64,000 nucleotides of DNA. Source: Candidatus Aminicenantota bacterium. Its GTDB lineage: Bacteria; Acidobacteriota; Aminicenantia; Aminicenantales; Saccharicenantaceae. The translations under genes were made by a program, and so were the position numbers. The DNA is taken from assembly GCA_026393975.1 (NCBI GenBank), contig JAPKZD010000011.1:1-64000 (forward strand). The letters run 5' to 3'. Position 1 is the stretch's first letter. Each line of letters starts with the position of its first letter. Of the stretch, positions 1-64,000 are shown piece after piece. The notes beneath the pieces were generated by a model. The model saw only the letters and a list, made by a program, of their open reading frames with translations, was not told the DNA's origin and ran no database searches.

Positions 1-1
1 C

Positions 2-73
2 GCCGCGGCCCTCAGCGCCCGCATCGGGCGGGACATCGAGGAAGCCCGGACCTACTTCCTGCAGCAGAGTTGA
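2..73 (+). CDS. 3' end of an unidentified CDS (partial)
   Basis: An open frame enters from the left edge and ends at TGA 71-73, giving about 23 C-terminal residues that include GRDIEEARTYF. It lies directly upstream of pyrR on the same strand. The tail is too short to assign to a family. That it is coding is inferred from the tight spacing and plausible residue composition. Confidence 0.4.
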   Translation, partial: AAALSARIGRDIEEARTYFLQQS

Positions 74-132
74 CATTTAGGGGAATCTCATGCATGTTCA
101 AGGGGAAGGAACACGACATGAGGAGTGACCGC

Positions 133-702
133 ATGGAAGAGAAAATCAAGGCCCGGATCATGGACGCCAGCAAGATCCGGCGCGTCCTGGCCCGGGTCGC
201 CACCGAGATCATCGAAAGGAATCGGAACCTCAAGAACCTGGTCATCGTCGGCGTCAAATCTCGCGGCATCTACATCGGCAAGCGCGTCGCCCATCTCATC
301 AAGGAGCTGGAAGGCATCGATATCCCCGTCGGCATCCTCGACATCGCCCGCTACAGGGACGACATGACCGCTTCGAAGGCGAAGGGGGCTCTCGAGGAAG
401 CGGAGATCGGTTTCTCCGTCGCCAAGAAGGACATCCTCCTCATCGACGACGTCCTGATGACGGGCCGGACGATCCGGGCCGCCATGGACGGCCTCATCGA
501 CCGCGGCCGCCCGCAGAGTATCCAGCTCGTCGTCCTCGTCGACCGCGGCCACCGCGAGCTGCCCATCCGGCCGGATTACGTCGGGAAGGTCCTGCCCACT
601 TCGCGCCGCGAGGTCGTCAAAGTCCGCCTCAAGGAGATGGACGGCGTCGACGAGGTCCTCATCGCCGAGCCGGTCAAGGTCGGCGGGAGAAAGAAGCGGT
701 GA
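133..702 (+). CDS. pyrR: PyrR: pyrimidine operon regulator / uracil phosphoribosyltransferase
   Basis: This is a type I phosphoribosyltransferase fold protein of 189 aa, close to the usual PyrR length of about 180. The PRPP-binding loop DDVLMTGRT lies near residues 105-113, and the N-terminal IRRVLARVATEIIERN and GVKSRGIYIGKR blocks match PyrR. I chose ATG 133 because AGGAG sits 7 nt upstream; ATG 118 and TTG 70 are alternatives. In the family, PyrR senses UMP and attenuates pyr operons by binding nascent RNA, and it has weak UPRT activity. I saw no clear PyrR-binding attenuator in the short upstream region. The stop overlaps the pyrC start by 4 nt. Confidence 0.93.
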   Translation: MEEKIKARIMDASKIRRVLARVATEIIERNRNLKNLVIVGVKSRGIYIGKRVAHLIKELEGIDIPVGILDIARYRDDMTASKAKGALEEAEIGFSVAKKDILLIDDVLMTGRTIRAAMDGLIDRGRPQSIQLVVLVDRGHRELPIRPDYVGKVLPTSRREVVKVRLKEMDGVDEVLIAEPVKVGGRKKR

Positions 703-2003
703 CGACCCTCGTCCGTGGAGGCCGGGTCGTCGACCCGTCGACCGGCCTCGACGGACTCTTCGACATCCTCCTGAGCGGCGGAAAGATCGCTGCGGTCGGC
801 GCGAGGCTCGACGCCGTCCCCGAACGGACGATCGACGTCACGGGGCTCGTCGTCGTTCCCGGACTCATCGACATGCACGTCCACCTGAGAGAGCCCGGCT
901 ACGAAGCCAAAGAAACGATCGCCACGGGCGCCCGGGCGGCGGCTAGGGGCGGCTTCACGACGATCTGCGCCATGCCCAACACGAACCCCGTCAACGACCG
1001 CCGCGCCGTGACCGAGCGAATCCTCGCCGAGGCCGGCCGTAACTCCATCGTCAACGTCCTCCCCATCGCCGCGGTCACGCGCGGTTCCCGGGGGGAGGAT
1101 CTCGTAGACATGGCCGACCTCAAGGCCTCCGGGGCGGTCGCCTTCTCGGACGACGGACTCCCCGTCACGAACAGCCGGGTCATGCGCCAGGCCCTCGCGG
1201 CCGCGGCGTCTTCCGGAGGCCTCGTTATCGACCACTGCGAGGACCGGACCTTGGCCGAAGGGGGCTCGATGCATGAAGGCCCCGTCGCGGCGCATCTCGG
1301 CCTGGCCGGCATCCCCTCTGCCGCCGAGGAGATCATGATCGCCCGCGACATCATATTGGCCGAAGCCCTGAAAGCGCGCGTCCACATCGCCCACCTTTCG
1401 ACCGCGGGCGGTGTCCGGAGCGTCGGCGAGGCCAGGCGCCGCGGCGTCCGCGTTTCGGCCGAAGCGACACCCCACCATCTCCTCCTCACCGACGCCGCGC
1501 TCGAGTCGCGCGACACGAATTTCAAGATGAACCCGCCCCTCCGGGCGCCCGCCGACGTTGCCGCCCTGGTCGAGGGCCTCCGCACGGGCGTCGTGGACGT
1601 CATCGCCACCGACCACGCCCCCCACACGGTGGAAGAAAAGAGCCTGGGGTTCGACAAAGCCCCTTTCGGTATCGTCGGCCTCGAAACGGCCGTCACCCTC
1701 ATCCTCGACAGGTTCGTCCGAAAGAGGATCATCTCTCTCGGCCGGTTCGTCGAGCTCCTATCCGCGAATCCCGCCCGCCTCCTCGGCCTCCCGAACAGGG
1801 GCCGCATCGCCGCCGGAGCGGACGCCGACCTGACGGTCCTCGACCTGGGGCTCGAAACTACGGTCGACAAGAACAGATTCGAATCCAAGGGCCGGAACAC
1901 GCCCTTCGACGGCTGGACCCTCATGGGAGGCGTAGTCATGACAATCGTCGGCGGCCTCGTCGCCTATCCGTTCGGCGACGACGGCACGACGCCGCGGGCA
2001 TGA
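699..2003 (+). CDS. pyrC: Dihydroorotase, class I
   Basis: This is a zinc amidohydrolase of 434 aa that interconverts N-carbamoyl-aspartate and dihydroorotate in UMP synthesis. Visible ligands are the HVH pair at residues 60-62 (DMHVHLREPG), His179 (IDHCED), His232 (AHLS) and the catalytic Asp at about 305 in TDHAPH. Substrate-binding residues fall in PNTNP and NPPLR. It starts at GTG 699 and overlaps the pyrR stop (GTGA). In many bacteria pyrB lies between pyrR and pyrC; here it is absent from the operon, so aspartate carbamoyltransferase must be encoded elsewhere. Confidence 0.96.
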   Translation: MTTLVRGGRVVDPSTGLDGLFDILLSGGKIAAVGARLDAVPERTIDVTGLVVVPGLIDMHVHLREPGYEAKETIATGARAAARGGFTTICAMPNTNPVNDRRAVTERILAEAGRNSIVNVLPIAAVTRGSRGEDLVDMADLKASGAVAFSDDGLPVTNSRVMRQALAAAASSGGLVIDHCEDRTLAEGGSMHEGPVAAHLGLAGIPSAAEEIMIARDIILAEALKARVHIAHLSTAGGVRSVGEARRRGVRVSAEATPHHLLLTDAALESRDTNFKMNPPLRAPADVAALVEGLRTGVVDVIATDHAPHTVEEKSLGFDKAPFGIVGLETAVTLILDRFVRKRIISLGRFVELLSANPARLLGLPNRGRIAAGADADLTVLDLGLETTVDKNRFESKGRNTPFDGWTLMGGVVMTIVGGLVAYPFGDDGTTPRA

Positions 2004-2761
2004 ATACCGTGAAACGCGAGCGCCTCGAGAAAGCCATCGGCCACGTCTTCAAGGACCCGGGCCTCTTAACCAGGGCCATGACCCACAGTTCCCATGCCTA
2101 CGAGACGAGCCCGGACCATCCCGAAGATAACGAGCTACTCGAATTCCTGGGGGATTCGGTCATCGGTTTGGTCACCGCCGAATTCTACTTCGCCGCGTTT
2201 CCCCGCCGGAACGAGGGGGAGCTATCGAAGCTCAAGGCCTCGGCGACAAGCACCCTGGCCCTGTCCCTGCTCGCCCGGGCGATCAAACTCGACAAGGCCA
2301 TCCTCCTCGGCAAGGGCGAGGAAAAATGCGGCGGCAGGAAGAAGGTCTCGATCCTGGCCGGCTCGTTCGAGGCCCTGGCCGGGGCCATCTATCTCGACGG
2401 CGGGTTCGAGGCGGCCCAGCGATTCGTCTGCGGCCTGCTCCGTTCGTCCCTGAAACCCCTCAAGTCCGAAACGCTGACGATCAACAACTCCAAGTCCGCG
2501 CTCCAGGAGATCTGCCAGAAGGCGGGCCTTCCGGCGCCGGCCTACCGCGTCGTTTCGGAAAAGGGTCCGGCCCACGACAGGACGTTCGTCGTCGAAGTCC
2601 ATATCGGGGACGAGGTCCTGGCCAGGTCGAAGGGCGCGTCCAAGAAAAGCGCCGAGCAGACCGCCGCCGAGAAGGTGCTCAAAGCCCGTTTCGGCCGGAA
2701 AATCAAGAGGATATCGCCGGAGGCGTTCGTCATCGAGGCCGAGGATCTGACTCTCCCTTGA
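2000..2761 (+). CDS. rnc: Ribonuclease III
   Basis: This is a 253 aa double-stranded RNA endonuclease that processes rRNA precursors and structured mRNAs. The endonuclease signature NELLEFLGDSV is at residues 44-54, and a C-terminal dsRNA-binding domain occupies about 160-235 (ALQEICQKAG, ASKKSAEQTAAEKVL). The second acidic motif reads ILAGSFEAL near 118-126. The family usually has Asp where Gly121 stands (ILADxxEAL; Asp114 in E. coli), while the neighbouring Glu is kept. The start overlaps the pyrC stop (ATGA). Identity is secure; the effect of the Asp-to-Gly change on metal binding is not known from sequence. Confidence 0.95.
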   Translation: MNTVKRERLEKAIGHVFKDPGLLTRAMTHSSHAYETSPDHPEDNELLEFLGDSVIGLVTAEFYFAAFPRRNEGELSKLKASATSTLALSLLARAIKLDKAILLGKGEEKCGGRKKVSILAGSFEALAGAIYLDGGFEAAQRFVCGLLRSSLKPLKSETLTINNSKSALQEICQKAGLPAPAYRVVSEKGPAHDRTFVVEVHIGDEVLARSKGASKKSAEQTAAEKVLKARFGRKIKRISPEAFVIEAEDLTLP

Positions 2762-2780
2762 TCGTCTGACCGCCCGGTTT

Positions 2781-3794
2781 TCAGGGCCCCATCAGGACGG
2801 CGACCGGCCGCAACGCCGGAACATTCTGGCAGACGATCTTGATCACGGCCGTCAGTGGCACCGACAAGATCATGCCCGGGATCCCCCAGAGCCACCCCCA
2901 GAAAAACAGCGAGAAAAAGACGAGCAGAGGGCTGAGGCCGAGCCCCTTGCCCATGATCCGGGGCTCGATGAAGTTCCCCAAGATCGCATCCAGCCCCGAT
3001 GTGACGACGAGGATCCAGAACGGCGGCCAGAACGTTCCGAACTGGAAAAAGGCGAAGCCGACGCGAAGGACCGTAGCGATGACCGAGCCGATGCTGGGGA
3101 TGAAATTGAGAACGAAAGCCAGGAATCCGAAGAGGGCGGCGAAATCGACGCCGAAAAGGGTCAACACGAGCCAGACCTCAAGGCCGTTCACCAGGCTCAT
3201 AACCGTCTTGATGACCAAGTACTTGCGGACCTGGCCGTTGATGGCCTCGAAGGCCGTCCTGACCCGGCCGGCCCGGCCGGCGCCCAAGGCCTTTTGGACT
3301 TTCGTGACCGCCCTCTCCCGTCCCGAGACGATGAACACGAGGAAAAGAAAAACGAGGAGGAGCTTGCCGAGAAGCTCGAAGAACGGGCCGATCGCGGATA
3401 GGATGACCGCCCCGATCTTCTCGATATCGAGCTTCCCCAGGGCCGAGGAGAGGTGGACCTTGAAAGGTCCGACGCCCTTCTCCAGGAGCCTGATGAGGTC
3501 GCCGAGACGGTCCTGGTACCTCGGGAGTTCGGCGGCGAGGGACTTGCCGCTCGAATAGACGAGCGCACCGGCGAGGTAGAGGAAGACGAACATCAGGGCC
3601 AGGACGATGAGGACGGCCCCCGGCCTGGGGCAGCGGCACCGCGTCAAGAACGTCAGCGCGGGGTCGATGATGTAGGAGAGGAACACGGCCAGGATGAAGG
3701 GGATGAGGACGGGACGGGCCAGCTTCAGGACGACCCCCACGACGAAAAGGACGACGACCGCGATGGACGCCTTGAAAAACCTGTCTTCGTCCAA
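2781..3794 (-). CDS. AI-2E family (PerM/YdiK-like) membrane transporter
   Basis: This 337 aa protein has about eight hydrophobic segments and the family arrangement: an N-terminal pair of helices, a soluble middle region of about 70-140 residues, then a helical C-terminal half. The hallmark motifs LNFIPSIGS and EPRIMGKGLGLSPL are present. The family exports small molecules and includes proposed AI-2 exporters and Na+/H+ antiporters, so the substrate cannot be named. It starts at TTG 3794 with no strong ribosome site. It follows the DUF6599 gene by 15 nt on the same strand and converges on rnc. Confidence 0.85.
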   Translation of the reverse strand: MDEDRFFKASIAVVVLFVVGVVLKLARPVLIPFILAVFLSYIIDPALTFLTRCRCPRPGAVLIVLALMFVFLYLAGALVYSSGKSLAAELPRYQDRLGDLIRLLEKGVGPFKVHLSSALGKLDIEKIGAVILSAIGPFFELLGKLLLVFLFLVFIVSGRERAVTKVQKALGAGRAGRVRTAFEAINGQVRKYLVIKTVMSLVNGLEVWLVLTLFGVDFAALFGFLAFVLNFIPSIGSVIATVLRVGFAFFQFGTFWPPFWILVVTSGLDAILGNFIEPRIMGKGLGLSPLLVFFSLFFWGWLWGIPGMILSVPLTAVIKIVCQNVPALRPVAVLMGP

Positions 3795-3809
3795 GTTTTT
3801 ATCCGGTCA

Positions 3810-4745
3810 TCATTTCGGGGTCGGCGGCTTGGCCAGGGCAGCCGTCAGGGCTTCGAGGAGCGAACCTGCCGCCGCTTCCAGGCCGTCGGGGACGCGCATC
3901 ACGCCGCAGAGGACGTTCCGGACGCGGCCGATGTAAAGATGCTGGCCGTAGCGGTTCCGGGAGTGATAGCCGAGGGCGATCCTCTCGGGAGTTTGCTTGT
4001 CCCCGGCCAGGGCCTCTAGGAGCTTCTCGAGCATCCCCTGGGCGTCCTTTTCGGAGCCCGCCTCAATGAAAAAGGCCTCCATCTCCCGGCCGTCGGCCTT
4101 GTAGGCGGCGACGTAGCCGTCCCGGAGGAACTCGTAGCCCATGAAGTTCTTCTTGATGTATTTCTCGCTCTGGGCGACGAGGCCTTTCCTGGGAAAGACC
4201 AGGACGAGCGCTGGGAGTGTGCCCTTCTCCTTGACCGCGGCCGCAACCTGCGCCCCGACACCGGCGAGGATGGACCCCGTCTCCTCCCCGAGTCCGAAAC
4301 TGAGCATCTTCACGTAGAACCGCCCGGACATGAAGTTCAAGGCCTCGCCTTCGAGGTAACCCAGTTCGCCGATGGAGACGGCCCTGTTCTCCGGGTAGCG
4401 CTCCGCGCCGAAGATACCGAAAGCATTGACAGGACTCCCCATGTCGTAGATCTCCAGGGTCAGAGTCGCCTCCGTACCCTTCTTCTCGAGGTCGACGACA
4501 AGGAGCTCCCGGAAATCGTAGCTCAGATAGCTTTCCGCGGCCCCGTCGATGTACTCGAAAAGGCTTTCCGGAAAGTAACTACGGGGAGCTTCGGACTGGG
4601 TCCAGGCGTCCACCCGGGGAACGAGAGCGGCGAGCTTCGGACTTCCCTCTCTCGCCTGGGCCAAGCCTGCCGCAGGCGCCAAGAAGAAAACCGCTACGAG
4701 CGCGGCCGGGACAGACAATCCTCTCCGGGCCCGGGTGAGTTTCAT
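3810..4745 (-). CDS. DUF6599 secreted protein
   Basis: This is a 311 aa protein of unknown function with a Sec signal peptide (LSVPAALVAVFFLAPAAGLAQA, residues about 7-28). The body matches the pattern I associate with DUF6599: YFPESLFEYIDGAAESYLSYDF, a region about metal- or cofactor-like 'AFGIFGAERYP', and SGRFYVKM. I chose ATG 4745 because GGAGG lies 6 nt upstream; the ATG 21 nt earlier contains that ribosome site. It is the first gene of a pair with the AI-2E permease. The role is unknown and the family assignment is from memory. Confidence 0.7.
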   Translation of the reverse strand: MKLTRARRGLSVPAALVAVFFLAPAAGLAQAREGSPKLAALVPRVDAWTQSEAPRSYFPESLFEYIDGAAESYLSYDFRELLVVDLEKKGTEATLTLEIYDMGSPVNAFGIFGAERYPENRAVSIGELGYLEGEALNFMSGRFYVKMLSFGLGEETGSILAGVGAQVAAAVKEKGTLPALVLVFPRKGLVAQSEKYIKKNFMGYEFLRDGYVAAYKADGREMEAFFIEAGSEKDAQGMLEKLLEALAGDKQTPERIALGYHSRNRYGQHLYIGRVRNVLCGVMRVPDGLEAAAGSLLEALTAALAKPPTPK

Positions 4746-4932
4746 CTTCGACCTCCGTTTCAGCATACAGAGTTAATATAGCGAAGGGGCAACCTCTTGG
4801 CAAGCTCCGCCAATATTGCCACCCCCTAGTACACTAGCCCGAAACTCGAATTCCGCTCCTCTTCTTGGCGTCAATATGGGGCCTCCGCCCTCGGTTGACA
4901 GGTCCCGGGAAAAGGGACATCATGGATTCGCC

Positions 4933-5832
4933 ATGGCCGTCCCTCGCGTCGTCATCATCAAGGCCGGGAATTTGTGGACATCGACCGGCGCCGTGGACCC
5001 GGCCGTCATCACCAAAATGTTCGCCCGGGGGTTCGCGCTCCTAACCGGAGAGCGGGGCGACGCGGGCGCGATCTCCTCTCTTTTCCGCCCCGGCGACCGT
5101 GTAGGCATCAAGATCAACACCATCGGGGGGAAGGCACTGAGTACAAGGCCCGACGTCGCCCTGCCCTTCGCCGGCTGGCTCTCCCAAAGCGGGCTTCAAG
5201 CGAAAAATCTCTTCATCTGGGACAGGACGACGAGAGAACTCCGCGACGCCGGTTACGGGACGAGCGCCGACCGCAGCGGGATCAAAGTCTTTGGCACGGA
5301 CGCGGACGGCGTCGGCTACGAGTCCAACCTCGTCTCCCATCTCAGCGTCGGCAGTCTATTTTCGAAGATCCAGACGGAATTCGCCACGGCCTCTGTCAGC
5401 CTGGCCCTGCTCAAGGACCATGGCCTGGCCGGGGTCACGGCCGGGATGAAGAACTATTTCGGGGCCATTCACAACCCCAACAAGTACCACGATTCCCGCT
5501 GCAACCCGTTCGTCGCCGAGGTCTTTGACGCGCCCCCCGTCAAGAGCAAGCACAAAGTGTCGATCCTCGACGCCCTCATCGTCCAGTACCATAAAGGGCC
5601 CTCCTACCACGCCCGTTGGGCCGCGAAATACGGCGGGTTGATATTCAGCCTGGACCCCGTCGCAGCCGACGCCGTCGGCTGGAGCGTCATCGAGGCACTC
5701 CGGGTCGCCGCAGGCCTGCCCGCTCTCAAGGACGAAGGCCGGGAGCCCGTCTATCTGGCCACGGCCGAAAAAATGGGCCTCGGCCGGGCCGACCTCGCGT
5801 CGATCGAAACGGTCGAGGAGAGGGTCGCGTGA
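4933..5832 (+). CDS. DUF362 domain protein
   Basis: This is a protein of about 299 aa from the DUF362 family, whose members often accompany iron-sulfur or radical SAM proteins. Features seen are VGIKINTIGGKALSTRP, NLFIWDRTTREL, LLKDHGLAGVTAGMKNYFG and a C-terminal LDPVAADAVGW. No ferredoxin-type cysteine cluster is present, unlike many DUF362 proteins. The start is uncertain: ATG 4933 gives the best match, while the open frame runs up to 4816 without other good signals. The stop overlaps the GTG start of the radical SAM gene by 4 nt, so the two are co-translated. The biochemical role is unknown. Confidence 0.8.
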   Translation: MAVPRVVIIKAGNLWTSTGAVDPAVITKMFARGFALLTGERGDAGAISSLFRPGDRVGIKINTIGGKALSTRPDVALPFAGWLSQSGLQAKNLFIWDRTTRELRDAGYGTSADRSGIKVFGTDADGVGYESNLVSHLSVGSLFSKIQTEFATASVSLALLKDHGLAGVTAGMKNYFGAIHNPNKYHDSRCNPFVAEVFDAPPVKSKHKVSILDALIVQYHKGPSYHARWAAKYGGLIFSLDPVAADAVGWSVIEALRVAAGLPALKDEGREPVYLATAEKMGLGRADLASIETVEERVA

Positions 5833-6950
5833 AAAGACGCCAGTTCATCCGCGGCGCCGCGGGGGCCGGACTCGTCGTCGGCGCCGGCCTTCCTTCCGTC
5901 TGCTCCGGCCTGGCCGTGTTCGGCGCCAAACCCAACCTCTCCCACGTCGAGGCCCGCTACTACGACAAGCTCCCCGACCGGGAGGTCGAGTGCCGCCTCT
6001 GCCCTCGGAAGTGCCGGCTCGGCGATAAGGAACGGGGCTACTGCGGCGTCCGCGAGAATATCGGCGGGACATATTACACGCTGGTCTACGGAAAAGTCTG
6101 CAGTCTCAACGTCGACCCGGTCGAAAAGAAGCCCTTCTTCCACTTTCTGCCCGGGACCTCCGCCTTATCCCTCGCGGCGGCAGGCTGCAACGTCAACTGC
6201 AAGTTCTGCCAGAACTGGGAGATCTCGCAGGTGCGTCCCGAGCAGGTCGACCATTTCGACCTGCCGCCAGAGAGGGCGGCCGCCCAGGCGATCGAGGCCG
6301 GATGTCCCTCGATCGCCTATACCTACACGGAACCCACCGTCTTCTTCGAGTACATGTACGACACGGCCGTCCGGTCCAAGCGAAGGGGCGTCAGGAACCT
6401 CGTCGTGACGGGCGGGCACATCAACCCGGAGCCTCTCGCCGACCTCCTGGCCGTCGTCGACGCCGTCAAGGTCGATCTGAAGGGCTTCACTCAGGAATTC
6501 TACGCGGAATATGTCCGCGGCGAGCTCAAGCCCGTCCTCGAGACGATCCGCGCCGTCGCCAAATCCAAGACCTGGCTGGAGATCGTCTATCTCGTCATCC
6601 CCACCCTGAACGATCGGATGGACCTCATCCGGGAGATGGCCAAATGGGTCAGGAACGAGGTCGGCGACCATGTTCCCGTCCATTTCTCCCGTTTCCAGCC
6701 GATGTACCTCATCAAGAACCTCCCGCCGACCCCCGTATCCACATTGGAAGCCGCCCGCGAGACCGCCCGCGAGGAGGGCCTGCACTTCGTCTACGTGGGC
6801 AACGTGCCCGGCCACGAGGGAGAGAACACGTTCTGTCCCGGGTGCGGGAAAGTGGCCGTCCAGAGGGTCGGCTACCGAATCACTTCGATTCAGCTCAAGG
6901 CCGGCCGGTGCGACACATGCGGCACGCCCATTCCCGGGGTCTGGACCTGA
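5829..6950 (+). CDS. AmmeMemoRadiSam-type radical SAM protein with a Tat signal
   Basis: This is a 373 aa radical SAM protein. The cluster motif is CNVNCKFC (Cx3Cx2C). It is preceded by the Cys-rich ECRLCPRKCRLGDKERGYCGVREN segment and followed by a C-terminal CPGC...CDTCG zinc-like motif, an arrangement typical of the AmmeMemoRadiSam radical SAM family (related to pyruvate-formate-lyase activases). The N terminus KRRQFIRGAAGAGLVVGAG is a twin-arginine signal followed by a hydrophobic stretch, which is unusual for an oxygen-sensitive radical SAM enzyme. It starts at GTG 5829 within the end of the DUF362 gene. The usual partners AMMECR1 and Memo are not in this window. The substrate is unknown. 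Confidence 0.88.
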   Translation: MKRRQFIRGAAGAGLVVGAGLPSVCSGLAVFGAKPNLSHVEARYYDKLPDREVECRLCPRKCRLGDKERGYCGVRENIGGTYYTLVYGKVCSLNVDPVEKKPFFHFLPGTSALSLAAAGCNVNCKFCQNWEISQVRPEQVDHFDLPPERAAAQAIEAGCPSIAYTYTEPTVFFEYMYDTAVRSKRRGVRNLVVTGGHINPEPLADLLAVVDAVKVDLKGFTQEFYAEYVRGELKPVLETIRAVAKSKTWLEIVYLVIPTLNDRMDLIREMAKWVRNEVGDHVPVHFSRFQPMYLIKNLPPTPVSTLEAARETAREEGLHFVYVGNVPGHEGENTFCPGCGKVAVQRVGYRITSIQLKAGRCDTCGTPIPGVWT

Positions 6951-9094
6951 AGCCCCGGCTCCCGGCCCTCCTCCTCGGCTTCCTGGCCGCAGCCTTCGAG
7001 ATCTATCTCCTCCGGGAATTTTGCGCGGAATTTTACGGCAACGAACTCACGTTCGGCCTTTTCCTCGGCTCCTGGCTTCTTTGGGGCGGCCTCGGCAGTC
7101 TCGCCCGGCCCGGAGCCGCGAAAGGAGCCTCTTTCGGACGCCTCTCCGGCCTCTACGGCCTCGCGATCGTGCTTTTCTTCTTGAGTCTTGTCGCGTTGAG
7201 GTTCTCGCACAGCCTGATGGGGATCCTGCCGGCCGAGCTCACGGGGCTTATGCCCGCCCTCGGGTTCGCCCTTTTCCTGAGCTTTCTCCTGAGCTTCCCC
7301 CTGGGCCATTACTTCGTCCTCAACGCCGGTCTCCTCGGCGGTGACGTTTCCCTTGTCTACCTCCTGGAATCTGCGGGAGCGGCGGTGGCCGGACTGGTCG
7401 TCCATTTTCTTCTCATACCCCGGTTTTCAAATTGGGAGGGAGGGGCTCTCATCGGCGCCGGGGCGGCGGTCCTGATCCTCGCGGGGATGAAGCCCGGGCG
7501 GGCACGTTGGCTCGTCGCCGCGGCGCTCGTCTCCGCCGCCTGCCTGGCCGCGTTCGACCTCCCATCCCAGAAAGCGGCCTGGAAACCCCTGCGCCTGGTT
7601 GAGGCCGAGGACACGCCTTACGGGAAGCTCCAGGTCATCAAGACCGAGGAGCAGGTGACCCTCTTCGACAACGGCCTTGCGGTCTTTTCGCACCCGGACA
7701 CCGGCGCTGCCGAGGAATCGGTCCACTTCGCCCTCCTCCAACGGGACGGCATCCGCAATGTTCTCCTCATCGGGGGCGGAGCGAGCGGCGGGGCCGCCGA
7801 AGTTTTGAAGTACCCGAACACTCGGGTGGACTATGTCGAGCTCGACCCGGCCATCATCCGGCTGTCTGAAAAGCACCTCGCCGCGGCGGATTTTGCCGCC
7901 CTCAGGAGCCCGCGCGCCCGGATCTTCAATCGTGACGGCCGGTCCTTTCTCGAAGGGACAAGCGAGCGTTACGACGCCATCATTCTCAACCTGCCCGAGC
8001 CGGCGACGGCCCAGGTCAACCGGTATTACACGCGCGAGTTTTTTCTCGAGGCGCGAAAAAAACTCAACCCCGGCGGCGTACTCAGCTTCACCGTCCCCTC
8101 GGCCGAAAACTACATCAGTGACGCGTTGGCTCAATTCCTGAGCTGTCTTGCCGGCACACTGCGCGGCGTCTTCCCTGAAGTCGTGGCCGTGCCGGGCGGC
8201 GACTGCGTGTTCCTGGCCTCGGAGAGCCCGCTCTCGATCGATCCTGCCCGCTTAGCGGCAACGATCGTCCGTCTCGGAATCAAGAACCGGTTCGTCAGCC
8301 CGGAGATGCTCCCCGCCCGTCTCAACTCTCTTCGCGTCGATTATCTGGCCGGAAAAATTTCAGGCCCGTCGACGAGGATCAACCGCGATCTCGTGCCCGT
8401 GAGCTACTACTTTCATTCGATCCTCTGGGCCGCCCAGTTCCGCGGTTTGGAGTCGAAACTCCTTCAGGCCGCCGGCCGAATCCCCTCGGGCTGGCTCCTG
8501 GACGCGCCCCTGGCCGTTTTCGCCCTCGGCCTGGTCTTCCTGGCGCTCAGGAGGAAGCGCTCCAACGCCCGCTTCCTCGTTCCCGTCGCCGTCATGGGTT
8601 TGACATCGATCGTCGTCGAACTCGTCGTGTTCCTGGCCTTCCAGGCCAATTTCGGCTGCGTCTACGGTAAAATCCCCCTCCTCCTCGCCTTCTTCATGGC
8701 CGGCCTCGTCCTCGGCTCGCTCCTAGCCCGGCGGCGTAAACAGCCTGGCCGCTTTGACTTGCCCGTGGTCCAGGGCGCCCTTGTCCTTGCCCTCCTCATC
8801 ACGCTCGGGGGCCTGTCGGGGACCGGCGGAGAGTTCGTTTCTTTCGCCCTCCTGCTTGCGTTCGGCGCTCTCGGAGGCTATCTGTTCGTTTGCGCGAACA
8901 GGCTCCTCCTCCGCGAGACCCCGCACCCGGGTCTCGGCTACGGCGTCGACCTGTTGGCTTCGTTCGTCGGCGTGGCCCTGGCTTCCGCCGTAATCATTCC
9001 CCTCTGGGGCCTTCCCGCCGTACTCCTCCGCTTGGCCATCCTCAACGCCATCTGCTTCGCCTACCTCCTCGCCACCTCCTTCTCAAGATCCTAG
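6917..9094 (+). CDS. Membrane-embedded spermidine-synthase-like protein
   Basis: This protein of about 715-725 aa has three parts. There is an N-terminal membrane domain of about 6-7 helices, a central spermidine-synthase-like methyltransferase fold (TPYGKLQVIK, LFDNG, VLLIGGGASGG, VDYVELDP), and a C-terminal membrane domain of about 6 helices. Where aminopropyltransferases carry the catalytic DSTDP-type motif, this one reads NLPEPATAQ, so the catalytic Asp is Asn and polyamine synthesis is doubtful. The start is uncertain. ATG 6917 overlaps the radical SAM gene by 34 nt; CTG 6947, overlapping its stop by 4 nt, would fit the operon style better and gives MKPRLPALLLG. Confidence 0.8.
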   Translation: MRHAHSRGLDLKPRLPALLLGFLAAAFEIYLLREFCAEFYGNELTFGLFLGSWLLWGGLGSLARPGAAKGASFGRLSGLYGLAIVLFFLSLVALRFSHSLMGILPAELTGLMPALGFALFLSFLLSFPLGHYFVLNAGLLGGDVSLVYLLESAGAAVAGLVVHFLLIPRFSNWEGGALIGAGAAVLILAGMKPGRARWLVAAALVSAACLAAFDLPSQKAAWKPLRLVEAEDTPYGKLQVIKTEEQVTLFDNGLAVFSHPDTGAAEESVHFALLQRDGIRNVLLIGGGASGGAAEVLKYPNTRVDYVELDPAIIRLSEKHLAAADFAALRSPRARIFNRDGRSFLEGTSERYDAIILNLPEPATAQVNRYYTREFFLEARKKLNPGGVLSFTVPSAENYISDALAQFLSCLAGTLRGVFPEVVAVPGGDCVFLASESPLSIDPARLAATIVRLGIKNRFVSPEMLPARLNSLRVDYLAGKISGPSTRINRDLVPVSYYFHSILWAAQFRGLESKLLQAAGRIPSGWLLDAPLAVFALGLVFLALRRKRSNARFLVPVAVMGLTSIVVELVVFLAFQANFGCVYGKIPLLLAFFMAGLVLGSLLARRRKQPGRFDLPVVQGALVLALLITLGGLSGTGGEFVSFALLLAFGALGGYLFVCANRLLLRETPHPGLGYGVDLLASFVGVALASAVIIPLWGLPAVLLRLAILNAICFAYLLATSFSRS

Positions 9095-9127
9095 CCGCGT
9101 CGCCGGCGACATTTCCTTTCGCTTAAT

Positions 9128-9144
9128 TTCCAAATATATTGGAA
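9128..9144. repeat. Short AT-rich palindrome
   Basis: TTCCAA (9128-9133) and TTGGAA (9139-9144) are a perfect inverted repeat around ATATA. It lies 34 nt after the stop of the spermidine-synthase-like gene and just before the large palindromic element. It could be a protein-binding site or a small hairpin. No function is evident. Confidence 0.5.
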
Positions 9145-9164
9145 TAATTCCGCGAGGCATGACT

Positions 9165-9316
9165 GGGGCGCCGCCCGGGCTGTGATGGGGAACATCCAGA
9201 ACCCCCGTAGCGGAGGGGGTCCCATCGGCTTGCCGATGGGGGAACCGTCGGGAAGGGTTCCCGGGGGCCGGGGGAAATGGATGGTCCCCATCATAGCAAA
9301 AACCGGGTGGCGCCCC
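9165..9316. repeat. Multi-branched palindromic element (structured RNA or REP-like)
   Basis: Two outer inverted arms enclose three back-to-back hairpins. Outer arms: 9165-9178 pairs with 9303-9316 (one G-T), and 9181-9198 pairs with 9278-9295 (one mismatch plus one wobble). Inner hairpins: 9201-9206 with 9215-9220 (ACCCCC/GGGGGT), 9221-9228 with 9233-9240 (CCCATCGG, CTTG loop, CCGATGGG), and 9241-9246 with 9256-9261 (GGAACC/GGTTCC). TGAC occurs just outside both ends (9160-9163 and 9317-9320). The element lies upstream of the likely TonB-gene promoter, so it is probably not that gene's leader. Together with its flanks it fills the 332-base gap between genes. Confidence 0.7.
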
Positions 9317-9378
9317 TGACCAAGCCTAGCGGTTCAAATAGCAGGACGAAATGCGGCCGGGCGACTCATGTAACTATT

Positions 9379-9405
9379 CTGACCTGGGCCGGATTATATT
9401 ATAAT
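9379..9405 (+). promoter_or_regulatory. Candidate sigma70-type promoter for the tonB-like gene
   Basis: A perfect TATAAT lies at 9400-9405. A weak -35 (CTGACC at 9379-9384 or TTCTGA at 9377-9382) is 15-17 nt upstream. Transcription would begin near 9412, leaving a leader of about 15 nt with no Shine-Dalgarno sequence before ATG 9427. Confidence 0.5.
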
Positions 9406-9426
9406 AGCTTACTAGGCCACCGAAAC

Positions 9427-10353
9427 ATGTTTGAGGATTGTCTTCCCGCCCCGAAGAAGAACAGCCGGCCGCCGCGCGACAAGGCCATCGGCGCTCTCGT
9501 CACTCTGCTCTTCCACGGAATTCTGGGTATCGCCATCTACCATGGCCGGTTCACGGTCAAGATCCTGCCCTTCGAGAAGGAAGAGGTCCGCGCCGTCATG
9601 CTCGTCCCCCCACTTAAGGTGAATATCCCGAAGATCGTCGGCGGCCGGGGACTGACGGCCGAACCCTCCGGCCTACCGGAGAAAGCAGGCCCTCCCGGGA
9701 CGGAACGGCCGGCCGAAGATGTCCGGCAGGAGCCGGCGGCGGGCCTGGGAACACCGGCCAAAGCCCCCCCGGGCGAGGCCCCTCGCACCGCGGCCGGCGC
9801 CGGCTCTGCCATCCCTTCCCTCTCCTCTAAATACCAGGAAATGATCGACAAGCCCAAACCGGCCGGTGAATCCGGCCTGACGATCGCGCTCGCGCCGCCG
9901 GGCACCCCTCCCGGCCCCCCCGGCGTCGGCGGCGGCCCCCCACTCCCGGATTTTTCGAAGTACGGCCGGGGCGCCTACGGGGGCGGCGGATACGGAGGGG
10001 GCGGAGGCCGAGGCGGCAGCGGAACGGGAGGCCGCCAACGGGTCGGCGTCTCCATCGCGCTCAAGGGCTATGATCTTTTACCTTGGGCCTCCGTCGTTGT
10101 CGACCGGATCCAGCGCTTCTGGAACCTGCCCGCCGTGCCCGAACTGCCCGACCCGGCCAAGGTTCGGCTGATCGTCGTCATCAAGAAAAGCGGCGAGCTC
10201 GATTCGATCGAGATCCTCGAGGGAACCTCCGTCGAGGTTCTCGACCGGGCCGCGCTCGAGGCGATCCGGGCCGGATTCCCCTTCCCCGCCCTTCCCGCTG
10301 ATTTCCCCGGCGACCTCCTGGAGATCACCTTCGAGTTCGTCTACAATGACTAA
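9427..10353 (+). CDS. TonB C-terminal-domain energy transducer-like protein
   Basis: This 308 aa protein has TonB topology. A short cytoplasmic N terminus is followed by one membrane helix (about residues 20-40), a Pro-rich periplasmic stretch (80-175), a Gly-rich tract (about 180-205, GGGGYGGGGG) and a C-terminal TonB domain (about 215-308) with ILEGTSVEVLDRAALEAI and PFPALP. In the family this domain contacts outer-membrane receptors. No exbB or exbD is adjacent. The N-terminal helix lacks an evident SxxxH motif, but FHGILGIAIYHG is similar in placement. The gene overlaps the next one by 8 nt. Confidence 0.8.
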   Translation: MFEDCLPAPKKNSRPPRDKAIGALVTLLFHGILGIAIYHGRFTVKILPFEKEEVRAVMLVPPLKVNIPKIVGGRGLTAEPSGLPEKAGPPGTERPAEDVRQEPAAGLGTPAKAPPGEAPRTAAGAGSAIPSLSSKYQEMIDKPKPAGESGLTIALAPPGTPPGPPGVGGGPPLPDFSKYGRGAYGGGGYGGGGGRGGSGTGGRQRVGVSIALKGYDLLPWASVVVDRIQRFWNLPAVPELPDPAKVRLIVVIKKSGELDSIEILEGTSVEVLDRAALEAIRAGFPFPALPADFPGDLLEITFEFVYND

Positions 10354-11419
10354 ACGCATAACGGCGGCCATCTTCCTTCTGTTGGCCTTGGCGCCTCTCC
10401 TCCGCTCCGACTGGAAGTCGGAGCTCCTCTCCCGCTTGGGCCGGACGCCCGACTACCGCGCCGCCTATGAGTACCTCGTCGAAGAATCCAAGAAGCTGGA
10501 GCCGGAGGACAGGCAGACCGCCGGAGTCCTCCTCCCCTTCCTGGCCGGCAAGCTCGGCGATGTCGTTCGGGAGAGAGACCTGGCCGCCGACTATTTCGAG
10601 ACCTACCGGGACAACGACCCGAATTTCGGCTTCCTGGACGAATACACCCTGCGGGATTTTCTCGCTTTTTGGGTCCGCTGGAAAAGGTCCTATCCCCTGG
10701 CCTACGACCTCAATCTCCTCTCCTACGCGAAGGGCCCGGCGACCGGCCTGCCGGCCGCTGTCGAAGTTGGCCTCGAGCTCCTGAACGAGGCCTACTACAG
10801 GATCTCGCTCGGCCCTTACATCCTCGAAGGCGGGTATTGGCCGGCGGGCTTCCACATCCTGACCATCCCCCTCAACAACCTTTTCGAACGCTCGGACACA
10901 TACGATTTCATCCTCGACCTCAGGGCCGGAGATATCGTCGTGAGAAAACCCGTCCGGGTCCGGGTCGATATCGTGGACATGGTCGCCGCCGCGGCCCCCT
11001 CGCCCCAAGACACATTCTTCCCCGGTGCCGGGACGCCGGGCAAGACGATCCAGGAGGGGGAGATTTCCCTCTACGTCGACGGCAAGCTCGTTCTGAGAAG
11101 CCGCAAGATCGCCGCCAAGCCCTCATCTTTCACCTTTCCTCTCGGCGGGCCGCTCATGCCTGGCCAGAAGCCCTACATGCCGCCGCCGAAAACGGGCCCC
11201 TTGGTCAGCGGGGTCAACATCCTCGACGCCCTCGCCCTGGCCTACAAGGCCATCAAGGACCTCGTGGCCAAGAAACCGCCAAAACCGTCCCCTCCCTCCT
11301 ACAACAAGGTCGGCAGCCTGTCCTTCGCCTACTCCAGGACGACGGCCGAGGGGCGGCCCGTGTCGGCCCGGGCATCCATCGGCCTCGTTCCCGCGCGGGC
11401 CGTCATCCTGAAAGAATAA
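10346..11419 (+). CDS. Secreted protein of unknown function
   Basis: I do not recognise this 357 aa protein. It begins with a Sec-like signal (TKRITAAIFLLLALAPLLRS). The rest looks like a periplasmic or surface protein: an alpha-helical first part (TPDYRAAYEYLVEESKKL, about 30-150) and a beta-rich later part (about 150-270). Near residue 280 there is a Pro-rich segment (PYMPPPKTGP). It overlaps the tonB-like gene by 8 nt, so the two are probably translated together and may act on the same envelope process; that link is inference. Confidence 0.7.
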   Translation: MTKRITAAIFLLLALAPLLRSDWKSELLSRLGRTPDYRAAYEYLVEESKKLEPEDRQTAGVLLPFLAGKLGDVVRERDLAADYFETYRDNDPNFGFLDEYTLRDFLAFWVRWKRSYPLAYDLNLLSYAKGPATGLPAAVEVGLELLNEAYYRISLGPYILEGGYWPAGFHILTIPLNNLFERSDTYDFILDLRAGDIVVRKPVRVRVDIVDMVAAAAPSPQDTFFPGAGTPGKTIQEGEISLYVDGKLVLRSRKIAAKPSSFTFPLGGPLMPGQKPYMPPPKTGPLVSGVNILDALALAYKAIKDLVAKKPPKPSPPSYNKVGSLSFAYSRTTAEGRPVSARASIGLVPARAVILKE

Positions 11420-11428
11420 GCCCATTCG

Positions 11429-11454
11429 ATTCCCCGGGCCGAAGTCCGGGGAAT
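11429..11454 (+). terminator. Hairpin after the tonB-like operon
   Basis: ATTCCCCGG (11429-11437) pairs perfectly with CCGGGGAAT (11446-11454) around an 8-nt loop, starting 9 nt after the stop codon. No T-run follows, so it may stabilise the mRNA 3' end rather than terminate intrinsically. Confidence 0.5.
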
Positions 11455-11609
11455 ATTCAGGGCTAATACTGAGCGGCGCGAACGTATGAAACGGGTTGGG
11501 TTGACTTCGGCCCTGCATGTCTGCTATATCTTTCCTCAGAGGGAGGCATGCGTTGAATTGCCTCCGGCCGTTAACCCGATAGGAAAGCCTGGAGAAGCGG
11601 AGGTTCAAG

Positions 11610-12044
11610 ATGGGCGAAAAGGGGATTGAAAGGCGACTCTGCCAGCGGTTCAAGATCCCCGGAGCGACGGTTTCCTACAGAAAAGAGAAGCTCTTTTCGC
11701 CCAAGACGAAGATCGACGAGGAGTTCTGCCCCGTTCTGGACCTCAGCCGGGGAGGCGTGCGTTTTCTGACCCAAAAACCCCTGAAATTCAAGTCCAAGGT
11801 CACCCTTCAGCTGTCCATCCCCGGCGAAAGGATCCCGCTCGACCTCAAGGGCCGCGTCCGCTGGTCGACGTTCAACGCTGGGAAGAGCTACAAGTACCAG
11901 GCGGGCGTGCAGTTCAGCCCCTACGGACTGGAGAAAAAACAGAACTTCCCCCAGACGCTGACCAAGCTCGTCGTCCTCGAACAGAAGTTTATCGAACCGG
12001 GCGGCCCAGAGAGCCCCGGCAAGCCCAGCGAATTCGGCGCCTAG
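11610..12044 (+). CDS. PilZ domain protein
   Basis: This 144 aa protein is essentially one PilZ domain. It has the c-di-GMP-binding arginines in RRLCQRF (about residues 8-14) and the second motif DLSRGG (about 44-49, the D/NxSxxG pattern), followed by the beta-barrel. GGAGG lies 6 nt upstream of ATG 11610. PilZ proteins relay c-di-GMP signals to motility, secretion or polysaccharide machinery; the partner is not evident here. Its TAG shares the CTAG tetranucleotide with the convergent glyS stop. Confidence 0.88.
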   Translation: MGEKGIERRLCQRFKIPGATVSYRKEKLFSPKTKIDEEFCPVLDLSRGGVRFLTQKPLKFKSKVTLQLSIPGERIPLDLKGRVRWSTFNAGKSYKYQAGVQFSPYGLEKKQNFPQTLTKLVVLEQKFIEPGGPESPGKPSEFGA

Positions 12045-14134
12045 CGCGGCGCCTTCGGTTTCGCCGGCTTCTCCCCTTCCACAACGACCTGCGAGTAGTC
12101 CGCGATCCCCAGGAGCATCCTGTTGATGGACTGGAGGAGACCTAGGCGGTTCTGCCGGACATTTTTCTCCTCGGCCATGACCAAAACCTTGTCGAAGAAG
12201 GTGTTCAGGACGGGCTGGATCTTGAAGTAAATGCCCTGGGCCCTGGCATAGTCGCCCTGGGCGATCATGGGCTGGGCGTTGTCGCGGATGATCGAAAACA
12301 TCGAATAGAGGTCGCGCTCTTCTTTCTCGACGAAGATGTCCGGGTTGACCTTGGCAGCAGGGAGCCCCTTGAGGATGTTGTTGATACGCTTGGCCATGAG
12401 AATGAACGGCTCGAATTGCGGGCTCGATTTCAGGGCGTCCAGGGCCTCGACCCGCGGCAGGGCGTCGTAGGCCTGGTGGACGCCCGGCCCGAGGGCCGCT
12501 CCGACGAGGTCGTAGCGGAAGCCGCGTTTCTCCAGAATGAACCGGAGGCGGCCCGCGAAAAACTCCAGGCAGGAGGCCTTGACGGCGCCACGCTCGACCG
12601 TCAACCGGTCGCCGTAGACGGCCAGGACCTTGTCGAGCAGGAGAGGCAAGGAGAAACGGAGTTTCCTGTCCAGGATGACTTTGCAGACGCCGTGGGCGTT
12701 GCGGCGCAATCCGAACGGGTCGCTCGAACCGCTGACCTGGATGCCCACGCCCAAGACCCCGACGATGGAATCCATCTTGTCCGCGATCGACAGCACGGCC
12801 CCGGCGAGGGAGGACGGCGAGGCGTCCTCGAGGCTGCCGGGCTGGTAGTGCTCGTAGATCGCCTGATGGACAGCAGCCGGGAATCCCTCCTGCTTGGCGT
12901 AGAGGCCGCCCATCCGGCCCTGGAGGCCGGAGAATTCCTTGACCATCTCCGTGAGCAGGTCGGCCTTGCACAACCCGGCCGCTTCGATCGTCTCGGCCTT
13001 GATCTCGGCCGCCTTGAGCTTGTCGCAGAGGTAGGACACGATTTTCTTCAAGCGCTGGGCCTTGTCTTCGTAGCTGCCGAGCTTCTCCTGGAAGATGACG
13101 TTCTTCAGGCCGGCCGCCCTTTCCTTGAGGGGAACCTTGCGGTCCTGGTCCCAGAAGAACCGGGCATCCTCGAGCCGGGCCCGGAGGACGCGTTCGTTGC
13201 CCTTGCGGATGAGCCCTTTGCCGTCCGCGGCGGCGTCAGCGACCCCCAGGAAATAGGGCAACTGCTTTTTGTCCTGAACGACGGAGAAGAGCTTCTGGCC
13301 TTCGCGCATGGCCGTCGACAGGACCTCGAGGGGGAGGCTCAGGTAGGCTTCCGGGAACGAGCCGAAGACGACGAGCGGGTGCTCGACGTTGAGGGTCAGG
13401 TCGTCGAGGAGAACGGGGTCCGGGTAGACCTTCGCCTTGAGAGGGGCTAGCGCGTCTTCGATTTGGGTCAGGATCGTCCTTTTTCGGGCTTCGGGATCGA
13501 CGACGACGAAGCTCTTCTCGAGCTCAGCCTTGTATTCGGCGAAGTTCCGGGCCTTTATCGCGCCGGGCGAGGCGATCCTGTGACCGACCGTTTCGTCTGT
13601 AGCTTTGAACCCCTCGAACGAGGTCTCGACCGGAGTCCCGCCGAAGACGCAGAGCAGGCCGTGGATGGGACGGGAAAAGCGGAACGAGCTCTCTGCCCAG
13701 CGCATCATTTTGGGGAAGGACAGCCCGGCGAGGATACGGGGAACGGTCTCCTTGAGGATCTCGGCCGCGGGCGTCCCCTTGGCCTTGCGCTTGAACCCGA
13801 GGTATTCGCCGCGGGGCGTCCGGATGGCTTCGAGGAGGTTCTCGTCCACTCCCTGGGACCTGGCGAAGCCCTTCCCGGCCGGGGTCAGCGCCCCGTCCGG
13901 TCCCTTGGCGATCGCGAGCGGCGGGCCAGTGACGACTTCCTCACGGTCTTCCTGCCCGGCGGCGAGATCGGCGGCGACGATGAGCCGCCGCGGCGTGGCC
14001 AGGGTCCGGAGCGAAACGATCTCGATCCTGGCAGCCGCGAGCTCTTTACGGAACCCGGCTTCGATCTGGCCGAGGGCCGAGCGGATGTGGGAGGCCGGGA
14101 GCTCCTCCGTCAACAGTTCCAGGAGGAATTCCAT
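12041..14134 (-). CDS. glyS: Glycyl-tRNA synthetase beta subunit
   Basis: This is the 697 aa beta chain of the alpha2beta2 glycyl-tRNA synthetase. It supplies tRNA recognition and binding while GlyQ carries the catalytic site. It begins [14 protein letters not shown], the standard GlyS N terminus, and has LATPRRL, the HD-like region (about 380-520) and a DALR-type C terminus (FDKVLVMAEEKNVRQNRLGLL). Length is normal. Its ATG overlaps the glyQ TGA by one base. It is the last gene of the gcv-gly operon. Confidence 0.97.
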   Translation of the reverse strand: MEFLLELLTEELPASHIRSALGQIEAGFRKELAAARIEIVSLRTLATPRRLIVAADLAAGQEDREEVVTGPPLAIAKGPDGALTPAGKGFARSQGVDENLLEAIRTPRGEYLGFKRKAKGTPAAEILKETVPRILAGLSFPKMMRWAESSFRFSRPIHGLLCVFGGTPVETSFEGFKATDETVGHRIASPGAIKARNFAEYKAELEKSFVVVDPEARKRTILTQIEDALAPLKAKVYPDPVLLDDLTLNVEHPLVVFGSFPEAYLSLPLEVLSTAMREGQKLFSVVQDKKQLPYFLGVADAAADGKGLIRKGNERVLRARLEDARFFWDQDRKVPLKERAAGLKNVIFQEKLGSYEDKAQRLKKIVSYLCDKLKAAEIKAETIEAAGLCKADLLTEMVKEFSGLQGRMGGLYAKQEGFPAAVHQAIYEHYQPGSLEDASPSSLAGAVLSIADKMDSIVGVLGVGIQVSGSSDPFGLRRNAHGVCKVILDRKLRFSLPLLLDKVLAVYGDRLTVERGAVKASCLEFFAGRLRFILEKRGFRYDLVGAALGPGVHQAYDALPRVEALDALKSSPQFEPFILMAKRINNILKGLPAAKVNPDIFVEKEERDLYSMFSIIRDNAQPMIAQGDYARAQGIYFKIQPVLNTFFDKVLVMAEEKNVRQNRLGLLQSINRMLLGIADYSQVVVEGEKPAKPKAPR

Positions 14135-14982
14135 CAGGCCGCCTCCTTTACCGCGGTATATCTCCGGGCGACGTCGTTGACCAGGGCGCGGATCTGAGAG
14201 ATCATCTTGACCCGTTCGGTGACGCTGATGGCCCCCCGGGAGTCGAGGAGGTTGAAGTTGTGGGAGCACTTCAGGCACATGTCGTAGGCCGGCAGGAGAA
14301 GGTTCTTTTCGATCAGGCGGGCCGCTTCCTTCTGGCAGGCGCCGAAGGCCTGCCGGAGCATGCCGACGCTCGCAACCGAGAAGTTGTACTCCGAGAACTC
14401 CTTCTCCTCGCGGAAGCGGAGGTCCCTGTATGTAACATCGGCCGACCAATCGAGGTCGTAGATGTCGTCCTTCTGCTCGAGGAACATCTCCAGCCTCTCC
14501 AGGCCGTAGGTGATCTCGACCGGAACCGGCGAAAGGTCGATCCCGCCGCACTGCTGGAAATAGGTGAACTGGGTGATCTCGAGGCCGTCGAGCAGGACCT
14601 GCCAGCCGACGCCCCAGGCGCCGATCGTCGGCGATTCCCAGTTGTCCTCGTCGAAACGGAGGTCGTGGTCTTCGAGGACGACGCCCAGGGACCTCAGGCT
14701 CCGGACGTAGACGTCCTGGATGTCGGCGGGCGACGGCTTCATGATGACCTGGTACTGGAAGTGCTTCTGGACGCGGTGGGGGTTCTCGCCGTAGCGGCCG
14801 TCGTCCGGCCGGCGCGACGGTTGGACATAACCCACCCGCCAGGGCCGCTTGCCGAGGACGCGGAAGAACGTGTCCGGGGTCATCGTCCCGGCGCCGACCT
14901 CGAGGTCGTAGGTCTGGGCCAGGTAGCAGCCTTGCTCGGCCCAAAACCGGTGCAGGTTGAGGATCAGGTCTTGGACGGACAT
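14134..14982 (-). CDS. glyQ: Glycyl-tRNA synthetase alpha subunit
   Basis: This is the 282 aa catalytic alpha chain, which adenylates glycine and charges tRNA-Gly. Class II signatures include [45 protein letters not shown] and [10 protein letters not shown]. It starts 2 nt after the gcvPB stop and overlaps glyS by 1 nt, so it is co-transcribed with the glycine cleavage genes. I chose ATG 14982 because [19 protein letters not shown] is the usual GlyQ N terminus. Confidence 0.97.
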
Positions 14983-14984
14983 GC

Positions 14985-16442
14985 CTAGGGCTTCTTTTCC
15001 CAGCGCAGGACGGGGAACTTGGCCGCGGTCACTTCGTCGAGCCGGCTGACATAGGCGACGTGCGGGGCGGAGTGGAGGATCTCGGGGTTCTCCTTGGCCT
15101 CCCGGGCGATGGCCTTCATGGCGTCGATGAACAGGTCCAGGTCGCGCCGGCTCTCCGTCTCCGTCGGCTCGATCATCAGCGCGCCGTGGACGATGAGCGG
15201 GAAGGACATCGTCGGCGGATGGAAGCCGTAATCGATGAGCCGCTTGGCAATGTCCAGGTTGGTGACGCCGAATTCCTTCTGGATCTTGTCCGAGAAAACG
15301 CATTCGTGCATCGAAGGGGTGGTGTACTTGAGGTGGTACTCCCCCTCGAGGCTCTTACGGATGTAGTTGGCGTTGAGCACGGCGAACTCGGCGATCTCGC
15401 GCACGCCCTTGGGCCCGAGAGTCAGGATGTAGCACAGGGCCCGGACGATTACGGAGAAATTCCCGAAGTAGCTCCTGACCCGGCCGATCGTCGCCGGGCG
15501 GTCGAAATCGAGCACGAAGCGGCCGCCCTTCTCGCCTATCACGGGGACCGGGAGGTAGGGGACGAGCTCCTTCTTAACGCCGACCGGGCCCGACCCGGGA
15601 CCGCCGCCGCCGTGGGGGGTGGAGAACGTCTTGTGGAGGTTGATGTGGAGGACGTCGATGCCCATGTCGCCGGGCCGGACGATCCCCGTCAGGGCGTTCA
15701 TGTTCGCCCCGTCCATGTAGACGAGGCCGCCTTTCGCGTGGACGATCTCGGCGACGCGGCAGATGTCGGACTCGAAGACGCCGAGCGTGTTCGGGTTGGT
15801 CACCATGAGCGCGGCGACTTCGTCCGTCATGGCCGCCTCGAGGGCCTCGATGTCGATCGTTCCCTTCTCGTTCGACTTGACTTCCTTGACGGAGTAGCCG
15901 CAGATATGGGCCGAAGAGGGGTTTGTCCCGTGGGCCGAATCCGGAATGAGGACGTACTTGCGGGCGCCGCCCCGCGCTTCGAGAGCGGCCCGGATGAGCA
16001 TCATGCCGGTGAGCTCGCCGTGAGCCCCGGCCGCGGGATGGAGGGTGAAGGCGTCCATCCCGGCGATCTCGCAGAGGTAGGTCTCGAGCCTTTTCAGGAC
16101 CTCGAGGCTCCCCTGGACCAGGTCCTCGGAGGCGAGGGGGTGGGAGGCGGCGAAATCGGGCAGGCCGGACAGGCGCTCGTTGACCTTGGGGTTGTATTTC
16201 ATGGTGCAGGAACCGAGCGGGTAAATGCCCAAGTCCACACAGTAATTTTTCTGAGAAAGCCGGGTGAAGTGCCGGGTGACTTCCGTCTCCGAGACCTCGG
16301 GAAAGCCTTCGAGCTCCCGGCGCAGGGGGACGCCGGCGAGGAGGTCCTTTTTCTCGGGCACATCCAGGGCCGGCAGTTCAACGGCCCTCTTGCCCGCTTC
16401 GCTTATTTCGAAAATGAGGGGTTCACGGATTTCCTTGATCAT
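14985..16442 (-). CDS. gcvPB: Glycine dehydrogenase (decarboxylating) subunit 2
   Basis: This is the 485 aa PLP-binding half of the split P-protein, which decarboxylates glycine and passes aminomethyl to lipoylated GcvH. The PLP lysine lies in [18 protein letters not shown]. Other conserved blocks are [25 protein letters not shown] and [11 protein letters not shown]. Its start overlaps the gcvPA stop by 4 nt (ATGA). It is the partner of gcvPA, with which it forms the active heterotetramer. Confidence 0.97.
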
Positions 16443-17785
16443 GACAGGACCTCCTGGAGCGCTTGGGCCAGCCTGTCGATCTGGTCCTTGGTTTTCATCT
16501 CGGTGACGCAGACGAGGGCGCAGTCCTTGAGCTCCGGATAGGCGGGCTCGAGGCCGTAGCCACCGATGAGCCCCTTGCCGCGCAGGCCGGCGTCGACGGC
16601 GGGCCAGGGCTTGGCCAGTTCGACGACGAACTCGTTGAAGACCGGCCCGGAGAATTTTCTCTTGACGCCCGAGACGGCTCCCAGGCGGTCGGCCGCATAG
16701 GCCGCTTTCTGGGCGTTTTGCCAGGCCATTTCTCTCAAGCCCTGCTTGCCAAGGCTTTCCATGAAGATCGCCGCCCGGAGAGCGCAGAGGCCCTGGTTCG
16801 TGCAGATGTTCGACGTCGCCCGCTCCCTGCGGATGTGCTGTTCCCGGGTCGAGAGCGTCAGGACGAAACCGCGCCGGCCTTCCTTGTCCACCGTCTGCCC
16901 GACGATGCGGCCCGGCATCTGCCGGAGAAACTCCTTCTTGCAGGCTATGAAGCCGAGGTAGGGTCCGCCGAAGCTCACAGGGATGCCTAGAGACTGGCCC
17001 TCGCCCGTGACAATGTCGGCGCCGAGCCGGCCCGACGCTTCGAGCAGCCCCAGCGAGACGGCCTCGGCGACGATGGCGACGGACAGGGCTTTGCGGCCGT
17101 GGGCGGCGTCGGAAAGCGCCTGGACGTCTTCGACGACACCGAAGAAGTTGGGCGACTGGAAGACGACCGCCGCCGTTTTCTCGTCGAGGGCCCGGCCGAG
17201 AGAGTCCTTGTCGACGCGGCCGTCGGGCCCGTACGGGACGTCGACCGCTTCGAGGCCGAGGTTCTTGATGTAGGTCCGGACGACCTCGCGGTATTGCGGG
17301 TGGAGCGTCCGGGCGAGGAGGACCTTGTTCCGGGTCGTTATCCTCTGGGCCATTAAGACCGCTTCAGCAGTCGCCGTGGCGCCCTCGTAGAGGGAGGCGT
17401 TGGCGATATCGAGTCCCGTGAGCTGGCAGACGAGGGTCTGGAACTCGAAAACCACCTGGAGCGTGCCCTGGCTGACTTCGGGCTGGTAGGGCGTATAGGG
17501 GGTGACGAATTCGCCCCGCGAGCTCAGGTAATCGACGACGGTCGGGATGAAGTGCTCATAGGCCCCGCCGCCGAGGAAGGAGAGGTGGCGGGAGTACGCG
17601 TTCTTCCGGCCGATCGCCTCGATCGTCCGGACGAGCTCGAGCTCGGACTGGGCCGCGGGCAGCTTGAGCTCCCGCTTGAGCCGGACGGCGTCCGGGATGC
17701 AGCAGAACAGGTCGTCGGTCGACCCGACGCCCACGGCCGCCAGCATCTCCTTCTTGTCCTTGTCGCTGAGAGACAGGTAACTCAT
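16439..17785 (-). CDS. gcvPA: Glycine dehydrogenase (decarboxylating) subunit 1
   Basis: This is the 448 aa N-terminal-type half of the split P-protein. Family features are FLGGGAYEHFIPTVVDYLSSRGEF, TPYQPEVSQGTLQ, NASLYEGATA and TLSTREQHIRRERATSNICTNQ. AAGGGG precedes ATG 17785. It lies 33 nt after gcvH and overlaps gcvPB by 4 nt. The two-subunit form is typical of many anaerobes and Gram-positives and differs from the fused GcvP of enterics. Confidence 0.97.
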   Translation of the reverse strand: MSYLSLSDKDKKEMLAAVGVGSTDDLFCCIPDAVRLKRELKLPAAQSELELVRTIEAIGRKNAYSRHLSFLGGGAYEHFIPTVVDYLSSRGEFVTPYTPYQPEVSQGTLQVVFEFQTLVCQLTGLDIANASLYEGATATAEAVLMAQRITTRNKVLLARTLHPQYREVVRTYIKNLGLEAVDVPYGPDGRVDKDSLGRALDEKTAAVVFQSPNFFGVVEDVQALSDAAHGRKALSVAIVAEAVSLGLLEASGRLGADIVTGEGQSLGIPVSFGGPYLGFIACKKEFLRQMPGRIVGQTVDKEGRRGFVLTLSTREQHIRRERATSNICTNQGLCALRAAIFMESLGKQGLREMAWQNAQKAAYAADRLGAVSGVKRKFSGPVFNEFVVELAKPWPAVDAGLRGKGLIGGYGLEPAYPELKDCALVCVTEMKTKDQIDRLAQALQEVLS

Positions 17786-17818
17786 GGCAAAAAACCCCTT
17801 GTCATCCCGGCCGGCGCG

Positions 17819-18205
17819 TCAGTGCTCGAGCCCTTCCAGGAATTTTTCGTAGTCGCCCGCGGTCAGGAGCCCGTCGATCTCCTTCTTGTCCTTGATCTTC
17901 AGGCGGACGATCCAGCCCTTCCCGTGGGGGTCCTTGTTGACCAGGTCCGCGGTCTGGGCGAGCTCGCCGTTGACGGCAACGACCTGGCCGGAGATGGGCG
18001 CGTAGACGTCGGACACCGACTTTACGGATTCGACGACGCTGATCGACTGGCGCACGGCGAGCTCCTTCCCCACCGGGGGGAGTTCGACGTAGATGATATC
18101 CCCGAGCTGGTGCTGGGCGAAATCGGTGATGCCGACGAGGGCCTCATCGCCCGCGACCTTGATCCACTCGTGCTCCTTGGTGTAACGAAAATCATTCGGA
18201 TACAT
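17819..18205 (-). CDS. gcvH: Glycine cleavage H protein
   Basis: This 128 aa lipoyl carrier shuttles the aminomethyl and reduced lipoyl intermediates between the P, T and L proteins. The lipoylation site is Lys62 in VVESVKSVSDVYAP. The beginning (YTKEHEWIKV) and end (KDPHGKGWIVRLKI) match GcvH. Length is normal. It sits between gcvT (26 nt gap) and gcvPA (33 nt gap). Confidence 0.97.
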   Translation of the reverse strand: MYPNDFRYTKEHEWIKVAGDEALVGITDFAQHQLGDIIYVELPPVGKELAVRQSISVVESVKSVSDVYAPISGQVVAVNGELAQTADLVNKDPHGKGWIVRLKIKDKKEIDGLLTAGDYEKFLEGLEH

Positions 18206-18231
18206 GGATGCCTCCTCGACGATGGAACGTG

Positions 18232-19326
18232 TTATTTCTTGTCGGCCCTTTTGTAGAAGGGCGTGGGAATGACTCTGGCCTTGGCCCTCTTCGTCCGGAT
18301 CTCGATCTCGAACTCCGCGCCCACGGCCGTGGCCTCGATGGGCAGGTAGACGAGCCCGATGGCCTTCTTCAGGAGCGGCGAGAAGGTCCCCGATGCGACC
18401 TCGGACACCTTCTGTCCCTTGACGTAGACGGGGTAGTGGGGCCTGGCGACGCCCGGCGCGGCCAACTCGAAGCCGACGAGCTTTCTCTTGAGCCCCTCGG
18501 CCAGCTGCTTCTCGACGACCGGCCTGCCCAGGAAGCCCCCCTTCTGCAGCTTGACGATCCACTTTAGGTCGGCTTCGAGAACGGTCGTCTTGTCCGAAAT
18601 GTCGTTGCCGTAGAGCATGAGCTTGGACTCGAGCCGCAGGGTGTCGCGGGCACCGAGGCCGATGGGCAGAAGCCCGAGAGGCGTCCCCTTCTCGATGAGA
18701 GTCGTCCAGACGACGCCCGGATCGGGGTCCGTCGTGTAGATCTCGAAGCCGTCCTCGCCCGTGTAGCCGGTCCGCGACACGAGGCAGTCTTTCCCCACGA
18801 CCTTGCCCTTGGCCCAGTGGAACGATTTCATCCCGGCCAGGGCGATGTCGGTCAGCGGCTGGAGGATCTTTTCGGCCAGCGGCCCCTGGAGGGCGAGCTG
18901 GGAATAGGCGTCGCTCTGGTTCTCGACCTTGACCTCGAAACCCTTGGTGTGGCCGGCGATCCAGGCAAAGTCCTTGGCGACGTTGGCCGCGTTGACAACG
19001 AGGAAGTATTCCTCGGGGCCGATGCAGTAGACGAGCATGTCGTCGACGAAGGTCGATTCGGGCGTCATCAGCGCCGTGTACTGGACCTGGCCCGGGGCCA
19101 GACGGGCGGCGTCGTTCGGGGTCAGCCACTGGACGTAGGCCAGGGCCTGCTTGCCCGTGACCAGGACCTCGCCCATGTGGCTGACGTCGAACAGACCGGC
19201 CTTGGTCCGGACGGCCATGTGCTCGGGGATGATGCCCGAGTATTCGACCGGCATCTCCCAGCCGCAGAACTCGATCATCTTGCCGCCGAGCTTTTTATGC
19301 AGTTCGTTGAAGAGCGTCTTCTTCAT
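18232..19326 (-). CDS. gcvT: Glycine cleavage T protein (aminomethyltransferase)
   Basis: This 364 aa folate-dependent enzyme releases ammonia from aminomethyl-GcvH and forms methylene-THF. Motifs are DVSHMGEV, VQYTALMTPESTFVDDML, the SRTGYTGEDGFEIY block and a GCV_T C-terminal beta-barrel. ATG 19326 is favoured over an upstream ATG because an AGGAAGGG ribosome site precedes it. It is the first gene of the six-gene operon. No lipoamide dehydrogenase (L protein) gene lies nearby. Confidence 0.97.
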   Translation of the reverse strand: MKKTLFNELHKKLGGKMIEFCGWEMPVEYSGIIPEHMAVRTKAGLFDVSHMGEVLVTGKQALAYVQWLTPNDAARLAPGQVQYTALMTPESTFVDDMLVYCIGPEEYFLVVNAANVAKDFAWIAGHTKGFEVKVENQSDAYSQLALQGPLAEKILQPLTDIALAGMKSFHWAKGKVVGKDCLVSRTGYTGEDGFEIYTTDPDPGVVWTTLIEKGTPLGLLPIGLGARDTLRLESKLMLYGNDISDKTTVLEADLKWIVKLQKGGFLGRPVVEKQLAEGLKRKLVGFELAAPGVARPHYPVYVKGQKVSEVASGTFSPLLKKAIGLVYLPIEATAVGAEFEIEIRTKRAKARVIPTPFYKRADKK

Positions 19327-19355
19327 TGTCCCTTCCTTTCTTAAAAAGAAACTCA

Positions 19356-19384
19356 AAATTATCACATCTCCGTCATTCTATCAA
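19356..19384 (-). promoter_or_regulatory. Promoter of the gcvTHPAPB-glyQS operon
   Basis: On the minus strand, TTGATA (19384-19379) and TAATTT (19361-19356) are separated by 17 nt, a good sigma70-type pair about 30 nt upstream of gcvT. The -35 hexamer coincides exactly with the first bases of the argS-region repeat that begins at 19379. I found no glycine riboswitch in the short leader. Confidence 0.6.
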
Positions 19385-19740
19385 GTCCACAAGCAATGTC
19401 CCGATGCTTGTCCTCGCGGGCGATTTTGCTATAGTAGGTGGCCGAACATGATCAGCTTCAAAACCCGTTTGAAGGAAACGATTTACGAACGGCTGAAGGG
19501 CGGCTATCCGGTCGCGATCGAGGATCTCGACATGGCCCCGACGCCCGACCCGAAGATGGGCGACCTAGCCTTGACCTTCCCCTTCCAGCTGGCCAAGACG
19601 CTCAAGAAGGCCCCCCGCGCCATCGCCCAGGAGGCCGCCCCGCTGCCGTCCGACCGTCGCTCGTCCCCGAAGAGGACAAGATCATCATCGAGCACACCAA
19701 CATCAACCCGAACAAGGCCGCCCACATCGGCCACCTCCGC
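19379..19740 (+). repeat. Direct repeat, copy A (argS promoter region and 5' coding end)
   Basis: These 362 bases match 21944-22300 at about 97% identity. The few differences are TATAGT for TATAAT, GGTGG for GGTTG, one Gly/Val codon change, a net 5-base insertion near 19643 and three C/T differences near the end. Copy A carries 69 bases of upstream region and the argS start, then stops just after the HIGH-motif codons. Confidence 0.93.
19448..19740 (+). pseudogene. Truncated argS 5' copy
   Basis: This is a second ATG and about 97 codons of arginyl-tRNA synthetase, ending after AAHIGHLR, where it joins unrelated sequence. The net 5-base insertion near 19643 also shifts the frame, so even the fragment is not translated as ArgRS beyond residue 65 or so. 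The complete gene is at 22013. Its own upstream region is retained but with TATAGT in place of TATAAT. Confidence 0.92.
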
Positions 19741-19932
19741 GGATGCGGAGAAGCTGGCTGCTTCGGGAGTCGTCCAGGTGCGTAAGGGGTCAGGTCTTAA
19801 CTTTTAGCCTTTTTGTAAAGACCTGGCACTTTGGGGTCAGGTCTCATCATTTTTGTTAAATGTTAAGACCTGACCCCTATGAAGCAGGCGGCGGGCGTGG
19901 TCGTGATCAAGACCGGCGCCGTCGCGAAGTGA
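19741..19932 (+). pseudogene. Gene scrap interrupted by a REP-like repeat
   Basis: Between 19741 and 19784 one frame reads [16 protein letters not shown]. After the 94-base repeat, 19879-19932 reads MKQAAGVVVIKTGAVAK and then TGA. Both pieces look like coding sequence (Val/Ala-rich, C-terminal style) and could be one gene tail split by the repeat. I cannot identify the family. The left edge is the abrupt end of the truncated argS copy. Confidence 0.35.
19785..19878. repeat. REP-like inverted repeat element (GGGGTCAGGTCT family)
   Basis: A perfect 17-base inverted repeat forms the ends: 19785-19801 and 19862-19878 (left arm AGGGGTCAGGTCTTAAC). Inside, AGACCTG (19819-19825) and CAGGTCT (19838-19844) form a second hairpin. 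The core GGGGTCAGGTCT occurs at 19786 and 19833 on this strand and reversed at 19867-19878. This twin-hairpin design resembles REP sequences mobilised by REP-associated tyrosine transposases. No transposase gene is present here. Confidence 0.75.
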
Positions 19933-19971
19933 AGAGGAACGGGCGGAATTTCGCGAGAGTTCTCCCGAACG

Positions 19972-21539
19972 TCAATCCTTCAGCTTGAACCCTTTGTCCC
20001 GGAAGAGCCGCAAGCAGGCCGTGACGACCGCCGGATCGTAGAGGACGCCCCGGTCTCGATCGATTTCCTTGAGGGCGGCCTCGATTCCCAACGCCGGCCG
20101 GTACGGCCGGTGGGAGGCCATCGCTTCAATGACATCGGCTACCGCCAGAATGCGGGATTCGAGAAGAATGTTTTCTCCCCTCAACCCCTGGGGATAGCCG
20201 GAACCGTTCGTCCTCTCGTGATGTTGAAAGACGATTTGGGCAATCGGCCAGGGAAAGGCTATGTCTTTCAATATATCGAAACCCGCTTGAGGATGCTGCT
20301 TGAGCAGGTCAAACTCGATTTTGCTTAGTTTGCCGGGCTTAGACAGGATTTCCGCGGGAACGATGGTTGCGCCACTCGCTTTTGGTGACCCCCCGTGTAG
20401 GGGTCCCTGATCTCAGATGTTCTCGATATGGACTCGATAGTTGCCTTCAGGGCATTCAGCAATTGCTCCGCGCTCTGGAGGCGCTCCTCCTCGACCTTTT
20501 TTCGATAGGTTATATCCGCCAGCAAAACTACCTTGCTCGGGGAATGGCCCGCGGGATCGGACGCCGCGGAAACGCTCAGATTATAGGTCCGCTGCACGCC
20601 GCCTCGTTCCAGGACGATTTCCCTGGCCGATCCGATCGATCCGCCGGCCTTGCCGACCCGGTCGGGCCATTGAGGCAAAATCTGTTTCACGGAGAAGCCG
20701 AGGACATCCGAAATCCTGTGGCCAAAAAAACGTTCCGAGGCAGGATTCAAATCCAAGATGCGGTCCCAATCATCCAGGACGATGATGTAATCTTCAATGC
20801 GTTCAAAGATGGTATCGCGGGCATAAGGCAGCACGTCATGGAGGTGGAATCGCGGCAGATTCCAAACCAGGATCACGGCGCCGATTAAGGATACCCACGG
20901 CGTAATTCCAATCGACAGCTTCAAAGAGCCACTCAAGCCCAGTGTTTCAATGAGGGCGGCCAGCATGGGAAGCACCGCGGCAATCAGCAAACCGGCGGAT
21001 TCCTTGTTGCGGCCATGATGAAGCCGGACGACGTTCGAGATAAGCAGAAGGCTGCCGGAAAGAATCAGGACGACCAAATAAGCCATGCAGATCCAATAAA
21101 TCAAGCCGTAGGTGGGCTGAAGCGGCAGGTAGGGATTATGGCCGTCCAAGCCGGGGTTGCTCCAGATCAGGCTATGAACATGATTGGTACAAACCCCCAC
21201 AATGCCAATGAGCGGCATAATGCCGAAAAGAGCATAAGCGCGCGTGGTCATCCATTTCTTGGGACCGGTATGGTGAACGATATAGAGCAGCCAAAACGTC
21301 AAGGCGATGATGCCCCAGATGAGCTGGGCTCCCATCAGATAGCTCTTATAGGAGGGAAGAGGCAGACCTATCTCCATGGCGTGCGATAGGACCCACAACG
21401 CGCAAGCCAGGAGAAGCGAAGCTCCGAAAAAACTCGCCCGGCGGTTAAGGTTCCGCCAGGGAAAGTAGATGGCGATGAGGAGGAGGCCCGCCGCGGCGGT
21501 GACTTCGGCAATGACGCTGGGAGACCACTGCCATGACAT
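19972..21539 (-). pseudogene. 7TM-PAS-HD-GYP sensor, broken by an internal deletion
   Basis: The N-terminal part (from ATG 21539) has seven membrane helices of the histidine-kinase N-terminal 7TM type (about residues 10-230) and then a PAS domain (DYIIVLDDWDRILDLNPASERFFG). An HD-GYP start follows (SEIRDPYTGGHQKRVAQ). Near 20367 the frame changes and homology resumes at TIVPAEILSKPGKLS, continuing through HHERTNGSGYPQG to KGFKLKD. About 30 residues are missing, including the HD metal-binding pair, so c-di-GMP phosphodiesterase activity should be lost. The region looks lower in GC than its neighbours. Confidence 0.85.
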
Positions 21540-21576
21540 GATCTAATCTACTCCTAGCTCAGCGGCTTCCGAAGCA

Positions 21577-21785
21577 TCAATCCTTCAGCTTGAACCCTTT
21601 TTCCCGAAACAGCCGCAGACATGCCGCGACGACCGCCGGGTCATAGAGCACGCCCCGGTCTCGTTCGATCTCCTCGAGGGCGGCCTCGATTCCCTGAGCG
21701 GGGCGGTAGGGCCGATGAGAGGCCATCGCTTCGATGACGTCGGCCACCGCCAGAATCCGGGATTCGAGGAGGAGGATATCTCGGC
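21577..21785 (-). pseudogene. Second, diverged HD-GYP 3' fragment
   Basis: These bases encode LLESRILAVADVIEAMASHRPYRPA through FREKGFKLKD, the C-terminal end of an HD-GYP domain. They align with 19972-20180 at about 85% by eye, so this is a separate paralogue fragment and not a recent copy. Upstream of about 21785 the similarity ends in unrelated sequence. There is no complete domain and no plausible start. Confidence 0.85.
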
Positions 21786-21943
21786 CCCGGACAGGTGTCA
21801 AGATCTTAGAATCCGGAGGGCCGGAATTCCGGCGGACGGATTAGCTGATCCCCAAGCACAGCTCGGGCCCCCCGCCGCCGGCGAGGGCGATAGATTCCCG
21901 GCACATCGGGAAGGCTGATTCAAGAAACATGCCAGCGGGTTTG

Positions 21944-22300
21944 TATCAAGTCCACAAGCAATGTCCCGATGCTTGTCCTCGCGGGCGATTTTGCTATAAT
22001 AGGTTGCCGAACATGATCAGCTTCAAAACCCGTTTGAAGGAAACGATTTACGAACGGCTGAAGGGCGTCTATCCGGTCGCGATCGAGGATCTCGACATGG
22101 CCCCGACGCCCGACCCGAAGATGGGCGACCTAGCCTTGACCTTCCCCTTCCAGCTGGCCAAGACGCTCAAGAAGGCCCCCCGCGCCATCGCCCAGGAGGC
22201 CGCCCCGCTCCGGTCGTCGCTCGTCCCCGAAGAGGACAAGATCATCATCGAGCACACCAACATCAACCCGAACAAGGCCGCTCACATCGGTCATCTCCGC
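21944..22300 (+). repeat. Direct repeat, copy B (within intact argS)
   Basis: This is the 357-base counterpart of 19379-19740, offset by 2565 bases at its left end. It contains the argS promoter, the start codon and the coding sequence through the HIGH motif, and continues without a break into full-length argS. Its left edge joins unrelated sequence at 21943. Confidence 0.93.
21973..22000 (+). promoter_or_regulatory. argS promoter
   Basis: TTGTCC (21973-21978) and TATAAT (21995-22000) are 16 nt apart. The -10 box ends only 12 nt before ATG 22013, so the mRNA would start about 6 nt before the start codon. No Shine-Dalgarno sequence is present, suggesting near-leaderless translation. The duplicate upstream copy has TATAGT instead. 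Confidence 0.6.
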
Positions 22301-23842
22301 AACGCCTGCCTCGGCGACACGCTCGCCCGCTGTCTGCGCTTCAAGGGCGAGAAGGTCGAGGTCCAGAATTACATCGACGACACGGGCGTCCAGGTCGTCG
22401 ACGTCGTCTTCGGCTTCATGGAGCTCGAGAAAAAGACTCTCGACGACCTCGAGAAGCTCCCCGGCAAGTTCGATTACTATTGCTGGGACCTCTACGCCCG
22501 GACGTCCGTCTATCTCGGCGAGCACCCCGAAGCCCAGACCAAGAAGGCGGCCATCATCAAGAAAATCGAGAACGGCCAGGACCCGGAATACGCCCTGTCC
22601 CGCTATGTTTCCCGGCGCATCGTGCGCGCCCACCTGGCGACGATGAGACGGCTGGGCATCGCCTACGACGTCCTGCCCTGCGAGAGCACCATCCTCCACT
22701 TGAAGTTCTGGGAGAAGGCCTTCGACCTCCTCAAGGAGCGGCAGGCCATATATTTCGCAGCGCAAGGCGAGAACAAGGGCTGTTGGGTGATGCGTCTCGA
22801 GGAGGACGAGGAACGGGAGAAGGTCATCGTCCGCTCCGACGGCACCGTGACCTACGTCGGCAAGGACATCGCCTACCAGCTTTGGAAGTTCGGCCTGCTC
22901 GGCCGCGACTTCTATTATGAGCCCTTCGCCGAGGAGGACGGCCGGACCCTGTGGATATCGACGTCGACGCCCACCCCGGGCGGCCCGGGCTTCGGCGAGG
23001 CGAGCAAGGTCTACAACGTCATCGACACTCGACAATCCTACCTCCAGAAGATCGTCGTCCAGGGCTTGCGTTCCTTGAAATACGATACCCAGGCGGCCAA
23101 GTCGGTTCACTTTTCCTATGAGATGGTCGCCCTCTCGCCGAAGAGCCTCAAAGAACTCGGTTACGCCGCATCCGAAGAAGAGAAGGAAAGGTCCTTCCTC
23201 GAGGTCTCGGGACGGAAGGGTCTCGGGGTCAAGGCCGACGACCTCCTCGACCGGCTCGAAGACAAGGCCCGGGCCGAGATCGAGAAAAGGAACCCCGGCC
23301 TGCCCACCGACGAGAAACAGCGTATAGCCCGGGACATCGCTTCGGGGGCCCTTCGCTACTTCATGCTCAAGTTCGCCCGGAACTCGCTCATCATCTTTGA
23401 TTTCGATGAAGCCTTGAACTTCGAGGGAGAGACCGGACCGTACCTCCAGTACACCGTGGTCAGACTGAACAGCATCTTCCGCAAGCTCAAGGAGCGGGAC
23501 GGCGTCGCCGAATCCGACATCGTCCCCCCGACCGACGGCCGGGCGCTCCTCCCGCCGGGACTCTCGGAAAAAGAAACAGCCGACTTCTGGGGCCTCATCG
23601 TCGCCGCCGCGTCGCTCGATGAGGAGGTCCTCCGGTCCGTCGCCGGCCTGGAATTCTCCCACCTGGCCAAGTTCGCCTTCCTCCTCTGCCAGAAGTTCAA
23701 CGGCTACTACCATAAATACCCGGTCCTCGCCGAAGAGAATAAAGAGGTCAAGGCCTTCCGGCTGCTGACCATCCGCACCACCAAGGAGCAGCTCCAGTGC
23801 GCCCTGGCTCTCATGGGCATCCCCCTGCCCGAGCGCATGTGA
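22013..23842 (+). CDS. argS: Arginyl-tRNA synthetase
   Basis: This 609 aa class I synthetase charges tRNA-Arg. Seen are the N-terminal Add1 domain (about 1-80), the HIGH motif in [13 protein letters not shown] (about 94-105), IDDTGVQ and the anticodon-binding DALR C terminus (YLQYTVVRLNSIFRKL to the end). The KMSKS position is the divergent SGRKGLGVKADDLL, which is normal for this ArgRS type. ATG 22013 is the same start that the truncated copy preserves at 19448. The copy is complete and apparently functional. Confidence 0.97.
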   Translation: MISFKTRLKETIYERLKGVYPVAIEDLDMAPTPDPKMGDLALTFPFQLAKTLKKAPRAIAQEAAPLRSSLVPEEDKIIIEHTNINPNKAAHIGHLRNACLGDTLARCLRFKGEKVEVQNYIDDTGVQVVDVVFGFMELEKKTLDDLEKLPGKFDYYCWDLYARTSVYLGEHPEAQTKKAAIIKKIENGQDPEYALSRYVSRRIVRAHLATMRRLGIAYDVLPCESTILHLKFWEKAFDLLKERQAIYFAAQGENKGCWVMRLEEDEEREKVIVRSDGTVTYVGKDIAYQLWKFGLLGRDFYYEPFAEEDGRTLWISTSTPTPGGPGFGEASKVYNVIDTRQSYLQKIVVQGLRSLKYDTQAAKSVHFSYEMVALSPKSLKELGYAASEEEKERSFLEVSGRKGLGVKADDLLDRLEDKARAEIEKRNPGLPTDEKQRIARDIASGALRYFMLKFARNSLIIFDFDEALNFEGETGPYLQYTVVRLNSIFRKLKERDGVAESDIVPPTDGRALLPPGLSEKETADFWGLIVAAASLDEEVLRSVAGLEFSHLAKFAFLLCQKFNGYYHKYPVLAEENKEVKAFRLLTIRTTKEQLQCALALMGIPLPERM

Positions 23843-23894
23843 CGCAACTCCTCGCGGTCATCGGCGGTTTATCAATCTGACAGCGGAGGTGAAA

Positions 23895-24814
<920 letters not shown>

Positions 24815-24818
<4 letters not shown>

Positions 24819-25582
24819 GAAACATCTGGTCCCTGATGAAAAAAGAGATCGGGGCCTACTTCAGCTCGCCCATCGCCTACGTCGTCATCTCCGGCTTCCT
24901 CCTCCTCGTCGGCTACTTCTTCTACAGCCTCGTCTCGTGGTTCAACGCCCAGGCCATGCAGATGGCTCAGAACCCCTACTACGCCCAGCATATCAACATC
25001 AACGAGATGGTCTTCTCGCCGCTCTTCCACAACATGAGCATCATCCTCATCCTCGTCGCCCCGCTCCTGACCATGCGGTTGCTGGCCGAGGAGAAAAAAA
25101 GCGGCACCGACGAGCTCCTCTACACCTCCCCGCTCTCGGTCGGCCAGATCATCCTCGGCAAGTACTTCGCCGCCTTGGTCATGCTGGCCGCGATGCTCGG
25201 GCTGACCGCCCTTCTCTCGATCTTCGCTTTCGCCTTCGGCAACCCGGAAATCGCCCCGTGGCTCACCGGCTACCTGGGGCTCTTCCTGATGGGGGCGACG
25301 TTCATCGCCATCGGCCTCTTCTTCTCCTCTCTGACCGACAACCAGATCGTCGCCGCCTTCCTGACCTTCGTCACCCTGCTCCTTTTGCTCGTCCTGAACT
25401 GGGTGGCCTCGTCAGGAAGTGGAACTTGGCAGAGCGTCCTCAGCTATCTCTCGCTCTCCCAGCACTTCGAGGACATGACCCGCGGCATCCTGGACACTAA
25501 GGATGTCGTCTATTACCTGAGCTTCTCGTCCTTCGGCCTCTTCCTGGCCCACTCGGTCATCCAGTCGAGGCGGTGGAGGTAA
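24815..25582 (+). CDS. ABC transporter permease, GldF-like (ABC-2 type)
   Basis: This 255 aa membrane subunit has about six helices: SSPIAYVVISGFLLLVGYFF, a long extracytoplasmic loop, then NMSIILILVAPLLTMRLLAEEKKSGTDELL, which is the ABC-2 coupling region. It overlaps the ATPase gene by 4 nt and is followed 3 nt later by the GldG-like gene. It should form the transport channel with the upstream ATPase. Confidence 0.9.
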
Positions 25583-25585
25583 GCC

Positions 25586-27181
25586 ATGACCAGCCTGAAA
25601 AAGAACCTCAACACCATCGCCCTGACCCTCATCGCCGCGGCCGTCGTCGGCGGAATCGTCTGGCCCCAGAAAAAGACCCTGGTCGTCGCGATCGGCACGC
25701 TCGGCCTCCTGGCCCTGGCCGCGCACATCGCTTTTAACTTGAAATCCCTCAAGCAGAGCTTCCGGCGCAAGTCCTTCATCTATTCGGGGAACCTCCTCCT
25801 CGTCGTCGTGCTCGTCATGGCCATCCTCGGCCTCGTCAACTACTTCCTCTCGAAAAACCACTACCGGATGGACTTCACCACGGCCAAGCTCCACAGCCTG
25901 TCCGGCCAGTCCGTCACCGTCCTCAAGAACCTCAAGACGGACATCGCTTTCAAGTGCTTCTTCCGTGAGGGAAACTACGGCCGGGCGGCCATGGAAAACC
26001 TGCTCAAGATCTACGCCTATCATTCCGGGAAGGTCAAGTACGAGTTCATCGACCCCGACAAGAACCCCGGCCTGGTCAAGCGCTATGGCGTTACCCAGGA
26101 CGGGACGACGGTCATTGAGGCCGGCGACAAGGAGAGCCGGATCACCACGACCACTGAGGAGGACGTCACCAACGCCCTGATCAAGGCCACCCGGGCCGCG
26201 AAAAAGGTCATCTATTTCCTCGAGGGCCACGGCGAGGAGTCCGTCGAAGAAGCCGGCGACAACGGCTACGCGACCGTCAAGACCGAGCTCGAGAAACTCG
26301 GCTACGAAGTGAAGAAGCAGGCCCTGGCCCTGGCCGACAGGTTCCCCAAGGTCTGCGCCCTCCTCGTCGTCCCCGGACCGCAGAAGGACCTTTTACCGAA
26401 CGAGTACGAGACGATCCGGACCTACCTCAAGGACGGCGGCCGCGTCTTGTTCATGGTCGACCCCGAGACGGCGACGACGTTGCCGTTCTTCCTGGCCGAG
26501 TACGGCTTCAGGCTCGAGAACGACATCGTCGTCGATACCGTCTCGCGGCTCCTCGGCGGCGACTACTTCATGCCCGTCGTCAGCGAGTACGAGACCCACG
26601 CCATCACCGACAAGTTCACCTACGCGACGTTCTTTCCCTTCGCCCGGTCCGTCGAGATCGCCGAACCCAAGCCCGAGGGCGTGACGCTCACGGTCCTGGC
26701 CAAAACGAGCCCGAATTCGTGGTCGGAGCGCCAGCTCAACCAGAAAGAGGTCAAGTTCACGCCGGACAAGGACAAGCAGGGACCGGTCGGCCTCGCGGCC
26801 GTAGCCACCTTCAAAACCAAGGCCGCAGAGGCCTCCCCTGCCCCCATCGAAGCCAAGCCCGGCCAGCCGGCCGCCGAAGAATCCAAAGCGAAAACCGGGG
26901 CGGCCGAGAAGGAGGCCCGCATGGCCGTCGTCGGCGACTCCGACTTCGCTAAGAACCGCTACTACGGCGTGTCCGGCAACGGCAACTTCTTCCTCAACAT
27001 CGCCAACTGGCTGACCGAGGAATCCGACCTCATCGCCATCCAGCCCAAGACGCAGACGCCGCGGACGATCCAGCTCACGCCGTCGCAGGGGCGCCTGCTA
27101 TTTCTCGTCAGCGTCATCATCCTGCCCCTGGCCGTGCTTCTCCTCGGCGTCTCCGTCTGGGTCCGGAGGAGGTCGTTGTGA
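25586..27181 (+). CDS. GldG-family ABC auxiliary protein
   Basis: This 531 aa protein of the ABC_transp_aux type has two N-terminal membrane helices near residues 10-60 and a third near 70-90. A long extracytoplasmic domain follows (KVKYEFIDPDKNPGLVKRYGV, KVIYFLEGHGEES, GGRVLFMVDPET) with an Ala/Pro/Lys-rich linker near 415-445. A C-terminal helix (LLFLVSVIILPLAVLLLGV) ends in RRRSL. It lies between the permease and the DUF4340 gene and overlaps the latter by 4 nt. Confidence 0.88.
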   Translation: MTSLKKNLNTIALTLIAAAVVGGIVWPQKKTLVVAIGTLGLLALAAHIAFNLKSLKQSFRRKSFIYSGNLLLVVVLVMAILGLVNYFLSKNHYRMDFTTAKLHSLSGQSVTVLKNLKTDIAFKCFFREGNYGRAAMENLLKIYAYHSGKVKYEFIDPDKNPGLVKRYGVTQDGTTVIEAGDKESRITTTTEEDVTNALIKATRAAKKVIYFLEGHGEESVEEAGDNGYATVKTELEKLGYEVKKQALALADRFPKVCALLVVPGPQKDLLPNEYETIRTYLKDGGRVLFMVDPETATTLPFFLAEYGFRLENDIVVDTVSRLLGGDYFMPVVSEYETHAITDKFTYATFFPFARSVEIAEPKPEGVTLTVLAKTSPNSWSERQLNQKEVKFTPDKDKQGPVGLAAVATFKTKAAEASPAPIEAKPGQPAAEESKAKTGAAEKEARMAVVGDSDFAKNRYYGVSGNGNFFLNIANWLTEESDLIAIQPKTQTPRTIQLTPSQGRLLFLVSVIILPLAVLLLGVSVWVRRRSL

Positions 27182-28479
27182 AATTCAAGACGACACTGGT
27201 TCTGCTCGCGGTCTTCACCGGCCTTCTGGCGATCGTCCTTTTATTCGACACCCAGAGCGAAAATAAAAGCGCGGCCCAGGAGAAAACGAACACGCTCATC
27301 AGCCTGGCTTCGGGCGATATTCGGAAAGCGAGTCTCGTCCGGGACGGCGAGACCCTGACCTTCGAGCGGGACGAGGCGGGACCGTGGCGGCTGACCTCGC
27401 CGCTCCAAGCGGCGGCCGACGACACCGAAGTCGGCAACTTCGTCGACTCCCTCGCTTCCCTGCGCATCGAGCGCGTCGTCGAGAAGGAGGCCAAGGACCT
27501 GGCCGCTTACGAGATCGCCAAACGCGAGGACGACCCGCGGGTCGTCCTCCTGGCCTCGACGCTCAAGACGACGCTCGACAAAAAGATCTTCGACTTCCGG
27601 CAGAAAGACGTCTTCAAGTTCAGCGCCGCCGACGTCGAGACCGTCCGGGTCCGGGCGAAAAACATCGGCTGGCAAGCCCAGCGCCAAAAGGCAGGCTGGT
27701 TCCTGAAGGCGCCCGTCGTCGCGCTGGCTGCCAAGGGCAAGGTCGATTCCCTCCTCGACTCCCTATCGGGGCTCCGAGCCAAGGCGTTCGTCACGGAGAG
27801 CAAGAATGCCGAGGCCCTCAAGAGATTCGGCCTCGAAAAGCCCGAATACGAGGTCGTCCTGTCCCTCCCCGCGTCCAACCAGGAGATCGTCTTCTCCCTG
27901 CACCAGGAGGGCGAGGCCTTCTATGCGACGACTTCCCTCTCGACTAAGGTCATCGCCTTCGAGGGCGCTCTCCTGACCGACCTCGACCGGAAGGTCGACG
28001 GGATGAGGGAGACAAAGGTCGCCGATTTCTATTCCTGGGAAGCGGACAAGGTCGCCCTCAAGAGGGACGGTTTCGAACTCGCCGCGGTCAAGGAAAAAGT
28101 CGGCGAAGAGGAAAAATGGCTTCTCAACCCGGCGACCAAGGAAGAAGCCGACCGAACCAAGGTCGAAGATTTCATCCGCAAGCTCGAGGGCCTCGAGGCC
28201 GCCGCCTTCATCGACGATCCCGGCCCGCTCTCCGCCTACGGGCTTGATGGCGGCGCAGAAGTCCGAATCCGGACGAAGGACGCCCAGGGCAAGGTCAAGG
28301 AGACGGTCCTTCTCATCGGCAAGGAGGACGCTGAGAAAAAGCAGGTCGTCGTGAAGACCGCGGAGCTCGCGTATCTCTTCCGCGTCGATTCGGGCTTTCT
28401 CCAGGATTTCCCCAAGGACAGGAAAGACTGGAAAGTTGAGCCGCTGAAAACAGAAGAAGGCAAGACCGATAAAAAATAA
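27178..28479 (+). CDS. DUF4340 membrane-anchored protein
   Basis: This 433 aa protein has an N-terminal anchor helix (TLVLLAVFTGLLAIVLLF) and repeated beta-rich DUF4340 modules (GPWRLTSPLQAAADDTEVGNFVDSLASLRIERVV; EEKWLLNPATKEEADRTKVEDFIRKLEGLEA). It is the regular fourth member of GldAFG-like export loci. It starts at GTG 27178, which overlaps the previous stop. The role is unknown but presumably extracytoplasmic and tied to the ABC module. Confidence 0.85.
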   Translation: MKFKTTLVLLAVFTGLLAIVLLFDTQSENKSAAQEKTNTLISLASGDIRKASLVRDGETLTFERDEAGPWRLTSPLQAAADDTEVGNFVDSLASLRIERVVEKEAKDLAAYEIAKREDDPRVVLLASTLKTTLDKKIFDFRQKDVFKFSAADVETVRVRAKNIGWQAQRQKAGWFLKAPVVALAAKGKVDSLLDSLSGLRAKAFVTESKNAEALKRFGLEKPEYEVVLSLPASNQEIVFSLHQEGEAFYATTSLSTKVIAFEGALLTDLDRKVDGMRETKVADFYSWEADKVALKRDGFELAAVKEKVGEEEKWLLNPATKEEADRTKVEDFIRKLEGLEAAAFIDDPGPLSAYGLDGGAEVRIRTKDAQGKVKETVLLIGKEDAEKKQVVVKTAELAYLFRVDSGFLQDFPKDRKDWKVEPLKTEEGKTDKK

Positions 28480-29521
28480 ATTCGCCGATGAGCTCCTCGC
28501 TTGGTACCGGGTCAACCGGAGGAAGCTCCCTTGGCGCCGGACCCGGGATCCTTACAGGATCTGGGTTTCCGAGGTCATGCTCCAGCAGACGACCGTCCCG
28601 GCGGTCATCCCTTATTATGAGCGCTGGTTGAAGGTTTTTCCCGACATCGGGAGCCTGTCCCGGGCTTCTCTCCGGAAAGTCTTGAGAGAATGGCAGGGCC
28701 TCGGCTATTACCAAAGAGCCAGAAACCTCCATAAAGCGGCCAAGACGATCGTCCGTGAGTACGGCGGAAGGATCCCCGACGATGAGTGTACGCTCGGGAG
28801 TCTTCCCGGCTTCGGGCCCTACACCACGGCGGCCGTGCTGAGCCTCGTCTACGGTAAACCGCAGCCCGTCATCGACGCCAACGTCCGGCGGGTCCTCATG
28901 CGGGTCCTCGGCCTCCGCGGGACGGCCGAAGCGAGGGTCGACAAGACGCTCCGCGCCTTCCTCGAGACGGTTTTTTCCAAGGACTCGCCCGGCGATTTCA
29001 ACCAGGCCATGATGGAGCTCGGGGCGCTCGTCTGCCGGAGCCGGAACCCCCAGTGCCTAGCCTGTCCAGTGCGGGAGTTCTGCCGAGCGGCGCGAGAAGG
29101 GACGCAGGAGATCATCCCCCGGCCTCGGACGCTGGGGCTCGAGAAGATCGAAGCGGTGGTCGCGGTCATCGAGAAGGACGGCCGGATCCTCATCCAAAAA
29201 CGGCCTTCTCGCGGTCTCCTTGCCGACCTCTGGGAATTCCCGGGAGGGAAGGTCGAGAGGGGCGAGAGCCTTGTCCAGGCCCTGCGGCGCGAGGTCCGCG
29301 AGGAGCTCGGAGCTGAAGTCGAAGACGTCCGGCGCCTGACGACCGTCCATCATGCCTACACCCGTTTTCAGGTAACGCTCCGCGCTTATGCCTGCAAACT
29401 GCGGGATGAGGATTTCAAGACGGGGCCCCGGCGCCGCTGGGTCACCCTAAATTCCATCCGCAGGTATCCCCTCCCCTCGGGGAGCGTCAAGATCGTCGAT
29501 TTCCTGGCCGCCCGGCGTTAG
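28469..29521 (+). CDS. mutY: Adenine DNA glycosylase MutY fused to an intact Nudix domain; ATA start proposed
   Basis: The enzyme removes adenine mispaired with 8-oxoG. Numbered from ATA 28469 (350 aa) it has catalytic Glu35 (SEVMLQQT), the HhH region (LPGFGPYTTAAV), Asp136 (PVIDANV) and the [4Fe-4S] cysteines 189, 196, 199 and 205 (Cx6Cx2Cx5C). A C-terminal domain carries a complete Nudix box (GGKVERGE ... REVREELG, about 259-281). The first ATG (28577) lies inside the conserved SEVMLQQT and would lose Glu35. The frame is open only back to 28448 and contains no ATG, GTG or TTG before that. ATA 28469 has AAGG 8 nt upstream; +1 frameshifting from the DUF4340 gene is the alternative. Confidence 0.85.
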   Translation: MKNKFADELLAWYRVNRRKLPWRRTRDPYRIWVSEVMLQQTTVPAVIPYYERWLKVFPDIGSLSRASLRKVLREWQGLGYYQRARNLHKAAKTIVREYGGRIPDDECTLGSLPGFGPYTTAAVLSLVYGKPQPVIDANVRRVLMRVLGLRGTAEARVDKTLRAFLETVFSKDSPGDFNQAMMELGALVCRSRNPQCLACPVREFCRAAREGTQEIIPRPRTLGLEKIEAVVAVIEKDGRILIQKRPSRGLLADLWEFPGGKVERGESLVQALRREVREELGAEVEDVRRLTTVHHAYTRFQVTLRAYACKLRDEDFKTGPRRRWVTLNSIRRYPLPSGSVKIVDFLAARR

Positions 29522-30705
29522 CCCATCAGGCCAATTTCCCGGTGCTTCGCCGCGACCGCCTCGGCCAGCTTGTCGATGGCTTCCAAGTCGGACGGCTTCG
29601 GCAAACCCTTGCAGATGACCGGCGGCAGCAGCTCGACCTTGAGATTGGGCATGGCGGCCTTGACGGCGTCGGCCATTTTCCCGGCCCAGCCGTAGGAGCC
29701 GACGATCGAGGCGAACCGGACCTTCGGCCGGAGCGCATTGGCCAGGACGACGGCGTTGAGGACCATCGGATGGGGCCCGATGTGGACCGTCGGAACTGCC
29801 ACGATGAGCGTCGCCGCGTCGACGAGGGCCATGGCCAGTTTGCCAATGTCGGCCGTGGCCATGTTGAAAGGAAAGACGGTGATGCCCCGTTCGGACAGGG
29901 CGTTGACGAGCCGCTCGACCATGATGGCGGTCGAGCCGTGCATGGTCACCCAGGGAATGACCACCGTGTTATGGGGCATGTCATCCGTCCAGTCCCGGTA
30001 GGCCTGGATGATGGACTGGGGGTCGCGGTGGACGGGGCCGTGGCTCGGGGCGATCATCCGGATATCGAGGTCGCGGATCTTCTCGAGGTTCTTCTGGACG
30101 ATCTTGCGGAAGGGCATCATGATCTCGGCGTAATACCTTTTCGCTTCGGCCAGGATGCAGTCGGCACCGTCGACGAAGAGCTCGGTCGAAGCGATGTGTG
30201 AGCCGAACCAGTCGCAACTGAAGAGGACCTTGTCCTCCTCGAGGTAGGTCGACATCGTCTCCGGCCAGTGGACCCACGGCGTGGAGATGAAACGGAGGGT
30301 CTTTTCCCCCAGGTCGAGTTTCTCCCCGTCGCCGACCGTCCGGATCCTCGCCGCGTCAAGGCCGAGGTGGTCGACGAGCATGGGTTTGGCCGGTTCGGAG
30401 CAGAGCAATTGGGCCTCCGGATAACGCTCCAGGACCCAGGGGATCCCGCCCGAATGGTCCTGTTCGGTGTGGTTGGAAATGAGATAGTCGATCCGGGTGA
30501 CGTCCTTCAGGTGAGCCTGGAGCACATGGAGCATCGCCGGCTCGACCGTGTCGATGAGGGCGATCTTGTCTCGGCCCCGGACGAGATAGGCGTTATAGCT
30601 CGTCCCGTCGGGAAGCGGTATCAGGGCATCGAACAGTCTCCGGTCGAAATCCTGGGCCCCCACGGCCAGGACGTCGGGTACGATCTCTCTGGGTTTCATG
30701 ACCAT
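29518..30705 (-). CDS. Flavodiiron protein (A-type flavoprotein, FprA-like)
   Basis: This 395 aa protein has an N-terminal metallo-beta-lactamase-like diiron domain and a C-terminal flavodoxin domain (TMHGSTAIMVERLV, then GSYGWAG). Diiron ligands visible are His79, Glu81, Asp83 and His84 (NHTEQDH), HWPE, CDWFGSH and SHGPVH. Family members reduce O2 to water or NO to N2O and protect anaerobes. AGGAG lies 6 nt upstream of ATG 30705. Its stop overlaps the convergent mutY stop, which places two oxidative-stress functions side by side. Confidence 0.95.
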   Translation of the reverse strand: MVMKPREIVPDVLAVGAQDFDRRLFDALIPLPDGTSYNAYLVRGRDKIALIDTVEPAMLHVLQAHLKDVTRIDYLISNHTEQDHSGGIPWVLERYPEAQLLCSEPAKPMLVDHLGLDAARIRTVGDGEKLDLGEKTLRFISTPWVHWPETMSTYLEEDKVLFSCDWFGSHIASTELFVDGADCILAEAKRYYAEIMMPFRKIVQKNLEKIRDLDIRMIAPSHGPVHRDPQSIIQAYRDWTDDMPHNTVVIPWVTMHGSTAIMVERLVNALSERGITVFPFNMATADIGKLAMALVDAATLIVAVPTVHIGPHPMVLNAVVLANALRPKVRFASIVGSYGWAGKMADAVKAAMPNLKVELLPPVICKGLPKPSDLEAIDKLAEAVAAKHREIGLMG

Positions 30706-30785
30706 GAATCTCCTCGCAGGGAATGACCAATTCCTAGTTATTTTATAGTATTAAGATCGAAAAAGAAAGGGGAAGGATCAGCGCT

Positions 30786-31904
30786 TCAAACCTTGAAAAA
30801 GATCCTGCGCCGATGGAGGAAGAGAAGACACGCCCATTTCGCCGCCAGGGCTCCGACCGGAATGATGAGCGGGACGAGGAGGCCGGCGTTCCGCTCGACC
30901 CCGGACAGGAAAAATCTCGCGATCCCGTCGAAGTCCACGATCTCCTGGCCGAAATAGACAAGGATGGCGTTTGTTCCGATGACGACGAAGAAGAAGGCCC
31001 AGCGGCTCCAGCCCTTGACGTCGATAAGCCAATAGAAAAGGGCCATCAGGAGAAGGCACCAGCCGCCGGCCCAGAGCACGTACGAGCTCGTCCAAATGTG
31101 CTTGATGATGGGAAAGGCCAGCCCCCACGCGTATCCGACGCCCAGGCAGAAGATGCCGCCGGCGACGAGGCCGAGCGTCTTGGCGTTACCGCTTCGATTG
31201 GACTTCAGCCAGTATCCGGCGAACACGCCTAGCAGGAGGGAGCAAGCCGCCGGAAAGGTCGAGGCCGCCCCGAGGCTGTCGCCCGGCCCGTAGAACTCGG
31301 CGGAAATCTTCCCCGGCATGACCTTCTGGTCGATAAAGCTGTGGAGGGATCCTTCAGGCGTCATCACCCCTGCCCCGTGCCCCGGAACGGGGATGAGCGC
31401 CATCGCGGCCCAGTAGAGCAGCAAAACCCCCACGAACACGCCGACCTGCGTCCTGACCTTCGTGTTGAGCACCAGGATGGCGACGAGCAGATAGCATATC
31501 CCGATCCGCTGGAGGACGCCCGTCCAGCGCATGTTGGCAAAGTCGAACCTCAGCACGCCGCCGGCGATGAGCCCCAACACGATGAGGATGAGCGAACGCT
31601 TGACGACGTGGAGATACAGGCGCGTTCGGTCCTTTCCCGTTTCGGCCCGCTTCAGCAGAGAGAACGGGAAGACGGCTCCGATGATGAAGAGGAACAGGGG
31701 GAAGATGAGGTCGTAGAACGTGAAGCCCGCCCAGGCATTGTGCTCGACCTGGCCGGCGAGGAAGCGCGTCCAGGGCGCATCCTGGATCGCCGGCAGGCTC
31801 CGGCAAATCGCGTCTCCCCCGATGATCCAGAACATGTCGAAGCCGCGCAGGGCGTCGAGCGACATGATGCGGGCCGCCGCCGGTTCCGGTTTCTGGGCCG
31901 CCAT
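30786..31904 (-). CDS. HGSNAT-like / DUF5009 transmembrane acyltransferase
   Basis: This 372 aa protein has about ten helices. It opens with SLDALRGFDMFWIIGG and FDLIFPLFLFIIGAVFPFS-like blocks, the pattern of heparan-alpha-glucosaminide N-acetyltransferase homologues. Those enzymes move acetyl groups across a membrane onto amino sugars. It follows the GH20 gene by 12 nt on the same strand, which supports a role in amino-sugar handling; the substrate is inferred. Confidence 0.85.
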   Translation of the reverse strand: MAAQKPEPAAARIMSLDALRGFDMFWIIGGDAICRSLPAIQDAPWTRFLAGQVEHNAWAGFTFYDLIFPLFLFIIGAVFPFSLLKRAETGKDRTRLYLHVVKRSLILIVLGLIAGGVLRFDFANMRWTGVLQRIGICYLLVAILVLNTKVRTQVGVFVGVLLLYWAAMALIPVPGHGAGVMTPEGSLHSFIDQKVMPGKISAEFYGPGDSLGAASTFPAACSLLLGVFAGYWLKSNRSGNAKTLGLVAGGIFCLGVGYAWGLAFPIIKHIWTSSYVLWAGGWCLLLMALFYWLIDVKGWSRWAFFFVVIGTNAILVYFGQEIVDFDGIARFFLSGVERNAGLLVPLIIPVGALAAKWACLLFLHRRRIFFKV

Positions 31905-31916
31905 CGTCCCTCTCCC

Positions 31917-33629
31917 CTACCGTCCGCCGTTGCCGCGGTCGCGGCCCGCGGCCTTCTCCAGGGCCGCTTCTATGGAATCGTACATCCAATGCATCATCTC
32001 CGCCGTCCGGGAGGGTTTCACCTCCGCAGAGACGGCCGCCTCAGTTTCCTTGCGCAGAGCCCGGAGCACTTCGAGGACCCGCCCGGCCTCGGCCGCGATC
32101 TCCGGGCCGGCCCCGCTCTGCCGCGACTTCAGGAGAATCTTCGAGGCCTCGGCCCGGTTGATGAGGTTCCTGGCGGCGAGATCCCAGGCACCAAGCTCGT
32201 CGCGCCCCGTTTTCACCGCCTTCGTATAGGCGCGGAACTGGGTCAGGCCCTCCCGATATTCCTTGAGCCTCGTCTCGCAAGTCGCGAGTTCCGTCTCGAG
32301 CTCGCCTTTCTTCGCCATCTCTTCGATCCGGTCCGCAACGTAGCCTCTGGGCGCCGGCTGGGCGTCCTTGAAAAAGCCCAGGTCTGCGGCGTAATTGAAC
32401 AAGCCCCTCCTCGCCAGCCGCCCCGCGGCGATGAAGAACCCCGTGTCGTCGACGCCGAAATGCTCGCGGACGTAAGCCTTTTCGAAGGCCGCCAGGTCGC
32501 CGTCGGGATGAGCGGCGATGAACTGCGGCAGCTCGATCGACGTCCTCTGCAGTTCCCAGGGGAAGAGATGCACCGTCCAGCTCGTCAGGACGGCACCTTT
32601 CAGCGGCCCGGACGTCCCTTTCCGAAACGAATCATATGTGTTCCTCATATGGAAGTACGTCCGCGGGGCGAACACGCTATCGCCGTAACAGCTCGAGCTC
32701 GGGCAGACGACGACGTCGAACCCGTTCGCCGCCAAGTAATCCGCCGTGTAGAACACGTCCGGGTCGCGGCCGGGTTCGTCGCCGAGGGGGTAGAGGTAGG
32801 CGCCGAACCGATCGAGGGTCGCAGCGTCGAGTTCCTCCCTGGTCTTATTCCCCAGGCCCCACACATGGACCTCCCCGAACCCATAGTACCTGTCGTAAAG
32901 CCAATCGAAGATAACGACCTTCCTCGAGAGCCTGCCGAGGGCCTCGGGGTGATGAAGGAGCATGTCGCCCCAGATGACCGGACGGATCCCTTTTTCGATC
33001 AATGGAATACTTATGGCGTTCATGTGGTCGATGTAGAGCTCCGAGAGCGAATGAGCGGCGGCATACTCGCGGCATCGGGGGCATTCCCCCAGCGTATAGG
33101 CTTCGTCCGCGCCCAGATGGAAATACTTGACCTCTCCAAAGAGCTCCAGATACTCGTCGATCCACTTCCGCAGGAACGGTACGACGTCCGGATTCCGCGG
33201 GCAATACTGGTCGATCCGGTCCGGGACCTCCGCCAGCGGCTTGTATCTGTCGTTCTTGAGGACGTATTCACAATGACCGATCGTCTGGAGCAGGGGGATG
33301 GGCTCGAGCCCGAGCGACCGGCTGTAAGTGAGAATGTCCTTGAACTCGGCCTTCGTGAACGCGTCCGGCGAGACGCACTCCGGGCATGTCTCCCAGCGGA
33401 TATTGTTCTCGACCTCCCAGATGATCGTGTTGTAGCCCAGGCCGGCCAGCGTCTTCAATTCCCTCATCAGGAAGGGGCCACGGAACTGGGCGATGTTCAT
33501 ATCGATATGAAAGCCCCTCATCCCCGCGGGCGCGGCGCCGGTCGCCGACTTGGCCCCGCAGGCGGCGGATCCCGCCGCCGCCAGCATGAGGATTGCCAGC
33601 CAGGCGCATCGACTCTCCGTTCTGATCAT
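31917..33629 (-). CDS. GH20-type beta-N-acetylhexosaminidase-like lipoprotein
   Basis: This 570 aa exported protein has a signal ending in SAAC (about residue 24), a possible lipobox. The GH20-like barrel has the paired acidic catalytic residues in HLGADEAYTLG and supporting motifs GFHIDMN, TIIWEVEN and RPVIWGDML. A C-terminal helical region (about 400-560) follows. AAGGAG sits 7 nt before ATG 33629, which I prefer over upstream ATGs. It probably trims terminal N-acetylhexosamines; the exact linkage is unknown. Confidence 0.87.
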   Translation of the reverse strand: MIRTESRCAWLAILMLAAAGSAACGAKSATGAAPAGMRGFHIDMNIAQFRGPFLMRELKTLAGLGYNTIIWEVENNIRWETCPECVSPDAFTKAEFKDILTYSRSLGLEPIPLLQTIGHCEYVLKNDRYKPLAEVPDRIDQYCPRNPDVVPFLRKWIDEYLELFGEVKYFHLGADEAYTLGECPRCREYAAAHSLSELYIDHMNAISIPLIEKGIRPVIWGDMLLHHPEALGRLSRKVVIFDWLYDRYYGFGEVHVWGLGNKTREELDAATLDRFGAYLYPLGDEPGRDPDVFYTADYLAANGFDVVVCPSSSCYGDSVFAPRTYFHMRNTYDSFRKGTSGPLKGAVLTSWTVHLFPWELQRTSIELPQFIAAHPDGDLAAFEKAYVREHFGVDDTGFFIAAGRLARRGLFNYAADLGFFKDAQPAPRGYVADRIEEMAKKGELETELATCETRLKEYREGLTQFRAYTKAVKTGRDELGAWDLAARNLINRAEASKILLKSRQSGAGPEIAAEAGRVLEVLRALRKETEAAVSAEVKPSRTAEMMHWMYDSIEAALEKAAGRDRGNGGR

Positions 33630-33742
33630 GGCGCGGCTCCTTGCCGGCATGATATCGCATCGGAATTGGATTGACAAGGTGTCGGGGCTCCGTCTAGAGT
33701 AAGGGCGGACAGCGTGTCGCGTTGAAAGGAGCAGGCTGGGGT

Positions 33743-35005
33743 ATGGGGTTCGAAGAAGAGCTTTCGGCGACCATCCGTTCCCGCGGAGACTGGGCGCGGG
33801 ACCTCCTGTGCCGGCTGATCGCCTTCCCCAGCATGACCGGCACGGAGTGCGGCGTGCAGGATTACCTGTACCGCTTCCTCTCGAGTTCGGGCTTCACGGC
33901 AAGACTCTCCCCCATCGACGAGTCCATCGTCGACGACCCGGACTACACGCCCGTCCCCGGGCATGAAAGCTATCGGGGACGGCCGAACGTCCTCGTCGAC
34001 CTCGCCGGCGCGGGCGGCGGGAGAAGCGCCATCCTCAACTCCCACACCGACGTCGTCCCCGGCCCGGACGGGATGTTCGAGGCGAGATCCGAGAACGGCG
34101 TCGTTCACGGCCGTGGAGCCTGCGACGCCAAGGGCCAGGTCGTTACGATATTGCTGGCCCTCTCCGCGCTCAAGGAGCTCGGCGTCCGGCTCAAAGGGGA
34201 CGTCGAGGCTCAGTTCGTCATCGAGGAGGAGGCCGGCGGCAACGGCTCCCTCGCGGCCATCGCCGGGGGCCGCCGGGCCGACGCCGTGGTCGTGCTCGAG
34301 CCGACCGGCCTCGACGTCCGTCCCGCGAATCGAGGGGCCGCCTGGTTCAAGCTCACCGTCTCGGGCCACTCCGTCCACATGGGCCGTTACCGCGAGGGCG
34401 TGAACGCGTTCGACGAAATGTTGGGCCTCGTCCCAGTCCTCAAGGAGTACGAAGCTTCTCTCCGAGAAGCTTCGAAAGGATACCCCGGGTTCCCCGACGA
34501 CCCCAGCCCGGTCGTCGTGAACATCGGCCGGGTCCGGGGCGGAGACTGGCCATCGACCGTGCCCGCCGAGTGCGTCGTCGAGGGCGGGATCGCCTTCCTC
34601 CCGAATCGGACCGCCCGGCGGATCGAAGAAGACGTCCGGACCCTGATCGAAGCTAAAGCAACGCCCTGGGCACGGGAGCACGCCCGTTTCGAGCTCGCGG
34701 GACTCCGTAACGAGGCCTTCGAAACTCCGGCCGGCGATCCGGCCGTCCGGTCGTTCCACCGGGCCGCCGAGTCGCTGCTGGGGCCGCGGCCGCTCGAGGG
34801 CTGGGTCGCCTCGTGCGACGCGCGTCTCTTTTTCCATCGCGGCGGGATGCCGACGCTCGTCTTCGGCGCCGGGGACCTCGGCCAGGCCCACGCGCTCGAC
34901 GAGCGTATCGAAATGGACGATATCCTCCGCGCCGCCGAGGTGCTGGCGACATTCCTCACGGATTGGTGCGGCGTCGAGGGGAAGGAGGAGGGCAATGCCT
35001 GTTAG
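33743..35005 (+). CDS. M20 family metallohydrolase (ArgE/DapE-like)
   Basis: This 420 aa protein has zinc ligands in NSHTDVVP, GRGACDAKGQ, EEEAGGNGS and a C-terminal AHALDE His. A dimerisation domain occupies about 180-300. M20 enzymes cleave N-acyl amino acids, dipeptides or related amides. Being first in an operon with dehydrogenases and an aminotransferase suggests N-deacylation of an amino compound, which is inference. ATG 33743 is chosen; AGGAG is 11 nt upstream and a TTG at 33722 is possible. It overlaps the next gene by 11 nt. Confidence 0.88.
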   Translation: MGFEEELSATIRSRGDWARDLLCRLIAFPSMTGTECGVQDYLYRFLSSSGFTARLSPIDESIVDDPDYTPVPGHESYRGRPNVLVDLAGAGGGRSAILNSHTDVVPGPDGMFEARSENGVVHGRGACDAKGQVVTILLALSALKELGVRLKGDVEAQFVIEEEAGGNGSLAAIAGGRRADAVVVLEPTGLDVRPANRGAAWFKLTVSGHSVHMGRYREGVNAFDEMLGLVPVLKEYEASLREASKGYPGFPDDPSPVVVNIGRVRGGDWPSTVPAECVVEGGIAFLPNRTARRIEEDVRTLIEAKATPWAREHARFELAGLRNEAFETPAGDPAVRSFHRAAESLLGPRPLEGWVASCDARLFFHRGGMPTLVFGAGDLGQAHALDERIEMDDILRAAEVLATFLTDWCGVEGKEEGNAC

Positions 35006-36068
35006 GATCGCCGTCGTGGGAGCGGGGAAGTTCGGCGAGATGCACCTGGATGTGTTCACCCAGCTCGGGTCGACCGGCCTGGCCGAGCTCGCCGCCATCG
35101 CCGAGACAAACCCGGGGCGGGCGGCGGAGCTCCGCGACCGGTACGCCTGCCCCGTCTACGGGGATTACCGCGAGATGCTCGGAAAAGAGGCCCTGGACGC
35201 GGTCAGCGTCGCCACCCCCGATCATCTCCATCGCGAGATCGCCGTCGCGGCCGCCGCGGCGGGAAAGCACGTCCTGGTGGAGAAACCCCTGGACGTGACC
35301 GTCGAGGGCGCGGCCGAAATGGTCCGGGCGGCCCGGGACGCCGGCGTCCTTCTCCAAGTCGACTTCCATAAGCGCTACGACCCCGACCATCAGACGATCG
35401 AGCGGCGCGCCAGGTCCGGCGACCTCGGCGATATCCTCTACGGCAGCGTCCACATGGAAGACCGCATCGAAGTCCCGGCCGAATGGTTCCCGCACTGGGC
35501 ACCCCGCTCCTCCCCGGCCTGGTTCCTGGGAGTGCACTTTTACGACCTCGTCCGCTGGATCGTCAAGTCGGAGGCAAAGACCGTTTACGCGACCGGAGCC
35601 AAGAACACTCTTCTCAAGGACCATGGCATCGACACCTGGGACTGCATCAACGCCAAGGTCGACTTCGAGAACGGGGCCGCCTTCACGTTCGACACGAGCT
35701 GGGTCCTGCCCAAGGGGTTCGAGGCCATTGTGAATCAGGGCCTCCGGGTCGTCGGCACGAAAGGTGTCTTCGAGTGCGACAGCCAGGACCGCGGCACCCG
35801 CTCCTGCATCGACCGGGAGGGCATGGCCACCTACAACAACAACTTCAAGCGCGAATCCGTCGACCGGCAGGGCCGCAAGGTCCTCCGCGGCTACGGCATC
35901 GAGAGCATCGAGGACTTCGCCGGGAACGTCGCCTTCCTCAAGAGCGGCGGGCGGCTCGAAGACCTCAAAGGGGTCTGGGCCTCGGGTGCGGACGGGCTCG
36001 AGGTCACGCGCATCGCCGTCGCCGTGCACGAGAGCCTGGCGACCGGCCGGGTCGTCCGACTGAGGTAG
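34995..36068 (+). CDS. Gfo/Idh/MocA family oxidoreductase
   Basis: This 357 aa protein has an N-terminal Rossmann fold (VAVVG-type IAVVGAGKFGEMH) and the family signature EKPLDVT, then a C-terminal alpha/beta substrate domain (HFYDLVRW). These enzymes oxidise or reduce sugars and cyclitols using NAD(P). GGAGGAGGG precedes ATG 34995. It is followed 4 nt later by the aminotransferase. The substrate is not deducible. Confidence 0.92.
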   Translation: MPVRIAVVGAGKFGEMHLDVFTQLGSTGLAELAAIAETNPGRAAELRDRYACPVYGDYREMLGKEALDAVSVATPDHLHREIAVAAAAAGKHVLVEKPLDVTVEGAAEMVRAARDAGVLLQVDFHKRYDPDHQTIERRARSGDLGDILYGSVHMEDRIEVPAEWFPHWAPRSSPAWFLGVHFYDLVRWIVKSEAKTVYATGAKNTLLKDHGIDTWDCINAKVDFENGAAFTFDTSWVLPKGFEAIVNQGLRVVGTKGVFECDSQDRGTRSCIDREGMATYNNNFKRESVDRQGRKVLRGYGIESIEDFAGNVAFLKSGGRLEDLKGVWASGADGLEVTRIAVAVHESLATGRVVRLR

Positions 36069-36072
36069 GGCT

Positions 36073-37440
36073 ATGGCGATCTACGATCTCACACCCATCG
36101 ACGTGCCGCGTGTCGAAACGCGATATCGGTCCATCCGGACGAAGATCCCAGTGCCGGAATCGGTCCCCATCTTCGAGGCGCTCGCGGCGAGCGAGCCGCG
36201 GTCCATGTCCGGCCAGCCGCCCGTCGTGTGGCATAGGGCCGAGGGCTTCACCGTCCACGACAAGTGGGGCAACCGCTGGATCGACTGGTCGAGCTGCGTC
36301 CTCGTCGCCAACGCCGGTCACGGCCGGCCCGAGATCCGGGAAGCCCTGAAAAGGGTCATCGACCAGGGCCTCATTGCGAGTTACGTCTTCGTCCACGAGC
36401 AGCGGGCCGAGCTCTGCGGCATGCTGAGATCGCTCTCCCCGGACCCGGAGGCTTACAGAGTCTTCCTTCTTTCGACGGGAAGCGAGGCGACCGAGAACGG
36501 CATCAAGCTCGCCCGGACCTACGCCCTCGAAAAATACGGCCCCCGGCGGAAATATCTCGTTTCCTTCCGGAATGCCTTCCACGGCCGGACGATGGGCGCC
36601 CAGCTCGCGGGCGGCCTGGACGGGCAGAAAAAGTGGATCGGCGACCGGGACCTCGGGTTCGTCCAAGTCCCATTCCCGGACGGCTATAAGAACATGGACA
36701 CGAGCTTCGGCCTGTTCCTGGCGACCCTCGAGGAGAAAGGGATCGCCCCCGACGAGATCGCCGGGGTGATGACAGAAAGCTACCAGGGCGTCGGGCCGGA
36801 CTTCCTCCCGGTCGAGTACGCCAGACGCCTTGAGGCGTTCTGCCGCGAGCACGACATCGTCACGATCTTCGACGAGGTCCAGTCGGGCTTCGGCCGGACC
36901 GGGAAGATGTTCTGCTACGAACACTACGGCGTCAAGCCGGACATTATCTGCTGTGGCAAGGGCATCTCCTCTTCCCTGCCGATCTCGGCGGTCGTCGGCC
37001 GGGCGGACATCCTGGGGCTCTACCCGCCGGGGGCGATGACCTCGACGCATTCGGCCTCCCCGCTGCCGGTCGCAGCGGCCATCGCCAACCTGAAGATCCT
37101 CCTCGGGGAGAACCTGGCGGCAAGGGCCTCCCGGATGGAGGGGGTCCTCATGCCCCTCCTGGCCGAGGTTCAAAAAAGACACGCGGCGAGGCTCGGCTGC
37201 CTCCACGGCAAGGGACTGGTCGCAGGCATCCAAGTCGTCAGGCCCGGAACAAAAACCCCGGACCCGGCGACTGCCCTGGCCATCAATGTCGCCTGCATGC
37301 GCAAGGGCGTCCTGATGTTCGCGCCCGTCGGGGTCGCCGGGGAATGCTTGAAGATCGCCCCGCCGCTCACGATCGCCGAGGACGCCCTGGTGGAATCGGC
37401 TCAGGCCTTCGGGGAGGCCGTCGACGAGGTGCTGTCATGA
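36073..37440 (+). CDS. Class III aminotransferase
   Basis: This 455 aa PLP-dependent aminotransferase has STGSEATENGIKLAR, FRNAFHGRTMGA, FDEVQSGFGRTGKMF and the PLP lysine in CGKGISSSLPIS. It resembles the 4-aminobutyrate/acetylornithine group. Its stop overlaps the SDR start (ATGA). The context (M20, Gfo/Idh, SDR, zinc dehydrogenase) suggests deamination of an amino sugar or amino acid derivative. Confidence 0.93.
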   Translation: MAIYDLTPIDVPRVETRYRSIRTKIPVPESVPIFEALAASEPRSMSGQPPVVWHRAEGFTVHDKWGNRWIDWSSCVLVANAGHGRPEIREALKRVIDQGLIASYVFVHEQRAELCGMLRSLSPDPEAYRVFLLSTGSEATENGIKLARTYALEKYGPRRKYLVSFRNAFHGRTMGAQLAGGLDGQKKWIGDRDLGFVQVPFPDGYKNMDTSFGLFLATLEEKGIAPDEIAGVMTESYQGVGPDFLPVEYARRLEAFCREHDIVTIFDEVQSGFGRTGKMFCYEHYGVKPDIICCGKGISSSLPISAVVGRADILGLYPPGAMTSTHSASPLPVAAAIANLKILLGENLAARASRMEGVLMPLLAEVQKRHAARLGCLHGKGLVAGIQVVRPGTKTPDPATALAINVACMRKGVLMFAPVGVAGECLKIAPPLTIAEDALVESAQAFGEAVDEVLS

Positions 37441-38208
37441 ATAAAGACATTTTCGAACTGAACGGAAAGACCGCCGTCATCACCGGCGGCGGGGGCTCCC
37501 TCGGCGGGGCCATGGCCATTGCTCTCGCGAAGCGCGGGGCAACCGTCGCCCTCCTCGACCTACGAGAAGCGGCCACGGCCGATGCCGCCCGCCGCATCGC
37601 CACCGCCGGCGGCCGGGCGATCGGCCTCCCCTGCGATGTCCTCGACGAAAAAAGCCTGGCTGATGCCGCGGCGAAGGTTGTCGGTGAATTCGGGCGCGTG
37701 GACATCCTGGTCAACGCCGCGGGCGGGAACGGCCCAGCGGCGACCACGTCCAAGGAAACCGTCGAGCGTGCGGACCTCCACGAAACGCCCGGTGGGCCCA
37801 CGACGTTCTTCGACCTCGACGCCGGGGCCTTCCGGTCCGTCTTCGATCTCAACGATGACCGCCTCGCGGCCGCTCACCCGGGTCCCGGCCTACTCCGCGG
37901 CGAAGGCCGGCGTGTCCAACTTCACCCGATGGCTGGCGACGCACCTGGCCCCGGTCCATATCCGGGTCAACGCCATCGCCCCCGGCTTCTTCCTGACCGA
38001 ACAGAACCGGTTCCTACTGACGGACGAGAAGACCGGCGGCCTCTCGGCGAGGGGCACGGTCATCATCGCCCACACGCCGATGGGCCGATTCGGGACGGGC
38101 GACGACCTGGCCGGGGCGCTGATCTGGCTCGTCTCCGACGCTTCGGCCTTCGTGACCGGCGTCGTAATTCCCGTCGACGGCGGTTTCTCCGCGTACTCGG
38201 GAGTATAG
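37437..38208 (+). pseudogene. SDR oxidoreductase (D-mannonate oxidoreductase-like), frameshifted by deletion
   Basis: The first part (from ATG 37437) encodes the NAD-binding GGGGSLGGAMA and NAAGGNG blocks up to VFDLN near 37853. Homology then continues in another frame from 37855 (MTASRPLTRVPAYSAAKAGVSNF) to VIPVDGGFSAYSGV and TAG 38206-38208. About 30 residues are missing between the parts, the stretch where SDR enzymes carry the catalytic Ser (NISS). The YxxxK pair is in the second frame. The C terminus matches the SDR group that interconverts fructuronate and mannonate. The protein should be inactive as read. Confidence 0.87.
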
Positions 38209-38215
38209 GACCAGC

Positions 38216-39331
38216 ATGATCACCAACCAACCCCTACCATCCACGATGAGGGCGGTCGTGCTCGAAGCGCCGCGGAGGCTGGCCCTTCGCGACATTCCGG
38301 TTTGGCCCATCGAGGCTTATGGCGACCCGGACATGGTTCTCGTCAAGGTCGCGGCCTGCGGCGTCTGTGGTTCCGACACCCGGTATTACGGCGGCGAGAA
38401 TCCGTGGGCCATGCACACCCTCGGGCACCACGTCGACAACCCGCCGGGAATCGTCCTCGGCCACGAATTCGCGGGCGAGATCGTGGCCGTCCTCGACGAG
38501 AAGAACGCCCGCCTTCTGGGCCGGCGGGTCGCTCCGGTCTGTTCGAAGGTCTGCGGCACCTGCCCCGAATGCGTCTCGGGACGGACGGAGCTCTGCCCGA
38601 ACACGGTTCATATGGGTCACGGTCAGGGGTGGGGAAAGCGCGATTTCTATCCCGGCGCGTACGCCGAGTACGTTCCCGCGTGGGGCAGCGGCTGTTTCGC
38701 CATCCCGGACGGGTTGACCTACGGGGAGGCGGCAATGATGGACATTCTGGCCGTCTGCGTCCATGTCGCCCATCAAGGGAACGTCCAGCCGGGCCGGCCC
38801 GTTCTAATGATGGGCGCCGGCCCCGCCGGTAACGGCATCGCCCAGGCTGTGCTTAATCTCGGGGCCAGCCGGGTCGTCGTCACCGACATCGCCAACGCGC
38901 CCCTCGAAGCGGCCCGGAGGAGGGGGTTCGACGCCGTCGTCGACGCGAGAGGCAAGTCGCACCGGGCCCTCGTCGAGGAACTGTCGGCGCTCGCCCCGGA
39001 GGGGTTCGGCAGCGTCTTCGACAGCGTCGGCGGCCGGGACAGCTTCGAGCTCGGACTGCGGCTTCTCGGGAAGAAAGGCACGCTCGTCAACATGGCCGTC
39101 CACGACCTGGACATCCCGGTGAACTTCCTTCGCCTCGGCAGCGAGCGCCGCATCACGACGAGCTCAAATTTCGCGACGGGCGACTACCCCTGGGCCCTGA
39201 GCTGGCTCGAAAGCGGGCGGTTCTCGGTCAAGGATTGGTTGACAGCGGTCCGGCTCGAGGACGTCCCGGGCGTGTTCGCCGAAGCCGACGCGGCCGGCCG
39301 GCGCGCCTTCAAGCTGGTCATAGAATTCTAA
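38216..39331 (+). CDS. Zinc-dependent medium-chain dehydrogenase
   Basis: This 371 aa enzyme has catalytic-zinc residues in ACGVCGSD and GHEFAGE and a structural zinc site with four cysteines (CGTCPECVSGRTELC). The cofactor loop is GAGPAGNGIAQ. It resembles polyol and threonine dehydrogenases. It begins 8 nt after the SDR stop and is the fifth gene of the M20-led operon. Probable role: oxidation of a sugar alcohol or sugar acid intermediate. Confidence 0.92.
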   Translation: MITNQPLPSTMRAVVLEAPRRLALRDIPVWPIEAYGDPDMVLVKVAACGVCGSDTRYYGGENPWAMHTLGHHVDNPPGIVLGHEFAGEIVAVLDEKNARLLGRRVAPVCSKVCGTCPECVSGRTELCPNTVHMGHGQGWGKRDFYPGAYAEYVPAWGSGCFAIPDGLTYGEAAMMDILAVCVHVAHQGNVQPGRPVLMMGAGPAGNGIAQAVLNLGASRVVVTDIANAPLEAARRRGFDAVVDARGKSHRALVEELSALAPEGFGSVFDSVGGRDSFELGLRLLGKKGTLVNMAVHDLDIPVNFLRLGSERRITTSSNFATGDYPWALSWLESGRFSVKDWLTAVRLEDVPGVFAEADAAGRRAFKLVIEF

Positions 39332-39384
39332 GAATCGGTATAAAGAATGGCGGGACTTGTTCTGGCCCATCAGGGAGAGAGACG

Positions 39385-40422
39385 ATGATCAACAAGCTGA
39401 AAAAAATCGCGCGAGAGGCCGGGCTGGTCATTCTTATGACGATGCTCCTTGGCTTTGGCGCGTCTTCCTCGGGCGCTTCGCTCGCGGCGAACCCTTTCGA
39501 GCAAGTCAAGAGACTCGGACGCGGAGTTAACATCCTCGGCTATGACCCCATCTGGGACAAGTTCGAGGATGCCCGCTTCAAGGAACGACATTTCCAGCTC
39601 ATCCACGACGCCGGATTTCAGACCGTCCGGATCAACATGCATGCCCTCCAGCGGATGGACGCCGCGTCGGACTTCAAGCTCGACGAGACATGGCTGAGGA
39701 CCCTGGATTGGGCTGTCAAAAGCGCCTTGGCCAGCGATCTCATGGTCATCCTGGACCTTCACAACTACAACGATGTCGCCGAGGATCCGGCCGGCTTCAA
39801 GCCCCGGGTCCTGGCCTTCTGGAGGCAGGTCGCCGCGCGTTTCAAGGACGCTCCGGACGCGGTCCTCTTCGAGATCTTGAACGAGCCCAACGGCCGGCTG
39901 ACAGCGGCCTTGTGGAACGAATGGCTCATCGAAGCGCTGGCCGTCATCCGCCGTACCAATCCGGCGCGGACCGTGGTCGTCGGTCCTCCTTCATGGAACG
40001 GGATCGACCACCTGGATGAGTTGGCGTTGCCGGAGGCCGACAGGAATATCATCGTGACGGTCCACTATTACGAGCCGATGCGGTTCACTCACCAGGGGGC
40101 GCCGTGGTCTCCGGAGAACGTCCGTTTTTCAGGCGTAACCTGGGGAAATGCCCTTGAGACAAGACGAGTCGAGGACGATTTCGCCCGCGTCGAGAAGTGG
40201 TCTCGATCACACCGGCGTCCCATCCTGCTCGGCGAATTTGGCGCCTATGACAAGGGCCCGATGGAGTCGCGGGCGCGCTATACGTCGTTCATCGCCCGCG
40301 CGGCCGAATCCCGGGGCTGGGCCTGGGCCTACTGGCAGTTCGATTCTGATTTTATCGTCTACGACATCGATAAGGACCGTTGGGTGACGCCGATTCTCAG
40401 GGCTTTGGTTCCAAGCCGCTAG
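39385..40422 (+). CDS. GH5 glycoside hydrolase (cellulase-like), secreted
   Basis: This 345 aa protein has a Sec signal (LVILMTMLLGFGASSSGASLAA) and a GH5 barrel. The general acid is in FEILNEPNG and the nucleophile in LLGEFGAYD; DLHNYND and TVHYYEP are also present. GH5 enzymes cleave beta-1,4 glucans, mannans and related polymers. It starts 53 nt after the dehydrogenase and may be read through from that operon. AGGGAGAG precedes ATG 39385. Confidence 0.93.
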   Translation: MINKLKKIAREAGLVILMTMLLGFGASSSGASLAANPFEQVKRLGRGVNILGYDPIWDKFEDARFKERHFQLIHDAGFQTVRINMHALQRMDAASDFKLDETWLRTLDWAVKSALASDLMVILDLHNYNDVAEDPAGFKPRVLAFWRQVAARFKDAPDAVLFEILNEPNGRLTAALWNEWLIEALAVIRRTNPARTVVVGPPSWNGIDHLDELALPEADRNIIVTVHYYEPMRFTHQGAPWSPENVRFSGVTWGNALETRRVEDDFARVEKWSRSHRRPILLGEFGAYDKGPMESRARYTSFIARAAESRGWAWAYWQFDSDFIVYDIDKDRWVTPILRALVPSR

Positions 40423-40436
40423 CCAGGTGCGCGAAA

Positions 40437-40898
40437 TTAGACCCCGGGATATTTCCGTTTGGCGAAGTAAATGATCTCCGGGTGCTTCTTGTAGCCCAGT
40501 TTCTCGAACACCGCCATAGAGATGGCGTTATCGTCCTCGATGAGGCAGGCGAGGATGTCCATCCCCAGGGCCTCGAGCCGCCGCTCGGCTTCGCGGACGA
40601 GCCGGGCGCCGAGGCCCTGCTTCCTCAGCGTCGCGTCCACGGCCAGACGGTTGATCCAGCCCTTGCGCCCGTCGTGGGTGGCCAGCACGGTGCCGATGAT
40701 CCGCCCCCCCTCCCCTTCCTCGGCCACGAGAAAGAGGACGTTCGGCATCTTGATCTGCCGGGCGATATTCTCGCGGCTGTCACGGCCTTTTGGCTTCAAG
40801 GGCAGGCCGCCTTCGGCCCAGAGCTCCATGACCCGGGCATAGTCCTCGATGCGAAACTCCCGGACTCTAAAATTATCCATTTGAGATTTTTCCGGCAT
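40437..40898 (-). CDS. GNAT family N-acetyltransferase
   Basis: This 153 aa single-domain protein has an acetyl-CoA-binding block RLAVDATLRKQGLGARLV (Q/RxxGxG/A) and C-terminal NAISMAVFEKLGYKK. The substrate is unknown. A GGGGGA ribosome site precedes ATG 40898; ATG 40880 is possible. It converges on the GH5 gene and follows the membrane protein by 48 nt. Confidence 0.88.
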   Translation of the reverse strand: MPEKSQMDNFRVREFRIEDYARVMELWAEGGLPLKPKGRDSRENIARQIKMPNVLFLVAEEGEGGRIIGTVLATHDGRKGWINRLAVDATLRKQGLGARLVREAERRLEALGMDILACLIEDDNAISMAVFEKLGYKKHPEIIYFAKRKYPGV

Positions 40899-40946
40899 CG
40901 CCGTTCCCCCTTCCCTCCTCTCGGACCCTTTTCCGGTCGAGCGCCA

Positions 40947-41558
40947 TCAGCGGATGAAAATGGCGTAGGCTCCGATGGCCACGGCCGCGGCCGCAAGCCC
41001 GGCCATAACGACACCCAGCCCCGATTTCTTCCGGAGAAGCCGGGCGGCGAGGATGAAATTGCGGATGGCCAGGGCCGCCGCTCCCGCGTAGAAAACAAGA
41101 TAGGTCGTCTGCCAGATGCCGGGCTGGGACAAGATACCCACCCATTCGCCCTGGCCCATGCCGAAGGCCATGAACGCGGCCTCGACGGCGGAAGGGATCC
41201 AGGCCAGGAAAAGCGGCGAGCCCAAGGCGACGCCGGCGAGCGCCGCCGTCCCGCCGAAATCCGTCCCGCCCTTATCCCGCCGCCCCAGAGCATGAATGAC
41301 CCCGGCCGAGGCGAGCCAGGCCGCCAGGATCATGGGCAAGACGAAGATCATCTGCCAAAAGTAGTAGTTATCGGGGCCCATTCCGAAAATGACGGGCGCC
41401 GTCGGCACGGCCCCGGTGACGGCCAGGATGGCCGACGTGACGATATACAGGAAGCCCACGCCCCCGACGGCGAGGATGGCTCGGCGCGCCGGACGCTGCA
41501 TCTTGAGGAGCCCGCGCATGGTCTGGCCAGGCTTGAAGATCGCGCTCGTCAACATCAT
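40947..41558 (-). CDS. Membrane protein, possibly Yip1-like
   Basis: This protein of about 203 aa has five predicted helices (AILAVGGVGFLYIVTSAILAV, MIFVLPMILAAWLASAGVI, ALAGVALGSPLFLAWIPSAV, TTYLVFYAGAAALAI, VVMAGLAAAAVAIGAYAIF). The arrangement is reminiscent of bacterial Yip1-domain proteins, but I see no diagnostic motif. The start is uncertain among ATG 41558, ATG 41555 and TTG 41573. It follows DUF1846 closely on the same strand. Confidence 0.7.
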   Translation of the reverse strand: MMLTSAIFKPGQTMRGLLKMQRPARRAILAVGGVGFLYIVTSAILAVTGAVPTAPVIFGMGPDNYYFWQMIFVLPMILAAWLASAGVIHALGRRDKGGTDFGGTAALAGVALGSPLFLAWIPSAVEAAFMAFGMGQGEWVGILSQPGIWQTTYLVFYAGAAALAIRNFILAARLLRKKSGLGVVMAGLAAAAVAIGAYAIFIR

Positions 41559-41565
41559 TCCTCTC

Positions 41566-43083
41566 TCATCCAACGAAAAGGTGCTTGCTCGAAAAATTAG
41601 GCTCGGTGGTCAGGTTCGTCCCGAAACGCCGCAGGCCCGCTTCGTCCCCCGGCGTCGGGATGTGGGTGATGTGGACCTCGCAGCCCTGCAGATCTTTCAT
41701 CTTCTCCAGGGCCAAGTGGGCCATGGGGTTGGTGGACGCGTTGATGCTCAGGCAGATCAGGACCTCCGAGAGGTCGAGGCTGACCGTTTTGGCCCCGAAG
41801 ACGTTTTTCTTGAGGTCCCCAACGGATTCGATGATCGACGGGGAGAGAAGATGGATCTTTTCCGGGATCTCGGCCAGCATTTTCACGGCGTTGAGGACCA
41901 GGGCCGACGAGGCGTGCATGAGGGGGGAGTTCTTCCCCGTGACGATGGTGCCGTCACGGAGCTCCATGGCCGCGCCGACGAAAACCCCTTTGTTCCCTTT
42001 GCCCGTCTCCCGGGCCTCCTCGGCCGCCCGCCGGGCCGGTTCGACGACCCGCCTGTCCTCGGGCTTGACCCCAAGCTCCTTCATTAGGAGTTCCGACCGC
42101 TGGACGGTCTCCTTCTCGACGAAGCCCAGGAGATATTCGCAGGAGTAGCGGAAGTATCTCCGGATGAGCTCCTGCTTGGCGGCGTCCCGGACGACGTCGT
42201 CGTCCTTGATCCCGAAGCCGGCGGTGTTGCAGCCCATGTCGGTCGGCGACTTGTAGAAGGACGGGCCGCCGGTGATCTTCTCGATGATCCGCCTCAGCAC
42301 CGGAAAAACCTCGACGTCGCGGTTGTAGTTGACGGCGGCCTTGCCGTAGGCCTCGAGGTGGAAGGGGTCGACGAGGTTGAAGTCGCCGAGGTCGGCCGTG
42401 GCCGCCTCGTAGGCGACGTTGACCGGGTGCTTGAGGGGCAGATTCCAGATGGGGAAGGTCTCGAACTTAGCGTAGCCGGAAGCGAGCCCTCGCCGGTATT
42501 CGTGGTAGATCTGGGACAGGCAGGTGGCCAGCTTGCCGCTCCCCGGCCCCGGCCCGGTGACGATGACGAGGGGATGCTTGGTCTCGATGTAGTCGTTCGC
42601 CCCGTAGCCCTCGTCGCTGACGATGACGTCGACGTCCGTGGGGTAGCCCTTGGTGAAGCGGTGGGTATAGACACGGATGCCCTGCCGCTCGAGCTTGTTC
42701 TTGAAGATGCGGGCGGCCGGTTGATTGTCGAACCGGGTGATGACCACGGCTCGGATCTGGATGCCCCATTCCCCCAGGTCGTCGATGAGCTTCATGGCGT
42801 CGACGTCGTAGGTGTGACCGAAATCGGCACGCATCTTCTTCCGTTCGATGTCCCCCGCGTAGATGCAGAGCAGAAAATCCGCCTGGCTCCGGAGCTCCTG
42901 CAGGAGCTTCATCTTGACGTTGGGGTCGTAGCCGGGCAGAACCCGGGCGGCATGATAGTCGAAGAACAGCTTGCCGCCGAATTCGAGGTAGAGCTTGTTC
43001 GGGAAACGTGTCATCCGGTCGAGGATGGCCTTCTTCTGTTCCTGGAGGTAGAAGCCGTTGTCGAAGCCTGCGGCGTGGTTCAT
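41566..43083 (-). CDS. DUF1846 (UPF0371) family protein
   Basis: This 505 aa cytoplasmic protein of a conserved but poorly understood family matches at FDNGFYLQEQKKAILDRM, LYLEFGGKLFFDYHAARVLPGY, HPLVIVTGPGPGSGKLATCLSQ (Walker A-like GPGPGSGK) and KSPTDMGCNTAGFGI. Length is normal. ATG 43083 fits the family N terminus. It lies 31 nt after the GH106-like gene. A nucleotide- or phosphate-binding role is plausible from the P-loop-like motif but unproven. Confidence 0.92.
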   Translation of the reverse strand: MNHAAGFDNGFYLQEQKKAILDRMTRFPNKLYLEFGGKLFFDYHAARVLPGYDPNVKMKLLQELRSQADFLLCIYAGDIERKKMRADFGHTYDVDAMKLIDDLGEWGIQIRAVVITRFDNQPAARIFKNKLERQGIRVYTHRFTKGYPTDVDVIVSDEGYGANDYIETKHPLVIVTGPGPGSGKLATCLSQIYHEYRRGLASGYAKFETFPIWNLPLKHPVNVAYEAATADLGDFNLVDPFHLEAYGKAAVNYNRDVEVFPVLRRIIEKITGGPSFYKSPTDMGCNTAGFGIKDDDVVRDAAKQELIRRYFRYSCEYLLGFVEKETVQRSELLMKELGVKPEDRRVVEPARRAAEEARETGKGNKGVFVGAAMELRDGTIVTGKNSPLMHASSALVLNAVKMLAEIPEKIHLLSPSIIESVGDLKKNVFGAKTVSLDLSEVLICLSINASTNPMAHLALEKMKDLQGCEVHITHIPTPGDEAGLRRFGTNLTTEPNFSSKHLFVG

Positions 43084-43114
43084 TTTGAGTTTTAGCCTTT
43101 CTGCGACAATAGAT

Positions 43115-46100
43115 TTAGCGCGCGGTGCCCTTGAGCACCTTGAAATCGTCGAAGAGCCCGTAGTCGACGGAGCCGTATTCCGAGCCGGGCGGCAATCCCC
43201 CCTTGGCCCCCTGCTGGAAAGAACCGGGCCAAGCCCGGCCGAGGGGCGGGTTGTTGTGGAACGGTCCGAGCGTATTCTTGAGCGTCCCATAGACGACGAC
43301 GGAGACCTCGTTCGGACCGGCGACAAGGGCGTCCGTCAGGTCCACTTCGTACGGCGCGAAAGCGGCCGTGCCGACCCGCTTGCCGCCGACGAAAACCTCC
43401 GCCGTCGCCCCGAGCCATGCGCCGAGCTTGAGGCGGTAGGCCGGCCGGGGCTCGTCCTGCCGAACGATATAGGTTTTCCGGTAGCGAACTCCCGCCCCGT
43501 AGAAAGGCAGGCCCTGGGCTTTCCAGGACCCGACCGCGAGGGGCGCCGGCGGGTGGAGCTCGAAGCCGCGGGCGGCGCCGGCGAGGCGGAAATCCCCGAG
43601 GAGGTAGACCGGCTCGAGCTCGGAGTGGATAGTGAACGGCTTGGCCTTGACCGTGATCTTGTTCTTTCCGAAGACGACATGGGGGCCAACGGGGAAAACG
43701 CCGAAGGCCCGGTCGAGCCACCATTCTCCCGGCAGGGCCTTGACCTCACGGTCGTTGACGAAGACGCGGAAGAGCTCGGGACGCTCGACCACGGCTTTCA
43801 AGGCCGCGAAATCCCGGGCGTCTCCCTTGACCGCCCGAAACCAGAAAACCGCCTCGAAGCCGGAATTCGCCGGGAATTTGTCGCGGTCGAGGATGTTCGT
43901 CTTGTACTGGACGGCGCTGTCCCAGGGGTTCCGCCCTAGTCCATGGGCTTCGAACGTCTTTCTCTGAGCGTCATAAAAATAGAGGTCTTTTTCGGTCCGG
44001 CCGCCGAGGACAAGGTCGCAGTAGTCCAGGGTCAGGACGTTCGGCGCCAGAGGCTCGACCGCGAGACCCCCGTCGGCCGCAACGTCCTCCCAAACGATGG
44101 CCGGGGCCGTCGCCGGTTTCGCCCGCTCATTCTTGAGACAGAGAAGCAGGCTCCCGCCCGGCGGAAGGGAAAAGGCGACGTCCACCTTGCTGCCGCGCCG
44201 GACGAAAGGATAGGCCTTGACCCGGCCGGTGAATGCGTCCCACTCTTCGGCCGAGCCGCCGGCCAGGGTCATCGTTCCCGCGGCCGTCTCCGCGGCGTCG
44301 GAGTTGGCCAGGAAGACGAACCGGCCGCCGTCGAACTCCCGCCGCTGGTGGAAGATACGGGCGTTCGCCGACGTCCCGGCGAAAACGACGGCCGGAGGGC
44401 TGAACATGCGGACCTTGTCGAAGCCGCTGCCCGGTCCGGCGTTGACCCAGCGATCGCCGAAGGAATCCTGCAGGAGCCGGAGGTCTTCGGTGACGATGCC
44501 GTTGACATAATCGGGCGGCGCAACCCAGGAGACGACCTTGCCGTCGCGGATGAGATAGTCGCGGATGAGGGCCACGCTCGAGTCCTCGAGGTTGCGCAGT
44601 CCGGGCGGGAAAATGACCAGGCTATACGAGCGGGAACCGATGTTGAGCTTCCCGTGGCTGACCGAAGCGAACTCCTGGAGGGTTTTTTCGCTGACGAGGT
44701 CGTATTCGACCTGCTCGGCCTCGAGGAGGTTGACGAAGGCCTGGAAATCCCGGCCGACCGTCTGGAAATCCTCCGACTCCGCGGCCGGAGAATAATACAT
44801 CCAGGCGGTCGTCGTCGGCTCGACGACCAGGATCTTATTGACCTGCTCGCCCAGGCTCATGACGACGGATAGCCGGCCGAAATAGTCGGCCAGGGTGTTG
44901 TAGTAGGACCACCAAGGTTCGTGGTCGGAGAAGGACAGCGGGTGGTCGCGCTTGCGGGCGCCCTTGATCGTGGCGTAGGACAGATGCTGGTTGAGGAAGT
45001 TCACGCCCAGGGCGTACTCCCAGTCGCCGATCCGCTTCTGGTCGGCGAAGGTCATGTCCCAGCCCCCGGCCCCGTACGTTTCCGACATCGTCCGCTTCCG
45101 TCCCATCTGATTGGCGGCGCTTCGGATCTCGCGGACCGCGCGGGCGTTGCCGAACTGGGCGTCGGGGCCGGTTTCCCAATCGTTCATCAGGATGTCGATG
45201 CCGGGCATGTGGGCATAGGCGGCCATGGCCAGGTTGTCCGGGGAGCTGCGGGGAGAAGGCCATTCGTGCTCCCAGTAATGGCCGGTGAAGGCGAGGTTGT
45301 TGTCCGTGGCGTAGGCGTAATAGGGCTTGGCCCAGTTCTCGATGAACAGGTCGAGGAGCGTCGCGTAATAATCGTGACGGGCCCGCCGCCAGTTGCCGAC
45401 CTCCTCGAAGAGGGACACGAGGTTCGGCCGGAGGTCATAGCCCCAGCGCGTCTGGAATGTCTGGAAAAGGGCCGGCGTGTAGTTCAGGGCCTCCCGGCCG
45501 CCGGCGGGCGAGATCTCGGCCTCGTCCTGGAAGACGCCGGGCACGGTCAGACCGAATTCGTTGCCGATCACTCTCTTGTAGCCGTTGAGGGTCAAGTCGA
45601 TGAACTTCTCGGTGACGTCCTTGCGCATGATGTCGACGTACGTGAAGCCGCCGTGCCAGGGCGAGGGCTCGGCCCGGACGACGTCGAAAACATAATAGGC
45701 GGCCCCGTCCTTCGCCGCCGGCCTAACCTTGCCCGTCACGTCCTCGAAGCCGGTCAGGGTCTTGCGCAGGACGACCACAGGTTCGGCGTCGAAGGCTTTC
45801 GGGGGACCCTCGAACCGCCTCATCCTCAGCCCCGAGCGCGCTGCGTCCGGCATCTCCGCCGGCACGTGGCCGCCGGCGAACCCGGAGGGATAGGAGTTCT
45901 CGTCATAGATCCAAACCCGGAGCCCGAGAGCCTTCCCCGTCTCGACGGCATAGGCGCAGAGCGAAAACCATTCGTCCGTGAGATAGGGCGTGATCAGGCC
46001 GGGCCTCGGGTGGATGAACGCGCCGCCGATGCCGCGCGCCTTGAAACTCTCGAGCTGGCGCTTGATCTCGTCGCGGGTCATCAGGTCGTTCCAGACCCAG

Positions 46101-46261
46101 AGAGGAGTGCTCCGGTATTCGGCCGGCGGGTCGGCGAACAACCGGAGAATCCCGTCGTAGGAATCGGCCACGGGCTTCTTGGCACAAGCGGCGCCGGCGG
46201 CCGCGAGGGCCAGGGCCAAAGCCAGGAGGGTCAGAATCGGGCTTCGACGGTTCTTATTCAT
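43115..46261 (-). CDS. GH106-like glycoside hydrolase, lipoprotein
   Basis: This 1048 aa exported protein has a signal ending in AGAAC at about residue 25, a possible lipobox. The start of the mature protein (FADPPAEYRSTPLWVWNDLMTRDEIKRQL, GIGGAFIHPRPGL) and VFQDEAEIS, HYWEHEW and SETYGAGGWDMTFADQK match the large GH106 (alpha-L-rhamnosidase) superfamily. A C-terminal beta-sandwich region (about 850-1040, LGAWLGATAEVFVGGKRVGTAAF) resembles a GH2-type sugar-binding domain. AAAGGGA lies about 7 nt before ATG 46261. The likely role is debranching plant or exopolysaccharides. Confidence 0.85.
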   Translation of the reverse strand: MNKNRRSPILTLLALALALAAAGAACAKKPVADSYDGILRLFADPPAEYRSTPLWVWNDLMTRDEIKRQLESFKARGIGGAFIHPRPGLITPYLTDEWFSLCAYAVETGKALGLRVWIYDENSYPSGFAGGHVPAEMPDAARSGLRMRRFEGPPKAFDAEPVVVLRKTLTGFEDVTGKVRPAAKDGAAYYVFDVVRAEPSPWHGGFTYVDIMRKDVTEKFIDLTLNGYKRVIGNEFGLTVPGVFQDEAEISPAGGREALNYTPALFQTFQTRWGYDLRPNLVSLFEEVGNWRRARHDYYATLLDLFIENWAKPYYAYATDNNLAFTGHYWEHEWPSPRSSPDNLAMAAYAHMPGIDILMNDWETGPDAQFGNARAVREIRSAANQMGRKRTMSETYGAGGWDMTFADQKRIGDWEYALGVNFLNQHLSYATIKGARKRDHPLSFSDHEPWWSYYNTLADYFGRLSVVMSLGEQVNKILVVEPTTTAWMYYSPAAESEDFQTVGRDFQAFVNLLEAEQVEYDLVSEKTLQEFASVSHGKLNIGSRSYSLVIFPPGLRNLEDSSVALIRDYLIRDGKVVSWVAPPDYVNGIVTEDLRLLQDSFGDRWVNAGPGSGFDKVRMFSPPAVVFAGTSANARIFHQRREFDGGRFVFLANSDAAETAAGTMTLAGGSAEEWDAFTGRVKAYPFVRRGSKVDVAFSLPPGGSLLLCLKNERAKPATAPAIVWEDVAADGGLAVEPLAPNVLTLDYCDLVLGGRTEKDLYFYDAQRKTFEAHGLGRNPWDSAVQYKTNILDRDKFPANSGFEAVFWFRAVKGDARDFAALKAVVERPELFRVFVNDREVKALPGEWWLDRAFGVFPVGPHVVFGKNKITVKAKPFTIHSELEPVYLLGDFRLAGAARGFELHPPAPLAVGSWKAQGLPFYGAGVRYRKTYIVRQDEPRPAYRLKLGAWLGATAEVFVGGKRVGTAAFAPYEVDLTDALVAGPNEVSVVVYGTLKNTLGPFHNNPPLGRAWPGSFQQGAKGGLPPGSEYGSVDYGLFDDFKVLKGTAR

Positions 46262-46436
46262 GGGATGTCCCTTTCGCTCTCCTGCGGGAATGCGGCATCG
46301 GGCCGGAACATGCTTATGAACGAAAACATACGGCCCCAAATTTAAGGGAACAAGACCTCAAAGTCAAGCCGAGGGCAAGTCACTGTGGAACCCGAAAAAG
46401 ATGTTCGCCATCTTTTGGCGCCGGCGAAAGTATCAA

Positions 46437-46530
<94 letters not shown>

Positions 46531-46596
46531 GCGGTCAGGGAACGTGGGGCTATTCTAGCATGAGAGCGGGGCTAAATCCAGAGACTGCCCCGCCCT

Positions 46597-46887
46597 TCAG
46601 CACGGCCCCCACTTATGCCGCGGATGGCGCTTCGTGTATTCCACGGCCGTGTTTTTCGTGATGCGATGCCACGGCTCCCCCGTCTTGGCCCCGACGATCC
46701 CGGCCAGAGCACAGCGGCAGAGCGTCGGGTCGACCTTCCTCCGCAGCTTGTGGAAGACGTCGTATGGGTCGCGCTTGAGGAAGTCCTCTTTCGTCTTGAT
46801 GCCGATCTTCTCGAGCTTGGCGGCCGTCGTCTTGCCGATGTTCGGCAGGTCGGTGACCTTGCTGGGGGCTTTCGCGGGTTTTCTCAT
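46597..46887 (-). CDS. Helix-hairpin-helix protein, Cdd1/pathogenicity-locus-like
   Basis: This 96 aa protein opens with a helix-hairpin-helix (VTDLPNIGKTTAAKLEKIGI, about residues 11-30). It continues with DPYDVFHKLRRKVDPTLCRCALAG and PWHRITKN, a layout like the PF11731 group. A DNA- or RNA-binding role is possible from the HhH motif. It lies between two tRNA-Ser genes on the same strand and may be co-transcribed with them. The function is unknown. Confidence 0.8.
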   Translation of the reverse strand: MRKPAKAPSKVTDLPNIGKTTAAKLEKIGIKTKEDFLKRDPYDVFHKLRRKVDPTLCRCALAGIVGAKTGEPWHRITKNTAVEYTKRHPRHKWGPC

Positions 46888-46916
46888 GCCGGTCCTCTTC
46901 GCCGCGGGAGAGGGAT

Positions 46917-47005
46917 TGGCGGAGGGAGAGGGATTCGAACCCCCGTTCCGGAGACCGGAAAGCGGTTTTCAAGACCGCCGCCTTCAACCACTCGGCCATC
47001 CCTCC
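46917..47005 (-). tRNA. tRNA-Ser (anticodon UGA)
   Basis: The minus strand has acceptor GGAGGGA/TCCCTCC, D-arm GCCGAGTGG, anticodon TGA in GGTCTTGAAAACC, a long variable arm, T-arm GGTTCGAATCC, discriminator G and encoded CCA (46919-46917). It reads UCN codons. It begins 9 nt after the serS stop, an exceptionally tight placement suggesting processing from the serS transcript. Confidence 0.95.
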
Positions 47006-47014
47006 GTCTTATTG

Positions 47015-48295
47015 TTATTTCGAAGCTGAGATGCGTTCGAGTCCGTCCATGTAGGCCCGCAGGGCCTCGGGTACGACGACCGAGCCATCCGCCTGTTGGT
47101 AGTTCTCGAGGATGGCGCTCACCGTCCGGCCGACGGCGAGGCCCGAGCCGTTCAAGGTGTGGACGAACTCGGGCTTGCCCTTGGGCTCGCGCCGGAAACG
47201 GATATTGGAACGACGCGCCTGGAAGTCGACGCAATTCGAACACGAGGAGATCTCCATGAAGCCGTCGCGGTTCGGCATCCAGACCTCGAGGTCGTAGGTC
47301 TTGGCGCTGGCGAAGCCCATGTCTCCGGTCGCGAGCAGAACGACGCGGTGATGGAGTCCGAGCCTCCTCAGGACCTCCTCGGCCGAGGCGGTCATGTATT
47401 CGAGCTCGTCGAAGGAGCCCCCCGGACGGCTGAAGATCATCATCTCGACCTTGTTGAACTGGTGCTGGCGGATGAGCCCACGGACGTCTTTTCCGTACGA
47501 CCCTGCCTCGCTCCGGAAACAGGGCGTGTAGGCGACGAAGCGTTTCGGCAGGTTCCCTCCGTCGAGGATCTCGTTCCGGTAGATGTTCGTCAACGGCACC
47601 TCGGCCGTCGGGATGAGGTACCAGTCGAAGCCCTCGAGCTTGAATAGGTCCTCCTTGAACTTGGGCAGGTTCCCGGTGCCGGTCAGACTCTCGGCGTTGG
47701 CGATGAAAGGCGGCAGGACCTCGGTGAAGCCGCGCTCCCGGGTGTGCATGTCGAGCATGAAGCCGATCAGAGCCCGCTCGAGACGCGCGCCCGCACCGAA
47801 GTAGAGCGCGAACCGCGAACCCGTGATCTTGGCCGCCCGCTCGAAGTCGAGGATGCCGAGCTTCTCGCCGACGTCCCAGTGGGCCTGAGGCTTGAAACCG
47901 AATTCCGGCCGGCTGCCGAAGCGCCGGACCTCTTTGTTGTCTTCGGCCCCGCGGCCGACGGGGACGGACTCGTGGGGGATATTGGGAACGTTGAGGAGGG
48001 TCGTTTTGAGCTCTTCTTCGAAGACCTTGAGCTTCTCATCGAGACCGGCGATTGCGTCGCCGACCTTTCTCATGTCCGCGATCAAGGACGAGGCGTCCTT
48101 CCCCTCCTTCTTCAGCCGGGAGACCTCTTCGGAAGCCTTGTTCTTCTCGGCCCTGAGGTCCTCGACTTTCTTGAGGACGGCCTTCTTCTCGCGGGAGACG
48201 CGGACGAACTCCTCGAGGCTTATCCACGGTCCTCTCGCCGCGAGCCTATTCTGAACCGATTCAAGGTTTTCCAAAACGAATTTCGCGTCGAGCAT
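47015..48295 (-). CDS. serS: Seryl-tRNA synthetase
   Basis: This 426 aa class II synthetase has the N-terminal coiled-coil arm (about residues 25-100, [26 protein letters not shown]-like) and motif 2/3 blocks [30 protein letters not shown] and [21 protein letters not shown]. It charges tRNA-Ser, two genes for which lie immediately downstream. A TATAAT box (48307-48302) ends only 6 nt before ATG 48295, so the transcript may be leaderless. Confidence 0.97.
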
Positions 48296-48301
48296 GGCCC
48301 G

Positions 48302-48332
48302 ATTATAGCATGGACGAACGAAATTTTGACAA
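48302..48332 (-). promoter_or_regulatory. serS promoter, overlapping a divergent -35 box
   Basis: On the minus strand, TTGTCA (48332-48327) and TATAAT (48307-48302) are 19 nt apart and lead to a start site at or next to the serS ATG. On the plus strand a perfect TTGACA occupies 48326-48331, followed 18 nt later by AGAATA (48350-48355), 6 nt before the corrinoid adenosyltransferase ATG. The two -35 boxes overlap. The minus-strand promoter is the better supported one. Confidence 0.5.
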
Positions 48333-48361
48333 GACGGGCGGATTATTCAAGAATAGACGCG

Positions 48362-48883
48362 ATGGCCGGCTACATTCAGGTCTACACAGGGAACGGCAAG
48401 GGCAAGACGACCGCGGCCCTGGGCCTCGCCCTTCGGGCGGCCGGCCGCGGTTTCAGGACATATATCGCCCAGTTCCTCAAGGGACAGCCGACGGGCGAGG
48501 TCGAAGCCGCGAAACGGCTCGCTCCCCTCGTCCGCATCGAGCGGTTCGGACGCGAAGGCTTCATCACGGTCAAGGACAGCCCGGACGACGAAGACGTCAC
48601 CCGGGCCAGGGCCGGGCTCGAAAAGGCGCTCGAGGCCATGCTCTCGGGCGACTACCGGATCGTCGTCCTGGACGAGGTCAACACGGCCGTCCACTTCAAG
48701 ATCCTGCCCGAACAAGAGGTTCTGGACTTCCTCGACAAGCGCCCGGCCGGCGTCGAGGTCGTCCTGACCGGGCGTTACGCCCCGGATTCCTTCATCGCCC
48801 GGGCCGATCTCGTCACCGAAATGACAGCCCTCAAACACTATTACGACCGGGGCGTCAAGGCCCGCGAGGGCATCGAAAAATGA
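48362..48883 (+). CDS. cobO: Corrinoid adenosyltransferase, CobO/BtuR type
   Basis: This 173 aa protein has the P-loop GNGKGKTT at residues 10-17, with YIAQFLKG, the VVLDEVNTAVHFKIL Walker B-like block and VVLTGRYAPD, all matching ATP:cob(I)alamin adenosyltransferases of the CobO/BtuR family. It makes adenosylcobalamin. No other cobalamin gene is nearby, so it probably serves salvage. Its stop overlaps the zincin start (ATGA). A weak ribosome site fits a short or absent leader. Confidence 0.93.
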   Translation: MAGYIQVYTGNGKGKTTAALGLALRAAGRGFRTYIAQFLKGQPTGEVEAAKRLAPLVRIERFGREGFITVKDSPDDEDVTRARAGLEKALEAMLSGDYRIVVLDEVNTAVHFKILPEQEVLDFLDKRPAGVEVVLTGRYAPDSFIARADLVTEMTALKHYYDRGVKAREGIEK

Positions 48884-49299
48884 CGCGGAAGCCGAACCCC
48901 TTCGGCCGGAGCCCGTTCCGGCCGTCCATAGACCGGGCCCGCTTCGAGGAACTCGTCGGAGCGGCCATGGCCGAGATCCCCAAAGGCTTCCGCAAGCTCA
49001 TCGACAACGTCACCGTCATGGTCGAGGACGATTGCCCCCCGGGGACTTCCCTGCTCGGGCTCTATCACGGCGTCCCCTACCCCCATCGGAGCCCCGGTTC
49101 CTACGGCAATCTCCCGCCCGATGTCATCGTCATCTACCAGCGGCCGATCGAGTCGATCTCGCGGACCGACGACGACATCAAGGACAACGTCCGCGACACC
49201 GTACTCCACGAGGTCGGCCACTATTTCGGGCTCGGCGAGGCCGAGCTCCGGGAGATCGAGAGGGCCGTCCGGGAATCGCGAAAAGGAGAGAGAAGTTGA
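48880..49299 (+). CDS. Zincin-like metallopeptidase (PF06262 type)
   Basis: This 139 aa single-domain protein has the zinc motif HEVGH at residues 110-114 followed by FGLGEAEL, where the Glu could be the third ligand. It also has IDNVTVMVEDD and LLGLYHGVP, characteristic of the small DUF1025/Zincin_1 family. The substrate is unknown. It overlaps cobO and the DapA-like gene by 4 nt each, so three genes are translationally coupled. Confidence 0.9.
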   Translation: MTRKPNPFGRSPFRPSIDRARFEELVGAAMAEIPKGFRKLIDNVTVMVEDDCPPGTSLLGLYHGVPYPHRSPGSYGNLPPDVIVIYQRPIESISRTDDDIKDNVRDTVLHEVGHYFGLGEAELREIERAVRESRKGERS

Positions 49300-50180
49300 G
49301 CAAACCCCTCGAAGGCGTCTACGCCGCCCTGACCACCCCCTTCGCCGGGGACGAGATCGCGGCGGACAAGCTCCGGGACAACGTCCAAAAATACAATCGC
49401 ACGGACCTCGCGGGATATCTCGTCCTCGGCTCGACCGGGGAGAGCGTCTCCCTGACGGATGAGGAGTCGTTACAACTCGTCGAAGCCGTCGCCGCGGCCG
49501 CCGCGCCGGAAAAAAAGATCCTCGTCGGGACGGCCCGCGAATCGACCAAGGGCACGATCGACTTTACCAACAGCCTGGCCGGCCGCGGGATCGCCGCGGC
49601 CCTCGTCCGGCCGCCCTCCTACTTCAAGTCGAAGATGACGCGCGAGGCGCTTAAAACGCACTATTGGGCCGTGGCCGAGGCGAGCAAGCTCCCGATCCTC
49701 ATCTATAACATGCCCCAGAACACCGGCATTTCCCTCGAGCCCCAGCTCATTATCGACCTAGCCCCGCATCCGAACATCGTCGGGCTCAAGGAGAGCTCGG
49801 GCAGTCTGGCCTTCCTGGGCGAGGTCGTCCGCGAGGTGCCCGACCGTTTCCATTACTTCCTGGGTTCGGGGCACGTCATCTACCCGGGCCTGGAGATGGG
49901 GGCGTGCGGCGCCATCCTGGCCGTAGCCAACGCTGCGCCGGAGATGAGCGCCGAGATCTTCAGCCTGTTCAACGCCGGGAAGAAAGACGAAGCCCGCCGG
50001 CTCCAACTCGACCTCGTCCCCCTCAATAAGGCGCTTGTGGAGGTTTACGGCATCGCCGGGCTCAAGTACGCCCAGGACCTCCGGGGATATTATGGCGGGC
50101 CGACCCGGCTCCCGCTTCTCCCGGTCGGGGAGCAGGCGAAGCGGGACATCGCCGCCCTGCTCAAGAAAATGGGCTTGTAA
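49296..50180 (+). CDS. DapA-family aldolase/lyase
   Basis: This 294 aa barrel enzyme of the dihydrodipicolinate synthase/N-acetylneuraminate lyase family has the Schiff-base Lys165 in IVGLKESSGS, Tyr137 in ILIYNMPQNTG and GSTGES at about residue 45. It starts at TTG 49296, with AGGAG upstream, overlapping the zincin stop. The sequence alone does not separate DapA from other pyruvate lyases. The neighbours give no lysine pathway context, so a specific name is not justified. Confidence 0.88.
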   Translation: MSKPLEGVYAALTTPFAGDEIAADKLRDNVQKYNRTDLAGYLVLGSTGESVSLTDEESLQLVEAVAAAAAPEKKILVGTARESTKGTIDFTNSLAGRGIAAALVRPPSYFKSKMTREALKTHYWAVAEASKLPILIYNMPQNTGISLEPQLIIDLAPHPNIVGLKESSGSLAFLGEVVREVPDRFHYFLGSGHVIYPGLEMGACGAILAVANAAPEMSAEIFSLFNAGKKDEARRLQLDLVPLNKALVEVYGIAGLKYAQDLRGYYGGPTRLPLLPVGEQAKRDIAALLKKMGL

Positions 50181-50201
50181 ATCCGGCGGGCGCGGCAGGG
50201 G

Positions 50202-50217
50202 AAAAAAACGACCGTGC
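50202..50217 (-). terminator. SRP RNA terminator
   Basis: The 3' strand of the closing stem (50217-50210) is followed on the minus strand by CG and then seven T (50208-50202), so the RNA's own terminal helix can act with the T-run as an intrinsic terminator. Confidence 0.65.
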
Positions 50218-50480
50218 ACCCTGCTCCGACAGCACTCTCCCTGCGTGTCCCGAACCGCCGGCTCAGGCGAGGCTGACTGCCGCACAAGGAACCGTCCCGT
50301 TGCCGCTGCTACCTTCCGGTCCTGACGGAGTTCGCGGGAAGCCCTTCGCGCAGGGCCCCGGCCTTCAACGCCACGTGCAAGGGCACCGGCCAGAAAGAGG
50401 GAAGCCTCGGCAGGGGATTCGACCCCACTGGAGCGGATTGTGGGCCACAGGGCACCGCTACCTCCCCGTCTAGCACGGTC
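50210..50480 (-). ncRNA. ffs: Bacterial large signal recognition particle RNA
   Basis: On the minus strand the 5' end GACCGTGC (50480-50473) pairs with the 3' end GCACGGTC (50217-50210). The 5' part has GCTAGACGGGGAGGTAGCGG, typical of the Alu domain of large SRP RNAs. The S-domain core GTCAGGACCGGAAGGTAGCAGC includes the GGAA tetraloop that binds Ffh. A T-run follows the 3' end. Length (about 271 nt) fits the large type and not the 4.5S type of enterics. Confidence 0.93.
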
Positions 50481-50487
50481 GATTCCT

Positions 50488-50493
50488 ATTATA
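50488..50493 (-). promoter_or_regulatory. -10 box of the SRP RNA promoter
   Basis: TATAAT on the minus strand (50493-50488) lies 7 nt before the predicted 5' end at 50480. No good -35 hexamer is visible at the standard spacing. Confidence 0.6.
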
Positions 50494-50635
50494 CATTTTT
50501 TCTGATCATCCCGCCTCTCATCCCGGCATTTTACGCCCCGGCCGCTGTCGAAGGAGTTGATTTCCAGCTCCTCCCCTGCTATCCTTCGCCCTTCGAGAGA
50601 CGGTCGAAGCGAGTTCGCGCGCGAAGAGAGGAAGA

Positions 50636-51964
50636 ATGGATCCTGAAAACGTCGGTCGGCGGCAGTTCTTCAAGAGATCGGCAATGGGTGTTTTGGGCGC
50701 GGGCCTCGCGGGAAGCCGCGCGTTCGCGGGAAGCGATAATTCCAGCCAGGCGGCGCCGCAGGCGTCCCCGGACGCTCCCCCCAAGATCAAAGAGTACCGC
50801 ACGCTCGGACGGACCGGCTTCCAGGTTTCCGACATCTCCTGCGGCTTCATCATGGACGAAGGCGTCATCCGGGCCGCCTACGAGTCGGGCATGAACTACT
50901 TCGACACGGCCGAGGAATACCCGGGTCACCATCGTGTCCTGGCCAAGGTCATTAAATACATGGACCGCAAGAAGGTCTTCATCACGACCAAGCTCGAGGC
51001 CACCAAGGGTGAAACCAAAGCGGGCTTCCTCAAGAGGGCCCGCAAGGCCTTGGAGGAACTCCAGGCCGAATATGTCGACTGCCTGATGATGCACTGCCCG
51101 GAGAAAGCAGCGACGCTCAAGGACGAGGGCTTCCACGCGGCCATGGCCGAACTCAAAGCCGAGGGACGCGTCAGGCACGTCGGCGTCTCCCAGCACGGCA
51201 CATTCTGGTTCCGCGACCCCGAGGAGACCATGGAAAAGATCCTCCTGGCCGCGGCCGACGACGGCCGTTTCGACGTCTTCCTCATGGCCTACAACTTCCT
51301 CAAGCGGGACAACGCCGAGCGAGTCCTTGAGGCCTGCGGCAAAAAGCGGATCGGCGTCGCTCTGATGAAGACGGCCCCCATCGCCATCTACTATAATCTG
51401 AAATCGAGGATCGAGGCGCTCGAGAAGGACAAGAAGGAGGTCGACCCCCTCTACGCCGACGGCCTGAAGCGCTACAAGGAAAAATACGACGCGGCCCAGG
51501 AATTCATCCAGGCGCACGACCTCAAGAATCCGGAGCAGATCCGTGACGCGGCCATCCGCTTCGTCCTTGGCCATCCCGGCGTCCACACCGCCTGCTGTCA
51601 GACGCAGACCTACGACGCTCTCAACGGCGTCGTTCGGCTCTCGGGCACCAAGCTGACCGTCGCCGACAACGCCAAGCTGGAGGCCTATCGCGAGGGCTGC
51701 GGCAGTCTCTACTGCCGGCATGCTTGCGGCGTCTGCGAGCCGAGCTGTCCGCAGGGAGTTCCCGTCAACACCATCCTCCGCTACCAGCACTACTTCGCGG
51801 CCCAGCGGCGCGAGAAGGAAGCCATGGGTTTCTACGCGAACATCCCCGGCGTCCGGGCCGACGCCTGCCGGGACTGCGGCGCTCCCTGCGAAGCGGCCTG
51901 CCCCTATGGCGTCCCGGTCCAGGGCATGCTCCTCGTCGCCCACGACACCCTCTCCATGCCCTGA
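50636..51964 (+). CDS. Tat-exported aldo/keto reductase with Fe-S C terminus
   Basis: This 442 aa protein begins with a twin-arginine signal (GRRQFFKRSAMGVLGAGLAG). The AKR barrel has the Asp/Tyr pair in FDTAEEYPG, the Lys in TTKLE and the His in MMHCPE. The C terminus has two cysteine clusters, CRHACGVCEPSCP and CRDCGAPCEAACP, like ferredoxin-linked AKRs. It probably reduces an unknown substrate outside the cytoplasm with electrons from an Fe-S chain. ATG 50636 has a GAGGAAG site. Confidence 0.92.
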   Translation: MDPENVGRRQFFKRSAMGVLGAGLAGSRAFAGSDNSSQAAPQASPDAPPKIKEYRTLGRTGFQVSDISCGFIMDEGVIRAAYESGMNYFDTAEEYPGHHRVLAKVIKYMDRKKVFITTKLEATKGETKAGFLKRARKALEELQAEYVDCLMMHCPEKAATLKDEGFHAAMAELKAEGRVRHVGVSQHGTFWFRDPEETMEKILLAAADDGRFDVFLMAYNFLKRDNAERVLEACGKKRIGVALMKTAPIAIYYNLKSRIEALEKDKKEVDPLYADGLKRYKEKYDAAQEFIQAHDLKNPEQIRDAAIRFVLGHPGVHTACCQTQTYDALNGVVRLSGTKLTVADNAKLEAYREGCGSLYCRHACGVCEPSCPQGVPVNTILRYQHYFAAQRREKEAMGFYANIPGVRADACRDCGAPCEAACPYGVPVQGMLLVAHDTLSMP

Positions 51965-52058
51965 TCGCACGCGCCCGTCAGTCCGGGTCCTGGCGTTTCT
52001 TGACAGCCCCGAGCCCGGGTGATAGAAAGACCTCTTCGATCTTCCGCAGGAGGTCTTC

Positions 52059-54689
52059 ATGAAAAAGCCCCCGGTCATGACCCGGACGCTGCTCGTCCTG
52101 ACCCTCGTCTTCCTGGCCGCCGGCCGGCTCGCGGCCCAGACCCCGCCGGACAAGTTCCTCGGCCACAAGGTCGGCGAGGACCGCAAGCTCGCCGATTACA
52201 CCCAGATCACGGCCTACTTCGAAAAACTTGCCCAGGAATCGCCGAAGATCAAGCTGTTCACGATCGGCGAGTCGACCCTCAAGAAGCCCATGATCATGGC
52301 CGCCATATCGACCCCCGAGAACCTGGCCAAGCTCGACCGCTGGCGGGAGATCACCCACAAGCTCCGCGACCCGCGCGTGACGCCCGTCGAGGAGGCCCGC
52401 AAGCTGGCGAAAGAAGGCAAGGCCATCGTCCTCATCACCTGCTCCCTCCATGCGACGGAGATCGCCGCCTCCCAGATGTCGATGGAGCTCGCCTACGACC
52501 TCGTCACCGGCCGGACCTTCTTCGACGCCGGGAAAATCCTCAGCGACGTTATCGTCCTCCTCGTGCCAAGCCACAACCCGGACGGCAACCAGATGGTCGT
52601 CGACTGGTACCGAAAATACGTCGGCACCCAGTACGAAGGCGGCAACATGCCCTGGCTCTACCACCATTACGCCGGGCACGACAATAACCGCGACTGGTAC
52701 ATGTTCAACCTGCCCGAGACAAGGGCCGTGACCAAGGTCCTCTACCACGACTGGCTGCCCCAGATCCACGTCGACGAGCACCAGCAGGGCAGTAACGGCG
52801 CCCGGCTCTTCATCCCGCCGTTCATGGACCCGCCCCTGCCCAACATCCAGCCCATGGTCTGGCGGGGCGTCAACCTCATCGGGACGGAGATGGGCTACGA
52901 CCTCCAGAAGCACGGTTACAGCGGCATCGTCAACGGACGGTCCTATACGGCCTGGTGGATCGGCGCCTGCGACGACACGTCCTGGCTCCACAACGTCATG
53001 GGCATCCTCAGCGAGGCGGCCTCGGTCTGGATTGCGACACCGATCAATATCGAGCCCACCGAGATCCCCTCCGACTACTACGAGAAGCGGATGGATTTCA
53101 TCGACCCCTGGCCGGGCGGCTGGTGGCGGCTCCGCGACATCGTCGATTACGAGCTCGTTCTGTCGAAGAGCATGATCAAGACGGCCGGCCTCCACAAGGA
53201 GGACCTCCTCTTCAACTTCTACCAGATGTACAAGAACTCCATCGAGAAGGTGGACAAGGGCCAGCCCTACGCCTTCGTCATCCCGGCCCTCCAGCGGGAC
53301 ACTCCGACGACGCTCAAGATGCTCGAGGTCCTGCAGATGGGCGGTGTCGAGATCCATCAGGCCAAGGCCGACTTCGTCGCCGGGGGAAGGCTCTACGGCG
53401 CCGGTTCGTTCGTCGTCAAGACCGCCCAGCCCTATAAAACCTACGCCTGGGCGCTTCTCGAAAAACAGAAGTACCCCGACATGAGGCAGTACCCCGGCGG
53501 CCCGCCTGTCCCGCCCTACGACAACGCCGCCTGGACGCTGCCCCTCCAGATGGGCGTCGCCTGCGACGAGGTCGACGAGGCCTTCGAAGCCAACCTCGAA
53601 AAGCTCGACAAGGTCCCCTACCCCAAGGCCCCTGCGAAACAGGGCCAGGGCGCCTACGTCCTCCTAAACTCCCAGGTCAACGCGTCCTACGCGGCCGCCT
53701 TCGCCCTGCTCAAGGACAAGGCGGAGATGTGGCGCACGACGGCGACGGTGAAAGTGAAGGGCGCCGATGTTCCGGCCGGGAGCTTCATCCTCAAGAATTC
53801 GGCCGAGGTCAGGAAGTCCCTGCCGGCGCTTCTCGATAAACTCCACCTGACCGTCACCGACCTCGACGACGTCGCCGCCCTGCCGAAGGCGTCCATCAAG
53901 TCACCGCGTATCGGGCTCTTCCAGTCCTGGCGGGGCAATGCTGACGAGGGTTGGACGCGCTACGTTTTCGACGACATGGGCATCCTCTTCAAGACCCTGC
54001 ACAACGACGACATCAAGGGAACGAAAGACAAGAAGGCCGACCTGCGGGCCGACTACGACGTCATCGTCTTCGCCGACGAGAATGTCAACACCATCAAGGG
54101 CGCCCGGCCCGGCGCGACGCCTGGCGCGGGCGGCGCCGAATCGCCTACGGCCCGGATGTTCCGCCAGGGTGCCGTGCCTCCCGAGTACGAGGGGGGGATA
54201 GGACAGGAAGGCGTCGACGCCCTCAAGGCCTTCGTCGAGAAAGGCGGCATCCTGGTCGCTCTCAACGGCGCGTCGGAGTTCGCCATCGCCGAATTCGGCG
54301 CGCCGGCGCGCAACGCCCTGGCCGGCATCGACCGGACGAAGTTCTTCTGCCCGACCTCGATCCTCAGGATCCTCGTCGACAACGAGACACCCATCGGCTA
54401 CGGCATGCCCAAGCAGGCCGCGGCCATGTTCGTCAACAGCCTGGCCCTTGATACATTCTCGCCGCCCTTCGATTGGGACCGCAAGGTCGTGGCCGCCTAT
54501 CCCGAGGACGAGGTCCTGCTCAGCGGCTGGCTCTTAGGCGAGGAGTACCTGACCCGCAAGGCAGCCGTCGTCGATACGAAATGGAAGGCCGGCCGGATTA
54601 TCCTCATCGGGATCAGGTGTCAGAACCGGGCCCAGGCCCACGGGACGTACAAGTTCCTCTTGAACGCCCTGCTCTATCCGGAGATTTGA
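52059..54689 (+). CDS. M14 family zinc carboxypeptidase, secreted
   Basis: This 876 aa protein has a Sec signal (LLVLTLVFLAAGRLAAQ). The peptidase_M14 domain (about 45-330) has zinc residues in SLHATE (HxxE) and IHVDEHQQG (third His) and the NPDGNQMVVDW block. A long C-terminal region follows, including a GATase1-like part (YDVIVFADENVN, GVDALKAFVEKGGILVALN; about 650-860). GGAGG lies 5 nt upstream of ATG 52059. It likely degrades peptides or modified amino acid polymers in the periplasm. Confidence 0.9.
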   Translation: MKKPPVMTRTLLVLTLVFLAAGRLAAQTPPDKFLGHKVGEDRKLADYTQITAYFEKLAQESPKIKLFTIGESTLKKPMIMAAISTPENLAKLDRWREITHKLRDPRVTPVEEARKLAKEGKAIVLITCSLHATEIAASQMSMELAYDLVTGRTFFDAGKILSDVIVLLVPSHNPDGNQMVVDWYRKYVGTQYEGGNMPWLYHHYAGHDNNRDWYMFNLPETRAVTKVLYHDWLPQIHVDEHQQGSNGARLFIPPFMDPPLPNIQPMVWRGVNLIGTEMGYDLQKHGYSGIVNGRSYTAWWIGACDDTSWLHNVMGILSEAASVWIATPINIEPTEIPSDYYEKRMDFIDPWPGGWWRLRDIVDYELVLSKSMIKTAGLHKEDLLFNFYQMYKNSIEKVDKGQPYAFVIPALQRDTPTTLKMLEVLQMGGVEIHQAKADFVAGGRLYGAGSFVVKTAQPYKTYAWALLEKQKYPDMRQYPGGPPVPPYDNAAWTLPLQMGVACDEVDEAFEANLEKLDKVPYPKAPAKQGQGAYVLLNSQVNASYAAAFALLKDKAEMWRTTATVKVKGADVPAGSFILKNSAEVRKSLPALLDKLHLTVTDLDDVAALPKASIKSPRIGLFQSWRGNADEGWTRYVFDDMGILFKTLHNDDIKGTKDKKADLRADYDVIVFADENVNTIKGARPGATPGAGGAESPTARMFRQGAVPPEYEGGIGQEGVDALKAFVEKGGILVALNGASEFAIAEFGAPARNALAGIDRTKFFCPTSILRILVDNETPIGYGMPKQAAAMFVNSLALDTFSPPFDWDRKVVAAYPEDEVLLSGWLLGEEYLTRKAAVVDTKWKAGRIILIGIRCQNRAQAHGTYKFLLNALLYPEI

Positions 54690-54844
54690 GCGGGCTTCAA
54701 GAGGAGTCGCTCTCCCGGCCGCATGTCGGCTTCGATGACTGGGCCGGTGTCACGGACGGCGTCTAGGACGAGGCCGGAGGTCTTGTAAGCTCCGCCCGGG
54801 AACGGGTTTTCGAGCTTGAGCCGGCCGGGGTCGTCCCTATTCCG
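54674..54844 (-). pseudogene. Possible 3' remnant of a secreted enzyme
   Basis: A 56-codon frame without a start codon reads RLKLENPFPGGAYKTSG and RPGERLLLKPAQ before TAG. This is plausible beta-sandwich C-terminal protein sequence of the kind seen at the ends of some glycoside hydrolases. It overlaps the M14 gene's 3' end by 16 nt. It could also be a chance open frame in GC-rich DNA. Confidence 0.3.
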
Positions 54845-56026
54845 TTAGGCCGGCGACGAAGCCCGAGGCCCAGGCCCAGGCGAGGTTGTGGCCGCCGCGG
54901 CCGCCCTGGACGTCGAGGACCTCGCCGGCGAAATATAGCCCTCGCCGGAGCTTCGATTCGAGGGTCCGCGGCTTGACCTCGCGGGCGTCCACCCCCCCGG
55001 ACGTGAACTCGGCCTCGTTCCAGCCGCGCGTCCCCTGGACGGCGAACTTCTTGGACTTGAGCACTGCGGCCAGCCTTCGGCCCGCTTCTCCGTGGCTCAT
55101 TTTTCCAGCCGAGGCGCCGGCATCGCCGAGGAACTGCGGCATGATCAAGGCGAATTTTTCAGGCAGGAGCCCCGCCCCGAGGTCCTTCGCCGACCACCCG
55201 GCTTCCATTCTTCTCGATAGTTCGGCGGCCAGGTCCTCCTCGGACATGAACGGGATGAGGTCGACGATGACGGAGGCGTCTTTTTTGCCGTCTCGGTTGA
55301 CGGCGATGGAGAGGCTTTCACTGACGTCGAGCGCCGCGGTCCCCGAGAGCCCGTATTGGGCGAAGAGAAGCTCGCCCTCGGCCTTCTGTCCGGCTTGGCC
55401 GGCGATCAGGCTGACGGCGCGAACCATGAGCTTCTGCCCTTGGAGGGCCTGACACATCGGGTCCTTGACCAGCAAGGGCACGGCGCTCGGCACCGGAGGC
55501 ACGATATGGTGCCCGAATCTCCCGGCCAGCGCATAACAGCTTCCGTTAGCGCCGAGGGCGGGGTAGGATTTACCGCCGCCAGCCAGGATGACGGCCCGGG
55601 CCTCGACCGTCCGGCCGGCCGCGGAGGCGACCGAAAAGCCGCCCGACGATGCGGTGATGTCCGCCGCCTCGAAGTCCGCCTTCACCGAAACGCCGAGACG
55701 TCCGACCTCGAGCTCCAAGACCTTGAGGATCGAGGAGCCGTCCGCAGCCGAAGGCCGAGGCCTTCGAAGAAAGCGCGGATCTCCGCCGCACCGAACCTGT
55801 CCAGGACGGAAGCGACGAGGCCGAGGTCGGACGAAGTGAAGGCCGGGGCGGCCAGGTTTTCGTTGAGGAGATTGCCGCGGCCGCCGCCCGTGGCCAGGAG
55901 CTTCTTTCCCGTCCGCGGCAGGCGTTCGAGGACGGCGACGGAGGCCCCCCGCCGCGCTCCGCTCGCGGCGGCGACAAGGCCCGCCGCGCCGCCGCCGACG
56001 ACGGCGATATCGAAACGTTCAGGCAT
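54837..56026 (-). pseudogene. BaiN/HI0933-type flavoprotein, frameshifted by deletion
   Basis: The first part (from ATG 56026) has the FAD-binding IAVVGGGAAGLVAA, GKKLLATGGGRGNLLN and FFEGLGLRLRT. Near 55745 the frame changes and homology continues as SSILKVLELEVGRLGV through LAGGGKSYPALG to GGRGGHNLAWAWASG. The segment normally containing GR(V/I)FP between these parts is missing, about a dozen residues plus a frame change. The family reduces or binds diverse substrates with a flavin. As read it should be non-functional. Confidence 0.85.
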
Positions 56027-56092
56027 GGGACAAGCTTAACTCATTGCACCGGGACCGGTAAAGGGGCCTGCATAAATGTCCGGGCGGCCGGC

Positions 56093-56476
56093 TCAGGCCC
56101 CGAGGAGCGCGCAGGCCCGCTCGATGTCCGAAACGTCCATGACGACCGTGACCTGGCTGCCCTTGCGGGCCAGAGTGCCGTAGCAGTATTCGATGTTGAT
56201 CCCTTCGTCCCCGAGCTTGGTCGTCAGCTCGGCCAGGGCGCCGGGCCTGTTGTCGAGGTCGATCTTGAGGACGTCGCGAAGCTCCGTCGTGTAGTTGAGT
56301 TTGCCGAGGAGCTTGACGGCCTTGTTGAGGTTCTGGACGCAGAGCTTAGCCGTGTCGTGGAAAACGCCGATGGCGTCGATGTTGATCTCGTTCTCGGCCA
56401 GGTAACTGCACAGGTCACCGAGTTGGGACGGTTTGTTATCCAGGATGACGTAGATTTCGGTGACCCGTTCGATCAT
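56093..56476 (-). CDS. Tandem ACT domain protein
   Basis: This 127 aa protein has two ACT domains (IYVILDNKPSQLGDLCSYLAENEINI, about 8-60; LKIDLDNRPGALAELTTKLGDEGINI, about 70-125). Such stand-alone ACT proteins bind amino acids and regulate or sense metabolism. The ligand is unknown. It lies between the broken flavoprotein and the GlcD-type gene without tight coupling to either. Confidence 0.9.
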   Translation of the reverse strand: MIERVTEIYVILDNKPSQLGDLCSYLAENEINIDAIGVFHDTAKLCVQNLNKAVKLLGKLNYTTELRDVLKIDLDNRPGALAELTTKLGDEGINIEYCYGTLARKGSQVTVVMDVSDIERACALLGA

Positions 56477-56813
56477 GCGCGACCCCCTAATCGGTCAAGA
56501 TTTAAAAAGCCCCTGACCCCGTATTGATAGCACGAACCTCCCGGCAACGCAAACCAACGATCCATCGTCCACTTCGCGTAGGAATGTTCCCAGAGGAGGC
56601 CGCTGAATTAGGGGGCCGCGGGGCGTCGGCGGAGGGAGCATAAAGCGGTGATTTAGACTTCCCGGGACGGATACGCGGACTCCTCCCACCGAATCCGGCC
56701 CGGGAAGGCGTAAGAAATCATCGCAGCGGACAGAGACGATGCCCGAGGCCCCTCTGCGGCCGACGGCGGGAATACCCTGAGCGGAAAAGGGTGGACGATG
56801 CCCGGTCTGGGCG
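56477..56813. other. Intergenic stretch without recognisable gene
   Basis: These 337 bases between the ACT gene and the GlcD-type gene hold no convincing coding frame, tRNA or terminator. On the minus strand near 56520-56505 there is GGGGTCAGGGGC followed by a T-rich run. It shares nine bases with the core of the repeat at 19785-19878, which may be coincidence. Confidence 0.5.
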
Positions 56814-58232
56814 TCAGTCGAAAATCTTTCCGGGATTCATGATCCCGTTCGGGTCGAAGACGCGCTTGATGCCGCGCATGAGCTCGATCTGCCGCTCGTC
56901 GAGGACGATGGAGAGGTACGGCTTCTTGACCAGGCCGATGCCGTGCTCGCCGGAGATGACCCCGCCGCGCTCGCGGCAGTCCCGGAAGAGCTCATCCCGG
57001 ACGAGGTCGGCCTTGTCCTTCCATTCGCTCTCGGGGACAGGCACCATCCTGCCGTCCTCGTAGCGGGCCTTCATGATGTGCGTGTGGACGTTGCCGTCCG
57101 CGGCGTGGCCGAAGGTCGGCAGCCACATGCCGTACCGGGCGGCGACCTCTCTGACCTTGCGGACGTGCCCGGCCACTTCGGCCCGGGGAACGGAGATGTC
57201 GAGGATCTCGACCGTCCCGGCCTTGATGGCGTCGTAGATCTTCGACCGGATGGCCAGGACCTCGTCCTGCTTACTCGGCGTGTCAGCGACGAAGACGTCG
57301 ATGGCGCCCTTCTCCAGGCAGATCTCGGCAACGGCTTCGGACAGCCGGTCCATTTCCGCCTCGGATGGGGCGTCGAGGATGATCAGGAGATGGGTCCGGC
57401 CCAGCTTGGTCGGCCATTTCTTCCGGATGTGTTCCTCGGTCAGGGTTATGGGTTCGACCTCGAGGAACTCGACGGCGAGCGGCACGACCCCCCTTTTCAT
57501 GATGAGCGGAACGGTTTCGAGGGCCGGCTCGAGTTCGGCGAAAGGCACGACGAACGAGCGCATGATGCCGGGCTTGGCTTTGAGGTGGATGACGGCCTTG
57601 GTGACGACGCCGAGCGTCCCCTCGGAACCGATGAGCAGGTGCATGAGGTTGTAGCCCGTGCTCGATTTTTCGAGCTTCCCGCCGAGCTTGAGGACTTCGC
57701 CCGTGGGCGTGACAATCTCGAGGCCCCGGACGTAATTGCGGATGGTGCCGTATTTCACGGCCCGGCTGCCGCCGGCGTTGGTGGCGATGAGGCCGCCCAT
57801 CATGGCGCTCTCGTCGCCGGGATGGGGCGGGAAATAGAGGCCTCCCTCTTCGACGGCCCGGGTGAAATCGGACAGGCGGACGCCGGCTTCGGTCACGGCC
57901 ATCTGGTTGTCGGCGTCGACTTCGAGGACCCGGTTCATCCGCTCGAGGGAGAGGACGATCCCGCCGCGGACCGGGACGCAGCCGCCGCAGAGCCCGGTGG
58001 CGCCGCCCCGCGGGGTCACCGGGATGGCATGGGTGTTGGCGATGCGGAGGATCCCGACGACTTCCTCCGTCGTCCCCGGCTTGACGACGACGTCGGGGTC
58101 CCGGGCGATTTCGCGGAGCGAGAATTCGTCATGGCCGTAATCGATGATCCTTTCCGGGTCGGAGAGGACGTTTTCCGGGCCGACGACGGCCTCGAGGGAT
58201 CCTCTGACGGCAGGCGTTATCTTCGAGGTCAT
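56814..58232 (-). CDS. FAD-linked oxidase, GlcD/D-lactate dehydrogenase type
   Basis: This 472 aa protein has an FAD_binding_4 domain (PVTPRGGATGLCGGCVP, about 70-90; HPGDESAMMGGLIATNAGGSRAVKYG) and the FAD-oxidase C-terminal domain with FGHAADGNVHTHI and GEHGIGLVKK. It probably oxidises D-2-hydroxy acids such as glycolate or D-lactate. No GlcE or GlcF subunit is adjacent. It follows the nuclease gene by 15 nt. Confidence 0.92.
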   Translation of the reverse strand: MTSKITPAVRGSLEAVVGPENVLSDPERIIDYGHDEFSLREIARDPDVVVKPGTTEEVVGILRIANTHAIPVTPRGGATGLCGGCVPVRGGIVLSLERMNRVLEVDADNQMAVTEAGVRLSDFTRAVEEGGLYFPPHPGDESAMMGGLIATNAGGSRAVKYGTIRNYVRGLEIVTPTGEVLKLGGKLEKSSTGYNLMHLLIGSEGTLGVVTKAVIHLKAKPGIMRSFVVPFAELEPALETVPLIMKRGVVPLAVEFLEVEPITLTEEHIRKKWPTKLGRTHLLIILDAPSEAEMDRLSEAVAEICLEKGAIDVFVADTPSKQDEVLAIRSKIYDAIKAGTVEILDISVPRAEVAGHVRKVREVAARYGMWLPTFGHAADGNVHTHIMKARYEDGRMVPVPESEWKDKADLVRDELFRDCRERGGVISGEHGIGLVKKPYLSIVLDERQIELMRGIKRVFDPNGIMNPGKIFD

Positions 58233-58247
58233 GGAGATACCCCCCCT

Positions 58248-59033
58248 TCAATCGACGCGCTTGAGTTGGACGGGGACGCCGATCATGATCTGGGGGCGCC
58301 CCTTGTAGAGTTCGACGAACCCCGTCGCCTCGATCGTCCGTCCCGAAAAATCGAGCGAACCGGGGAGCGACTTGAAAACCCCGAGTGGGATGACCGCGTC
58401 GAACTCCGCCCCATCGGCTTCGAGGATGCGGAAGCCGCCGCGCTTGAACGAACGGAGGCAGGGAAAGCGGACGGTCACGATCTCGCCGGGACGACCGCCG
58501 GCCTCCGAAGCGCCGATCACGGGATAGGGCGTCTTCTGCCACAGGCCCTTCCCCGACCGGCGGGCCGAGCTCTCTGCGTCCTTGAGCCTTGTCTTCCAGG
58601 CCTCGTCGAAGGGGAACTTGAGATAGGCGTAAGCGTAGCCCTCCCGGACCAGGGTTTCGTTGAACATCTCCCCGTCCGTCGTCCGGATATAGGCCAGGAG
58701 CCGGCCGTACACGTCACGCTCTTCCGGGCCCGGGAGGAGCTCCACCGTGGACTGGAAAAGCCGGGTGAACGCGAAACGCTTGGCCAGGAAGGCCATGAGC
58801 CGGACCTGCTCCCGGGCGTCGTCGAGCTCGGGCGAGTCGACGCCGATGAGCCGGACACGCTCGTCCTTCCGGTCGGCCAGGCGGACCCGGACCGTGTCTC
58901 CGTCGTAGACGACGGTGACCGTCCCTCTAAGCGGTTCTTCGGCTGGGGCGGACAACGACGAGGCCGGGATGAGGATCGCTGCGGCGAGGACGACAAGCGA
59001 AAAGGCGGACCGAACGAGGCAGATTTTCTTCAT
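58248..59033 (-). CDS. Secreted thermonuclease-family nuclease with OB-like C terminus
   Basis: This 261 aa protein has a signal peptide (FSLVVLAAAILIPASSLSAPA) and an SNase domain. Catalytic-type residues appear in VYDGDTVRV, VRLIGVDSPE (Arg and Glu) and DVYGRLLAYI (Arg). After about residue 175 a second beta-rich domain (SLDFSGRTIEATGFVELYKGRPQI) resembles an OB-type extension. The ATG overlaps the transketolase stop by 4 nt. Confidence 0.9.
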   Translation of the reverse strand: MKKICLVRSAFSLVVLAAAILIPASSLSAPAEEPLRGTVTVVYDGDTVRVRLADRKDERVRLIGVDSPELDDAREQVRLMAFLAKRFAFTRLFQSTVELLPGPEERDVYGRLLAYIRTTDGEMFNETLVREGYAYAYLKFPFDEAWKTRLKDAESSARRSGKGLWQKTPYPVIGASEAGGRPGEIVTVRFPCLRSFKRGGFRILEADGAEFDAVIPLGVFKSLPGSLDFSGRTIEATGFVELYKGRPQIMIGVPVQLKRVD

Positions 59034-60859
59034 CCGCAGACGAGCTCCCGTGCGGCCCGGACGATGTGCGAGGCGCTGATGCCGTACCGTTCGAGGAGCT
59101 CGTCCGGCTTTCCCGACCTGGGCAGCTCGCGGACGCAGAGATGCTTCAGCGCGGCTTTTCCGGCCAGGGCACTGGCGACGGCCTCGCCCAGCCCGCCGCC
59201 GGCGTAGTGGTCCTCGACGACGACCGCCCGGCCGCTCGTCTCCGCGACTTCCCGCAGGATCGTCGCCTTGTCCAGCGGCTCGACGGAATAAGCGTCGATG
59301 ACGCAGATGCCGATGCCCTCTTTTTTAAGCTCGTCGCAGGCCTTGAGCGCTTCGTGGAGCGTGATCCCGGCGGCGATGACCGTGACCGCGTCCCCCTCCC
59401 CTTTCCGCAAGACCTTGGAGCCCCCGATAGGGAACGTCTCTCCGGCCGGATAGAGGATCGGCGTCGCCGGTCGCGACATCCGCAAGTAGACCATGCCTTG
59501 GTGCGAGGCCGCGGCCGCCACGCACGCCTCCGACGAAACCGCGTCACCCGGGTAAAGGACGACACACCCCGGGATGGGCCGGAACATGGCCATGTCCTCG
59601 AGGCCCATCTGGGAGGGGCCGTCCTCGCCGATGCTCACGCCGACGTGAGAGCCGCAAACCTTGATATTGGAAAAGGAATAGGCGGCCATGCGCAACTGGT
59701 CGTGGGCCCGGGTCAGGAAGGCGGCGAAGGTGGCGATGAAAGGGATATACCCTTTGGCCGCGAGGCCCATGCCCACGCCGACCATGTTCTGCTCGGCGAT
59801 GAACGACTGGAAGGAGCGCCCAGGGAAGGCCTCGAAGAACTTGTCGGCGTAGGTCGAGTTCTTGACGTCGCCGTCGACGGCCACGACATACGGGTTGACC
59901 TTCCCCAGGCTGAGGAGGGCGTTCCCGTAGGCCAGGCGCGTCGCCGTTTTATCCTTGTAAGCCGTCCGAGGGAAGTCGAAGGACGAAGCGGCTTTCTTTT
60001 TTTTGAAGGGCTTTGGTTTGTGGACGAACTTCCGCGAGTCGACGTCGGGAAGACAGCCGATCTCCTCGAGCGCCCGGGCCATCTCGTCAGCCTTGAGGGG
60101 CCTGCCGTGCCAGCCGTTCTTATCTTCGATGAAACTGACGCCCTTGCCCTTGAGCGTCCGGGCCAGGATGACTGTCGGCTTGCCCTTTTTTCCGGCCTCT
60201 TTTAAGGCGGCGAGTATCCGATCGATCTTATGGCCGTCGATGATCGCGGCGTCCCAGCCGAAGGCGCGGAACTTGCGGGCCAGGGCGGGGAGGTCGTGCT
60301 GGTGCATGGTCGGGTCGGACTGGCCGAGCCGGTTGACGTCGACGACGGCGCAGAGGTTGCGGAGCTTCCAGTAGGCGGCGGAATTGGCCGCCTCCCAAAC
60401 CTGGCCTTCGGCGCACTCGCCGTCGCCCATGAGGACGAACGTCCGGGCCGGCGACTTGTCGAGCCGCTGGGCCAGGGCCATGCCGACCCCGACGGACAAC
60501 CCCTGGCCCAGGGAACCCGTCGCCGCCTTGACCCATTTCATCCGCGGCGTGGGGTGGCCTTCGAGGTCGCTCGAGATCTTCCGCAGGTCGAGCAGGTGTT
60601 CGAGGGGGATGATCCCGGCCTCGGCGTAAACGGCCCAGAGAAGCGGCGCGGCGTGGCCCTTGGACAGAACGAACTCGTCGCTTGCCGGGTCGGCCGGGTC
60701 AGCCGTGTTCCAGCGCATTTCTCCGAAGAAAAGGCCGGCGGCGATGTCCGCCGCGGACAGGCAGGTTGTCGGGTGTCCCGAACCGGCAGCGGTCGTCATG
60801 CGCAGGGAGTGGATGCGCAGCCGGGTCGCTATTTTGCGGAGGTCGTCGATTCTGGCCAT
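59030..60859 (-). CDS. tkt: Transketolase
   Basis: This 609 aa protein is a complete single-chain transketolase of the shorter, animal-like type. The ThDP-binding motif is GDGECAEGQVWEAANSAAYWKLRNL (about 145-170). The pyrimidine-binding domain has FIAEQNMVGVGMGLA, and a C-terminal domain carries VVVEDHYAGGGLGEAVAS. Catalytic His residues lie in GSGHPTT and LSKGHAAP. It transfers two-carbon units in the pentose phosphate pathway. Confidence 0.95.
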   Translation of the reverse strand: MARIDDLRKIATRLRIHSLRMTTAAGSGHPTTCLSAADIAAGLFFGEMRWNTADPADPASDEFVLSKGHAAPLLWAVYAEAGIIPLEHLLDLRKISSDLEGHPTPRMKWVKAATGSLGQGLSVGVGMALAQRLDKSPARTFVLMGDGECAEGQVWEAANSAAYWKLRNLCAVVDVNRLGQSDPTMHQHDLPALARKFRAFGWDAAIIDGHKIDRILAALKEAGKKGKPTVILARTLKGKGVSFIEDKNGWHGRPLKADEMARALEEIGCLPDVDSRKFVHKPKPFKKKKAASSFDFPRTAYKDKTATRLAYGNALLSLGKVNPYVVAVDGDVKNSTYADKFFEAFPGRSFQSFIAEQNMVGVGMGLAAKGYIPFIATFAAFLTRAHDQLRMAAYSFSNIKVCGSHVGVSIGEDGPSQMGLEDMAMFRPIPGCVVLYPGDAVSSEACVAAAASHQGMVYLRMSRPATPILYPAGETFPIGGSKVLRKGEGDAVTVIAAGITLHEALKACDELKKEGIGICVIDAYSVEPLDKATILREVAETSGRAVVVEDHYAGGGLGEAVASALAGKAALKHLCVRELPRSGKPDELLERYGISASHIVRAARELVCG

Positions 60860-61028
60860 GGGGTGGTTCTCCTCAATCGTTCGGGGCTATGTCCCTCAAG
60901 AGGGGGATGATAGCATGAAACAAGGACCGGGCAAAGCCGGGGGCGGCGGCCGCGGGCTAGCGGGTAAAGGGCATGTCGGGGAATATGACGCGACGCGTTT
61001 TCGCCCGGCGCGCAGGTCCGGCCAGCCT

Positions 61029-62060
61029 CTACAAAATCGGCCAGGATTTCGGCAGGAAGACCTGCTCGTAGAGGGCCATGGCGTAGCGGTCGGTCATCCC
61101 GGCGATGAAATCCCCGGCCCGGACGATAACCGGGTCGCCCGCCGGGTAGTCCTTGATGTACTCCTCCGGCTTCTCCATGATGTAGGCGAAGAGATCCCTG
61201 ATGATCTTCTCCGTTTTGCGCAGCTCGTCGCGGGCCGTAGAGTTGAAGTAGACGTTCTGGTAGAGGAACTCTCGCAGATCGAGGACGGCCTTCATGATCC
61301 GGTCGCTCATGGCGATGCGGTCGAGCTCCGCGCCCAGGCTGGCCTCGACGACGTCCATGACCATCCGGTCGATGCGCGTCGCGTGCCACTTGCCCAGGAC
61401 CCGGACGAGCCCCGCCGGGATGTCCTCCTCCTTGATGATGCCGGCCCGCAAGGCGTCGTCGATGTCGTGATTGACGTAGGCGATGACGTCCGAGACGCGG
61501 ACAATCTGGCCTTCGAGCGTCGAAGGCATGTCCTCCGGGTCCTCGTCGAAAATCTCGCCGCGGCCCTTGGAATGCCGCTGGATGCCGTCCCGGACCTCGA
61601 GTGTCAGGTTCAGCCCCTTGCCCTCGTATTCAAGCTTCTCGACGACGCGCAGGCTCTGGTCGGCATGGTGGAAGCCGAGGGGCAGGAGCTTGCTGAGCGT
61701 TTCCTCGCCGGAGTGGCCGAAAGGGGTATGGCCGAGGTCGTGTCCCAGGGCGATGGCTTCGGTCAGGTCCTCGTTGAGGCGGAGGGCCTTGGCGATCGTC
61801 CGGGCGATCTGGGAGACCTCGAGGCAGTGCGTCAGGCGCGTCCGGTAGTGGTCGCCAAAGGGCGAAAGGAAGACCTGGGTCTTGTGTTTGAGGCGGCGGA
61901 AGGACTTGGAGTGGATGATCCGGTCGCGGTCGCGCTGGAAATCCGTGCGCAGGACATGCGGAGCCTCGGCCCTGACCCGGCCTTTGGAGCGCGCGCTGAG
62001 GCAGGCCTTGGGCGACAAGATCTTCTGCTCGGTCTTTTCCAGTTCTTCGCGGATGGTCAC
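61029..62060 (-). CDS. dgt: Deoxyguanosinetriphosphate triphosphohydrolase-like protein
   Basis: This 343 aa HD-domain enzyme has [20 protein letters not shown], the metal ligands His78 (RLTHCLEV), His107-Asp108 ([11 protein letters not shown]) and a later Asp in [11 protein letters not shown]. It releases triphosphate from dNTPs. It starts at GTG 62060 with an AGAGGGA site. A TATAAT box lies at 62095-62090 on the minus strand. It stands alone between transketolase and the divergent yggS. Confidence 0.94.
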
Positions 62061-62155
62061 GGGATCCCTCTTTTCACGGATCTGCCGGGATTATAACACG
62101 TCCAAGAAGGGGTCCGCGCACCTTTTTTCAAATTTCATTGATTCCCGGCAGCCTC

Positions 62156-62184
62156 TTGCAATTATCCCTGCAATCGCCTAAATA
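62156..62184 (+). promoter_or_regulatory. yggS promoter
   Basis: TTGCAA (62156-62161) and TAAATA (62179-62184) are separated by 17 nt. The start site would be near 62191, giving a leader of about 25 nt with AGGAG before ATG 62216. Confidence 0.5.
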
Positions 62185-62215
62185 TTGTATGAGTACGCCT
62201 CGACCAGGAGCCGCC

Positions 62216-62869
62216 ATGATCAAAGACAACGTCACCGCGATCCTCGGGCAACTGCCGCCGGGCGTCGAGCTCGTCGCCGCCGCCAAGACGCGGACGGCTT
62301 CCGAGATCCTCGAGGCCATCGCGGCCGGCGTCGGGATCATCGGCGAGAACTACGTCCAGGAGGCGGCGGGCGTTTTTCCGGCCGTCGGCCGCCGGGCTCG
62401 CTGGCACTTCATCGGCCATCTCCAGACGAACAAGGTCAAGAGAGCCGTCGAGATCTTCGACCTCGTCGAGACCGTGGACTCGGTCGCCCTCGGCCGCGAG
62501 ATCGACCGGCGTTCGGCCGCGGCCGGCAAGACCATGGACGTGCTCATCGAGGTCAACAGCGGCCGTGAGCCCCAGAAAGCCGGCGTCCTTCCCGAGGAGG
62601 CCGAATCTCTCGTCCGGGCCCTGGCGGGCCTCCCCAACCTGCGCGTCCTGGGACTCATGACCATGGGCCCGTTCGAAGGCGATCCCGAAGATTCGCGTCC
62701 CTATTTCAAGGAAACAAAAAAGGTTTGGGATGAGCTGAAGGCGCTCGACATCCCGGGGGCCGAGATGCGGTACCTGTCCATGGGCATGACCAATTCCTGG
62801 CGGGTGGCCGTCGAAGAGGGGGCGACCATGGTCCGCATCGGCACGGCCATCTTCGGACCGCAAACCTGA
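62216..62869 (+). CDS. YggS family PLP homeostasis protein
   Basis: This 217 aa protein has the PLP lysine at residue 24 (VAAAKTRT) and the motifs GENYVQEA, WHFIGHLQTNKVK, GLMTMGP and LSMGMTNSW. YggS-type proteins bind PLP and buffer its level, and no catalytic reaction is established. I chose ATG 62216 because AGGAG lies 5 nt upstream; ATG 62189 is an in-frame alternative. It converges on rmuC. Confidence 0.94.
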   Translation: MIKDNVTAILGQLPPGVELVAAAKTRTASEILEAIAAGVGIIGENYVQEAAGVFPAVGRRARWHFIGHLQTNKVKRAVEIFDLVETVDSVALGREIDRRSAAAGKTMDVLIEVNSGREPQKAGVLPEEAESLVRALAGLPNLRVLGLMTMGPFEGDPEDSRPYFKETKKVWDELKALDIPGAEMRYLSMGMTNSWRVAVEEGATMVRIGTAIFGPQT

Positions 62870-62885
62870 AGCCCTGGAACGCGCC

Positions 62886-64000
62886 CTACCTCGGCCCTTC
62901 TTTTTCCTCGGCTTCGTCGAGGGCCTGCACTTCGGCCTCGCCCAGGGCGATTTCAGGCTCGATCCCTTTCAGCCGCCTGAGATCCTCGATCTTCTGGAGG
63001 GGCCGTTCGAGCTTGTTGCGGCGGGTCGTGGCGAGCTTCTGGAATTCGTCCCGGGCGTCGTCGATCTTGCGGCCCATGTTGTCCATGGACTTGCAGAACT
63101 TCTCCCACTCCTTGTTGAAGCCGCCGATGAGCCGGAGCATGTCGTTGGCCGCCTTGGCTGTGCTGAAGTTGTCCATGGCCTGGCGGATGACGGCCAGGAT
63201 GGCGAAGAGGGTGAACGGGGAACAGAGGATGACCTTGTTCCGCAGGGCCTCGTCGATGATGACGGGGTCGTTCTGGTTGATGAAGGCGTAGACCTGTTCG
63301 TTGGGGATGAAGACGAGGACGTAGTCCAGGGTCTCGTCGTCGGGGTTGATGTAGTCGCGGGTCGTGACTTCTTTGATCCGGCTCCGGACGTCCCTCAGGA
63401 ACTGGCCCTTGTGGACCTCGCGCTCCATGTCGTTTTCTGTCTCGAGGTATCGGAGGTAGCTGTTCAGGGGGAACTTGACGTCCATGTTGACCTTCCGGCC
63501 CTGGGGCAGCTGGAAGGTGTAGTCGGGACGCGACCCCGCCCCTTCGAGGGTCTTCTGCCTGAGATAATTGACTCCCTCGATGAACCCGGATAGCTGGAGG
63601 ACGTCCTCGGCCATCCGCTCTCCCCACATGCCCCGGGCCTTGGTGCTGACCAGAGCCTGGCGAAGGTGGTTGGCCGTGTCTTGGAGCTTGGCCGTCTGTT
63701 CCGCGGCCGTTTTCAGGTGGGCGGACAGCTCGCCGTACTTCTGGACGCGTTCCTTCTCGAACCCGGCGACGACATCCTGCATTTTCTGGAGGTCGCCCCG
63801 CATGGATTCGAGGGTCTGGTCGATCAGCTTCTTTTTCCCTTCGAGGTCCTTTTCGCCGGACTGGGTCTGCTGGCCGAGCACGGACCCAGCCAGCTTCATG
63901 AACTCCTCCGAGTTCGTCTTCAGGGCCGCGAGGGATAGCGAGCCCATGGAGTCCTTGACCCGGCCGAGGATGACCTCGATGTCCTTGACCTTCTCGTTTT
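62886..64000 (-). CDS. rmuC: DNA recombination protein RmuC (partial, runs off the window)
   Basis: At least 371 residues lie within the window and the frame stays open to the right edge. The RmuC core has RGMWGERMAEDVL, QKTLEGAGSRPDYTFQLP, VNMDVKFPLNSYLRYL and FIPNEQVYAFI. An N-terminal coiled coil (SGEKDLEGKKKLIDQTLESM) precedes it. The family is linked to limiting inversion of short repeats and shows restriction-endonuclease-like folds. The N terminus is outside the window. Confidence 0.93.
   Translation of the reverse strand, partial: NEKVKDIEVILGRVKDSMGSLSLAALKTNSEEFMKLAGSVLGQQTQSGEKDLEGKKKLIDQTLESMRGDLQKMQDVVAGFEKERVQKYGELSAHLKTAAEQTAKLQDTANHLRQALVSTKARGMWGERMAEDVLQLSGFIEGVNYLRQKTLEGAGSRPDYTFQLPQGRKVNMDVKFPLNSYLRYLETENDMEREVHKGQFLRDVRSRIKEVTTRDYINPDDETLDYVLVFIPNEQVYAFINQNDPVIIDEALRNKVILCSPFTLFAILAVIRQAMDNFSTAKAANDMLRLIGGFNKEWEKFCKSMDNMGRKIDDARDEFQKLATTRRNKLERPLQKIEDLRRLKGIEPEIALGEAEVQALDEAEEKEGPR

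Follow-up and report, generated by a model that had tools for sequence, protein, structure and literature searches.

The stretch of DNA analysed here (the 'window', 64,000 nucleotides from a genome of Candidatus Aminicenantes, termed G000) carries a palindromic, cloverleaf-like element in the gap between two genes that run in the same direction. The upstream gene (plus strand, 6917-9094) is a long membrane-protein-like reading frame, found both by a codon-usage gene call and in the list of open reading frames, and about 60 bp separate its stop from the element; the downstream gene (plus strand, 9427-10353), identified in the same two ways, has a C terminus that reads as TonB-like. A short imperfect palindrome (TTCCAAATATATTGGAA, 9128-9144) stands directly to the left of the element and is also present in the relative G004. 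Elsewhere in the window, Rfam identifies ordinary features on the minus strand, a bacterial large SRP RNA and two tRNAs (50212-50478 and 46440-47005).

The arm pairings listed in a preliminary description of this locus (9165-9178 with 9303-9316, and 9181-9198 with 9278-9295) are all present, the latter with a single A.G mismatch at 9192:9284, as is an 8-bp hairpin (9221-9228/9233-9240) with the loop CTTG. The structure is also real by the measure of predicted RNA folding: the 181 nt from 9150 to 9330 fold at -119.6 kcal/mol, whereas 200 dinucleotide-shuffled versions give -83.7 +/- 4.2 (z -8.7, with none of the 200 as good), and the reverse strand of the same stretch reaches a z of -7.2. The limits first proposed, 9165 and 9316, fared less well than the pairing between them. 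The palindrome continues outward, with GGC at 9156-9158 pairing to GCC at 9324-9326, and the element, whose ends are decayed, is therefore estimated to span probably about 9156-9326 on the plus strand. Within it, a covariance model (R1, based on 32 copies) matches 9173-9304 of the plus strand with 131.5 bits (E 7.7e-25). The TGAC noted at both borders is indeed there (9160-9163 and 9317-9320), but was rejected as a target duplication because other copies lack it; it marks neither the border of the family nor the ends of the element.

From the outside inward, all on the plus strand, the element begins with an outer arm (9165-9178) that is the inverted-repeat end of subfamily A, GNCGCYRCCCGG, common to other copies of that subfamily; its 3' side (9303-9316) is defined by pairing and fold. 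The two strands of the rod P1 follow (9179-9198 with 9278-9297), then those of P2 (CCCCCG, 9202-9207, with CGGGGG, 9269-9274), the nearly invariant junction strand TAGCGGA (9208-9214), hairpin H2 with a variable but compensated stem (9221-9240), and hairpin H3 (9241-9261), in which GGAACC and GGTTCC enclose a loop of consensus G-N-CGGGACT (GTCGGGAAG in the window copy). Three contiguous hairpins had originally been described for this interior. Two of them stand, whereas the first (H1, 9202-9206 with 9215-9219) competes with P2 for the same bases and was rejected as the true partner of the CCCCC, being without covariation and contradicted by genus g4. The comparative evidence favours the 9202-9207/9269-9274 pairing, and with it a three-way junction that bears two hairpins, in place of a row of three; the aligned sequences pair the 5' CCCCC with the distal GGGGG.

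The orthologous gap differs between relatives. G010 holds the same kind of element with a different arm sequence, G004 holds only the left half followed by other palindromic repeats, G011 holds an unrelated palindrome, and G001 and G012 hold nothing; several palindromes have thus been gained and lost at this site, the window copy among them. Since no more than the left half survives in G004, the fold can be dispensed with at this site. The palindrome in G011 (L112, G011:C119:34280-34450) is a different long one with inner hairpins (GTGAGTCGATTAACGATGGGT..ACCCATGGTATCGACTTATCAC), and perhaps represents another family of the same architecture. A search for an 8-bp duplication around the window copy, the ends of which are decayed, detected none; the copy is an old member of subfamily A.

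Conservation and strand asymmetry of the core

All copies have in common a core of about 75 nt, a three-way junction with a near-invariant UAGCGGA and a CGGGAC loop, which carries two hairpins and caps a palindromic rod (P1 and P2) of variable sequence. Two alignments were used to examine it, one made without reference to structure (A1) and one of 93 distinct rows fitted to the model, a procedure that favours the structure (A2). In A1, 91.9% of cells are paired, 24 of the 39 pairs have double changes, and double-changed cells number 180 versus 45 in shuffled alignments; sliding by a single column reduces the pairing to 54% or less. The corresponding values in A2 are 93.0% paired cells and 693 double-changed cells versus 168 when shuffled, with slid versions at most 58% paired versus 93%. 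By this test for structured RNA, compensatory changes exceed both shuffled and slid controls in either alignment. A lack of homologues with compensatory changes, which the preliminary description held would count against the element, did not come about when the covariance check was run: such homologues exist.

The compensation extends to each of the helices. P1 covaries in both alignments: its sequence is wholly different between subfamilies while its complementarity is kept, and all 20 of its pairs vary on both sides in A2. P2 pairs as CCCCCA with TGGGGG in G008, and as AGGCACA/TGTGCCT, GCACCCA/CGGGTGC and GGGAACA with GTTCCC in genus g4; six of the eight pairs of H2 change on both sides; and H3 appears, compensated, as GAGAACC/GGTTCTC in G341 (a genome described below). 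Two unpaired parts are near-invariant in A1, TAGCGGA and the H3 loop with its CGGGAC, the former being kept in the G341 copies as TAG[C/T]GGA.

Departures from Watson-Crick pairing are distributed unequally between the strands. Among 47 elements, wobble mismatches in the arms comprise 92 G.U and 17 A.C as read on the plus strand. When changes are placed on trees by parsimony, A1 yields 38 G.U versus 12 A.C events (p 3e-4), and A2 yields 64 changes from Watson-Crick to G.U versus 22 to A.C (p 6.5e-6), a difference of about threefold. The excess holds also for A>G versus T>C (26:4), which means that cytosine deamination is not its source. Young copies in G341 have a ratio of 11:13, the value expected before selection acts, and serve as a neutral control. 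The excess of G.U on the plus strand implies that selection sees one strand, in single-stranded form, and the simplest reading of that excess is that the strand would be RNA, although single-stranded DNA of one strand could also produce it. The proposal of a non-coding RNA is to this extent partly supported, in that compensatory changes and the one-strand excess of G.U over A.C point, at the level of sequence, to selection on a single-stranded fold. A protein-binding cruciform, which had been offered as well, is disfavoured, since a double-stranded cruciform supplies no reason for a G.U preference on one strand. The early impression that this is not a known RNA class agrees with Rfam, where searches at the gathering score and then at E values up to 10 gave no match.

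Dispersal, insertion sites and ends

The window copy is not solitary. A BLAST search of 9160-9320 against its own genome returned 28 matches, about 12 of them full length, at 78-86% identity, so that the other copies whose absence the preliminary description had counted as adverse are present; R1 recognises about 23 loci there, with further weak hits mostly antisense of the same loci. All 23 copies are intergenic by the codon-usage gene call, in both orientations, lying between convergent (6), tandem (12) and divergent (5) gene pairs, and the tandem cases divide into five copies with the direction of the genes and seven against. No bias of strand or gene context was found among these copies, and such mixed placement is what a dispersed repeat would show and a leader RNA would not.

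Of 60 relatives, 27 have matches. Public genomes scanned with a 49-locus pattern gave hits only in Candidatus Aminicenantes/Acidobacteria MAGs and in one MAG labelled Elusimicrobia, and R1 with strict filters, run on a phylum-wide sample of 297 genomes, gave hits in the window's own family alone; by BLAST, the core is present also in more distant order-level families. The Elusimicrobia-labelled MAG (JACQWW, G338) has 15 copies on many contigs, which have a GC content of 50-54% versus 61-69% in the Aminicenantes loci measured, and copies occur in 13 of its 59 sampled relatives, one of which, G341, has at least 56. The viral contigs searched gave no match. Three species of genus g4 (G015:C6:44696-45237, G019:C36:77960-78371 and G018:C16:60763-61232) have tandem arrays of three to four cloverleaf units, with a period of 144-173 bp, between one and the same pair of convergent genes, the array of G015 having a tRNA-like sequence just upstream. 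An NHFH motif beside these arrays that resembles one of a transposase belongs to a conserved protein longer than 400 residues, and was rejected as Y1 by length and family search.

Several sites record gain or loss. Queries made of joined flanks indicate that the site of L127 is filled in G000 and G004 and empty in G010 and G011, and that the site of L117 is filled in the same two genomes and empty in G008 and G011. At the site of L124, the copy in G004 has been deleted between TGCCC repeats, and at that of L128, G011 has lost all but the arms.

The clearest record of insertion is found in G341, whose copies are 94% alike and are flanked by perfect 8-bp target-site duplications in 22 of 35 cases (mean identity 0.88 versus 0.30 permuted). 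Their ends (GTAAGGGTTTAGCGC, also GTAAGGGTTTAGCGCAGGGG) are of GTAAG type; IS66 is reported to start with GTAAG and to make 8-bp repeats (PMC11946415), and these two features together offer a lead that the G341 ends may be IS66-like. Subfamily B, to which most of the 23 copies in G008 belong together with some in G000 and elsewhere, bears ends GGYTCTTCTCCC (also given as GGTTCTTCTCCC) and AT-rich, partly decayed 8-bp duplications (0.55 versus 0.33 permuted, p 3e-4). Transposases of the ISL3 family occur in 21 of the 60 relatives, and several of the ISL3 elements of those relatives have GGTTC-type ends and 8-bp duplications (TTTTAATT, ATTATTTA, GAAAAAGG); the ISL3 ends GGTTCTTCTCCCATTT (G055) and GGWTCATCTCCCGATT (G058) match GGYTCTTCTCCCGNTT of subfamily B, where 16-mers agreeing at 12 or more positions are expected by chance at about 1e-4. 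Searches for an ISL3 transposase found none in G000, G004, G008, G010, G011 or G014 and found one in G058, the only high-copy carrier to have it, so the mobiliser is either absent today or of another family than ISL3. In subfamily A no 8-bp duplication is detectable (p 0.16) and the ends are not defined. Taken as a group, the copies are palindromes of 130-200 bp with terminal inverted repeats and without a transposase gene, and in G341 and subfamily B the target duplication has a fixed length of 8 bp. Of the 'REP/MITE-type' assignment made initially, the MITE half is therefore upheld by dispersal, insertion polymorphism and the 8-bp duplications of two subfamilies; the REP half is not.

Insertion into pre-existing hairpins was rejected for subfamily B, in which the complementarity of the flanks is at chance (p 0.58). 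The flanks of subfamily A are complementary beyond the conserved end (p 2e-4), its arms having a locus-specific extension; because two copies share an extended arm, TAGGGCCTCRGG, these flanks are tentatively read as decayed ends of the element rather than as host hairpins. Several subfamily B copies (L081, L085, L123, L049 and L060) abut an apparent rho-independent terminator, in its T or A run, which is consistent with the AT-rich target choice of that subfamily.

Insertion within genes is also seen. In G341, 12 of 37 copies lie in frames that remain open over all of the roughly 430 bp examined, and in 11 of these 12 the element plus its duplication measures 141 bp, or 47 codons. One copy sits in frame inside the Pfam methyltransferase domain of RsmE (which is matched as two stretches), another interrupts a SAM methyltransferase in frame, and one copy in the Elusimicrobia-labelled MAG lies within a PAS/histidine-kinase frame that continues through it. 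A longer variant in G341 (L328, L339, L341) has about 48 extra bases (GCCGTTCGCAGAGCTCGCGG..CTGCTCCGAGG) directly after TAGCGGA, and one such copy is that in RsmE (L327).

Interpretation and rival explanations

The window copy is quite probably an old, MITE-like, non-autonomous transposable element with a conserved and strand-specific structured core. In a rather unlikely alternative it is a plain MITE whose palindrome owes its perfection to mutation, through template switching or hairpin repair, and not to selection, with a fold that has no function. Known replication mechanisms do correct and delete palindromes, copies were lost as described above in G004 (between TGCCC repeats) and in G011 (arms only), and the young G341 copies have no G.U bias. 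However, template switching gives Watson-Crick pairs only, and can neither yield the 64:22 excess of G.U on one strand nor keep unpaired TAGCGGA and CGGGAC loops across lineages with different ends. The strong covariation and invariant loops would also suit a host structural RNA or regulator (an sRNA, attenuator or terminator) with many paralogues and no transposition, as would the arrays maintained at one convergent locus in three g4 species, in which P2 differs yet remains paired; such an RNA is nonetheless improbable, since it does not account for exact 8-bp duplications, orthologous sites that are filled in some genomes and empty in others, a single genome with at least 56 copies that are 94% alike, copies within genes, or a gene context and orientation that are not fixed. 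A cis-regulator reading was tested and not supported.

Also quite improbable is a palindrome of REP/BIME type moved as single-stranded DNA by a RAYT (Y1 HUH) transposase that reads a strand-specific fold, a mode of transposition that would give strand-specific tolerance of G-T. GTAG occurs in the core, GTAG-tagged REPs have been described (PMC3733652), and Y1 domains are present in 49 of the 60 relatives. Against this, G004 (96% complete) and G010 have high copy numbers and no match to PF01797, many genomes with a Y1 domain lack the element, and the element is about five times longer than REPs. The RAYT gene of G000 (G000:C15:195600-196800; L218 600-1800) is flanked on both sides by its own palindrome of about 75 bp (AAGAAGGTACCAGGTCTACGCAATGCCAATTTTGGCATTGCGTAGACC..), unlike the cloverleaf. 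Target duplications of 8 bp, moreover, are typical of DDE and not of Y1 transposases. Assignment to the REP/RAYT class was rejected accordingly: the copies are 150-bp rods with an internal GTAG, not hairpins of 20-40 bp with an unpaired terminal GTAG, and they neither track nor flank a Y1 transposase gene. Copying through RNA by a reverse transcriptase, as a fragment of a retron or group II intron, is very improbable indeed. The fold is RNA-like, and the UAGC motif at the base of the rod recalls retron priming sites, a resemblance that is a lead only; yet RVT_1 is absent from every high-copy genome among the 60 relatives, except for a fragment in G009, Rfam gives no match at E values up to 10, and the combination of terminal inverted repeats and 8-bp duplications suggests a DDE transposase. 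A retron or group II derivative was rejected on finding no reverse transcriptase where copies are abundant.

Returning to the MITE-like element with a structured core, its core stays the same while the ends change, in lineages with at least two different labels, which suggests selection on the fold as well as on the jumping ends. A mechanism may be proposed in which a transposase made elsewhere would act on the inverted-repeat arms and insert the element with an 8-bp target duplication; the plus strand would be transcribed from a neighbouring or internal promoter; the transcript would fold into a long rod capped by the three-way junction and its two hairpins; the folded RNA, lying between genes as an insulator, transcript-end or RNase-processing structure, would allow the host to tolerate insertions or to profit from them; and copies with the fold kept would survive and re-amplify. 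Duplications attest this mode of transposition for the G341 and B subfamilies, subfamily A presumably shares it, and the enzymes responsible would be DDE transposases. The most likely role for the RNA would be to help the host tolerate the insertion. Because it is found on both ISL3-like and putatively IS66-like ends, the core behaves like a unit distinct from the ends to which transposase binds. A more speculative and distinctly tentative extension is that the 75-nt core might be a functional RNA module, captured by or moving between unrelated DNA transposons (with ISL3- and IS66-type ends) and spreading between phyla, with the transposon as 'vehicle' and the RNA as 'cargo'.

Related systems and neighbouring palindromes

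Bacterial MITEs are usually seen as decayed transposon ends, whereas here the interior is the conserved part; its fold is selected on one strand, and the type of end differs from lineage to lineage. ERIC and Correia/NEMIS are bacterial MITEs with stable transcripts (reviewed in PMC10969869), and the present element resembles them in size (about 120-200 bp), inverted repeats, mainly intergenic location and target duplications, and, by its predicted fold, in the strong stem-loops of their transcripts; it differs in its conserved junction core on ISL3-like and putatively IS66-like ends and in the strand-specific conservation of its fold. The bcr1-bcr18 repeats of the Bacillus cereus group are similar by description, being dispersed and intergenic, with some MITE-like, about half of the copies transcribed, and some having a conserved secondary structure predicted to work as RNA (PMC3446304); unlike them, the present core occurs in two differently labelled lineages. 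Rickettsia palindromic elements (RPE) are palindromes of about 150 bp that insert in frame in protein genes (PMC10969869), a description that the G341 copies share, adding 47 codons with their duplication, whereas the 23 copies of G000, that of the window included, all lie between genes. GTAG/CGTC REPs (20-40 bp, with a terminal, unpaired tag) are associated with a Y1 transposase, and tyrosine transposases flanked by long inverted repeats are known in Acidobacteria (PMC3733652); the likeness to such REPs with RAYT or TIRYT lies in dispersed palindromes and a GTAG in the core, and the difference in greater length, an internal GTAG and copies not tied to a Y1 transposase. The insertion sequences of the ISL3 family (through matching ends in the order and the AT-rich 8-bp duplications of subfamily B) and of IS66 as reported (PMC11946415; through the GTAAG ends and 8-bp duplications of G341) are alike in their termini, but the element has a structured core in place of an internal transposase gene. 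If this is confirmed, the element would amount to a portable RNA that spreads by way of different transposases, well suited to studying why RNA folds persist in mobile palindromes; mobility is directly testable in G341, where young copies number more than 50 and the duplications are exact.

Other palindrome families accompany the cloverleaf. A second palindromic repeat (GGCAGGGAGCG..ACCGGCAGAATTGTGGCGG..CCACAATTCTGG..AAATATCT) lies inside H2 of several copies (L019 1333-1553, L021 1322-1556, L025, L026, and G004:C74 near 98140-98311), as if H2 were its preferred target. Hairpins of a third dispersed family (GGGGACACGTAC..GTACGTGTCCCC) occur alongside cloverleaf copies in G004:C74, L025 and L026.
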